From: Pisciglobus halotolerans
GTDB taxonomy: Bacteria; Bacillota; Bacilli; Lactobacillales; Carnobacteriaceae
DNA length: 39,221 nucleotides
Assembly (NCBI RefSeq): GCF_900113675.1
Contig: NZ_FOQE01000021.1
Location: forward strand, 1 to 39,221
Reading direction: 5' to 3'
Part shown: piece after piece, positions 1-39,221 of the stretch
Numbering within the stretch: the stretch's first letter is position 1
Layout: the number at the start of each line of letters is the position of its first letter
Made by a program: the position numbers and the translations under genes
Notes under the pieces: generated by a model
What the model saw: only the letters and a program-made list of their open reading frames with translations
Database searches by the model: none
What the model was told of the DNA's origin: nothing

Positions 1-1099
1 TTACTGTTTTTTGAATATAAGGTCTTTCCGTTGAACCAGGTGCTTTTTCGCCTTTTTTCACTAAAACAATTTGAATAGCTTCTAGTCGTTTAGCTAGACC
101 AGACGTTCCAGCCTCTGCTCCATTCTTAGCCCAACCTAACCATCCGTAACTTTCTGCATGAACACGATAGTAAATATCATAATTTTTTGCGTTTTCACCA
201 GTTAATTGAATTTTGATGGCTTCCATCCTTTTTGCTTGGTTAGAAGTCCCGCTTAGTTTTCCATCACTGACCCAATCCATCCATCCGTAGCTTTGAACGT
301 GAGTAGAATACTTTACACCCAAGCCTTTGACATCAGATAAATTGATTTTAATAGCTTCCATTCGTTTCTTTTGTCCTTCAGTGCCAGAAAGAACACCATC
401 TTTAACTTCCGGCATCCAACCTTTGCTCTGTACGTGAGTCGAATAAAAAACAGAAGGAACTATAGTTTTTTCCTTTTTCGAAGAAAAAACTGTAGGTTCA
501 TCAATTTCCTCTGTTCCTTCCTTATTGATCCAACCAATAACCTGTCCATCGAGAGAAATAAGTACCCATGTGTCTTTGTTCGTTAAGACTTCTTTTTCAA
601 CATAGAGTAACTTATTTAAATAATCATCAGATTCTGAAACTTTTTCCGGCTTTTCAACACTACTTTTTTCAGAATAAATCGGAAGTTTACTGTCCTTGAT
701 TCGAATAGCATATTGAATCACTTTCTCCTCAATTACTTTAACTTCGCTTTCTTTTGCAGCATCAGACTCGCTATTGGAATCGGCTTCAATAGAATCTTGA
801 GAACTGCTTTCATTTGATTTTTCTTCGGTGTTTTCTTCAAGTTCCCCTTCTTCTTCGACTTCACTACCCTCAAGTGGGATTTCGGGTTCCTCTAGATCTG
901 TAGAATCAGAAGTTTTATTATGTATGATTTCACCTTGTGTTTCTTCTTGTTTAACATTTTCCTCAATTAAACTAGAAGAAGTTTGCGATTCCGAAGGAGC
1001 ATTTTGTCCTTCTGCATAAACTAACAAAGGCGAGAAATTTGATGAAAATAATAAAACTACAGTTAATATGGTTACCTTTTTTTGATTCTTCTGCTTCAT
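1..1099 (-). CDS. Secreted ChW-repeat / GW-like surface protein (3' end outside window)
   Basis: Open frame of 366 codons that runs off the left edge. It starts at ATG 1099 with AGGAGG at 1105-1110. Residues 1-29 form a signal peptide (lysine-rich start, hydrophobic TILTVVLLF, cleavage probably after VYA). A long Glu/Ser-rich linker follows (about 30-130), then an SH3-like or GW-like segment (about 130-195, ending DGQVIGWINKEG). The C-terminal part has three consecutive ChW (clostridial hydrophobic, W-G) repeats of the form S-x-GWxxxxxxGxxxGTxxxxKRxEAIxIxL. ChW and GW modules are known on exported Gram-positive proteins and are thought to bind cell-wall polymers or surface partners, so a wall-associated adhesin or accessory protein is inferred. 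It follows the polysaccharide genes on the same strand. The end of the protein is not visible, so a catalytic domain further on cannot be excluded. Confidence 0.85.
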   Translation of the reverse strand, partial: MKQKNQKKVTILTVVLLFSSNFSPLLVYAEGQNAPSESQTSSSLIEENVKQEETQGEIIHNKTSDSTDLEEPEIPLEGSEVEEEGELEENTEEKSNESSSQDSIEADSNSESDAAKESEVKVIEEKVIQYAIRIKDSKLPIYSEKSSVEKPEKVSESDDYLNKLLYVEKEVLTNKDTWVLISLDGQVIGWINKEGTEEIDEPTVFSSKKEKTIVPSVFYSTHVQSKGWMPEVKDGVLSGTEGQKKRMEAIKINLSDVKGLGVKYSTHVQSYGWMDWVSDGKLSGTSNQAKRMEAIKIQLTGENAKNYDIYYRVHAESYGWLGWAKNGAEAGTSGLAKRLEAIQIVLVKKGEKAPGSTERPYIQKTV

Positions 1100-1235
1100 T
1101 TTTTCCTCCTGTCTTTTTAACGAACAGAATTATCATATCATAAAAAGAAGAAAGGCTATTCATGGATTTTGTTTTGTTTAAAATCTGTTCTTTTTTTGTC
1201 ACAAAATAGCCATTAGCCCAACCTTTACTGAATAT

Positions 1236-2333
1236 TTATATTTTTTCATTTTTGACGACGCAGGCATAAACATCTTCCGTTTTCTCCACCATATTTTTTA
1301 GCGAATATTGAGTAGCCGCTAATTGGAATACTTTTTCACCTTTTTTATAAAGGATTCCCTGCTCCCATTCATTGTAAGCTTCTTCTAAAGCTAATCTTAT
1401 CTCATTTGAGTTGTTAGTTTCTACAAGCCAGCCGTAAGAGTCATTTGGTATAAGTTTTTTTATGTCTCCTACATTTGTTGAAATGAAAGGAACTTTTTGC
1501 CTTGCTGATTCTAATAATGTTAACGGAAAACCTTCGCTATAAGAAGTTAAAAGAGTCAAATCAGTTTCATCTAAAATGGATTCTATTTTTTCTTTTTTCA
1601 ATGGTCCCCAAAATTTAACACGTCCTTTCAGTGGATTTTTTATTACTAAACTTTTTAATTCTGTCAGTAGTTCTCCTCCTCCAATGATATTAAGTTCATA
1701 ACAAGTAAAGGATACCTTTTTCAAACTATCTAGTAATAATCGATGTCCCTTTATGGGATGAAGCCTTGCAATGATCGTTAAAGTAAATTTATCATTTTTA
1801 TGACTTTCCATGTGTTTAGAATAAGTAAAATCTATCCCATTATAAATGACATAAATTTTTTCAGAAGAAATTGATAGTTCTGATAGCTTTTTTTTCAAGC
1901 TTTCTGTAACGACGATAATACCATCTGTGTGGCTAAGACTCATGAGGTTGAGTTGTCCAAAAACTTTCCCTTTTAAACCTCTATCAAAAAAGTCTTTAGT
2001 TGGATCACTATGGACTGTAGTTATCCACTTTGGTGAAATGCTTTTATGAATAAGAAAAACGATGAAGTTTGCTCTTGCTCCATGAGTATGAATGATATCG
2101 TACTTTCCATTCTTAATTATTTTTTTTAATTTTTTTAATATTGATAAGTCGTATCTTCCAGCTTGTCGCAGAACAATAACTGGAATTCCTTTTTCTCTAG
2201 CCTCTTTTGCCATTTCTCCTTCCTCTAATGTTAAAAGTTCTACTTTTTGCGATGAGAAGTTATTCAGTAAAGAGAGAATATGACTTTTCCCTCCACCTTC
2301 TTCTAGTCCTGCATTGATGTGTAATATTTTCAC
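1236..2333 (-). CDS. GT4-family glycosyltransferase
   Basis: About 365 aa, GT-B fold. The N-terminal acceptor domain begins KILHINAGLEEGGGKSH. The C-terminal donor domain has YVIYNGIDF, TIIARLHPIKGH, and an E-x7-E type motif around TSYSEGFPLTLLESARQ, as in GT4 retaining transferases of capsule and EPS clusters. It should add one sugar to the lipid-linked repeat unit at the cytoplasmic face; donor and acceptor are unknown. I chose the GTG start at 2333 because AAGGAG sits 9 nt upstream (2343-2348). The longer ATG start at 2414 would lie inside the terminator hairpin at 2392-2430 and adds residues outside the family. The gene is last in the locus, downstream of that terminator, with no room for a full promoter in between, so it probably depends on read-through. 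Confidence 0.87.
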   Translation of the reverse strand: MKILHINAGLEEGGGKSHILSLLNNFSSQKVELLTLEEGEMAKEAREKGIPVIVLRQAGRYDLSILKKLKKIIKNGKYDIIHTHGARANFIVFLIHKSISPKWITTVHSDPTKDFFDRGLKGKVFGQLNLMSLSHTDGIIVVTESLKKKLSELSISSEKIYVIYNGIDFTYSKHMESHKNDKFTLTIIARLHPIKGHRLLLDSLKKVSFTCYELNIIGGGELLTELKSLVIKNPLKGRVKFWGPLKKEKIESILDETDLTLLTSYSEGFPLTLLESARQKVPFISTNVGDIKKLIPNDSYGWLVETNNSNEIRLALEEAYNEWEQGILYKKGEKVFQLAATQYSLKNMVEKTEDVYACVVKNEKI

Positions 2334-2391
2334 TGCTATTTTCTCCTTAACTGTATGAAGTATGAAGTTTCCTTCTAATTTTTTTATGTAT

Positions 2392-2430
2392 AAAAAAAGA
2401 CTTGTTTTCTTCATGATAAAACAAGTCTTT
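2392..2430 (-). terminator. Intrinsic terminator after the flippase gene
   Basis: Perfect 13-bp inverted repeat (AAAGACTTGTTTT at 2396-2408, AAAACAAGTCTTT at 2418-2430) with a 9-nt loop. Read on the minus strand it is followed by a run of U from the A-tract at 2392-2398. It lies 9 bp after the stop of the flippase gene and ahead of the last glycosyltransferase gene. Confidence 0.88.
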
Positions 2431-2438
2431 CTTCTCTT

Positions 2439-3866
2439 TTAAGAATTGCTGATAAACTCTTTAGCTAATTTCGCTTGTCCCGTAACAAAAATTCCTACGA
2501 TGAAAACAATTAAGAAAGTCATTCCTTTAATGACAAGATTGCTAAAGATAGAAAATGGCAACGTTGGCATAAGGGTAAAGACAATCAGCTGTAATCCTCC
2601 CATTAGCATAGGTTTAACTAATGATTTGAAGAATTCCGTATAAGTAGATTCAAATAGTGTATACATCAAAAGATAATTATTGATCAAGAAATTAATGCTA
2701 AATGAAATTAAAATCATTAAAGCCACGTATTCAATTTTCCCTAGGTAAATACCAAAGAAAATACTAGAAATATTTAATACCGCTGAAATAATTCCAGACC
2801 GAAGCAACAAATCTGTTCTATTAGCTGATTGAAAAATAGCTCCAGTACTACTAGATATCATTTGAACCCATACAGAAATAGCAAGTATCTTAAAAGTCAA
2901 GATGCTGTTTCCCCATTGGCTACCAAATAAGAATAAAATAACTTCAGAAGATGAAAAGTATAGAAAGACAGAAAGTGGAACACCTAATGTTCCTAATACT
3001 TGTGTGATCTTTAAGTAAACTTGTTTGATTTTTTCTCTTTCCGACTCGTATTCAGACATAATGGGTTGGATAACAGGTGTAATAACATTTGTTAGTATTT
3101 GGTTTGGATAAAGTGAAACTTGATAAGCTTTATCGTAGTAAGCTACTGCACTAGATGACATATAGCGACCAATAAGAATTTTGTCGAGATTTCTTGAGAA
3201 GTAATTGATAAAGTTAAAAGCAAATTGGTTTTTAGAAAAAAGATAGATCTTCTTTAGAGAACTCATTTTTGTTTTATATTGCCACTTCAAATGAGATTGT
3301 AAATAAAATGCTATAAACATGACAAAAGCTTTTGCAATGTTTCCATAAATCAATGCATAATAACTAAAACCAGCATAAGCTAAAAGAATTGAAATAATTC
3401 CAGACAAAAGATTAGCGGCAATTGTTATCATATTAACATTAAAGAATCTCTTTTCTCTAAGAAGCATTGACTGTGGAACAACCAAAAGAGCGTATAACAT
3501 AACACAAAAACCTAGAATAACTGAGATAGGTTTATAAACTTCATTTCCATAGAAAATACTAATGGGATATCCTAAAAACATAAAAATGATCCCTAGGAAA
3601 ATAGCTAAGTAAAGAGAAAAAGCAAAAATATTCTTAATGTCTTTTTCATCTAAATTCTTATTTTGAATAATCGCTGGTCCTATACCGAAATCAGCTAGCA
3701 TTTGAAAGAATATTAGAAAAACATTAATAACGGCAACAATTCCATAGTCATCTGGCGAGAGGAGCCGAGAAAGAATAGCATTTACAATAAGTTGAATAAC
3801 GACATTCGAGTACTTTCCCAAAGCACTATAAAAAATGCCTTTTTTAAATTCATTTATTATTCCCAT
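2439..3866 (-). CDS. Wzx-type polysaccharide flippase
   Basis: 475 aa, almost wholly hydrophobic, with about 12-14 predicted membrane segments. The N-terminus has the family pattern (KGIFYSALGKYSNVVIQLIVNAILSR, then LSPDDYGIVAVINVF and FADFG-like MLADFGIGPAIIQ). This matches the MOP-superfamily polysaccharide transporters that move undecaprenyl-PP-linked repeat units across the membrane. Length is normal for the family. Its start overlaps the end of the upstream GT2 gene by 17 nt, which suggests translational coupling; the Shine-Dalgarno is weak. A strong terminator follows. Substrate cannot be read from sequence. Confidence 0.92.
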   Translation of the reverse strand: MGIINEFKKGIFYSALGKYSNVVIQLIVNAILSRLLSPDDYGIVAVINVFLIFFQMLADFGIGPAIIQNKNLDEKDIKNIFAFSLYLAIFLGIIFMFLGYPISIFYGNEVYKPISVILGFCVMLYALLVVPQSMLLREKRFFNVNMITIAANLLSGIISILLAYAGFSYYALIYGNIAKAFVMFIAFYLQSHLKWQYKTKMSSLKKIYLFSKNQFAFNFINYFSRNLDKILIGRYMSSSAVAYYDKAYQVSLYPNQILTNVITPVIQPIMSEYESEREKIKQVYLKITQVLGTLGVPLSVFLYFSSSEVILFLFGSQWGNSILTFKILAISVWVQMISSSTGAIFQSANRTDLLLRSGIISAVLNISSIFFGIYLGKIEYVALMILISFSINFLINNYLLMYTLFESTYTEFFKSLVKPMLMGGLQLIVFTLMPTLPFSIFSNLVIKGMTFLIVFIVGIFVTGQAKLAKEFISNS

Positions 3867-4767
3867 ATCTGTTATCCCACTCTCTATTGATTGTTTCTTT
3901 TATCCTCTTGATAGATGAAAATTTTACTTTAACAGCAATCCACATGCTATCTACTAGATACGTTCTAAAAATTTTGCTGTCATTACCAAAACTTAGAGCC
4001 GATGATTGATCTTCTTTATGATAAATTTCCGCATTATCTGTATAGATCATCTTCAAATCTAATTTTTCCATTATGATAGCTAAAATATTTTCTTCATAAT
4101 ACAAAAAAGTTTTAGGATAAAAACCTTCCATTTGGTTTAAGTAATTGTCTGTGAGAAAAATAGCTGAACCATGGAGAATATATTTTCCTTCTTTTTTTTC
4201 ATCTTCATCTTCATCTTCTACTGCAACGCTCTTTTCTTGATTGTTAAGGATACTTTTGTTAAAAGCTGTTTTCAAAAAAGTATAAAACTTAAGTATATCC
4301 CACTTTTCCAAAGTAAAATAAATAGCATCTTTTAGTACTCTTTTCGTAGTAATAGGCGTATATACTGGATTTTGATTTTTTCCATCTGATCCGATAATTT
4401 TCGTTCCTATAGCACCAATATTTTTATCGAAAGGTGTTTTCAAAAAATAATCTATATAATCTTCTTCGTAAAAAATAACGTCATTATTAACAATCAACAC
4501 GTTGAAAATACCTAACTTTTCTTTACAAAAACGTATCCCTGCGTTGTTTCCTTTTGCATATCCTAAGTTCGTTTCTGTTTTTAAAACATGTATCTTTTTT
4601 TCTTTTTTATAAAGCTCGCTTAGAACTTTAAAGGATTCATTCTTCGAGTAATTATCCACAATTACAATTTCAAAATTTTGATTTGTCTGCTTTTTTAGAG
4701 AGTCAACACATTCAATCGTATCACTGTAATTGAGATAGTTCAGAATGACGATTCCAATTTTTTTCAC
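3850..4767 (-). CDS. GT2-family glycosyltransferase (rhamnosyltransferase-like)
   Basis: About 305 aa, inverting GT-A fold. It begins KKIGIVILNYLNYSDTIECVDSL with the nucleotide-binding IVIVDNYSKN and later NVLIVNNDV; a domain of this shape is typical of GT2 enzymes annotated as rhamnosyl- or glucosyltransferases in capsule clusters. The start is ambiguous: ATG 4776 sits only one nt after AAAAGGAG, whereas GTG 4767 has a 10-nt spacing and restores the usual family N-terminus, so I prefer GTG 4767. A short acidic run (VEDEDEDEKKEG, about residues 183-194) interrupts the domain and is encoded by a GATGAA-like microrepeat next to an A8 run, a plausible slippage site. It overlaps the flippase start by 17 nt. 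Confidence 0.87.
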   Translation of the reverse strand: MKKIGIVILNYLNYSDTIECVDSLKKQTNQNFEIVIVDNYSKNESFKVLSELYKKEKKIHVLKTETNLGYAKGNNAGIRFCKEKLGIFNVLIVNNDVIFYEEDYIDYFLKTPFDKNIGAIGTKIIGSDGKNQNPVYTPITTKRVLKDAIYFTLEKWDILKFYTFLKTAFNKSILNNQEKSVAVEDEDEDEKKEGKYILHGSAIFLTDNYLNQMEGFYPKTFLYYEENILAIIMEKLDLKMIYTDNAEIYHKEDQSSALSFGNDSKIFRTYLVDSMWIAVKVKFSSIKRIKETINREWDNRYGNNK

Positions 4768-4812
4768 CTGATTCATTCTCCTTTTATAGCCACCTAACTA
4801 CTTTTGAGTTCT

Positions 4813-5745
4813 TCATTTTTCTTTCAAAAGATAAAAAATCATCTTCCATGTGTAAGGTCTCATTTTTGTTTTGAAAGATAATTGATCAAATCGCTTTTTT
4901 ATCTCTTGATATCTCTGCTGTTTACTTAAAGAGTGGTCAGAAGCAATTCCTAAAAGAATATAATTTAAGATAAAACTTTCATAACCTAATTGGCTAAACT
5001 CATCTTTGTAACGAGTCATCCATTCCTCTGTAAAACGCCATCGATTGATATAGCCTACTCTATCTTTTTTTGGCACATCAGAATGATAAATAATTTCCGG
5101 CTCTTCTACTTGAATAATTTTTAATGAATGTTCTTTATCGAGTTTTAATAGCCAATCCCAATCTTGATGTTTTATTAACCCTTTAGTAAAAGGTGTTTCT
5201 AATAAAATATGTTTTGGTACAACAACAGTTGAAGTTTGGATAAAACCAATATTTCGTAAGCCTTTAGTTTCGAATAAGTAATCAATTATCCTTTTCTTTT
5301 TACTTTTTCTATAGTCAACATTGGGCAATTTATCATAAACAGGTTGGCTTTTTTCTTTATATCTCTTTAAAGATGTAAAGCACAAAAAGTCATCTTGACT
5401 TGATAACTTATCATTCGCAATTAAATCCATTTGAGCTGTAATTTTATTAGCGAACCATTCATCGTCATCGTCTAGTAAGGCAATATATTCTCCTTTAGCT
5501 GCTCTTGCTCCAATATTCCGTGCTTCGCTTCCACCTACTTTTTCTTTCGTCTCAATGTAGGTGATGGGTATTCTTTCTTCTTTTATTTCTCTTATCAATT
5601 TTTCTGATGCTGGTGACTCTCCGTCTACTACTACAATAATTTCTAAGTGTTGATAATTTTGAGCATAAACACTTTCTATAGCTCTTTTTAAAAAAAAAGT
5701 TCTATCAAATGTAGGTATGACGACACTAACAAGTGGAGTTTTCAT
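4813..5745 (-). CDS. GT2-family glycosyltransferase
   Basis: 310 aa. A GT-A domain starts at residue 1 (TPLVSVVIPTFDRTFFLKRAIESVYAQ), with the donor-binding IIVVVDGES, the SEARNIGARAAKGEYIALLDDDD motif that carries the metal-binding DxD (LDDDDEW), and a downstream HQDWDWLLKL segment that fits the ED-type catalytic region. It should act in the cytoplasm on the growing lipid-linked saccharide. AAGGAG lies just upstream of the ATG. Gaps of 36 and 44 bp to its neighbours support a single operon. Confidence 0.9.
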   Translation of the reverse strand: MKTPLVSVVIPTFDRTFFLKRAIESVYAQNYQHLEIIVVVDGESPASEKLIREIKEERIPITYIETKEKVGGSEARNIGARAAKGEYIALLDDDDEWFANKITAQMDLIANDKLSSQDDFLCFTSLKRYKEKSQPVYDKLPNVDYRKSKKKRIIDYLFETKGLRNIGFIQTSTVVVPKHILLETPFTKGLIKHQDWDWLLKLDKEHSLKIIQVEEPEIIYHSDVPKKDRVGYINRWRFTEEWMTRYKDEFSQLGYESFILNYILLGIASDHSLSKQQRYQEIKKRFDQLSFKTKMRPYTWKMIFYLLKEK

Positions 5746-5789
5746 TTTCCCTCTCCTTACATGGCAACAAAACTAGTGATGCTTTATTT

Positions 5790-6854
5790 TTAAATTCCAA
5801 AAATAGTATCATATGGAATATATTGATTATATGTTCCTGAAATAATAAAAATTAAGACAAAAATAACTAGAACAAAACCAAAGTACATAAACAGATTGAT
5901 GACTTTATTTTTAAAAATATTCAATATAAAGTAAGGTACAATAAGTATTTCAGTAGTAGCAAACAACGTACTAATTCGTCCTCCAACAGTTCCCAAATTT
6001 CCTGCAGCTACTAAAGCTAAAGAAGCAAGCAAATAAGTTTTTAAAATCACTTCAAACTGTTCTTTCTTTTTTAAAGACTCTGGTCGATAACAAATGAACG
6101 AACCAAAGAAAATGCCTAATTGCATCCATAAAATTGGGTTTTTGATCCATTCTCCATTTGTATAGGCTGGGTTTGTAAAGTAAGCAATATACCTCCCGGG
6201 AATAGCCCATGAGTAAAGTTGTGGTATTTGAACAATAACGCCAACTATGAGAGCTATAATCAAAAGAACAAAAATTACTTGGAAATGAATATCTTTTATC
6301 ATCTTATTGAATAAATAAGCAAGAACAAAAAACCAAGCTGTAATGTGAAAAAGAGAAGCTATAAAGACAACCATTAGAAAATGAATTGGCTTTCGTTTGA
6401 CAATATAAGGAATAGCATATAATAAGATAATGCAAGCTAAAGCAGATCGTATTTGGCCCATATCTCTAACTAAAAAGAAACGTGCATAATAATAAGTGAG
6501 AAAGGTAGTAGGAAATGGGGTGTATTTGTATAAAAAGATTTCTAACAGCCCCACACTACATATAGCAAAGAAAAAGATAAAAGTATAAAAATTTAAACCA
6601 AGAGAAGAAAAAAGATGATTTATAAAAAGATACCCTTTTTCTGCATCAATATCATTACCTAAAATTGCCCTTAAACTTGCTGCTTTTTCGTAAAAGTTTT
6701 GATAAGAGGTGAAATCAAAACCTGTATAATATCTAAAGCCAGCAAAAAGCATCATTAAGCCACTTGCTAAAAAGGAAATATTCTTTTTTCTGAATAAAAT
6801 TTCAGATAAAGCTAATACTATTAAAATGCTTAAAATACTCCAGTACAAAATCAT
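5790..6854 (-). CDS. EpsG-like polysaccharide polymerase
   Basis: 354 aa integral membrane protein with about 10 hydrophobic segments. An early FRYYTGFDFTSYQNFYEKA motif (about residues 41-59), together with SLFHITAWFF and RIST in the second half, is characteristic of the EpsG family of Gram-positive EPS/capsule polymerases (Wzy role: joining repeat units outside the membrane). The ribosome binding site GGAG is 7 nt from the ATG. The locus also encodes a second Wzy-like protein at 11668-12870, so one of the two may be a ligase or act on another polymer. Confidence 0.85.
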   Translation of the reverse strand: MILYWSILSILIVLALSEILFRKKNISFLASGLMMLFAGFRYYTGFDFTSYQNFYEKAASLRAILGNDIDAEKGYLFINHLFSSLGLNFYTFIFFFAICSVGLLEIFLYKYTPFPTTFLTYYYARFFLVRDMGQIRSALACIILLYAIPYIVKRKPIHFLMVVFIASLFHITAWFFVLAYLFNKMIKDIHFQVIFVLLIIALIVGVIVQIPQLYSWAIPGRYIAYFTNPAYTNGEWIKNPILWMQLGIFFGSFICYRPESLKKKEQFEVILKTYLLASLALVAAGNLGTVGGRISTLFATTEILIVPYFILNIFKNKVINLFMYFGFVLVIFVLIFIISGTYNQYIPYDTIFGI

Positions 6855-6873
6855 CTCTTATCTCCTTTCATGT

Positions 6874-7986
6874 TTAGAATAGAATGATTTTCACTTCGGC
6901 TTTGTAGCTTTCTAATAGTGTTCGCTGCCGAGCATACCATTTTTTAGTCGTGCGACTTTTTTCACATAAAATCACAACTTCATTAGGTTCAACATCTAAG
7001 TCTATTTCATTTACATCTGTTGCTAATGCTATGAATTCTTTTGTTAATTCTTTGATACTGCTACTATCTTCAGTTATTTTTGTTGGAGTGTTTAGTTCAT
7101 TTTGGATATCTTTCTCTATTGGGTGTTCTGATAAAATAACTTTTACCGGTTTTTTGGGATATCTTATTGCATGAACCAAACTCTCTCTTTTATCATTTGA
7201 TTCTGAATTCAAATCAAGAGAATTCAAGTTTAAGAAAGTATCACTTGGCTTTTGAGTATAACTGAAAGCGTCCGTTATTTCTTTTGCTGTCAATGTTTTT
7301 ATCAAGGCTACAATTATTCCTAATACAAAAGTAGCAATTAGACCAGCAATAGCCAAAGCAATGATTGTCGCGATAGAAGTATTGCCATTGCTTTCATGTG
7401 TGCTTTCAGCTGCTCCATTTAGTTGTTCAGAAGTTGTCACTTTCGGTACACTTACCATGTAAATACTTTTATTATTACCAAAGAAAGAAATATCCCCATT
7501 TTCGATTCCTTCATAATAAGCTTGAGCAATTTCCATATTTTTCTTGTCATTCCCAGTTCCAATTGTTAATGTGAGGACATATGTACTGTGGTCCAGACTC
7601 ATATTTACGACATAAATAGGATTAGGCTCTATCTTAAAACCAATCTTTTCTTCGATATACTTCAAAGAGGAAGGTGAAATGAGAATTTGTTTCATCAAGT
7701 TGTAGTTCGTAAATTGTTCCGCTGAATTGTTTTCAATATAAAATTCAAAGGCAACTTGTTTCTCCTCTAATTTTTTTATTTCTTCTGTAGTTAGTGGATT
7801 TTTAGGGAGATTGCTACTATCCTCTACTGATTCACTGTCTGCTTTTTCAACTTTCGAATCAGTATATAAGGTATAACCTATTCCTAAACCATATAAAACA
7901 AAACTGATTATCATCGTAAAGATAATCGTTCTTTTATTATCTTTAAAAAAAACCCAAATATCTTTGAATGTGGGTAAGTTATTCAT
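6874..7986 (-). CDS. Wzz/CpsC-like chain-length protein without kinase domain
   Basis: 370 aa. Two membrane segments are visible, about residues 18-38 (TIIFTMIISFVLYGLGIGYTL) and about 207-230 (IATIIALAIAGLIATFVLGI), enclosing an extracytoplasmic loop with the spacing of Wzz-type co-polymerases. A cytoplasmic tail of about 140 residues follows; it has no Walker A or tyrosine cluster, so it is not a fused BY-kinase, and no separate kinase or phosphatase gene is in the window. It ends WYARQRTLLESYKAEVKIILF. It probably tunes polymer length with the Wzy protein next to it. Family assignment rests on topology and position more than on a signature motif. Confidence 0.72.
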   Translation of the reverse strand: MNNLPTFKDIWVFFKDNKRTIIFTMIISFVLYGLGIGYTLYTDSKVEKADSESVEDSSNLPKNPLTTEEIKKLEEKQVAFEFYIENNSAEQFTNYNLMKQILISPSSLKYIEEKIGFKIEPNPIYVVNMSLDHSTYVLTLTIGTGNDKKNMEIAQAYYEGIENGDISFFGNNKSIYMVSVPKVTTSEQLNGAAESTHESNGNTSIATIIALAIAGLIATFVLGIIVALIKTLTAKEITDAFSYTQKPSDTFLNLNSLDLNSESNDKRESLVHAIRYPKKPVKVILSEHPIEKDIQNELNTPTKITEDSSSIKELTKEFIALATDVNEIDLDVEPNEVVILCEKSRTTKKWYARQRTLLESYKAEVKIILF

Positions 7987-7999
7987 CTTATTTCCCCCG

Positions 8000-9091
8000 T
8001 TATTTTTCGTAGATTTTTTCTAATTGTTCAGCTGTTTTTTTCATATCATATTGAGATAAAGAAGGTAACGGTTCATTTGTATAGGGCTCTTCAAGTACTT
8101 TAGCTGCCCATTCTTCAGAAGATTGATTTAGAGACAAAAATTGAACATTTTTAGATAATTTTGTTTCTTTTGATACTTCATCAGAAAGAACTAGCTTAAG
8201 TTTAGCCGCTTGCGCCTCAACAGCTGAGATAGGCAACCCTTCATACAAAGAAGGCATTAAAAAAACATCCATAGCTTTTAAAAGTTCAGGGATATCATCT
8301 CGTGACCCTAAGAATTGAACGTGATTTTCCATCTTTTTTTCTTTAACAATTTGTTTGATTTCTTTTAACAAAGAGCCTTCCCCAATCAGTAGTAATGTTG
8401 CATTTGGTTGTTTTTTTAATACTGATTGAAAAATATCAATCAAAAAGCGATGATTCTTTTGCTCTTCAAATCGACCAATGTTACCAATCACAACATTATC
8501 TTCTCCTATATTGAGTTTTTTCCTGATATCCTTTTTACTTTCTGTTACATTTTGGTATTTTTCTAAATCTATACCATTGGGAACAAAAATAAATGGTTGC
8601 TCATTTCCATATAATGCAATTCCTGCTTCATTAGAGCAAGCCAAATAATCAGTTGCATTCTCTTTCATTAATTTGTCAAACACTTTTCTAATACCTTTGT
8701 ATACAAGATGATTTCCTTTACCGTCAGAAGTTGCATGACTATGCACGATTCTTTTTTTAATGCCTGCCTGATTTGCTAACCATAAATTCAGTCCGCCTCC
8801 AAAGAAAACTTCGCTATGAACGATATCAAAGTGCTTCTCTTTTAACAAATCGTTTACTGCTTTGATATATCCGATAATATTCTTTTTAGGATTTGGAACA
8901 CTATAGATTTTTCCTCCAAGATGATGAATCTCTTGGTTATATGTCTTAACATCTTTAAAATCGTTATAAATTAAAAAATCAAATTGAAACTTAGAACGGT
9001 CAATGTTGCGATAAGCATTCATCATAAATGTTTCTGCTCCGCCTTTCCCCATTCTTCCTTGAAAATGTAAAATTCTTTTTGGATGACTCAT
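8000..9091 (-). CDS. GT4-family glycosyltransferase (EpsF-like)
   Basis: 363 aa, GT-B fold. N-terminal GRMGKGGAETFMMNAYRN (glycine-rich acceptor loop), middle HSHATSDGKG, then FVPNGIDLEKY, GNIGRFEEQKNHRFLIDIF and the donor motif MPSLYEGLPISAVEAQAA, typical of EpsF-like retaining transferases. AGGAG is placed 8 nt before the ATG. It is separated from its neighbours by 13 and 16 bp. Sugar specificity is unknown. Confidence 0.92.
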   Translation of the reverse strand: MSHPKRILHFQGRMGKGGAETFMMNAYRNIDRSKFQFDFLIYNDFKDVKTYNQEIHHLGGKIYSVPNPKKNIIGYIKAVNDLLKEKHFDIVHSEVFFGGGLNLWLANQAGIKKRIVHSHATSDGKGNHLVYKGIRKVFDKLMKENATDYLACSNEAGIALYGNEQPFIFVPNGIDLEKYQNVTESKKDIRKKLNIGEDNVVIGNIGRFEEQKNHRFLIDIFQSVLKKQPNATLLLIGEGSLLKEIKQIVKEKKMENHVQFLGSRDDIPELLKAMDVFLMPSLYEGLPISAVEAQAAKLKLVLSDEVSKETKLSKNVQFLSLNQSSEEWAAKVLEEPYTNEPLPSLSQYDMKKTAEQLEKIYEK

Positions 9092-9107
9092 TTAAACATC
9101 TCCTGCT

Positions 9108-10154
9108 TTAAAAATTTCCTTTCAGTTTCTCAATTACTTTAGGCGAGAGAGTACTCAATAAATATAAAACTTTAGAGACAGTATAAACAAGAAAAACGTT
9201 TTTGGATTTAAACAACCAAGCCATTACTTTTCTCATTGTCGAGTCCGTTGACCCTATTTTAACTGCTAGTTCCACATCAGAATGATGTAAAATAGTCTTA
9301 ATATATTGTCTCTTTTGCTTGTAATTAAATGGACAATCTTTACTATGAATCGGAATAATACAAGACATCACGCCTTTTAGAAAAAGAGCACTCGAGCCTT
9401 CTTTGTGCAACTTTGTCAGTTTTAATAGTTCTCTATAAAATTCAACAAATGTATCAAACTTATTGATAAGAAATTTATTAGTCAAACTGTTCTTTCCATC
9501 AAATGAATAATGATAAAGAATTTGTTCAGTCGATAAAGCCTTGTTTACATGCTTATAATAAGCTATGTTAAACAATCTGTCTTCGCAACTTTTATACGGC
9601 GGAAATTTAATAGCAAACTGTTTTATAATATCTAAACGATAAACTTTATTCCAGATAACATACATCAGTTGCTTATCCATTAAGAAATAAATAGATTCTA
9701 AAAAGTCTGCTTTTTTTGAAAAAACTTGATTAGGTGCTACTATTTTCTTTTGATCTACTTTTTCCATACCATCCATCACATTCATCAAATACGAAGAAAT
9801 CACTAAGTCAATGTCAGGTTCTTTTAATAACTCAGCATACGAAGCTAATGTTTTTGGGTGAATGGCATCATCAGCATCAATCATCAATAAATACTTTCCA
9901 TTCGCAATATTGATTCCTTCGTTTCTAGCATTTCCTGGACCATTATTGGGAATAGTTATATAACGAATGCGAGAATCTTGATAAGAATAAAGTTGCACCA
10001 CTTCTATTGTCGAATCAATAGATCCATCATTAACAATAATCAGTTCAAAATTTTCAAATGTTTGCTTTAGAATACTTTCAATTGTTTTGCCAATCGTATT
10101 TTCACAATTATATGCAGGCATAACAATACTAAAATAAGGGAATATTTTTGCCAT
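9108..10154 (-). CDS. GT2-family glycosyltransferase
   Basis: 348 aa. The GT-A domain is at 1-220: FSIVMPAYNCENTIGKTIESILKQT, LIIVNDGSIDSTIEV, GPGNARNEGINIANGKYLLMIDADD (DxD), and CEDRLFN, which supplies the acidic catalytic-base region. The C-terminal third (about 220-348) is an all-alpha extension with amphipathic helices, common in EPS-cluster GT2 enzymes. It sits directly after the priming-transferase gene in transcription order (29 bp), so it may add the second sugar; that is an inference from position. Confidence 0.9.
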   Translation of the reverse strand: MAKIFPYFSIVMPAYNCENTIGKTIESILKQTFENFELIIVNDGSIDSTIEVVQLYSYQDSRIRYITIPNNGPGNARNEGINIANGKYLLMIDADDAIHPKTLASYAELLKEPDIDLVISSYLMNVMDGMEKVDQKKIVAPNQVFSKKADFLESIYFLMDKQLMYVIWNKVYRLDIIKQFAIKFPPYKSCEDRLFNIAYYKHVNKALSTEQILYHYSFDGKNSLTNKFLINKFDTFVEFYRELLKLTKLHKEGSSALFLKGVMSCIIPIHSKDCPFNYKQKRQYIKTILHHSDVELAVKIGSTDSTMRKVMAWLFKSKNVFLVYTVSKVLYLLSTLSPKVIEKLKGNF

Positions 10155-10183
10155 CTATTTTTTTCCCTTCCTTTTTTAATTAT

Positions 10184-11569
10184 TTACTTTAACACTTTGA
10201 TTGAAACAGGTATTTCTTTTTTCGCTAACATTTCTTCTTCATCTAAACCTTTTGAAGAAACTTTGTCGAATAAAATTTTGATCGTTTGTAGCATGATTTT
10301 AATATCTAGTAAAAGAGTGTATTTTTTTATATATAATAAATCAAAATTTAATTTGCTATTAAAATCAGAAGCATATTTTCCATATACTTGAGCATAGCCT
10401 GTAATACCAGCCCGAACATTATGTCTTAAATAATAATATGGATTTTCTTCTTGAAACTGCTCAACAAAAAACGGTCTTTCAGGTCTTGGACCAACAATAG
10501 ACATATCTCCCTTGAGGACATTAAATAGTTGTGGAAGTTCGTCTATTCTCAAAGCACGGATATACTTCCCAACAGTAGTCACACGAGCGTCATTAGAAGA
10601 AGCTAAAACCGGACCTGTTTCTTTTTCTGCAGTCGTACTCATACTTCTAAACTTTAAAACATTAAACTCTTCTCCATCTTTGGTAATCCTGACTTGTTTA
10701 TAAAGGATAGGACCTTGGGAAGTTAATTTGACTAAACAAGCTGTAATGAGCATGATAGGCGAAGCAACGATGATCAGCAAAACAGAAAATAAAATGTCAA
10801 ATAATCTTTTGACTACACCGTCTTCAGAAGGAATTTCAAAATTAGACACTTCTATTATACTCTCGTCTTCAATATTCATAATATTAGGGTTTACTAAAAC
10901 TAAATTTTCAAAACTAGTATTCAAAAATATTTTTTTCTTTTTAGCAACTAACAAATCATAAATACGCAATTTTTCAGCTTCTTCGATTTCACTAGCAAGG
11001 TATACAATATCAATATCATTAAGATGGCTTTTAATGTTAGAATAATAATTTTGAATAGCTGCATATTCAATAATGTGACGTTTACTTTTAGCATTCCCAA
11101 TATTAAATACAGCGTTTTTAACATCTTCTTCTTTTCCTATGATCATCATTTTTTTGCTACCATTGAATTTTTCGTAAAGTCTATAAACTACTATTCTCCA
11201 TAAGAAAAGAAAAATAAAGCTCAGCAAGAAGCTAATTAATAAAACAGATCTTGGAAAGGTAAACCATCTTCCGAAAAAGGTTACCGCCATAATAGATACT
11301 GTCATGATTAGTTGGATAATAACCGTTAAGTATAAAAAGTCAACGACTGACTTATTATACAGGACGTATACGCCAAACAACACATTTAATAAAATAAAAA
11401 GAATTGTTATATAAATAGCAGATTCTTTGTATGCAGCATAATTATAGTTTGGAATATTCCCACTATAACGTAAATAAAAAGAAAATATGATTGATAAGTG
11501 ATAAATTAACGCATCAAAAATACAAATCATCACTTTTTTTAGTTTTCCATATCTTTCTCCTTGTCCCAT
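10184..11569 (-). CDS. Undecaprenyl-phosphate sugar-1-phosphate transferase (priming enzyme)
   Basis: 461 aa. Four or five N-terminal membrane helices (about 10-120) and a central cytoplasmic CoA-binding-like region are followed by the bacterial sugar transferase domain (about 255-455). Diagnostic blocks are RLFDILFSVLLIIVASP (re-entrant helix), VLKFRSM, RALRIDELPQLFNVLKGDMS, GPRPERP and GITGYAQVYGK. It links the first sugar-1-phosphate to undecaprenyl phosphate and so starts repeat-unit assembly; glucose-1-P or galactose-1-P are the usual substrates but cannot be told apart here. I prefer ATG 11569, 8 nt from GGAGG (11578-11582), over ATG 11575, which is only 2 nt away. Confidence 0.93.
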   Translation of the reverse strand: MGQGERYGKLKKVMICIFDALIYHLSIIFSFYLRYSGNIPNYNYAAYKESAIYITILFILLNVLFGVYVLYNKSVVDFLYLTVIIQLIMTVSIMAVTFFGRWFTFPRSVLLISFLLSFIFLFLWRIVVYRLYEKFNGSKKMMIIGKEEDVKNAVFNIGNAKSKRHIIEYAAIQNYYSNIKSHLNDIDIVYLASEIEEAEKLRIYDLLVAKKKKIFLNTSFENLVLVNPNIMNIEDESIIEVSNFEIPSEDGVVKRLFDILFSVLLIIVASPIMLITACLVKLTSQGPILYKQVRITKDGEEFNVLKFRSMSTTAEKETGPVLASSNDARVTTVGKYIRALRIDELPQLFNVLKGDMSIVGPRPERPFFVEQFQEENPYYYLRHNVRAGITGYAQVYGKYASDFNSKLNFDLLYIKKYTLLLDIKIMLQTIKILFDKVSSKGLDEEEMLAKKEIPVSIKVLK

Positions 11570-11667
11570 ATTCATTTCCTCCGTTCAATCTCTTTAACTC
11601 TCTAATTTATGATATTACCATAATTTATTTTAAAATTATATGCAATATCTGTTTCTTAAGAGTAGCT

Positions 11668-12870
11668 TTAATTTTCTTTTGGTATTTTTCCTTGCTTGTG
11701 CCCTACATAAACGAACAAGAACAATAAAAATAACCAAAAAGAAGGACCTAAATAACCACCTTTTTGAAAGTTTAGTGCAATAAATAAAATCCCTAATTCA
11801 ATGTTCTTCATCAAGATCCAAATAGTAAAAATGATGCTCAATGAAAAAGCAACCACTCCTAAGTCAGATAAAATGTACGCATAGACATTCCAAATAGCAG
11901 GAGTATTTCCTATGCCATTCCCCATAAATAGATGTTCTTTATTTACGTATCTCCAACTTCCAAATATGCGAAAGAATGCAGAAAGGTCTTCACCACTAAT
12001 GATATCTAAACTACGAACAACTATTGTTTCATAAATGGTGTCCCAAAAAATATAGCCAAATATAAACATGGCAGCTGCTCCTATTAGGATGGAAGGATGC
12101 CAATGAAACTTTTTCGTCCGATACTCTTTCCAAAAGTAAAGTATTTGTTGAAGAAGCATAATCCCGATGGCGCTATACGAAAACGTTAATAGAATGGTAA
12201 TTGTTATGATAATGGAATATATTTTTTTTATTTTGATACCAGACTGATTAAAATAATTCATTCCTAGCACAATATTGAGGTAATAACCTAAATAAGAAGG
12301 CTCAGAAAAGATACTTCTGGTTCGTATCCAATTAATGTTCTCATTGAATGCATAACTTAATAAATCTTGTCGAGTCCAATACCAAAAAAAATGATAAGGC
12401 AATAATCCATCTGTGTAAATAGCAATCGTTATATATACACCGATTGCACAAACTATAACAGCTATCAAGTTACTCTTTTGTAGTAAAACTCCTTCAAGTT
12501 GTTTACTTTTTATAAAGTTATAAGTTCCCACTACTACTATGCTGTAAAAAGTTGTACGTATCAGGCCAGCTATACCTGCATTAAAATGAAACTCTTGATT
12601 CCATAAATAATTAGAATAGATATTAGCTAAAAGGATTGCTATGTAAGCAATCAACCCAATAGCTTGAGCTTTAGTAATAGACAAATTTCTGCTTAGAATC
12701 AATAAAAGTAAAACTAAACCTAAAAGATAATCACTCAATGTAACAATTCCAATCGTCCAATCAGTAAAGACAAATGCTATACTGACTAGTAAGACAATGA
12801 AGAGATTAAAAAAATCCTCTTTTTTTCCCTTTAACAGCCATTTATTTCCATTATATTCATTTACCTTCAT
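11668..12870 (-). CDS. O-antigen polymerase/ligase-like membrane protein (Wzy-like)
   Basis: About 400 aa with 10-12 hydrophobic segments. The key motif RTRSIFSEPSYLGYYLNIVLG (about 190-210) matches the R-x-x-S-x-F-x-EPS-x-x-G signature of Wzy polymerases from streptococcal and lactococcal clusters. A second loop (FGSWRYVNKEHLFMGNGIGNT) matches the conserved 'N..GNGIG' region of the O-antigen ligase/polymerase superfamily. I chose ATG 12870; a longer TTG start at 12924 has no ribosome binding site. The binding site of ATG 12870 (GGCGAGAG) is also weak. With the EpsG-like protein at 5790 it makes two polymerase candidates in one locus. Confidence 0.8.
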   Translation of the reverse strand: MKVNEYNGNKWLLKGKKEDFFNLFIVLLVSIAFVFTDWTIGIVTLSDYLLGLVLLLLILSRNLSITKAQAIGLIAYIAILLANIYSNYLWNQEFHFNAGIAGLIRTTFYSIVVVGTYNFIKSKQLEGVLLQKSNLIAVIVCAIGVYITIAIYTDGLLPYHFFWYWTRQDLLSYAFNENINWIRTRSIFSEPSYLGYYLNIVLGMNYFNQSGIKIKKIYSIIITITILLTFSYSAIGIMLLQQILYFWKEYRTKKFHWHPSILIGAAAMFIFGYIFWDTIYETIVVRSLDIISGEDLSAFFRIFGSWRYVNKEHLFMGNGIGNTPAIWNVYAYILSDLGVVAFSLSIIFTIWILMKNIELGILFIALNFQKGGYLGPSFWLFLLFLFVYVGHKQGKIPKEN

Positions 12871-13048
12871 TTTTCTCTCGCCTACCTGTTGAATAAGATA
12901 ATTTTTAAATGTTTTTGACAACAATCGTATTTAACTTGATGTCTAAAACTCTAAAACAGTAGCAAAGGGAATTGAAAACTTGCTCTGTTTATCTCTCATT
13001 AACTTAATATGTGACTATTTCCACTGTTTTGTTGATAAGTTATTCACT

Positions 13049-13984
13049 TTATTGCTTATTTCTAACAATAGACAAAACTTTCAAGTACAATTCATCCTTA
13101 AGAGAAATTGTACTTGATTGCTTCAAGTATTTTTGTTTGTAATTTTCGGGTAATTTTTTCTTTGTCATACCAGAATATATTGAGAGGAGTTGTCTTTTAA
13201 TTAATTTCTTTTGTTTTCTATTATATATATCTAAATGATGCATCTTTTCTAGTTCTTTAAAAACAACAAAATAAGAGTCAAATGAATTTTTTTCCTGTTC
13301 AAATGTTTTATTTGTCATAATAGATCCTCTTCGATAACGGCGATGATAATAAGAGTGGTTATCATAACACATCGAATGAGCTGCTACAAAAATTTGAGTA
13401 GTAAATAATTCATCTTCATGAATAATATCTTTTTTAAATCTAATATGATTATTTATAATCAACTCTCTTTTCACCATATACAAAGCAACAGAAGAAGCAA
13501 AAGTTTTTCTGTTAAAGTCATAACTGCTTTCACCATACACTCTACCTGGTTTTAATCTATGACTAAAATCATAACTATTCTCTTTTAACTCACTGTCTTT
13601 TGGCACGTTATCATAAAAAGAAATGCCGTTAAACCGAATAAGATCACAATGAAAGGTTTCTAATTGTTCAACTAGATTCTTAATCATTTGTTTTTCTATA
13701 AAATCATCCCCATCAACAAAAAGCAAGTATTTTCCAGTTGCTATTGATATCCCTTTGTTTCGCGAACAGGATAGCCCTTTATTTTCTTGGGTAACAATTT
13801 TTACTCGGTCATCTGAAGCGTAAGAAGTAAGTATTTCTAAACTTTTGTCTGTACTGCCATCATTGATCAAAATGATTTCAATTGATGAATAACTTTGCCC
13901 TACAATAGAATCCAAGCATTCTTTGATATACTCTTCAACATTGTAAACAGGTACGATAACTGAAACTAGCGGTTTATTAGACAT
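13049..13984 (-). CDS. GT2-family glycosyltransferase
   Basis: 311 aa. Complete GT-A domain: LVSVIVPVYNVEEYIKECLDSIVGQ, IEIILINDGSTDKS, GLSCSRNKGISIATGKYLLFVDGDDF (DxD = DGD), and IHEDELFTTQIF for the acidic catalytic region. The C-terminus is short and basic. AAAGGA lies ahead of the ATG. It is preceded by the GT2 gene at 14011 (26 bp gap) and followed by a 178-bp gap before the Wzy-like gene, where I see no clear terminator. Confidence 0.92.
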   Translation of the reverse strand: MSNKPLVSVIVPVYNVEEYIKECLDSIVGQSYSSIEIILINDGSTDKSLEILTSYASDDRVKIVTQENKGLSCSRNKGISIATGKYLLFVDGDDFIEKQMIKNLVEQLETFHCDLIRFNGISFYDNVPKDSELKENSYDFSHRLKPGRVYGESSYDFNRKTFASSVALYMVKRELIINNHIRFKKDIIHEDELFTTQIFVAAHSMCYDNHSYYHRRYRRGSIMTNKTFEQEKNSFDSYFVVFKELEKMHHLDIYNRKQKKLIKRQLLSIYSGMTKKKLPENYKQKYLKQSSTISLKDELYLKVLSIVRNKQ

Positions 13985-14010
13985 TTTTTTTCCTTTTCTT
14001 TTCTACAAAT

Positions 14011-15093
14011 TTAATGATTCATTTTATTTTTTAAAAGATTTACCCATTCTATCCTCTTGTTCCCCATTTTTACTCTTAACTCCATGACTCTAAGAGCTGA
14101 AAGAATTTTATTTCTATTTAACAGCGTGACCAGCGTTAACACGAAAGGATTTTTTTCATTATTCCTATTTCTTTCTTTTAAAGCATCTTTTATCTTTTCT
14201 TTTTTTAAAATCGATTCTACTCTTAATTTTTTCTCTTTAGCACTCATAGGACAGTTACAAGAATTTAAATTAACTAGTTCTAAATACACAGCATTCCAAT
14301 ACTCTTTATAGATAATATTTTTGAATTTCTTATCCATACCTAGCTCACGTAAAACCAATTCTAATTGTGAAGCAATATTCCATTCAGACTCAAATCGATC
14401 TTCTCGGTATCGATTTACAGAAGAACCATGTCTGAATACATAGTGGTAGTAAGCACTTTTGTTGACACTAATAGACTGTACATATTTAAGGACCATGATA
14501 TTAAAAAGAGCATCTTGTCCTACATTTTGATTGGTAAAATAGATATCATTTTTTTCTAAAAAAGTTTTTCTATACATTTTGTTCCATAAAGCATATGGAT
14601 GAAAATCATATATTTGCTGGAATTGTTCTCTGAAATCTTTTTTATTCTTCACTCGTTGGGCTAAGGGATATTTTTCCTCAATTATTTTTTTATTGTTCTT
14701 TATTATTTTTTTATTGTTCTTTATTATTCTTTCTTCATAAAAACCAAATACGATCATTTCAGATTTTTCTTTTTCTATTATTTTCATGTTTTCTTCAATC
14801 AAATGATGGGAAAGGTAATCATCTGGATCAGCAAAGTAAACATATTTCCCTTTAGCAATTTTCAAGCCTTCATTTCTTGCTAAACCCGATCCTTCATTTT
14901 TTTTATGAATCACTTTTATCTTTGAACTTTTTTGTTTATATTGATTACAAATTTCCCCTGATTTGTCCGTCGATCCGTCATTCACTAATATAATTTCATT
15001 ATCTTGAAAAGTTTGGTTTATAGCAGAGCTGATAGCTCTCTCTAATTGGTCTTCAACATTATAAACAGGCATGATTATTGACACAGTTACCAT
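14011..15093 (-). CDS. GT2-family glycosyltransferase with internal 7-residue repeat
   Basis: 360 aa from ATG 15093, which has AAAGGAG 6 nt upstream; an upstream in-frame ATG at 15120 would include that ribosome binding site in the coding sequence. GT-A motifs: VSIIMPVYNVEDQLERAISSAINQT, EIILVNDGSTDKS, GSGLARNEGLKIAKGKYVYFADPDDY (metal-binding PDD), VGQDALFNIMV. About residues 125-142 contain a tandem KIIKNNK repeat coded by a 21-bp DNA repeat (14680-14732), which lengthens a surface loop before the second half of the domain. This is the most promoter-proximal gene of the main minus-strand operon. Confidence 0.9.
   Translation of the reverse strand: MVTVSIIMPVYNVEDQLERAISSAINQTFQDNEIILVNDGSTDKSGEICNQYKQKSSKIKVIHKKNEGSGLARNEGLKIAKGKYVYFADPDDYLSHHLIEENMKIIEKEKSEMIVFGFYEERIIKNNKKIIKNNKKIIEEKYPLAQRVKNKKDFREQFQQIYDFHPYALWNKMYRKTFLEKNDIYFTNQNVGQDALFNIMVLKYVQSISVNKSAYYHYVFRHGSSVNRYREDRFESEWNIASQLELVLRELGMDKKFKNIIYKEYWNAVYLELVNLNSCNCPMSAKEKKLRVESILKKEKIKDALKERNRNNEKNPFVLTLVTLLNRNKILSALRVMELRVKMGNKRIEWVNLLKNKMNH
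14680..14732. repeat. 21-bp in-frame tandem repeat inside a GT2 gene
   Basis: Two copies of a 21-bp unit (14680-14700 and 14701-14721, one mismatch) plus a partial third. Each codes seven residues (K, N, N, K, K, I, I in some register), so copy-number change would keep the reading frame. Confidence 0.9.
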
Positions 15094-15166
15094 AATAATC
15101 TCCTTTAACTTTCTATACATTCAACTTAGACAGTATATCATACAATTTTTATCTTCTCACGGCAAT

Positions 15167-15240
15167 AAAAAAAAGGATTCATGCCACTTAAAAGTTGATT
15201 TATTACTTTCAACTACTTAAAGCAGCATCAATCCCTTTTA
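15167..15240 (-). terminator. Terminator of the LTA-synthase-like gene
   Basis: Long imperfect inverted repeat. The left arm at about 15172-15197 (AAAAGGATTCATGCC, then AAAAGTTG) pairs with the right arm at about 15208-15239 (CAACTAC, then GCATCAATCCCTTTT). On the minus strand it begins directly after the stop codon and ends in a U-tract. It sits between this gene and the polysaccharide operon, so the two are probably separate transcripts. Confidence 0.75.
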
Positions 15241-17097
15241 TTATTTACTTAAGTTGTAAAAGCCTAATTTTTCTGCATAATTACTTCCTACTGACAAATC
15301 ATATAATATTTTATCATAATCAGATAATAATTCATTTGTTTCTTCTGATAACTGATTACGCTTTTCTTTCATTTCTCCAGCATCTTTTTCTATATAAATA
15401 CCTGTTTCAAAAGCTGGAAGTTTTTTTTCTAATTCAAACAACAGTGCTTCATAAGGAGTAACTTTTCCTTTGTTAGCTGACAAGATGTGATTAACAAAGA
15501 AAATTGGACTAATAGTTTCCATTGATTTTTCTTCGTACTGATAGTTTGTGTAAATCATAAGGGGTGTTTCATGCATGACTTGTCGTCCATTTTTTTCCAT
15601 TAAGTCATACCCGTAAAAACCAGGAAGATGGTCACCCCAAAAGACGACCATCGTTTTTTCTTTGAAATGATCTAAGTATCCCAATAAATCTTTTAGCGCA
15701 TCATCGCTATAAGCTAAGTCTTGATAATAATTTATTGCTTCTTCATCATCTGCTGAGCCACTTGCATGGAAGGGGGTGTTTGGATACTTTCCAGTATATT
15801 TAGTATGATTTTGCATGGTTACTAAGTGTATGAAGTCTTTTTTATCTGTTTCTTCCATTCTTGTAATAATTTCTTTATAAGCTGATTCATCTGAAATATA
15901 ACGGTTATTTTCTTTTATTTCTTTATGATACATAGTGTCTTCGTTAACAAACTCATCAAACCCCATGGAACTGTATACATCTTTTCGTTTGTACATTGTA
16001 GTATTGAAAGGATGGATAGCTGTAGTAAAATGGTTGCTTTCTTTTAAATAAGACAAAATAGTAGGATACTGTTCAATTTGCTTGGTTAACTGAATGTAAG
16101 GAGTAGTAATATTACTGGCTAAAGGTTCCATTGATATTCCGGTAAGTGCCTCAAATTCATTATTTGCTGTACCACCACCATAGCCTTGAGAAAGAACTTT
16201 TCCACTTTGATTTTCCTCCATCAGTTTACGCGTATTTGGAATAGGATCTTTTGAAATAGTCATTCCTTCTATTGCTAGAGGATCAGAAAAACTTTCATTC
16301 ATAATGTACACAACATTTATATCTTCTAGTTGATTATTCCTTGCATTGTTTATTTCTACAGCTTTCTGTTGGTACTTCTTCACAACCTGTTTTACACTTT
16401 CTTTTGAATACCCTTCAGGAAGCTCTACCGCTGGTGCATTAAGGTTGTATAAAAAACCTGGTATGAATCCATTTCCTTCGTAGTTCATTTGTTGACTAAA
16501 CGTTGTCCAGTAGGCATTTTTATCAAAATAAGCTTTTACATAATTCTCAGGTTGGTTAAATTGTCCAACATAATAAATAAGCATGCTAGCAACAACAAAA
16601 ATAACTGACCTAATGAAGTAATTAACTCTTGTATGCTTAAACGTTGTTTTTTTATAAATAAAAATGCTAATAATTGTAGTTGCAATAATTAATAAGGAAA
16701 GCAAAACAATAAGCCAAGGACTGACCATGCTCAAAAGAAAAGGTAAACTTTTTATTAGATCAAAATCAGAAGGATAAAGGGGTTCTCCCCTGAACATTAA
16801 TTTCTGTTGATTAGCTATTCCAATGACAACAGAAAGAATTAAAGTCACAAAAAAACTAAGGTATAGATTTCCAAATAAAGCAGTAAACCACAAAATGATA
16901 GTAAAAATAATAGCTGAGCTTAAAAAGAACAGTAATGTTTTCGAGTGGAAAACCTGTGCCATCAAGTGGTCAATATCAAAGTTCAATTGGAAAAGCTGTA
17001 AAATTAGGTTAATAAGGACAGCCATTCCCATAGCAAAAAAAGTATATAACAATACTTTTCCTATTTTTCTTTTACTATTTGTTTCTTTTCCTAACAC
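15241..17097 (-). CDS. LTA-synthase-family membrane phosphoglycerol transferase
   Basis: 618 aa. Five N-terminal membrane helices (about 15-35, 52-75, 78-98, 125-150, 165-185) precede a large extracellular sulfatase/alkaline-phosphatase-fold domain (about 255-520). Visible active-site pieces: VVYIMNESFSDP (metal-binding Glu), GGGTANNEFEALTG (the Thr nucleophile region), HPFNTTMYKRKDVY, and VVFWGDHLPGFYG (metal Asp/His). The family transfers glycerol phosphate from phosphatidylglycerol to lipoteichoic acid or to a glycan. The start is GTG with AGGAGG 7 nt upstream. Its position beside an EPS locus suggests decoration of that polymer, but a role as a second LTA synthase is equally possible. Confidence 0.88.
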   Translation of the reverse strand: MLGKETNSKRKIGKVLLYTFFAMGMAVLINLILQLFQLNFDIDHLMAQVFHSKTLLFFLSSAIIFTIILWFTALFGNLYLSFFVTLILSVVIGIANQQKLMFRGEPLYPSDFDLIKSLPFLLSMVSPWLIVLLSLLIIATTIISIFIYKKTTFKHTRVNYFIRSVIFVVASMLIYYVGQFNQPENYVKAYFDKNAYWTTFSQQMNYEGNGFIPGFLYNLNAPAVELPEGYSKESVKQVVKKYQQKAVEINNARNNQLEDINVVYIMNESFSDPLAIEGMTISKDPIPNTRKLMEENQSGKVLSQGYGGGTANNEFEALTGISMEPLASNITTPYIQLTKQIEQYPTILSYLKESNHFTTAIHPFNTTMYKRKDVYSSMGFDEFVNEDTMYHKEIKENNRYISDESAYKEIITRMEETDKKDFIHLVTMQNHTKYTGKYPNTPFHASGSADDEEAINYYQDLAYSDDALKDLLGYLDHFKEKTMVVFWGDHLPGFYGYDLMEKNGRQVMHETPLMIYTNYQYEEKSMETISPIFFVNHILSANKGKVTPYEALLFELEKKLPAFETGIYIEKDAGEMKEKRNQLSEETNELLSDYDKILYDLSVGSNYAEKLGFYNLSK

Positions 17098-17306
17098 TTT
17101 TTTTCCTCCTAGTCTCTTAAACTATATCTAATTTAATACTCGCTAAATTCAATACTACTTTTTGATGCAAGACCCGAATTCAATAAGGCTATTATCGCAA
17201 AAAAGCAATGATAATTAAAGGAAATTTGAATTTTGGGTTGTTTATAGATCTTTTATTTGAACTAAATTAACACCATCCTATGACTAGCCTAGTAGTTTTA
17301 ATGTTA

Positions 17307-17333
17307 ATATTGACTTATAAACAGAGTCAATAT
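17307..17333. promoter_or_regulatory. Perfect 9-bp inverted repeat, operator-like
   Basis: ATATTGACT (17307-17315), 9 nt, AGTCAATAT (17325-17333). Perfect dyad symmetry, no U-tract on either strand, and a position mid-way between divergent genes make a protein-binding site more likely than a terminator. The binding factor is unknown. Confidence 0.5.
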
Positions 17334-17661
17334 AAACTTGCAGTTAAAGAGAAAAATTGAATAGAAAGAAGAGAAAAAGTTATTTGTTTTAAGTTGAATT
17401 GTCATGAGTATTTGAATAACTTTAAATAATTATTGAAGATTAAATAACTGTTTCTATTAGGTATGTCGTTAAATTCTTTTTAAAATAGCAACCTGAGTAT
17501 TTTTTTATTTTTCTGATTAACCTTCCTATGTTATAGCTCTAATAGGAAATTAAATACTTACTAAAAGACGACTAGAGATATTTTTGAAAGTGTTAAAAAT
17601 AAAATTAGAGGATTACGACACCAGAGAAAGCAAAAAAGCTTACATAAATACTTTATTAGCA

Positions 17662-17695
17662 TTTCTCTCTTAATTACATCTTGATAAGAGAGAAA
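17662..17695 (+). promoter_or_regulatory. Leader hairpin upstream of tagA-like gene
   Basis: TTTCTCTCTTA (17662-17672) pairs perfectly with TAAGAGAGAAA (17685-17695) around a 12-nt loop; outer GCAT/ATGC can extend the stem after a two-nt bulge. It lies 38 nt before the tagA-like start, inside the probable leader. No T-run follows, so it may be a regulatory or mRNA-stability hairpin, or an operator. Confidence 0.5.
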
Positions 17696-17733
17696 GATGC
17701 GACAAAAAAAGCAATAAAGGATAGAGAATCTAT

Positions 17734-18471
17734 ATGGAACGAGAAAAAGTCAATGTGATTGGCATAGTTTTCGATAATTATACGAAAAAAGAATTTATAC
17801 AATTTTTTTTAGAACGGATTAATAAGAAAGAAAAAACTTTCGTTGTAACAGCTAATCCGGAAATTGTAATGTTTGCAAAAAATAATCCTTTTTATTACAA
17901 AATTATAAAAAAAGCAAATTACGTCGTCCCAGATGGAGTTGGGGTAATTAAAGGTGCTCAGTTACTTGGCTCCCCCTTAGCGGAGAGAGTACCTGGATTT
18001 GAATTGATGTTGGCTTTGTTGCAAGAAGCCAACTTAAACCAATTGCGGGTTTATTTCTTAGGTGCAAAACAAGAAGTTGTAGAAAAAGCCGTTGCACAAG
18101 TAAGAAAAGATTATCCTCTCATTCAAATCGCTGGGTATCACGATGGTTATTTTGATCTAAAAGATAAAAAAATGATCAATGAAGTTCAAGGAACCCAACC
18201 AGATATCGTTTTTGTAGCACTTGGTTTTCCTAAACAAGAAAAATGGATCAGCCAATATTTGGAAACAGCAGAAAAAGGAATCTTGATGGGTGTCGGCGGC
18301 AGTTTTGATGTTTTATCAGGAAACGCAAGACGTGCCCCAAAGTTTTTCTTAGATCATAACATTGAATGGTTTTATCGCTTACTGAAACAACCAAGCCGTT
18401 TTGGAAGAATGATGGCTTTGCCAAGGTTTTTGGTGGAAGTATATAAACAAAAAATAAGAACGAAGAGATAG
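17734..18471 (+). CDS. tagA: WecG/TagA/CpsF glycosyltransferase (N-acetylmannosaminyltransferase)
   Basis: 245 aa, the full length of the family (GT26). Conserved blocks: VVTANPEIVMFAKNN (Thr39, Asn41), YVVPDGVGVIKGAQLLG (Asp67, the proposed catalytic base in TagA), RVPGFELM, VYFLGAKQEVVEKA, FVALGFPKQEKWI, and MGVGGSFDVLSGNARRAP; a C-terminal basic helix (about 215-245) binds the membrane in characterised TagA. The enzyme adds ManNAc to GlcNAc-PP-undecaprenol, the committed step of wall teichoic acid linkage-unit synthesis, or an analogous sugar in capsule loci. The ribosome binding site AAAGG is rather distant from the ATG. The last codons form the left arm of the terminator. Confidence 0.92.
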   Translation: MEREKVNVIGIVFDNYTKKEFIQFFLERINKKEKTFVVTANPEIVMFAKNNPFYYKIIKKANYVVPDGVGVIKGAQLLGSPLAERVPGFELMLALLQEANLNQLRVYFLGAKQEVVEKAVAQVRKDYPLIQIAGYHDGYFDLKDKKMINEVQGTQPDIVFVALGFPKQEKWISQYLETAEKGILMGVGGSFDVLSGNARRAPKFFLDHNIEWFYRLLKQPSRFGRMMALPRFLVEVYKQKIRTKR

Positions 18472-18498
18472 AATATACCTGTTTCTTCGTTCTTATTT
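18452..18498 (+). terminator. Terminator of tagA-like gene, stem overlaps the stop codon region
   Basis: Perfect 15-bp inverted repeat: AAATAAGAACGAAGA (18452-18466) and TCTTCGTTCTTATTT (18484-18498), with a 17-nt loop that includes the TAG stop. The left arm codes the final KIRTK residues. A/T-rich flanks on both strands may allow two-way function. Confidence 0.8.
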
Positions 18499-18618
18499 AG
18501 TTTCAATAGCTATTTTTACAATTGCTTTTGCATAAACTTTTATTGATTCTAGCTTGTTCTCTATATTAGTTGGCTCTACAAAGGGACCCGAAATTTCTTA
18601 GATACAAAGAATTTTCAT

Positions 18619-19788
18619 CTATTTTCTCAACAAGTAGTGCCGATCAAAGTCTATGTCGGTCTGGTAGTCGCCGATTTGCGTTTGGATATCGTGCTGGATT
18701 TTGGCTAACAGTTCTTCATTTGTTAACTCCGTGTCTTCAGGCACCACGACATCAAAGGTCAGCAATGGATGAGTACCTTTCATTTCGATGCGAAAGTCGT
18801 GAAATTTCAGGTTCAGCTGGTACGATTTCAGGATTTGTTTGATTTTGTCGTAGATGTAATTCTGCTCTTCACTGTGAATGGCGACAGGATCCAAATGGCA
18901 AACAAGGTTGATCCCCAAATTTGATTTGACCTTCTTTTCAATATCGTCGATAACATCGTGTGCCTGATTCAAGCTCCAGCTGTCGTCGATCTCAATGTGG
19001 ACAGACGCAAATTTTTGATCTGGTCCATAGCTGTGGATCAGCAAGTCATGATAGCCGATGATGGATTGGTAGTCATCTAAATAAGCCGTCATCTGATTGA
19101 TCTCTTCTTCGCTCGGACGCGTTCCTAGCAGGTCGTTGACGAAACTGCTGATCATTTTAAAGCCGCTAATAATAATATAAATCGCGATCAGCAATCCGAC
19201 GTACCCATCGATCTGCCAGCCCGTAAAGTGTTCGATAGCTGCTGAAATCAGCACAGTAAGCGTCGTGTACACGTCGTTAAAGCTGTCTTTGGCATTGGCA
19301 GAAAGCGTCTTGGAGTCGATATGACGGGCAGTTTTTTGATAAAAAAGACCTTGCCCGATTTTGATCAAGATCGATACCGTCAACAGCACAAAAACAAGTG
19401 TCGACATTGTTGGGCTGATAGGGTCCATGATGCGTTCAATCGATGTTCGCAAAAACTGTCCGCCAACATACAGGATGATAAAAGAAATGATCAGGCCGCT
19501 AATGTACTCGGAGCGCTGATGGCCATAAGGATGTTCTTTGTCCGCAGGCTTGCCGGCGAAATAAAAGCCGACCAACGTCAAAATGGAGGAGGCAGAGTCG
19601 GACAAGTTATTCATGGCATCCGCCGTTACAGCCACACTCCCCGTAACCAAGCCACTGAAGAATTTGATCACGAACAGGATCAAGTTGGAAAACAAGCCGA
19701 TATATCCCGCTGCTGTTCCAAAACCTGTTCGTAAATCGCTGCCTTTCTGTTCACTTTTTTGTTCGATCCAGTCGAAAAATCTTTCCAC
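18619..19788 (-). CDS. Cation diffusion facilitator (probable Mn/Fe-type exporter)
   Basis: 389 aa. Six membrane helices (about 25-225) and a C-terminal cytoplasmic metal-regulatory domain (about 230-320), plus an extra C-terminal segment of about 70 residues. Transport-site residues: Asn60-x3-Asp64 in TM2 (DAMNNLSD) and Asp168-x3-Asp172 in TM5 (AKDSFND). Zinc exporters usually have HxxxD in TM5; an N/D plus D/D set is the pattern described for streptococcal MntE-type manganese exporters, so Mn is favoured. The start is GTG 19788 behind AGGTGG. I find no yybP-ykoY-type leader upstream. Codon use is GC-richer than in the polysaccharide genes to the left. Confidence 0.88.
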   Translation of the reverse strand: MERFFDWIEQKSEQKGSDLRTGFGTAAGYIGLFSNLILFVIKFFSGLVTGSVAVTADAMNNLSDSASSILTLVGFYFAGKPADKEHPYGHQRSEYISGLIISFIILYVGGQFLRTSIERIMDPISPTMSTLVFVLLTVSILIKIGQGLFYQKTARHIDSKTLSANAKDSFNDVYTTLTVLISAAIEHFTGWQIDGYVGLLIAIYIIISGFKMISSFVNDLLGTRPSEEEINQMTAYLDDYQSIIGYHDLLIHSYGPDQKFASVHIEIDDSWSLNQAHDVIDDIEKKVKSNLGINLVCHLDPVAIHSEEQNYIYDKIKQILKSYQLNLKFHDFRIEMKGTHPLLTFDVVVPEDTELTNEELLAKIQHDIQTQIGDYQTDIDFDRHYLLRK

Positions 19789-19990
19789 GTTTACCCCACC
19801 TAAATTAAAACTGATTCATTTTTCAAATGTGTGTATTTACCAAAATCCGTTCTTTGATTTGAACAAATGATGCTCTTTTTGCTGCGAATGCTACATTTAT
19901 TGCGTCAGTTGCTAAATACAACTTAATATCCTTCACCTTCATCGGTCTTCTATTTGCTCTCTCTATCTGCGTGCTCATTTGCTTGCAGCT

Positions 19991-20884
19991 TCAATGTTTG
20001 TTCGAATGGTTTCTACTTGCAACTACTTCTTTTTCTTGATTTTTTTGGTGCTGATAGGAGGCAATCGATGCATTCAATATGCCACCCAACGTAATGATTA
20101 CGCCAGAAATTTGCAACCACAATAGCAGTAGGACGATGGTTCCCAGCGCGCCATAACTTTGCGGACTTTTGAAAAAGAACGTCACGTAGATTGCGAAGGC
20201 TTGCGAAACGAAAATCCAGCTGAGCGTCGCAAATAACGCGCCCGGGAAAATATCTGAAAAGCGCAGCTTCACATTTGGTACGACGTAATACACCAGACAG
20301 AAAATAAAGAATAGCGCGAGCATCGTTACCGGTGATCGATAGTGTTGGAATACTTCCGAGATGGTTCGCTGCAGATGAAACGTCTGGGTGATATAGTCTA
20401 GGATCGTTTGCCCGAAACCAAAGACCAGCATTAAAATGGCTAAACCTAAGATCAAGAATAAAGTGACCACGACGGAAAAGAGACGCGCAAAGACGACATT
20501 CTTGCGCTGCTCTGTTTCATAAACCAAGTTCATGCTATACTGCATCGCGTTCATACCGCGGCTCGCCGACCACAGCGCCCCGATCGAAGCGATAGAAAGG
20601 ACTCCGGTATTGGATTCGTTGAACACACTCTTAATGACGCTTTCCAACTGGTTGAAGATATAATGCGGCATCGCCTCTTCTATGTAAGGCATGATCGTCG
20701 AGATATCGAGGTTCAAGTACGGCAAAATATTCCCAGCCACGATCAGCAAAGGAATCAGCGACAGCAGGAAATAATACGCCAGCACTGCCCCAGTCGGCCA
20801 TACCTGTACCTTGCGCATCTGTTCACGCAGAATATTAAAAAAAGTTTTGGATTTCGCCCAATACGATCCTCGGTCGTTCAACAT
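19991..20884 (-). CDS. YihY/BrkB-family inner membrane protein
   Basis: 297 aa with about six membrane helices. Typical early motif VWPTGAVLAYYFLLSLIPLLIVAGNILP, then SASRGMNAMQYSMNLVYETEQRKN, and a late LLLLWLQISGVIITLGGILNA. The family was once called 'ribonuclease BN', a label now considered wrong; its function is unknown, possibly transport. AAAGGAG is 8 nt from ATG 20884. The C-terminus is short and polar (KNQEKEVVASRNHSNKH). Confidence 0.92.
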   Translation of the reverse strand: MLNDRGSYWAKSKTFFNILREQMRKVQVWPTGAVLAYYFLLSLIPLLIVAGNILPYLNLDISTIMPYIEEAMPHYIFNQLESVIKSVFNESNTGVLSIASIGALWSASRGMNAMQYSMNLVYETEQRKNVVFARLFSVVVTLFLILGLAILMLVFGFGQTILDYITQTFHLQRTISEVFQHYRSPVTMLALFFIFCLVYYVVPNVKLRFSDIFPGALFATLSWIFVSQAFAIYVTFFFKSPQSYGALGTIVLLLLWLQISGVIITLGGILNASIASYQHQKNQEKEVVASRNHSNKH

Positions 20885-20987
20885 GTGAAAAGCTCCTTTT
20901 CATTATCTCCTCTAAGTATACTGAATTCAGCCAAAAAAAACTACCAGCGTTGCTTTTCTATCGATTGCTGAAGCCTGTTCGGCGGTG

Positions 20988-21013
20988 AAGACTCGTCTGG
21001 GGACGAGTCTTTT
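20988..21013. terminator. AGACTCG-family hairpin 1
   Basis: AAGACTCGTC (20988-20997) pairs with GACGAGTCTT (21002-21011) around TGGG, then TTTCC. It lies upstream of the yihY-like gene and left of array 1; there is no plus-strand gene immediately before it, which is odd for a simple terminator. Confidence 0.6.
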
Positions 21014-21097
21014 CCTATTTATTATTGAAAAAGTTTGAAGCTGATATCGTATTTAGTGCAGTTAACCGGTTCAGCAGTCATTCTTTTAATGATGAAG

Positions 21098-21122
21098 AAG
21101 ACTCGCCGGGGCGAGTCTTTCC
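21098..21122. terminator. AGACTCG-family hairpin 2
   Basis: AAGACTCGC (21098-21106), CGGG, GCGAGTCTT (21111-21119), then TCC. The stem and its flanks (GAAG before, TCCTATT after) are identical to the hairpin at 23482-23507. It lies directly left of array 1. Confidence 0.65.
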
Positions 21123-21165
21123 TATTGAAATGAATGCAGTTCAAGAATTGGTGGTAATATCTTTT

Positions 21166-21470
21166 AATGACCAACTCAAACTTATTGCAGCTCCTGAGTT
21201 TGTCATTAACGCCTTTTATTGACCAACTCAGACTTGTTGCAGCTCTCGAGTTGGTCATTATCGTCTCTTATTGACCAACTCAAACTTATTGCAGCTCTCG
21301 AGTTGGTCATTATCGTCTCTTATTTGCCAACTCAAACTTGTTGCGGCTCCTGAGTTTGTCATTATCAGCTCTTATTGACCAACTCGAACTAATTACGGCT
21401 CCTGAGTTTGTCATTAACGTCTCTTATTGACTAACTCAAAGTTGATGAGTCTTATGAGTTGGTAATATGT
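21166..21470. repeat. 52-bp tandem array 1 (6 units)
   Basis: Units begin at 21171, 21223, 21275, 21327, 21379 and 21431, so the period is exactly 52 bp. Consensus per unit: TGACCAACTC, 18 nt (AAACTTRTTGCRGCTCYY-like), GAGTTKGTCA, then about 14 nt ending CTCTTATT. The arms are inverted, perfect over 10 bp in units with GAGTTGGTCA. A degenerate half unit precedes it (about 21136-21165). 52 is not a multiple of 3 and no ORF follows the period. Confidence 0.95.
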
Positions 21471-21507
21471 AACCTTTTTTACTCGATTTGTTCTTTTTCA
21501 AAATGAA

Positions 21508-21536
21508 AGGAACGGACAATTGATCTGTCCGTTCCT
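21508..21536 (-). terminator. Terminator downstream of the XRE gene
   Basis: AGGAACGGACA (21508-21518) and TGTCCGTTCCT (21526-21536), perfect 11 bp, followed on the minus strand by TTCATTTT. It closes array 1 on the right and closely resembles the hairpin at 23532-23561. Confidence 0.75.
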
Positions 21537-21636
21537 CATTATTCATCCTCAGTTGACTTTAATAAACTTGCTCTAATTTTATTTCACAGAAAGTTTTTAT
21601 TTAATTAGACAAAATGAAACTCCTATTAGTCTCTAG

Positions 21637-21900
21637 CTATTTGCTCGGAGTTTTATCAATAAATACAAGTTCTAGATTTAATCCTTCTGCAATCTTTACA
21701 ACCGTTTTTAATGAAGGAATATAAGATAAGTTTTCGACACGAGCAATTTGTGCTTGCGTAACTTTTGTTTTTTCGGCTAATTCTTTTTGTGTTATATTCT
21801 GTTCTTTGCGGACGCTGGCTAACAATGCTGTTAGTTCAAGTATACTCTTATCTTCTTGAGAAATACTATTGATATCTTTTTTTAAGTCTTCCCATTTCAT
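21637..21900 (-). CDS. XRE-family helix-turn-helix regulator (HigA-like)
   Basis: About 87 aa. The C-terminal two thirds are a Cro/C1-type HTH: LLASVRKEQNITQKELAEKTKVTQAQIARVENLSYIPSLKTVVKIAEGLNLEL, ending with the FIDK that is common in HigA-type antitoxins. The N-terminus WEDLKKDINSISQEDKSI also fits that group. Three start codons lie close together; ATG 21900 is 9 nt from GAAAGG and is preferred over ATG 21906 and TTG 21909. No toxin ORF is next to it: the 184 bp before the NERD gene are too short and AT-rich, so it is a solitary antitoxin-like regulator or the remnant of a pair. Confidence 0.85.
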   Translation of the reverse strand: MKWEDLKKDINSISQEDKSILELTALLASVRKEQNITQKELAEKTKVTQAQIARVENLSYIPSLKTVVKIAEGLNLELVFIDKTPSK

Positions 21901-22084
21901 TGTCATCAACCTTTCTTACGTGCCAACCAATCTATTAGCGTCTTCTTTTATTTAATGCTACCTGTTTAGTAGTAGCCTTTGCAACTTAAGGTATCTCATG
22001 GGATGATCTTTTTATTTAATTAAAGTTTTTTAAATGAAATTCTTTCTTTTTACGCATATTAATGGTAAAAGGAGTGATGAGATA

Positions 22085-22996
22085 ATGTTAGTTGTTAAAC
22101 GTCGGTGCCAACCAGTTAACTTAGCAATTTTAACAGCTCTAAATAAACGAATGGAGCTGCATCATGATGAAAAGCAATACTTGCTTAATCTTGAAAAAGG
22201 GTTTGAGGGAGAAACACAATTTGATAGATTAGTTGAGCAGCTGACATGTGAGGGATTAGTGCTGAACGATTTGCTGCTGACTATCAATGGAACGACTTGC
22301 CAAATCGACTCGCTGATCGTGACTGCCAACACACTTTATCTGTATGAAATCAAAAATTTCGAAGGGAATTTCCAATACAAATCAAATCAGCTTTACACTT
22401 TTTCAGGCAAAGAAATCAATAATCCATTGACTCAATTAAATCGCACAGCAACGTTGATGCGTCAACTGATCAAACAGTTAGGCACTGATTTGGAACTGGA
22501 AGCTGCAGTCTTATTTATCAACCCTTCTTTTATGTTGTACGAAGCTGCTGTTGATAAACCTTACATTTTTCCAGCACAACTTCAAGCGCATTTTGTGAAA
22601 ATGAACCGCGACTCTTTGCCCCTTTCCAAAAAGCACCAATTTCTTGCCGACAAATTGATCAAGCTGCATCATAAAGAAGGGGTTTTTCCTCATCAGCTCC
22701 CGAGTTATGCTTATGATAATTTGAAAAAGGGGTTAACTTGTATACACTGCGGCTCATTCGACTTGTCACTAACACAACGAAAGTGTCGCTGCAAGTCATG
22801 CGGACATGTCGCTCCGATTGAGACAGCATTCTGTGCTCAAGTAGAAGAATGCAGGTTGCTCTTCCCTGAATTGCGCATCACAAAAATCTTGATGCATGAC
22901 TGGTGCGGAGGCGCACTACCAATCAGGAAAATTGCTCCCTTATTATCGACCAATTATGAAAAATGCGGAGACAAACGTGGTCGTTATTATAAGTAA
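22085..22996 (+). CDS. NERD-domain protein with C-terminal zinc ribbon (paralog 1)
   Basis: 303 aa from ATG 22085 (AAAGGAG 10 nt upstream); a longer start at 22034 has no ribosome binding site and no match in the paralog. The NERD (nuclease-related) domain is at about 35-150: EKGFEGETQFDRLVEQL, TTCQIDSLIV, LYLYEIKNFEGNF. The QID...EIK residues match a PD-(D/E)xK nuclease-like core. At about 220-250 there is a four-Cys zinc ribbon (CIHCGSF ... CRCKSCGH). The C-terminal stretch is alpha-helical and ends RYYK. It is strongly similar over its full length to the protein at 25366-26277. The biological role of NERD proteins is unsettled; DNA processing is inferred. It is followed by an AGACTYG hairpin and array 2. 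Confidence 0.88.
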   Translation: MLVVKRRCQPVNLAILTALNKRMELHHDEKQYLLNLEKGFEGETQFDRLVEQLTCEGLVLNDLLLTINGTTCQIDSLIVTANTLYLYEIKNFEGNFQYKSNQLYTFSGKEINNPLTQLNRTATLMRQLIKQLGTDLELEAAVLFINPSFMLYEAAVDKPYIFPAQLQAHFVKMNRDSLPLSKKHQFLADKLIKLHHKEGVFPHQLPSYAYDNLKKGLTCIHCGSFDLSLTQRKCRCKSCGHVAPIETAFCAQVEECRLLFPELRITKILMHDWCGGALPIRKIAPLLSTNYEKCGDKRGRYYK

Positions 22997-23016
22997 TGAG
23001 TGTTGTTTTTAAGCTG

Positions 23017-23044
23017 AAAAGACTTGTCCACGACGAGTCTTTTC
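23017..23044 (+). terminator. AGACTCG-family terminator after NERD paralog 1
   Basis: AAAAGACTTGTC (23017-23028), CAC, GACGAGTCTTTT (23032-23043), then CCTTTTT. It is placed 20 bp after the NERD stop. Confidence 0.8.
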
Positions 23045-23110
23045 CTTTTTATCTTTAGATTTCATTTTATGCACTTAACCCCTTATTGTAGATGACCGGT
23101 TCGGACGCTT

Positions 23111-23470
23111 AATGACCAACTCAAACTCGTTATGCCTCTCGAGTTTGTCATTAACAGCTCTTATTGACCAACTCAAACTTATTTCGGATCATGAGTTTGT
23201 CATTAACGCTTCTTATTAACCAACTCAAACTTGTTATGGCTCTCGAGTTTGTCATTAACGCTTCTTATTGACCTACTCAGACTTGTTGCAGTTCCCGAGT
23301 TGGTCATTACCGTCTCTTATTAACCAACTCAAACTTGTTATGGCTCTCGAGTTTGTCATTAACGCTTCTTATTGACCTACTCGAACTAATTACGGCTCCT
23401 GAGTTTGTCATTATCGTCTCTTATTGACTAACTCAAACTCATTGCAGCTCTCAAGTTGGTTATTAATGCC
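23111..23470. repeat. 52-bp tandem array 2 (7 units)
   Basis: Units start at 23116, 23168, 23220, 23272, 23324, 23376 and 23428, again exactly 52 bp apart. The same family as array 1: arms (T)GACCAACTC or GACCTACTC and GAGTTTGTCA or GAGTTGGTCA, with cores AAACTTGTTATGGCTCTC, GAACTAATTACGGCTCCT and others. Individual core variants are shared with array 1, so the two arrays exchange or inherit units. It lies between convergent genes and is flanked by hairpins at 23017 and 23482. Confidence 0.95.
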
Positions 23471-23481
23471 TTTATCTGAAG

Positions 23482-23507
23482 AAGACTCGCCGGGGCGAGT
23501 CTTTCCT
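23482..23507. terminator. AGACTCG-family hairpin right of array 2
   Basis: AAGACTCGC (23482-23490), CGGG, GCGAGTCTT (23495-23503), TCCT. Identical in stem and near flanks to the hairpin at 21098, although there the hairpin is left of its array and here it is right. Confidence 0.7.
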
Positions 23508-23531
23508 ATTATAATGATAATAAAAAATGAA

Positions 23532-23561
23532 AGGATCGGACAGCATCAACTGTCCGATCCT
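23532..23561 (-). terminator. Terminator of the acetyltransferase gene
   Basis: AGGATCGGACAG (23532-23543), CATCAA, CTGTCCGATCCT (23550-23561). On the minus strand TTCATTTTTT follows. It lies 5 bp beyond the stop of the acetyltransferase gene. Confidence 0.85.
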
Positions 23562-23566
23562 CCTTA

Positions 23567-24157
23567 TCACACGGAATAACCTGTTTTGTCGGCGGCGGTT
23601 ATGATGCGGATGACTTTGCAGGGAACGCCGGCTGCAATCACATTTGCCGGAATGTCCTTGGTAATGACGCTGCCAGCACCGATAATGGTGTTGTCGCCGA
23701 TCGTGACGCCTTGGTTGATATGGACGCCGGCACCGATCCAAACGTTGTTCCCAATTTTCACCGGCTTCGCGTAACAAGCGCCGGCTGCTCTCTCAGCAGC
23801 ATCGATGGCGTGGTTGGATGTATAAATGCCCACTCTTGGTCCAAATAGTACGTGGTTCCCGATCTCGATCCCGCCGCCGTCTAGCAGCACACAATCAAAA
23901 TTGGCATAAAAATGATCCCCAATCGAGATGTTGAATCCAAATTCGCAGCGCAAGGTTGGCTCGAAATGAACGTCTTTGCCGATCGATCGGAACAATTTGC
24001 GCAAAATGGTCTCTCTTTCTGCAGAAGGTTTGCCAAAGCTGGCGTTGTATTCATTTGTGAGAAATACCGTCTTTTCCCTCGCTTCGACGAGTTCAGATGT
24101 TAGATCGTTGTACATCGCGCTTGTAAGCATATGTTCTCGTTGTTCTTTTAAACCCAT
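23567..24157 (-). CDS. Maltose/galactoside O-acetyltransferase family (hexapeptide repeat)
   Basis: 196 aa, close to the usual 180-200 of Maa/LacA enzymes. The N-terminal helical Mac domain (about 1-60) is followed by a left-handed beta-helix of hexapeptide turns (IGDHFYANFDCVLLDGG, IEIGNHVLFGPRVGIYTSNH, VKIGNNVWIGAGVHINQGVTIGDNTIIGAGSVITKDIPANVIAAGVPCKVI). The catalytic His is in TSNHAID. It uses acetyl-CoA to acetylate a sugar. Its ribosome binding site follows the stop of the DUF6933 gene (27 bp gap), so the two are likely co-transcribed. Confidence 0.93.
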   Translation of the reverse strand: MGLKEQREHMLTSAMYNDLTSELVEAREKTVFLTNEYNASFGKPSAERETILRKLFRSIGKDVHFEPTLRCEFGFNISIGDHFYANFDCVLLDGGGIEIGNHVLFGPRVGIYTSNHAIDAAERAAGACYAKPVKIGNNVWIGAGVHINQGVTIGDNTIIGAGSVITKDIPANVIAAGVPCKVIRIITAADKTGYSV

Positions 24158-24184
24158 TAAATAGCCGTCTCCTTCAACTGTTCC

Positions 24185-25213
24185 TTAAAACCAAAAATCT
24201 TCTCCGTTCATAAAGTCTTCCCATTCTTCTAAACCTTCTTCAACCCCTAATTTGATATCCTCTTTGAATTGATTGAAGGCCTTTTTGGAAATTTCACCTG
24301 CCTCATACAAAAACGCGTAAAACTTCCTCAAGGATGAGCCATTTTGCTTCAGTGATGTAGGTGAGGAGGTTAAATCTTTCCGTACAAGAAAATCACTTAA
24401 AAAGATTGCCGCTGATCTTTCGCTGTTGAGCGGCGTTTCTTGCTGGTAATTGACTAAGAAAATATTGATGTAAAAGTCGAGGTTGACCAAATGACGGTCC
24501 ACCACCTTCTGACTCAGCTTTTTGGCCTGCAATAAATAATCTTCAAAAGCAGCTAACAGCTTCTCATTGTTTGCCAACACGACTTCCCTCTGCTCTTCCC
24601 ATGCATCAAAAGATAGATTGCCTTTCAATTTGCTGTAATCCCAAGTCTTATTGATCACAAATGGTTCTGGTGCTACCACTTCTTTTATCTTCAGCGTTTC
24701 GTCCAAAGCAGCACGCAACGCTTCTGCACTGTGCATATTCGTCTTTTTGATGAGCGGCATATGAATCGATTTGCTGTAAAGTGCGATTGCTTCAGCATTG
24801 ATCGTTTGCGACAAATCTAATTTGAACGAGCTCAACTCTCGCGTCATCAAATTGATACTTCCTGTTAATGAACGATTTGAAGTAGCACCAACTTGGATAT
24901 CTCCAGCCACTTTCAAGTACTCTTCCGTTTTTTCTTTTGACACGCCTGCGATGTCAAATGCAACCCGAATAGCTTCAGGAATCAACTTGGCCAGCTGCTT
25001 TTTCTTTTGTGCGTTGATGTCTTGCAAAATGATAGGTGTATACGTTAAGTCATTCAGTAAAACCAATATTTTTTTTCGATGATAATTAAAATAATTAGCG
25101 TGCCAGCAAAATAATGGGTTTGTTGCCGCAAACTGCTTTCCGTATTCGGTGTCCTCGACACTTGGCAGCGCTGAAAACAAAGGCTGCGATTTCTTTGTTG
25201 CTCCGATGATCAT
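24185..25213 (-). CDS. DUF6933-type protein fused to an integrase core-binding-like domain
   Basis: 342 aa. The N-terminal part (about 1-165) starts MIIGATKKSQPLF and includes FCWHANYFNYHRKKILVLLNDLT, the pattern of DUF6933 (unknown function). The C-terminal 120 residues (LLAAFEDYLLQAKKLSQKVVDRHLVNLDFYINIFL ... SLRKFYAFLYEAGEISKKAF) resemble the SAM-like core-binding domain of tyrosine recombinases, but no catalytic R-H-R-Y domain follows and the protein ends in an acidic tail (EEGLEEWEDFMNGEDFWF). So it is probably not an active recombinase. AAGGGG lies upstream of the ATG. It is divergent from NERD paralog 2. Both domain assignments are from memory of the patterns. Confidence 0.7.
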   Translation of the reverse strand: MIIGATKKSQPLFSALPSVEDTEYGKQFAATNPLFCWHANYFNYHRKKILVLLNDLTYTPIILQDINAQKKKQLAKLIPEAIRVAFDIAGVSKEKTEEYLKVAGDIQVGATSNRSLTGSINLMTRELSSFKLDLSQTINAEAIALYSKSIHMPLIKKTNMHSAEALRAALDETLKIKEVVAPEPFVINKTWDYSKLKGNLSFDAWEEQREVVLANNEKLLAAFEDYLLQAKKLSQKVVDRHLVNLDFYINIFLVNYQQETPLNSERSAAIFLSDFLVRKDLTSSPTSLKQNGSSLRKFYAFLYEAGEISKKAFNQFKEDIKLGVEEGLEEWEDFMNGEDFWF

Positions 25214-25365
25214 TTGCTTATCCCCTTTACGCGTTCTTTAACTCTAAAGCTACCTTTTTTGCTTCGAAAAGGCAACCGTTTCATTTGAAAAAATGAACTT
25301 GCGTAAATTTTTTTGATGAGAATGTTGCTTTTCAACGTATGTTTAAGAAAAGGAGGTGTGCAGGC

Positions 25366-26277
25366 ATGAAAATCGTTAAATCTCGCTGTAAACCGGTGAG
25401 CCTAGAGATACTGTCCGTTCTGGGCAAACGCATGTCGTTACAGGATGAGGAAAAAAATTACTTGCTGCACTTGGAAAAGGGATTTGAAGGAGAAACGCAA
25501 TTTGATACTTTCGTCGAACAGTTGACTTGTGAGGGGCTGGTGCTGAACGATTTACTGCTGACGATTAATGGGACGACCTGTCAGATCGACGCGCTGATTC
25601 TGACTGCCGACACGGTTTATTTGTATGAAATCAAGAATTACCAAGGCAATTTTCAGTACAAATCCAATCAGCTCTACACATTTTCAGGCAAAGAAGTCGT
25701 GAATCCGCTCATTCAGTTGAATCGCACGGCAACGTTGATGCGCCAATTGCTCAAGCAGTTGGGCTCCAATTTGAAACTTGAAGCAGCCGTGCTATTTCTG
25801 AACCCGTCTTTCACCTTGTACAATGTGCCCGTTGATAAGCCATTTATCTTTTCGACGCAACTGCAGACGCACTTTGCAAAGTTGGACCGAAACCCGCTGC
25901 CGCTTTCGAAAAAGCACCAATTCCTTGCCGACAAGCTAGTCCTGCTGCACCAAAATGACTCACCTTTCGCGCGGCAGCTGCCTGACTATACCTATGCGCA
26001 GCTTCGAAAAGGACTGACTTGCCCAAATTGCGGCTCATTTGACCTGGCGCTTACGCAGCGAACGTGCCACTGCAAAGATTGTGGGCACACGTCGCCACTC
26101 AATGAAGCCCTGCTGAAACAAATCGAAGAGCTTATCCTGCTCTTCCCCGACCTGCACCTCACCAAAAACCTCCTCTACGACTGGTTCGACGGTAAGGTGC
26201 CTAAGAAAAAGATCTGGAAGTTGCTGCAGACTCATTTTAAAAGGTATGGCTCAGGTCGTGGCTGCTATTATCAATAA
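25366..26277 (+). CDS. NERD-domain protein with C-terminal zinc ribbon (paralog 2)
   Basis: 303 aa from ATG 25366, 8 nt after AAAGGAGGT; an upstream ATG at 25339 would swallow that site. It has the same layout and length as paralog 1: GFEGETQFDTFVEQL, TTCQIDALIL, YLYEIKNYQGNF (nuclease-like D...ExK core), then the zinc ribbon CPNCGSF ... CHCKDCGH, ending RGCYYQ. Long blocks of residues are identical between the two paralogs, while codon choice is GC-richer here, so the duplication is not very recent or one copy came from a relative. It is followed by a perfect AGACTCG palindrome and array 3, mirroring paralog 1 and array 2. Confidence 0.88.
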   Translation: MKIVKSRCKPVSLEILSVLGKRMSLQDEEKNYLLHLEKGFEGETQFDTFVEQLTCEGLVLNDLLLTINGTTCQIDALILTADTVYLYEIKNYQGNFQYKSNQLYTFSGKEVVNPLIQLNRTATLMRQLLKQLGSNLKLEAAVLFLNPSFTLYNVPVDKPFIFSTQLQTHFAKLDRNPLPLSKKHQFLADKLVLLHQNDSPFARQLPDYTYAQLRKGLTCPNCGSFDLALTQRTCHCKDCGHTSPLNEALLKQIEELILLFPDLHLTKNLLYDWFDGKVPKKKIWKLLQTHFKRYGSGRGCYYQ

Positions 26278-26306
26278 TCTGCACCGTATCATCTCTTTCA
26301 TAATGT

Positions 26307-26326
26307 AGACTCGCCGCGGCGAGTCT
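26307..26326 (+). terminator. AGACTCG-family palindrome after NERD paralog 2
   Basis: Uninterrupted 20-bp palindrome from 26307 to 26326 (AGACTCGCCG and its mirror), then TCCTATT. Same family and same relative position as the hairpin after paralog 1; without a loop spacer the hairpin must open two to four central bases. Confidence 0.7.
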
Positions 26327-26350
26327 TCCTATTGCAAAAAAACATGATTG

Positions 26351-26910
26351 TGTCCAACTCAAATAAAATTCGGGGCACGAGTTGGAACGATAATCCTTTT
26401 GCGTTCCTACTCGAATGGGTTTCGCTACGTGAGTTGGAACGATAATCCTTTTGCGTTCCTACTCAAATAAGATTCGATGCGCGAGTTGGAACGATAATCC
26501 TTTTGCGCTCCTACTCAAATAAGATTCGCTGCGTGAGTTGGAATGATAACCTCTTTGCGTTCCTACTCAAATAAGATTCGCTGCGCGAGTTGGAACGATA
26601 ATCCTTTTGCGTTCCTACTCGAATGGGTTTCGCTACGTGAGTTGGAACGATAACCTCTTTGCGTTCCTACTCAAATAGGATTTGATGCACGAGTTGGAAC
26701 GATAATCTTTTTGCGTTCCTACTCGAATGTATTTCGCTGCGTGAGTTGGAACGATAATCCTTTTGCGTTCCTACTCAAATAGGATTTGATGCGCGAGTTG
26801 GAACGATAATCTTTTTGCGTTCCTACTCGAATGGGTTTCGCTGCATGAGTTGGAACGATAATCCTTTTGCGTTCCTACTCAAGTAGGTTTCGCTGCATGA
26901 GTTGGAATCT
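26351..26910. repeat. 52-bp tandem array 3 (11 units)
   Basis: ACTC of successive units lies at 26357, 26409, 26461, 26513, 26565, 26617, 26669, 26721, 26773, 26825 and 26877: exactly 52 bp each time. Arms CGTTCCTACTC and GAGTTGGAACG (one T:T mismatch) enclose an 18-nt core. Cores fall into type A (AAATAAGATTCG... or AAATAGGATTTG...) and type B (GAATGGGTTTCG...), in the order A B A A A B A B A B and a final hybrid, which points to expansion partly by 104-bp dimers. Between units: ATAATCCTTTTG. Confidence 0.95.
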
Positions 26911-26937
26911 ACGCACCACCTTCCTCTCTTTATAATG

Positions 26938-26966
26938 AAAAAACTTCTCTTGGGAGAGAAGTTTTA
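26938..26966 (-). terminator. Terminator of the acyltransferase gene
   Basis: AAAACTTCTC (26940-26949) and GAGAAGTTTT (26956-26965), 10 bp, loop TTGGGA. The stem touches the stop codon of the acyltransferase gene; on the minus strand TTTTTTCATT follows. Confidence 0.8.
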
Positions 26967-28013
26967 CATAATGATCTTTTTGAGGCCGGGGATTTTGCTC
27001 AGCCAGGTAATCAAGTAGTAGCTGATGATGAAGACGCCGGCTGTGATGAGCGGCACGGATAGGATGGTGGGCAGGAATTCGGTTGTCAGGCCCCATTTCC
27101 AAAGAATATAGAGCACCAATAAGTGGACCAGATAGACACCGAACGAGCGATTGGATAAGAGCGCGATGATTTTCTGCTTGTCTCCTTTTGGCTGGTAGTG
27201 TTGAATGTGCTGCTTGAAGAAGACGAAGAAGGCGATCGCGGCAAAAAATACGTTCGGCGTTAAGTATTCGTAGAGCAGGTCAACTTGTTTGCCTCGCTGC
27301 ATCGACAGGACGCTGGTACCGACGATGGTGATCAAAAAACCGGCGATGCCGAGTCCATAAAGAATGTGCGTGACTTTTTTCGTCAGTTCAAATTTATTCA
27401 AATAATAGCCTAAGAAGTAATAGGCGACGTAACCGAATGTGATGTCCAAATTAAACCAGTCTTCCACAATGGTTGTGGTAGAGGCAACTGGAAATCGGCG
27501 AAGTGTTGGAATGAGAAAGCCGATAACAAAGCAGTAGGCGATCAAATACAGCATTGTTTTCTTATCTTCTGCAATTTTTTTCAAAAACGGCGTCATTACA
27601 TATAGCTCAACGATGCGGAAGATGAACCATAAATGAAAGTGACCTTCATAGAAGGCATCCCAGATCGTCTTCAGCGTCTTTTGCGTGATATGGATATCGG
27701 TAAACGGAAAGAGCGTGATAAAAATCGCATAAAAGGAAGACCAGAACAGGAAGACTTTGACCATGCGAAAAATATTCTTTTGGTACAATACCCGAATCGG
27801 CCGCTCTCGCTCGGGATTCAACATGAACATCCCGCTGAGCATCACAAATAATGGCACGCAGATGCGCGCAAATCCGTCGAAGAGGTTCAATATTTGCCAA
27901 TTGAATGACCCAATCGCATATCTTTCAAAGTCTCTTGAAGACGTATGTAGCAGCACCACTAGTAAAATGGCGATAATCCGCAGAATATCTGCATACCAAA
28001 CTCGATTTTTCAT
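26964..28013 (-). CDS. OafA/WecH-type membrane acyltransferase
   Basis: 349 aa with about 10 membrane helices. It starts RVWYADILRIIAILLVVLLHTSS, the Acyl_transf_3 signature with the essential His (about residue 22), followed by FARICVPLFVMLSGMFML and HLWFIFRIVELYVMTPFLKKI. These enzymes move acyl groups (often acetyl) to sugars of surface polymers. AAGGAG is 6 nt before ATG. Monocistronic: array 3 and a terminator lie downstream and a 315-bp gap upstream. Confidence 0.92.
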   Translation of the reverse strand: MKNRVWYADILRIIAILLVVLLHTSSRDFERYAIGSFNWQILNLFDGFARICVPLFVMLSGMFMLNPERERPIRVLYQKNIFRMVKVFLFWSSFYAIFITLFPFTDIHITQKTLKTIWDAFYEGHFHLWFIFRIVELYVMTPFLKKIAEDKKTMLYLIAYCFVIGFLIPTLRRFPVASTTTIVEDWFNLDITFGYVAYYFLGYYLNKFELTKKVTHILYGLGIAGFLITIVGTSVLSMQRGKQVDLLYEYLTPNVFFAAIAFFVFFKQHIQHYQPKGDKQKIIALLSNRSFGVYLVHLLVLYILWKWGLTTEFLPTILSVPLITAGVFIISYYLITWLSKIPGLKKIIM

Positions 28014-28328
28014 TTTTTTCTCCTTATTAGATGTTCGTCTCTTTTATTATAACAGTTCAGCTAAATATTTCGGCAGCAAAAGACTTATCTTTCTTCACTG
28101 AATGTTTCCGCTCATCCTATAAAGGAGCTTACGATTGCCGGAGCAGTAGCTTTCATTCCATATTTCCTCGACTGTCAATAAAGGGATGATATTTACTGCA
28201 GAGCTTTCACTCTATACTTCCTCAGATTTCCAGTAAAGACATTTGCTAAAGGGACAATCACTTGTCTTTAATGACGACAAAAAACCAGCTGGCTCTTTTC
28301 ATACCAGAGCTGCTGGTTTCGCTAACTG
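28014..28328. other. 315-bp intergenic region with a degenerate ~54-bp repeat
   Basis: Between the acyltransferase gene and map, no ORF. AGCTTTCATTCC... at 28148 and AGCTTTCACTCT... at 28202 begin two imperfect copies of a 54-bp stretch (shared TATNTTCCTC and AGTAAAG-like ends). They do not show the ACTC/GAGT design of the 52-bp arrays. The map terminator occupies the right end. Confidence 0.5.
28279..28320 (-). terminator. Terminator of map
   Basis: AAACCAGC (28282-28289) and GCTGGTTT (28312-28319), extended internally by GCTCT/AGAGC; on the minus strand a TTTTTTG run follows. It is 9 bp past the map stop. Confidence 0.85.
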
Positions 28329-29084
28329 TTATTCACCTTTTTGTTTGGTTAAGATTCTTGGTCCTTCTTTAGTAATCGCCAAGCTGTGTTCGTATTGGCA
28401 GCTCAATCCGCCATCTTCGGTGCGTGCTGTCCAGCCGTTGTCATCCATTTTGGCTTTCCATGTGCCGGTGTTGACCATGGGCTCGATGGTGATGACCATG
28501 CCTTCTTTCAAACGCAATCCTTTGCCAGCTTCTCCATAGTGAGGAACGGATGGTGCTTCATGCATCGTTGGTCCAATGCCGTGGCCGATAAATTCGCGCA
28601 CAACAGATAGGCCTTCCCCTTCAACATACGTTTGGATCGCGTGACCAATATCACCGATACGGTTGCCTACTTGTGCTTGTTCGATCCCTTTATACAAAGC
28701 CTTTTTCGTAACGTCCATCAAATGGTCGATCTCAGGTGTCGATTCGCCAACGACATAGCTCCAGCAAGAATCACTCATGGCACCGTGCAAGTTGACAACG
28801 GTGTCGACTTTGATCAAATCACCATTTTTCAGCGGTTTGTCGTCTGGAAAACCATGGCAAATTTCATCGTTGACGCTGACACAAGTTGCATATTCGTAGC
28901 CTTCAAAACCGATTTGCTCTGGAATCGCTCCAGCTGCTTCGATTCGGTCTTGGAAGAATTGATCGATTTGTGCTCCTGTCACGCCTGGTTTAATAAAGTC
29001 GCGGACTGCTTCATGGATGCTGGCAAGCAATGAGCCTGACTCGTCCATTGCATCAATTTCACGTGTTGATTTTAATGTGATCAC
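28329..29084 (-). CDS. map: Methionine aminopeptidase, type I
   Basis: 251 aa from a GTG start at 29084 (VITLKSTREI, as in lactic-acid-bacterial Map) behind AAGGGG; an ATG at 29108 adds residues with no ribosome binding site. M24A fold: VNDEICHGFP (substrate His), KVDTVVNLHGAMSDSCWSYVVG (two metal Asp), REFIGHGIGPTMHEAPSVPHYG (metal His), MVITIEPMVN (metal Glu), YEHSLAIT (final metal Glu). It removes the initiator Met from new proteins in the cytoplasm. It has its own promoter (29154-29182) and terminator. Confidence 0.95.
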   Translation of the reverse strand: MITLKSTREIDAMDESGSLLASIHEAVRDFIKPGVTGAQIDQFFQDRIEAAGAIPEQIGFEGYEYATCVSVNDEICHGFPDDKPLKNGDLIKVDTVVNLHGAMSDSCWSYVVGESTPEIDHLMDVTKKALYKGIEQAQVGNRIGDIGHAIQTYVEGEGLSVVREFIGHGIGPTMHEAPSVPHYGEAGKGLRLKEGMVITIEPMVNTGTWKAKMDDNGWTARTEDGGLSCQYEHSLAITKEGPRILTKQKGE

Positions 29085-29153
29085 TATTTTTCCCCTTTTC
29101 TTTCTCATGACTATTGGCCTTGTTTCGGCTCTTAGTTTGACTTTTCCTTACCT

Positions 29154-29182
29154 ATTATACCGCATTTAGTCAAAAAATGTAA
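29154..29182 (-). promoter_or_regulatory. Sigma-A-type promoter of map
   Basis: On the minus strand: TTACAT (29182-29177), 17 bp, TATAAT (29159-29154). It lies 70 bp upstream of the GTG start. Confidence 0.75.
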
Positions 29183-29237
29183 CCATGCTAAAACGGATGC
29201 TGACATTCAATATTGGATGAGTCAAATGTTGAAGGAG

Positions 29238-29270
29238 AAAAAAGAAGCAGCTTGGCAACTGCTTCTTTTT
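29238..29270 (-). terminator. Terminator of the P450 gene (possibly two-way)
   Basis: AAAAAAGAAGCAG (29238-29250) and CTGCTTCTTTTT (29259-29270) with an 8-nt loop; A-run and T-run on the two sides. 13 bp after the P450 stop on the minus strand. Confidence 0.85.
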
Positions 29271-29283
29271 CGTCCTATTTCAT

Positions 29284-30558
29284 TTATTCTGCCGTTTTCC
29301 ATTGGACATTTTCTAAACGAACGCCGCTTTTTGTTAGCGATGGAATATCGGATAAGCTGAACAGCAGATCTTGATTTGGAACAGTATAAGTGATCTTATT
29401 GGCAAAGTAATCGAGTGTGATCGTCAAAATCAAGATGGTGACCCATTCGCCGGCACAACGGTGGTTTGCAATGAAGTCGCCGCCTCCTTGTGGAATAAAG
29501 GAGAAAGGACTGCCATCCCAATCTTTGAAACGGTCAGGATCAAAAGTATCTGGATTTTCCCAAATACTTGCATCGTGATTCGTGCCGTACAAGTCCAGCA
29601 ATGTCAACGTATCTTTTTTAAATTCATATCCATGCCATTCAAAGTCTTTGGTCGTTTTAGCAGCGGCTGCAGGGAAGAATGGATAGAAACGACGCACTTC
29701 TTGGACAAAACGGCGCAATCCTTTTTGATCATCCGTGCTTAATTTGGCTGCTTCTTCTGGGTACTGAATGACAGATAAAGCCAAGAATTGAATATAAACC
29801 GAGATTGCTGCCATTGGACGCACGATATTCAGCACTTCAACTGTTGCAATTTGCGGATCTAATAGTTCTCCGTTTAAGTCGCGATGCCAAGAAAAAACGT
29901 ATAAAGCTGTGTTTTCAGGTGGATTCATTTTGCCAGCTCTGACATCTTCAACCATTTCTCTAACCCAGTCTTCGACAACATTCCGTGAGTGCGTACCTTT
30001 CCAGTGAGAAATACCTACAGAAGCCGCGTCCACGATCATGTGCATGATTTCTTTGGTCCGCTTTTCTACTTCTTTCTCTTTCAGCGGTACGCCTGCCCAT
30101 TCACAAGCTGTTCTGACCATTAATTCTTGCGCTTCTTCATACACAACGGTTTCTTTTTGTTTGGTCCATTTTGTAATGGCTGCACGAATTTGTTTGATAT
30201 ACGTTTTTCCCAAGCGATCTAAGTCCTCTTTGCCCATCAAAGACATGAAGGCTTTTTTGCGGTGTTCATGCTCTTTTCCGTCCAATGTTTGGACGCCGCC
30301 TTGACCTTGAAGAGACTTTAAAATTCTCTTCGGCATAGCATCTGACCGTCTGAATTTGCTTGTATCATAAAACAACTCAGAAGCTTCTTTTCCGACCAAC
30401 GCGTAAGCTTCTTGTCCCAAAATCGTTGTTTTAAATACTTCTTCGTTCAACATTTTTTGACGATCAGAAATATAGGTATAGCCTTCTTTTAAAATGTCTA
30501 TAGTATGGTCGATTCCAGATTCATACGGCATCCCTTGCATTTTTTCTTTTTCACTCAT
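29284..30558 (-). CDS. CYP152-family fatty-acid peroxygenase (cytochrome P450)
   Basis: 424 aa, full length for CYP152. The heme-Cys loop is FIPQGGGDFIANHRCAGEW (Cys368), the GGGD/HRC.GEW form of this family. Arg247-Pro248 (NIVRPMAAIS) replaces the usual I-helix acid/Thr pair and binds the fatty-acid carboxylate, so H2O2 drives the reaction with no redox partner. The distal residue is Gln90 (GGVQTLDGKEHEHRK), as in Bacillus P450-BSbeta (Gln85), not His as in the OleT decarboxylase. This favours alpha/beta-hydroxylation of fatty acids over alkene formation; that is inferred by alignment from memory. GGAGG lies 7 nt before ATG. A P450 is uncommon in Lactobacillales. Confidence 0.92.
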   Translation of the reverse strand: MSEKEKMQGMPYESGIDHTIDILKEGYTYISDRQKMLNEEVFKTTILGQEAYALVGKEASELFYDTSKFRRSDAMPKRILKSLQGQGGVQTLDGKEHEHRKKAFMSLMGKEDLDRLGKTYIKQIRAAITKWTKQKETVVYEEAQELMVRTACEWAGVPLKEKEVEKRTKEIMHMIVDAASVGISHWKGTHSRNVVEDWVREMVEDVRAGKMNPPENTALYVFSWHRDLNGELLDPQIATVEVLNIVRPMAAISVYIQFLALSVIQYPEEAAKLSTDDQKGLRRFVQEVRRFYPFFPAAAAKTTKDFEWHGYEFKKDTLTLLDLYGTNHDASIWENPDTFDPDRFKDWDGSPFSFIPQGGGDFIANHRCAGEWVTILILTITLDYFANKITYTVPNQDLLFSLSDIPSLTKSGVRLENVQWKTAE

Positions 30559-30806
30559 TTGTTCTTCCTCCTTCAGTTTTTCTCTTCACTTTTAATCCTA
30601 AGGACAAATAGAAAAAAGGTCAAGAAAAGCGCCTTGAATCCTTGCTATACCAACTTTTTTTAAACGTCGAGGAATGTTTTGTTCATTATTTTTCTGCTGA
30701 TGCAAAATTGCTTTTCAATTGTAAGTCTTCAAAAATTAAGAAGCACTAAAAGACAAGTTCTGCCTTTTAATATTTAATGATTGAATTCAGTTAGAGGACG
30801 GCTTTT

Positions 30807-31595
30807 TCATTTTTCCATCGCCCACATTAAAGCTTTTTCAATCCAATAATCCCAGAAGCGCCAATTGTGTTCGCCAGGAGCTGTCAGGTATTCATGTGGG
30901 TATTGAAGCTGGTCCAAAAATTCATGATAAGCTTGGTTTTCATTTGCTAAAAAGTCTTCAATGCCGCATGCCAAATATATCGCTGGCTTGTCATCCTTCA
31001 ACAATAGCGCTTTTTCTGCTAACGCTGCTAAATCCATCTCTATCGGCATTTCCGCAAATGTATGCCCAATAATGGCCTGCAGTTGTCCTCTGCCGACTTC
31101 ATCTACTACATCGCCTGCGCTTCGGCTTAGTATTTTGCTGGAAAAGGCAATGATTTTGCTAAAGGTATCAGGATAGAACAAGCCATTTCGCAAAGCGCCA
31201 TACCCTCCCATAGACAAACCGCCGATAAAAGTATCTTCTTTCCTTTTGGACAAATTGAACATGCGTCGCGTCTCCGTTACCAACTCTTCACCGATAAACT
31301 TCCCGTAATCATTCCCATTTGGGTGGTCGACATAAAAACTGTTTTCACCGCTTGGCATGATCACCGCGATTTGATACTGGTTAGCCAGCTCGGCAATCCG
31401 CGTTCCTTGCAGCCAATCTTCATGATTGCCATTCCACCCATGCAATAAGTACAACGTTTTGAACGATTCATTCTCTACTACCGCTTCTTCCGTTTTCGGA
31501 TCATACAAAGACTTGGTCGTCGTTGGAATGATGGCTGAAAAACTCATTTTCCGCATCAATTTTTCCGATTGAAAGGATCCTGTTAAAATGGCCAT
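30807..31595 (-). CDS. EstA-like esterase (tributyrin esterase family, alpha/beta hydrolase)
   Basis: 262 aa, the length of lactococcal/enterococcal EstA. Nucleophile elbow GGLSMGGYG (Ser), oxyanion region LYLLHGWNGNHEDWLQ, acid CGIEDFLANENQ (Asp), and catalytic His in GEHNWRFWDYWI. No signal peptide, so cytoplasmic; it hydrolyses short-chain esters and perhaps acylated sugars or S-formyl adducts. AAGGAGG is 9 nt before ATG, with TATACT about 40 nt further up as a candidate -10. Array 4 lies immediately upstream. Confidence 0.9.
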   Translation of the reverse strand: MAILTGSFQSEKLMRKMSFSAIIPTTTKSLYDPKTEEAVVENESFKTLYLLHGWNGNHEDWLQGTRIAELANQYQIAVIMPSGENSFYVDHPNGNDYGKFIGEELVTETRRMFNLSKRKEDTFIGGLSMGGYGALRNGLFYPDTFSKIIAFSSKILSRSAGDVVDEVGRGQLQAIIGHTFAEMPIEMDLAALAEKALLLKDDKPAIYLACGIEDFLANENQAYHEFLDQLQYPHEYLTAPGEHNWRFWDYWIEKALMWAMEK

Positions 31596-31689
31596 ACACT
31601 ATTTCCTCCTTCAAATTTGCTTCTCTTTCTAGTATATCGCTTTCGCATTCAAATATTAAAACGTTCCGCTCCTTTTTACACGACTTATT

Positions 31690-32102
31690 CCTTTATCGCA
31701 TACTCAAACTCGTTGCCGCTCTCGAGTGTGGCATAAGTGCTCCTTTATCGCATACTCAAACTCATTGCTGCTCTCGAGTGTGGCATAAACGCCTCTTTAT
31801 CGCATACTCAAACTCATTGCTGCTCTCGAGTGTGCTATAAACGCTTCTTTATCGCATACTCAAACTCATTGCCGCTCTCGAGTGTGCTATAAACGCCTCT
31901 TTATCGCATACTCACACTCGTTTCCGTTCTCGAGTGTGCAATAAGTGCCCCTTTATCGCATACTCAAACTCATTGACGCTCTCGAGTGTGCTATAAACGC
32001 TTCTTTATCGCATACTCACACTCCTTTCTCCTCTCGAGTTTGCTATAAACGCTTTTTTATCGCATACTCAAACTTATCTCGGCTCTCGAGTGTGCAATAA
32101 AC
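31690..32102. repeat. 52-bp tandem array 4 (8 units)
   Basis: ACTC of successive units at 31702, 31754, 31806, 31858, 31910, 31962, 32014 and 32066: period exactly 52. Arms TTATCGCATACTC and GAGTGTGCTATAA (or GAGTGTGGCATAA, GAGTGTGCAATAA). Core AAACTCATTGCTGCTCTC is close to that of arrays 1 and 2, although the arms differ. The only one of the five arrays between divergent genes (esterase minus, flavodoxin plus). Confidence 0.95.
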
Positions 32103-32225
32103 ACAAATTTTTTCCGAAAGTTCAGGTTGGCTATACGGATGAAGATTGAGGCTTAATTTGCTGGTACCAGCAACGATATCTCAGCTGAAATTTTTGCAAA
32201 ACAGTGATCAATAAAAGGTGGGAGC

Positions 32226-32425
32226 AACTTGCTAGCATTTGTCGAAATCATTTGCATCAACTCAATGAAATCATTTGCATCCATTCATCGAAAGCACTTG
32301 TATCAATTTGTCGAAATTATTTGCAGCAATTCAGTGAAATCATTTGCAGCAATTCAATGAAATCATCTCCAGCAACTCAATGAAGTCATTTGCATTCATT
32401 CAGTGTAATCATTTGCATCAATTTG
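32226..32425. repeat. 23-bp tandem array (about 9 units)
   Basis: Units at about 32226, 32249, 32272, 32295, 32318, 32341, 32364, 32387 and 32410, each 23 bp; consensus CATTTGCAGCAATTCAATGAAAT with drift (for example TCGAAAT in place of TGAAAT). No inverted arms like those in the 52-bp arrays. It ends about 10 bp before the flavodoxin -35 box. Confidence 0.88.
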
Positions 32426-32434
32426 AAAAAGCAG

Positions 32435-32463
32435 TTGGTGAAAAAGTTTCTATTTGCTATACT
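32435..32463 (+). promoter_or_regulatory. Promoter of the flavodoxin gene
   Basis: TTGGTG (32435-32440), 17 bp, extended -10 TGCTATACT (hexamer 32458-32463). The 23-bp array is directly upstream. Confidence 0.7.
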
Positions 32464-32499
32464 AAAGGAGAAAATGATAAGGAAAGTGGGTAATCGCGA

Positions 32500-32955
32500 A
32501 TGGTAAGTGCCATGATCGTTTTTGCAAGTTTGACTGGGAATACGGCCCAGTGTGTAGATATCGTTGAAGATGCCTTGGAAAAACTGGATGTGGACGTTGA
32601 AGTGATGGAGAGCATGCAAGCTGATCCGGAAGACTTTTTAGATGTCGATTTATGTCTAGTTGCGACTTATACTTATGGTACGGATGCGAATTTGCCGGAT
32701 GAGATCGTTGATTTTTATGAAGAATTAGCTGATGTAGATTTGACGGGAAAAGTTTTCGGGACGTTTGGCTCGGGCGATACGTTTTATGAGAAGTTTTGCA
32801 AATCTGTCGATGATTTTACGGAGCAGTTCAAAGTGGCGGGTGCGGTCGAAGGTGCGGAAAGTGTCAAAGTCGACTTAGATCCTCAAGAAGAAGATGCAGA
32901 AAAGTTAGAAGCTTTTGCGAAAGCTTTGGTCGAAAAAGTACAAGCTATGTCATGA
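32500..32955 (+). CDS. Flavodoxin
   Basis: 151 aa. Short-chain flavodoxin: beta-1 and phosphate loop VFASLTGNTAQC (SxTGNT FMN-phosphate site), ATYTYGTDANLPDEI (W/Y-type FMN loop), FGTFGSGDTFYEKFC (second FMN-binding loop); strongly acidic overall. A low-potential electron carrier in the cytoplasm. ATG 32500 follows GGAAAGTGGG; ATG 32512 is an alternative. A 10-codon frame at 32474-32506 (after AAAGGAG) overlaps the start and could couple translation. It does not sit next to the P450, which in any case needs no partner. Confidence 0.92.
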   Translation: MVSAMIVFASLTGNTAQCVDIVEDALEKLDVDVEVMESMQADPEDFLDVDLCLVATYTYGTDANLPDEIVDFYEELADVDLTGKVFGTFGSGDTFYEKFCKSVDDFTEQFKVAGAVEGAESVKVDLDPQEEDAEKLEAFAKALVEKVQAMS

Positions 32956-33001
32956 AAAAAGGCACTTGTTTCTCTTATAGAAGAGAAACAAGTGCCTTTT
33001 T
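32956..33001. terminator. Two-way terminator between flavodoxin and TetR genes
   Basis: Perfect 21-bp stem: the arm starting AAAAAGGCACTTG (32956-32976) and its complement ending CAAGTGCCTTTTT (32981-33001), tetraloop ATAG. It begins one base after the flavodoxin stop and ends one base before the TetR stop, with A-run and T-run suited to both directions. Confidence 0.93.
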
Positions 33002-33002
33002 G

Positions 33003-33539
33003 TTATTTCATAATGATATTCAACGACTGCTCCAAGTAATGAGTGGTGTCTTCTTGGTTGAATGGAATCACTTCTTGAGCGATCATTGAAGCTGTTCCAT
33101 GAACCGTTGCCCAAAAGTGAATGAACAGGTTATCGACATCTTTCGTAGAGCCTTCATCTGTTTGGGCCAGCACTTCATTCAATTTTTCTTTAGAAATTTC
33201 GTGCATGCTTACGGCATCCAACCGATTTTCCAAATACACAGCTTTGAAAAAGACGCTTTCGTCATGGGCAAAATGGATATAGTTTAACGCAACATTCAGG
33301 ATTGGATTATCCGTTCTTTCTTGCGTATAAATGGATTCAGTCAAATATTCTTTGATTTTAGAAACGATTTCTTTTTTCAAGTCTTCCATATTTTTGAATT
33401 CCAAATAAATCGGCTGCGTTGAACAGTTCATTTTCTTCGCAATGTTACGTGCTGTGAATCCTTCGAACCCTTCTGTGCGGATAACTTCATAAGCTGTATC
33501 AAGAATATCAGATTTCATGATTGTTTTTTTTCTAGCCAT
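33003..33539 (-). CDS. TetR/AcrR-family regulator
   Basis: 178 aa from ATG 33539 (AGGAG 7 nt upstream); a longer start at 33578 includes that site. N-terminal HTH: KKTIMKSDILDTAYEVIRTEGFEGFTARNIAKKMNCSTQPIYLEFKNMEDLKKEI. The ligand domain (about 65-178) has no recognised group. Convergent with the flavodoxin gene; upstream lies a gene-free stretch of about 700 bp. Target unknown. Confidence 0.9.
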   Translation of the reverse strand: MARKKTIMKSDILDTAYEVIRTEGFEGFTARNIAKKMNCSTQPIYLEFKNMEDLKKEIVSKIKEYLTESIYTQERTDNPILNVALNYIHFAHDESVFFKAVYLENRLDAVSMHEISKEKLNEVLAQTDEGSTKDVDNLFIHFWATVHGTASMIAQEVIPFNQEDTTHYLEQSLNIIMK

Positions 33540-34081
33540 TTTTTCACTCCTGTTTTTCCATCTTTTATAGGTCGTCAAAATGTTAAAGGTTGTTTATTTC
33601 TTTCTATCTGTTGCTTCATTCATTTATTTATTGGGGGTCTCATTTGAAATAAATTACGATTCAAAGAACGTTTCCTTTATTAATAATATAATCCATTTGC
33701 TTCAAACCCGTTTTACTGCCTTACCCTATTTAAGAAAAATTTTCCTGCTGATAGATTCATACACGGATCAAAAGTTCTTTCAACCTATCCTATCTTGTGT
33801 AGGAAGTCTATTTTACACAGTCCACTTTAAAAATTCCTTTAGATTTGCCATACTCCATTTGCTGCCCCTCAAAAGGTTAAGACTCATCTCCATTGATGTT
33901 TCGTACATATCCTAAAAAATTTTATAAAAGCTTTCTTGATTTTCTACAGTTATTGCAAATGTTCTCTTCCACCTGGCTTGGCTCCCATTTGAAAGAATCA
34001 CTTGTAACCACTTCTTATGTCAGTTGCTTACAAAGAGGTTCACATGCAATATTTGTTTAGTTTGAAAACTTTTGTTTATTT

Positions 34082-34090
34082 ATTATAGCA
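34082..34090 (-). promoter_or_regulatory. Extended -10 element on the minus strand in the TetR-pepS gap
   Basis: TGCTATAAT read on the minus strand, about 540 nt upstream of the TetR start. A matching -35 is not evident. It could start a long TetR leader or a small RNA. Confidence 0.4.
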
Positions 34091-34166
34091 TACGTTGCGT
34101 CATTTTTTGGCGAAAAGTTTGAATAAAATATGGCTGTTACTAAATTGTAATCTTATGACAGGATAT

Positions 34167-34195
34167 TAGGCATTTTTTTACAGGTATGCTATCAT
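34167..34195 (+). promoter_or_regulatory. Promoter of pepS
   Basis: TAGGCA (34167-34172), 17 bp, extended -10 TGCTATCAT (hexamer 34190-34195), 51 bp upstream of the ATG. Confidence 0.6.
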
Positions 34196-34246
34196 ATTGA
34201 GTGATAGTTCAAGCTTATCTATATAGGATAAAGGAGGAATCGGAAA

Positions 34247-35485
34247 ATGGTTTTACCGAATTTTGAAGAAAACTTGAAGAAATATGCCCATTTGATTGCA
34301 AAAACAGGTGTGAATGTGCAAGAAGGACATACAGTATTATTAAGTGTGGACGTGGATCAAGCACCGCTTGCTCGCCTTGTTGTTGAAGAAGCTTATGCAT
34401 TAGGCGCTACGGAAGTTGTGGTGCAATGGGCAGATGACATCACCAACCGCTCTCGGATGCAACATACCCCAGCAGAACGTTTGACAGCTATTCCACAATA
34501 TAAAGTGGACGAATCTGTATACTTTTTGGAAAAAGGAGCTAGCCGGATCAGCTTGCGTTCTTCAGATCCTGATGCTTTGGCAGGAATCGATCCTGAGAAA
34601 ATTGCGGCTTATCAATCTGCGTTTGGGAAAGCGATGATCGAACAACGTAAAGCTACGCAAGCCAATAAAGTGAGCTGGACAGTGGTCGCTGCAGCTAGTC
34701 CTAAGTGGGCTGCGAAAGTCTTCCCTGATTTGAAAACGTCTGAGGAACAAGTAGATGCTTTATGGGATGCGATTTTCAAAGCTGTTCACATTTACGATGA
34801 AGATCCTGTTGCGACTTGGAAAAAGAAAGATGTGACGTTGGAAACAAAAGCAGACGAATTGAATGCGCAGCAATTTGACGCATTGCACTACACGGCTCCG
34901 GGAACTGATTTGACTGTCGGCTTGCCTAAGGGTCATCACTGGGAAGGTGCTGGCAGTTTGAACGCTCGAGGCGAACGGTTCATGGCCAACATGCCGACGG
35001 AAGAAGTGTTCACTGCTCCAGATGCTAATCGCGTCGATGGTGTTGTACGCAGCACGAAGCCGTTAAGCTACGCTGGAACAACGATCTTAGACATGGAATT
35101 TACCTTTAAGGATGGCAAAGTAGTACGGGTAACGGCTGCTCAAGGTGAAGAAACGATCCAACGTTTGGTCGACACCGACGACGGTTCTTGCCGTTTGGGA
35201 GAAGCTGCATTGGTGCCTAACCAATCTCCTATTTCACAATCCGGCTTGACTTTCTTCAACACCTTATATGACGAAAACGCCTCCAATCACTTGGCACTCG
35301 GTTCTGGCTATGCTTTCAATATCAATGGCGGAACGGAAATGTCAGAAGAAGAATTGATCGAACACGGCTTGAATCGTTCAGCGGTCCACGTTGACTTTAT
35401 GATCGGTTCAGACAAAATGGATGTCGACGGCATCAAAGCAGACGGCACCGTTGTTCCTATTTTCCGCAATGGTGAATGGGCATAA
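34247..35485 (+). CDS. pepS: Aminopeptidase of family M29 (PepS/AmpS type)
   Basis: 412 aa, the standard family length. N-terminal domain FEENLKKYAHLIAKTGVNVQEGHTVLLSVDVDQAPLARLVVEEAYALGATEVVV; the metal-binding C-terminal half has NMPTEEVFTAPDANRVDGVVRS (metal Glu), LGEAALVPNQSPIS, FFNTLYDENASNHLALGSGY (Glu and His) and VHVDFMIGSDKMDVDGI (His, Asp). A two-metal exopeptidase of the cytoplasm that acts on peptides. AAAGGAGG lies 9 nt before ATG. Codon use is biased toward common codons, fitting good expression. Own promoter and terminator. Confidence 0.95.
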   Translation: MVLPNFEENLKKYAHLIAKTGVNVQEGHTVLLSVDVDQAPLARLVVEEAYALGATEVVVQWADDITNRSRMQHTPAERLTAIPQYKVDESVYFLEKGASRISLRSSDPDALAGIDPEKIAAYQSAFGKAMIEQRKATQANKVSWTVVAAASPKWAAKVFPDLKTSEEQVDALWDAIFKAVHIYDEDPVATWKKKDVTLETKADELNAQQFDALHYTAPGTDLTVGLPKGHHWEGAGSLNARGERFMANMPTEEVFTAPDANRVDGVVRSTKPLSYAGTTILDMEFTFKDGKVVRVTAAQGEETIQRLVDTDDGSCRLGEAALVPNQSPISQSGLTFFNTLYDENASNHLALGSGYAFNINGGTEMSEEELIEHGLNRSAVHVDFMIGSDKMDVDGIKADGTVVPIFRNGEWA

Positions 35486-35649
35486 GTCAGTGGAGAAAGT
35501 TCGCATGAAAGCGAAGATTACCAATATGTTAGTTCCAGCAAAGTGCGACCATGCAGACAAGATCAGCTAGGCACAGCTTTCTGGCCTGGCTTTTACAACT
35601 CAACTTAAATAAGCACTACATTCGCGCAGCGGCTTTAAAGATCCTCAAT

Positions 35650-35690
35650 GGGTCACAAAGTTTCGCTGCGCTCTCTTTGTACCCTTTTTT
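35650..35690 (+). terminator. Terminator of pepS
   Basis: GGGT-C-ACAAAG (35650-35660) pairs with CTTTGT-ACCC (35675-35684), single bulged C, then TTTTTT. 165 bp after the pepS stop and just before array 5. Confidence 0.75.
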
Positions 35691-35699
35691 CTGGCTTGA

Positions 35700-36315
35700 G
35701 CTGCATACTCGCAGGCCGGATCCAGTTTGAGTGTGTGATAAAGGCTCTCTTATGGCATACTCACTGATCAAATTCAGTTTGAGTGTGCGATAAAGCCTCT
35801 CTTATGGCATACTCGTGGACTGGATCCTGTTTGAGTGTGCCATAAAGCCTCTCTTATGACATACTCGCAGGCCGAATCCAGTTTGAGTGTGCGATAAACG
35901 CTCTCTTATGACATACTCGCAGGCTTAATTCAGTTTGAGTGTGCGATAAACGCTCTCTTATGACATACTCGCAGGCTTAATTCAGTTTGAGTGTGCCATA
36001 AACGCTCTCTTATGGCATACTCGCAGGCCGAATCCAGTTTGAGTGTGCGATAAACGCTCTCTTATGGCATACTCGCAGGCCGAATCCAGTTTGAGTATGC
36101 GATAAATGCTTTCTTATTGCATACTCGCAGGTCGAATCCAGTTTGAGTGTGCGATAAACGCTCTCTTATGGCATACTCGCAGGCTTAATTCAATTTGAGT
36201 GTGTGATAAAGCCTCTCTTATGGCATACTCGTGGACTGGATCCTGTTTGAGTGTGTGATAAACGCTCTCTTATGGCATACTCGCAAGCCGAATCCAGTTT
36301 GAGAGTGCGATAAAG
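35700..36315. repeat. 52-bp tandem array 5 (12 units)
   Basis: ACTC of successive units at 35707, 35759, 35811, 35863, 35915, 35967, 36019, 36071, 36123, 36175, 36227 and 36279: exactly 52 bp apart. Arms TTATGGCATACTC and GAGTGTGCGATAA, nearly the arms of array 4; core GCAGGCCGAATCCAGTTT, unrelated to array 4. Variants (GCAGGCTTAATTCAGTTT, GTGGACTGGATCCTGTTT) recur at distant positions. Convergent intergenic region between pepS and the thioredoxin-like gene. Confidence 0.95.
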
Positions 36316-36378
36316 CAGAGCATCATCAGGTCACATTTGAAAAAAGTTGGGAAAAGGATTGTTTTTTGTGCATGAGGG

Positions 36379-36490
36379 GGAAATGTCATTTATGGCAGCG
36401 TCGTTGGATCTGCACTAATGGTATAGAGGTGTAAAATAGGAAATGACTATTTATCTTGGTCTAAGTCGTTGGGTTTGCGTTAATGGTATA
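36379..36490. repeat. 65-bp imperfect direct repeat
   Basis: GTCGTTGGATCTGCACTAAT at 36400 recurs as GTCGTTGGGTTTGCGTTAAT at 36465, both followed by GGTATA; the preceding GGAAATG...ATTTAT is also repeated. Two copies only, no hairpin arms. The remaining sequence to 36673 shows no supported gene; a 71-codon frame at 36443 lacks a ribosome binding site. Confidence 0.65.
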
Positions 36491-36673
36491 AGAAATGCAA
36501 AAAAGGGGATGGCTAATGTTGGGGTGTGCTTTTACTTTCTTTATTATACGTTACTTGCTGGGCGCAGCCAAAGGATATCTACCTGTCTCAAGCGTTTCAG
36601 CAAAATAGGAAGCAGCAATGCTGGGCTCCTCCTCTTCTGCATTCACTTATTTCGATAAAATAGTCGGCTGCGC

Positions 36674-37003
36674 TTAATAATTTTCAGCAATTTGCGTGAA
36701 TTTCTTTTCTAGTTCGCTCATTTGTACGAATCTGGCTTCGCGCATGACTTCTTTCCCGTCTGCAAATAGCAGCAATGCCGGAACAGTCAGCACTTGGAAT
36801 TGTCCGGCGACTTCTGGCACCTCACCCGCGTCAACTTGAACAGAATGAATGCGCGGCAAATATTTTAAGATCTCTTGGACTTGCGGCTGGATCGCGTGGC
36901 ATACCCCACAATCTTCTCTTGAGATAAAAACAAACGCCAACTCATTTTCTTTGATAAAAGTTAAAACGTCTGCGATAGCATGCGCTTGGTAAAATGTATT
37001 CAT
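36674..37003 (-). CDS. Thioredoxin-like protein
   Basis: 109 aa. Thioredoxin fold: FVFISREDCGVCHAIQPQVQEILKYL with active-site Cys32-Gly-Val-Cys35, then the cis-Pro at 75 (VLTVPALLLFADG). The active site CGVC replaces the CGPC of classical thioredoxins, and Asp31 precedes it where TrxA has Trp, so it is a paralog with altered redox properties rather than TrxA. No signal peptide. Single gene, convergent with pepS and array 5. Confidence 0.9.
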   Translation of the reverse strand: MNTFYQAHAIADVLTFIKENELAFVFISREDCGVCHAIQPQVQEILKYLPRIHSVQVDAGEVPEVAGQFQVLTVPALLLFADGKEVMREARFVQMSELEKKFTQIAENY

Positions 37004-37226
37004 GTTTATCCCCCTTCCTGATTGTCCTTACTGTTGCTCAACAAAATAGTCGTCAAGTTTCTGTTCAATGAGCGCTTATGAGTGGCTTACTTCAGTTTAG
37101 CACTTTCTATCCAAACTTGCCATTTACTTGCTAGTTGAAACGTTTGCTTTCATCGAAACCGCTATTCTCATTCTTTATTGGACGTTTTTACCTATTTGCC
37201 ACCTTTTAGTTGCTTGTCGGCGGGCT

Positions 37227-37236
37227 TTTAGCTAAA
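37227..37236. promoter_or_regulatory. Palindrome in the promoter region of the second TetR gene
   Basis: Perfect 10-bp palindrome TTTAGCTAAA located 54 bp before the TetR-family start, close to a GTATAT -10-like stretch. A possible autoregulatory operator; no second site seen. Confidence 0.4.
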
Positions 37237-37289
37237 CTTATTGTATATAGCAAATGGATTTTTTTGATCAGTTTTAAGGAGGATATTTT

Positions 37290-37928
37290 ATGAGCAGCTC
37301 CCATACCCCGCCGCGGTTAGATAAACGGATCTTAAAAAGCAAGCACGCGATCGAGCAGGCTTTTATCGATCTATTAAAAGAAGAGGATTATAGCAAAATC
37401 ACCATCACTAAGATCACTGAGCATGCTGGCGTTAACCGCGGAACATTTTATAAGCACTATACTTACAAGGAAGATATTTTAAAAGAGGTTCGTCAATCTG
37501 TCTTAGACCAATTTACCAATATCTTAGAAACCATCTATATTCACTTGTCTATTTTAGAGCTTCGGCATCAGCCTTTAGACACCGCCCTATTTGCCTTTGT
37601 TTATGAAAATCGCGATTTCTTTCATCTGGCCCTTCATTCGATCGGCTTTTTGGACTTTCAAAACCAATTTTGCAACAGCATCAAACAGTTGTTGCTGGAA
37701 CAATATTTCTCGCGAGTCACACTTCCGGAAAAAACCAAAAATGTTCTTTGCGGCTATATTTCATATGGCTTCTTAGGTATTTTAGTTGAATGGGACAAAA
37801 CGGACTATCAAACTTCAGTTGAAGATGTTACTGAAACGACGCGCCAAGTCTTGATTTGTGACTTTGTAGAATTAAAAAAACAAAGCATGAAAAACTTGGA
37901 CACTTCAGAAGAAGATAAAAACAACTAA
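37290..37928 (+). CDS. TetR/AcrR-family regulator (DhaS-like C-terminal domain)
   Basis: 212 aa. N-terminal HTH: LKSKHAIEQAFIDLLKEEDYSKITITKITEHAGVNRGTFYKHYTYKEDILKEV. The rest, with FVYENRDFFHLALHSIGFLDFQNQF and CGYISYGFLGILVEWDK, resembles the C-terminal domain of DhaS-type regulators of Firmicutes, where members are often annotated as dihydroxyacetone-kinase regulators; here no such operon is nearby. AAGGAGG is 7 nt from ATG. Its stop is 45 bp before the tRNA gene. Confidence 0.9.
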   Translation: MSSSHTPPRLDKRILKSKHAIEQAFIDLLKEEDYSKITITKITEHAGVNRGTFYKHYTYKEDILKEVRQSVLDQFTNILETIYIHLSILELRHQPLDTALFAFVYENRDFFHLALHSIGFLDFQNQFCNSIKQLLLEQYFSRVTLPEKTKNVLCGYISYGFLGILVEWDKTDYQTSVEDVTETTRQVLICDFVELKKQSMKNLDTSEEDKNN

Positions 37929-38719
37929 TTGCCTCTGGACATTCTGATGGAAATCTGCGAAAATAAACATTGTGGCCCTATAGCTCAGGTGGATAGAGCA
38001 AACGTTTCCTGTACGCAACGTTTTACAACAAACTAAATTGAAAAGTTTAGCAAAATGTAAGAGCTTCTGTAGCTTAACTGTTACTACGATACTGTGCACA
38101 ATGAAAAAAGCACACTCCAGTTCAACCGCTGGAGAAAAACCTTAACCTCCGATTGGCAGCTGTAAAGATAGTTGCAGTGTGTCAAAAGTTCGGTAAAGTC
38201 GGCATCGTGTCTCCAAGACCATTTGCCGGAGGGCTATAAATTAAATAAGGTGAGCATGTGTGTGGACACTGACGAACTTTCGAATGTGAGGATGTTTACT
38301 GCGCATTGTCGCATGCGCGGCTGCTTGTCTGGGAAAGCGAGCGCTGCGGTTAGGGATTTGCCCTGACCTGTTTCTTGTTTGGTGGTTGAGAACAAGAAAT
38401 GCAGAACATCTGTAGAAAGCACCTAAGTTTAACTGTAAAGCTAGTAGTAACGGAACGTTGGAAGCAATAAAGAATCACCCTTTCCTATCTGAGGATTCTA
38501 AATAGCAGGACAATGGCTATTGTATTATTGTGGCAGCGGCTGTGTAGTACCAATGAAACAGGGATAACAACCTGTGGAGGAAAGATGGCCAGTCAAGGAA
38601 AGCAATGAGTTGAAGCATATCGCCATTATATCAAGTAGCATAGCTGTTCAGCCAGACTGAATAGAATTTATTTATCATAAGAGATCATCTCTCTTCTCTC
38701 TTTGTTGTTTCTTGATGGA

Positions 38720-38753
38720 ACGCCTTGTGCGATGAAAGTCGCCTGCAAGGTGT
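38720..38753 (+). ncRNA. Group II intron domain V
   Basis: Exactly 34 nt: lower 9-bp helix ACGCCTTGT with GCAAGGTGT, upper 5-bp helix GCGAT with GTCGC, GAAA tetraloop, two-nt bulge CT on the 3' side. The catalytic triad is CGC (38721-38723) with its middle G in a G:U pair, as expected; CGC in place of AGC is known from group IIC introns. Confidence 0.93.
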
Positions 38754-38816
38754 GGACTGGGGGAAAACCAGTAATCTGAGCAAGTCATGTTGCAGATGAA
38801 CGTTACCTATCAGTAT
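38754..38816 (+). ncRNA. Group II intron domain VI with branch-point adenosine
   Basis: Basal pairing ACTGGG (38756-38761) with CC...CAGT (38806-38814) leaves TAT unpaired; A38809 in that bulge is eight nt from the 3' splice site, the canonical branch position. A distal stem TCTG (38775-38778) with CAGA (38793-38796) caps the domain. Confidence 0.75.
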
Positions 38817-38864
38817 AAACGTTAGGTCGGGAGTTCAAATCTCTCTAGGGTCGTTTTATCGATA

Positions 38865-38910
38865 AAAAGCGGTGAAATCGAGGCATACAAACCTTGATTT
38901 CATCGCTTTT
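38865..38910. terminator. Terminator after the split tRNA gene
   Basis: AAAAGCGGTGAAATCGAGG (38865-38883) pairs, with few mismatches, with CCTTGATTTCATCGCTTTT (38892-38910). It ends in a T-run and is 11 bp after the tRNA discriminator base. Confidence 0.85.
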
Positions 38911-38939
38911 CTCGGTTCCTCCTCTTTTAACGTTGATAA

Positions 38940-39121
38940 AGAAATTTCCTACGGTCGATGGGCTACTGATGGAAAGCCATGAGAACACATTGAGCCGAAA
39001 ATCGTGTCTCAATGTTTGCAAGCTTCAAACTTAGTGTAACGGCTAAAGCCTAACACTAAGTGATTCACATTGCATCTTTTTTCATGGCTATCAGTAGCCC
39101 TATGTGCCTCCTGAAATTTCT
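38940..39121. other. Multi-branched fold-back element of unknown type
   Basis: Nested inverted repeats around one centre: AGAAATTTC (38940-38948)/GAAATTTCT (39113-39121); GGGCTACTGAT (38960-38970)/ATCAGTAGCCC (39090-39100); AGCCATGA (38975-38982)/TCATGGCT (39082-39089). Inside are two separate hairpins, CATTGAG (38988-38994)/CTCAATG (39008-39014) and ACTTAGTGT (39029-39037)/ACACTAAGT (39053-39061), the latter topped by GGCTAAAGCC. No ORF and no match to a riboswitch or T-box motif that I know. It could be a structured RNA or a MITE-like element. From 39122 to the window end I see nothing else. Confidence 0.7.
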
Positions 39122-39221
39122 AGAAATAGGATTCTAAAGAGTTTAGCATTAAAAAAATTGATTTTTTACAGACCAACGTTAAATATTGTAGAACCCTTTT
39201 CTCATTAGTGGAAACCGTTAA

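Follow-up and report, generated by a model that had tools for sequence, protein, structure and literature searches.

We identified a tRNA-Arg(CCU) gene interrupted by a group II intron in a member of the Carnobacteriaceae, and its features make it very probable that a working, ORF-less intron is spliced out of the only tRNA-Arg(CCU) gene found in this bacterium. The stretch of DNA analysed (39,221 nt, here referred to as the window) makes up contig C61 of a 2.44-Mb draft genome that is 99.99% complete and lies in 88 contigs. The split gene is within the last 1.3 kb of the window, and the contig ends 368 nt past the tRNA. The same interrupted tRNA-Arg(CCU) was found in Desemzia incerta DSM 20581 and Desemzia sp. 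RIT 804, both Carnobacteriaceae, with introns 79% identical to that of the window. The features of the locus are collected in Table 1.

Table 1. Features of the split tRNA-Arg(CCU) gene, its group II intron and the adjoining sequence (window coordinates)
Feature	Position	Strand	Description	Evidence
TetR-family regulator gene	37290..37928	+	directly upstream of the tRNA; context
tRNA-Arg(CCU) 5' exon	37974..38010	+	tRNA nt 1-36; 37 nt with an extra D-loop base	ARAGORN (joined exons; introns allowed), contiguous orthologues in relatives
IBS2 AAACG	38000..38004	+	tRNA nt 26-30; tentative
IBS1 TTTCCT	38005..38010	+	tRNA nt 31-36; pairs with EBS1
ORF-less group II intron	38011..38816	+	806 nt, GTACG...CTATCAGTAT	RF00029 and RF02004 matches; 79% identity to two Desemzia
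Domain I	38078..38453	+	approximate limits	three-orthologue consensus fold; RF02004 at 38073-38240
EBS2 candidate TGTTT	38293..38297	+	this intron has five such candidates	matching place in both Desemzia
EBS1 GGGAAA	38331..38336	+	domain-I hairpin loop; six pairs with IBS1	loop common to the consensus fold of three species
Domain II	38457..38537	+		consensus fold
Domain III	38538..38590	+		consensus fold
Domain IV	38592..38716	+	short, without reading frame; least conserved part	55.6-66.2% pairwise
Domain V region	38719..38754	+	GAAA loop	36/36 columns invariant in three species
Domain VI	38756..38814	+		54/59 columns invariant in three species
Bulged adenosine, presumed branch point	38809	+	-8 from the intron 3' end
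tRNA-Arg(CCU) 3' exon	38817..38853	+	nt 37-73; CCA not encoded	ARAGORN
Hairpin adjoining the tRNA 3' side	38865..38910	+	terminator-like by our reading	fold of 38856-38920, -31.0 kcal/mol

The original prediction, made from the sequence of the window, described two tRNA halves with every stem complementary and 806 nt apart, and both ARAGORN and inspection of the stems agreed with it. With introns disallowed, ARAGORN called no tRNA in the window; with introns allowed, it called a tRNA-Arg(cct) with an 806-nt intron, and the proposed check on the joined exons, run with the same program, again gave tRNA-Arg(cct). No intron-containing tRNA was called in 20 dinucleotide shuffles of the whole window. 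The acceptor, D, anticodon and T stems were all paired, with one wobble each in the acceptor and T stems. Both exon 1 and the intron have T as their last base, which leaves the 36/37 splice junction ambiguous by one base; it is favoured because the intron then starts with G and ends in AT.

The hairpin on the 3' side of the tRNA was absent from the list of the consensus terminator scan, and promoter-like sites near the split tRNA were at chance level (3 found, 2.2 expected). A dispersed repeat of about 280 bp follows right after the tRNA (about 38908-39200), with the contig ending just beyond it. A copy in contig C28 (L036) is 92% identical to this repeat over 283 nt, and shorter pieces of the repeat were detected in contigs C39, C49, C31, C36 and C64.

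The Rfam run matched the insert to the domain V-VI model RF00029 at 38718-38816 (50.2 bits, cut-off 40) and to the D1-D4 model RF02004 at 38073-38240 (47.1 bits, cut-off 34.5), which bore out its identification as a group II intron. No group I family was among the Rfam matches of the window at gathering score, and the group I reading was thus rejected. The usual 5' end of group II introns is GUGYG, from which the GUACG of the window and both Desemzia introns differs by one base. At the 3' end, CTATCAGTAT, the bulged A at -8 and the terminal AT (AU) are those of a group II intron, so that the branch A in domain VI and the AY end held up as predicted. No ORF of at least 80 aa is listed inside the intron, its longest open frame on its own strand being 64 aa, and domain IV carries no reverse transcriptase (RT)/maturase as mobile introns do.

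The IBS1 sequence is identical in the window, in both Desemzia and in the split tRNA of a Bacillota MAG described below, and it can pair with EBS1. Both Desemzia introns have the EBS1 counterpart AGGAAA at the matching place, and the MAG intron has it in a similar hairpin loop. The purine run complementary to IBS1 is a common one, so EBS1 has chance rivals: with wobbles counted, six sites in the window intron (three of them overlapping) and 11 in the MAG intron could pair with the last six nucleotides of exon 1. Only GGGAAA, among the six, is inside domain I, and the case for it thus rests on position, in a domain-I loop of three species and the MAG. The EBS1-like matches to exon 1 that had been claimed therefore stand for this site, but with six possible pairing places they are weaker than was stated. 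For the EBS2 candidate TGTTT, no counterpart was found in the MAG intron.

Conservation among the three species is graded, with 36 of 36 columns invariant in domain V, 54 of 59 in domain VI and 62 of 136 in domain IV, as would be expected of a working ribozyme. The exons differ from those of Desemzia at 2 of 37 positions in exon 1 and at 1 or 4 of 37 in exon 2. We read six domains in the RNAalifold consensus fold of the three orthologues, in which 36 of 254 pairs showed compensatory change, a count without a shuffled control. RNAalifold, which is unable to draw pseudoknots, paired exon-1 nt 32-36 and the first intron bases with the 3' exon, not with EBS1. When domains V and VI plus the exon were compared in four sequences, the MAG included, 99.3% of the cells were paired and 6 pairs were doubly changed, with none of 500 shuffles as high on either; on one of the five measures in this test, 42 of the 500 shuffles came as high, and part of the structure had been drawn from the alignment on which it was tested.

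The relatives also offered empty sites. Among 18 genomes of the family, three carry the intron, 11 have contiguous tRNA halves, three more are intact by ARAGORN (BLAST showed just the 5' half in these) and one, G005, gave no match. The survey of relatives proposed at the outset thus returned, beside the two Desemzia, uninterrupted tRNA-Arg(CCU) alleles in 14 of the 18 genomes. All 12 intron-less family loci given to ARAGORN held an intact tRNA-Arg(CCU); in L055, a recJ locus, it found no tRNA. The tRNAs of the intron-less relatives match the joined exons, a mismatch of which would have spoken against the prediction, at 71 of 74 positions in five tRNAs of genus g3 and at 64-67 of 74 in three of genus g4. 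Of the 12 intron-less family loci, 6 have a relative of the window tetR gene upstream of the tRNA; the Desemzia loci do not, and the thioredoxin-like gene of the window is common to both of them. With these shared neighbours, the interrupted and intron-less loci were taken as orthologous. The split gene is best read as inherited together with its intron, by descent across genera.

A pattern scan of 84,980 genomes, with a pattern (one D-arm shape plus the anticodon CCT) that covers tRNA-Arg(CCU) alone, returned one further, distant case in the MAG Bacillota bacterium TL1-4.bin53 (L086). Here a diverged group II intron of 906 nt (RF00029, 61.2 bits) cuts tRNA-Arg(CCU) at the same junction; this intron starts with GUGCG, has no match to the D1-D4 families at gathering score in Rfam, and has longest open frames of 108 aa on its own strand and 122 aa on the other. 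The MAG genome has RVT_1 and GIIM matches. Its joined exons are 100% identical to uninterrupted tRNAs in 26 of the 42 genomes of its order, the MAG counted in the 42, and tRNAs at least 89% identical were found in 38 of the 42, with none at this level in G469, G485 and G495. The T stem of the MAG tRNA has one non-standard pair, which is not decay since the joined exons equal intact tRNAs letter for letter. The tRNA-Arg adjoins two tRNA-Ser genes in the MAG and in one intron-less relative. In the 3.6-Mb genome G469, no tRNA-Arg(CCU) match is closer than 79%, and the gene there is missing, divergent or interrupted.

The original prediction saw convergence on one site, and a second lineage at the same tRNA-Arg(CCU) junction agrees with it. 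On the other hand, the Carnobacteriaceae and MAG introns may be one tRNA-Arg-specific intron that moved between distant Bacillota, which we consider a possible reading, less likely than not. They share the tRNA, the junction, IBS1/EBS1 and very similar 3' ends, and a tree of 12 intron cores groups the MAG intron with the tRNA introns, in a set of five (97/97) that includes one non-tRNA intron. Against a single origin, this position was flagged as a long-branch join, and the MAG core is 48-51% identical to the three Carnobacteriaceae tRNA introns vs 48-52% to introns in recJ. The tree comprised seven loci with a chosen domain-I motif and five known introns; 38 loci were screened and 11 that could not be parsed were left out.

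The only other group II match in the window genome is an ORF-less 778-nt intron in recJ (L045 2582-3359, contig C39), with an RF02004 match of 146.3 bits. Its 3' exon encodes the DHH, DHHA1 and RecJ_OB domains, joining the exons by eye restored GDYDADGVTSTAV, and an EBS1 sought by eye gave no clear candidate. Introns of 828-896 nt, with a longest open frame of 101 aa on either strand, are present at the same recJ codon in five sister-genus genomes (L049-L053); in G015, the one of the five that was checked, the recJ domains were confirmed and no RVT_1 match was detected. In another genome of the family, G003 (L055, L078), the intron whose 3' end coincides with this recJ site has an RT-HNH-like frame; its listed stretch scores 175 bits against TIGR04416, where the cut-off is 300. 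This RT-bearing intron suggests how the ORF-less ones arose, namely from mobile introns that shed their protein and persisted in housekeeping genes.

Two close group II introns per genome were also observed in family f21 of the Bacillota (G066, G113, G152 and G186; L097, L114, L093, L115, L099, L116, L100 and L117). In L099 and L114 the 3' exon has a Pfam RecA match, and the others are recA-like by eye only.

We searched the window genome with the RVT_1 (PF00078) and GIIM (PF08388) profiles and found no match in this 99.99% complete draft; both profiles do match in Desemzia, as well as in 3 of the 14 control genomes. As no RT/maturase was detected, the RNA itself most likely carries out the splicing, aided by general RNA chaperones of the host, and splicing is probably, by a modest margin of confidence, independent of a dedicated maturase. 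It is doubtful, but possible, that splicing in vivo needs a trans-acting intron-encoded protein, which would be absent from the draft assembly or supplied by a mobile element; a maturase gene could be missing, since the genome is a draft in 88 contigs. Bacterial ORF-less introns nearly always share their genome with a related intron-encoded protein, according to the available part of a 2015 source (PMC4424553), recJ of a genome in the same family holds the intron with an RT frame, and each Desemzia genome has one group II RT gene. In Desemzia sp. RIT 804 this is an intact RT/maturase of 429 aa (TIGR04416, 432.3 bits), whereas its counterpart in D. incerta is split over two frames (252.3 and 139.9 bits), which speaks against such a helper, as do the empty profile searches and the retention of the tRNA intron through divergence to 79%. 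Neither Desemzia gene is inside the tRNA intron, and help in trans from them is possible in that genus. Apart from these, D. incerta encodes a Drt2-like antiviral reverse transcriptase (contig C8, L083 1168-2634) at 342.7 bits, below the family cut-off of 390.

Splicing in vivo with lariat formation would then proceed as follows. The pre-tRNA would be transcribed whole and its intron would fold into six domains, with EBS1 of domain I (and perhaps EBS2) holding tRNA nt 31-36 (and perhaps 26-30). The domain-VI adenosine A38809 would attack the 5' splice site, U36 would be joined to A37 and the intron released as a lariat. Before splicing, the intron would hold the 5' strand of the anticodon stem; after ligation, the freed strand could pair with nt 39-43, and the anticodon stem would form. 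We infer that this pairing should release the product and discourage reverse splicing, making the reaction effectively one-way.

The tRNA search of the window genome, in which 150 of 172 first-look candidates were scored, gave 57 matches, and ARAGORN named 57 tRNAs in those stretches. None of these has the anticodon CCT, so that no second, intact tRNA-Arg(CCU), which would have weakened the prediction, was among them; the DNA search of the two Desemzia genomes returned only the split gene. A tRNA-Arg(UCU) is present in the window genome, and such a tRNA may read AGG by wobble, while AGG is rare, with 24 of 8,922 codons in 25 window ORFs, which were not checked as genes. With this tRNA present, the split gene may not be the only means of decoding AGG, and the statement that the AGG-decoding tRNA depends on the intron was too strong. 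The same two facts would fit a dead tRNA gene with AGG read by tRNA-Arg(UCU) alone, but we find this very unlikely: all stems are intact, the exons have few differences from Desemzia, domain V is unchanged, the ribozyme shows compensatory changes and the gene is kept in three species. Sequence conservation disfavours a dead insertion. An assembly artefact or a misread group I intron can be dismissed as next to impossible: the contig does end shortly after the tRNA, but the same structure in two separately assembled Desemzia genomes and the MAG refutes an artefact, and group I families are missing from the Rfam matches.

Bacterial group I introns occur in tRNA-Arg(CCU) and tRNA-Ile(CAU). They resemble the window intron in being of a self-splicing type and inserted in tRNAs (in the anticodon loop in the reviewed cases), and differ from it in ribozyme class. 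One review, in its available part, describes bacterial tRNA introns as group I (PMC4033280), and another treats group I and group II introns in Bacteria in general (PMC4390854). The original prediction had likewise held that bacterial tRNA introns are group I, which is contradicted by TeI4h of Thermosynechococcus elongatus: published in 2010, this group II intron interrupts the tRNA-Ile(CAU) gene, which is present there in a single copy (PMC2882425).

According to the available text of that report, TeI4h is like the window intron a bacterial group II intron in a single-copy tRNA gene, and its authors infer splicing to a functional tRNA (PMC2882425). Unlike the window intron, it encodes its own RT/maturase, starts with U and sits among many related introns, and its efficient movement in E. 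coli was achieved with altered RT and intron residues (PMC2882425). Its host is a cyanobacterium and its tRNA is tRNA-Ile(CAU) (PMC2882425), whereas the window intron is in tRNA-Arg(CCU) of a member of the Bacillota. In the open-licence literature, we found no description of a bacterial tRNA-Arg that carries a group II intron, and TeI4h was the sole bacterial group II tRNA case found. New relative to it are the lack of an intron protein, a genome in which no maturase was found, descent across genera, the Bacillota host and the different tRNA; also new is the use of the same tRNA-Arg(CCU) site in two distant lineages.

C.te.I1 of Clostridium tetani, in the available parts of two sources, is ORF-less like the window intron, in a genome without an intron-encoded protein, and self-splices in vitro; unlike it, C.te.I1 lies in a surface-layer protein gene and undergoes alternative splicing (PMC3919590, PMC4424553). 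As of 2015, no other ORF-less bacterial intron was known whose genome lacks a gene for a related protein (PMC4424553). The draft window genome resembles that of C. tetani in that no intron-encoded protein was detected, and the two Desemzia genomes do not. The recA group II intron of Geobacillus kaustophilus (cited in PMC4424553, in the part available) is also in a bacterial housekeeping gene, but in a protein gene. With respect to C.te.I1, the tRNA gene and the orthologues in another genus are new.

Organellar group II introns occur in trnK (PMC4424553) and also in trnI, trnA and trnV. Those in organellar tRNA genes rely on MatK or nuclear-encoded proteins, whereas none was detected for the window intron. 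Like the window intron, these organellar introns are immobile, often ORF-less and vertically kept in essential tRNA genes. Perhaps the bacterial lineage has reached an organelle-like state, a picture that we hold to be slightly less likely than not: protein-less, immobile group II introns would be fixed in tRNA-Arg and recJ and spliced by RNA only, with general host factors, in cells that have no maturase, and distant Bacillota would share a recurrent landing site in the tRNA-Arg(CCU) anticodon loop, mirroring the group I introns of other bacteria.

Spliceosomal introns are regarded as descendants of group II introns, which in bacteria are described as mostly mobile and outside housekeeping genes (PMC4424553). 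The split tRNA-Arg(CCU) could thus be a tractable model of how a mobile ribozyme turns into a fixed, host-dependent intron, in a tRNA that apparently needs splicing. It also appears to be a natural case in which a group II intron and the tRNA fold compete for the anticodon arm, and the cell apparently must splice RNA before tRNA-Arg(CCU) works.

We further surveyed genomes with a covariance model of domains V and VI plus the 3' exon, scoring few candidates per genome under strict filters, so that the carrier count is a lower bound. In 398 Bacillota genomes (E up to 1e-8), it matched 32 places in 22 genomes, and only the window's own was in a tRNA; 30 of the 32 places were put to ARAGORN with introns allowed, two places in G236 being left out. 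In 395 genomes of the window's order (E up to 1e-15), four genomes matched, namely the three carriers plus G018, at whose locus no tRNA is called. The two matches in the 42 genomes of the MAG's order were the MAG and G482 (coordinates of G384), the latter locus being outside any tRNA. No viral contig matched the split tRNA-Arg(CCU) pattern. Among plasmids, 259 records matched, 245 of them from Enterococcus and none over 80% of the query; the listed Enterococcus matches were 86.7% identical over 60 nt at domain V. In one of these plasmids, the conjugative Inc18 plasmid pWZ1668 of Enterococcus faecalis (L132), a group II intron with an ltrA-type RT gene, directly after which the matching domain V stretch lies, is upstream of a DNA topoisomerase gene and is likely a mobile relative of the window intron.
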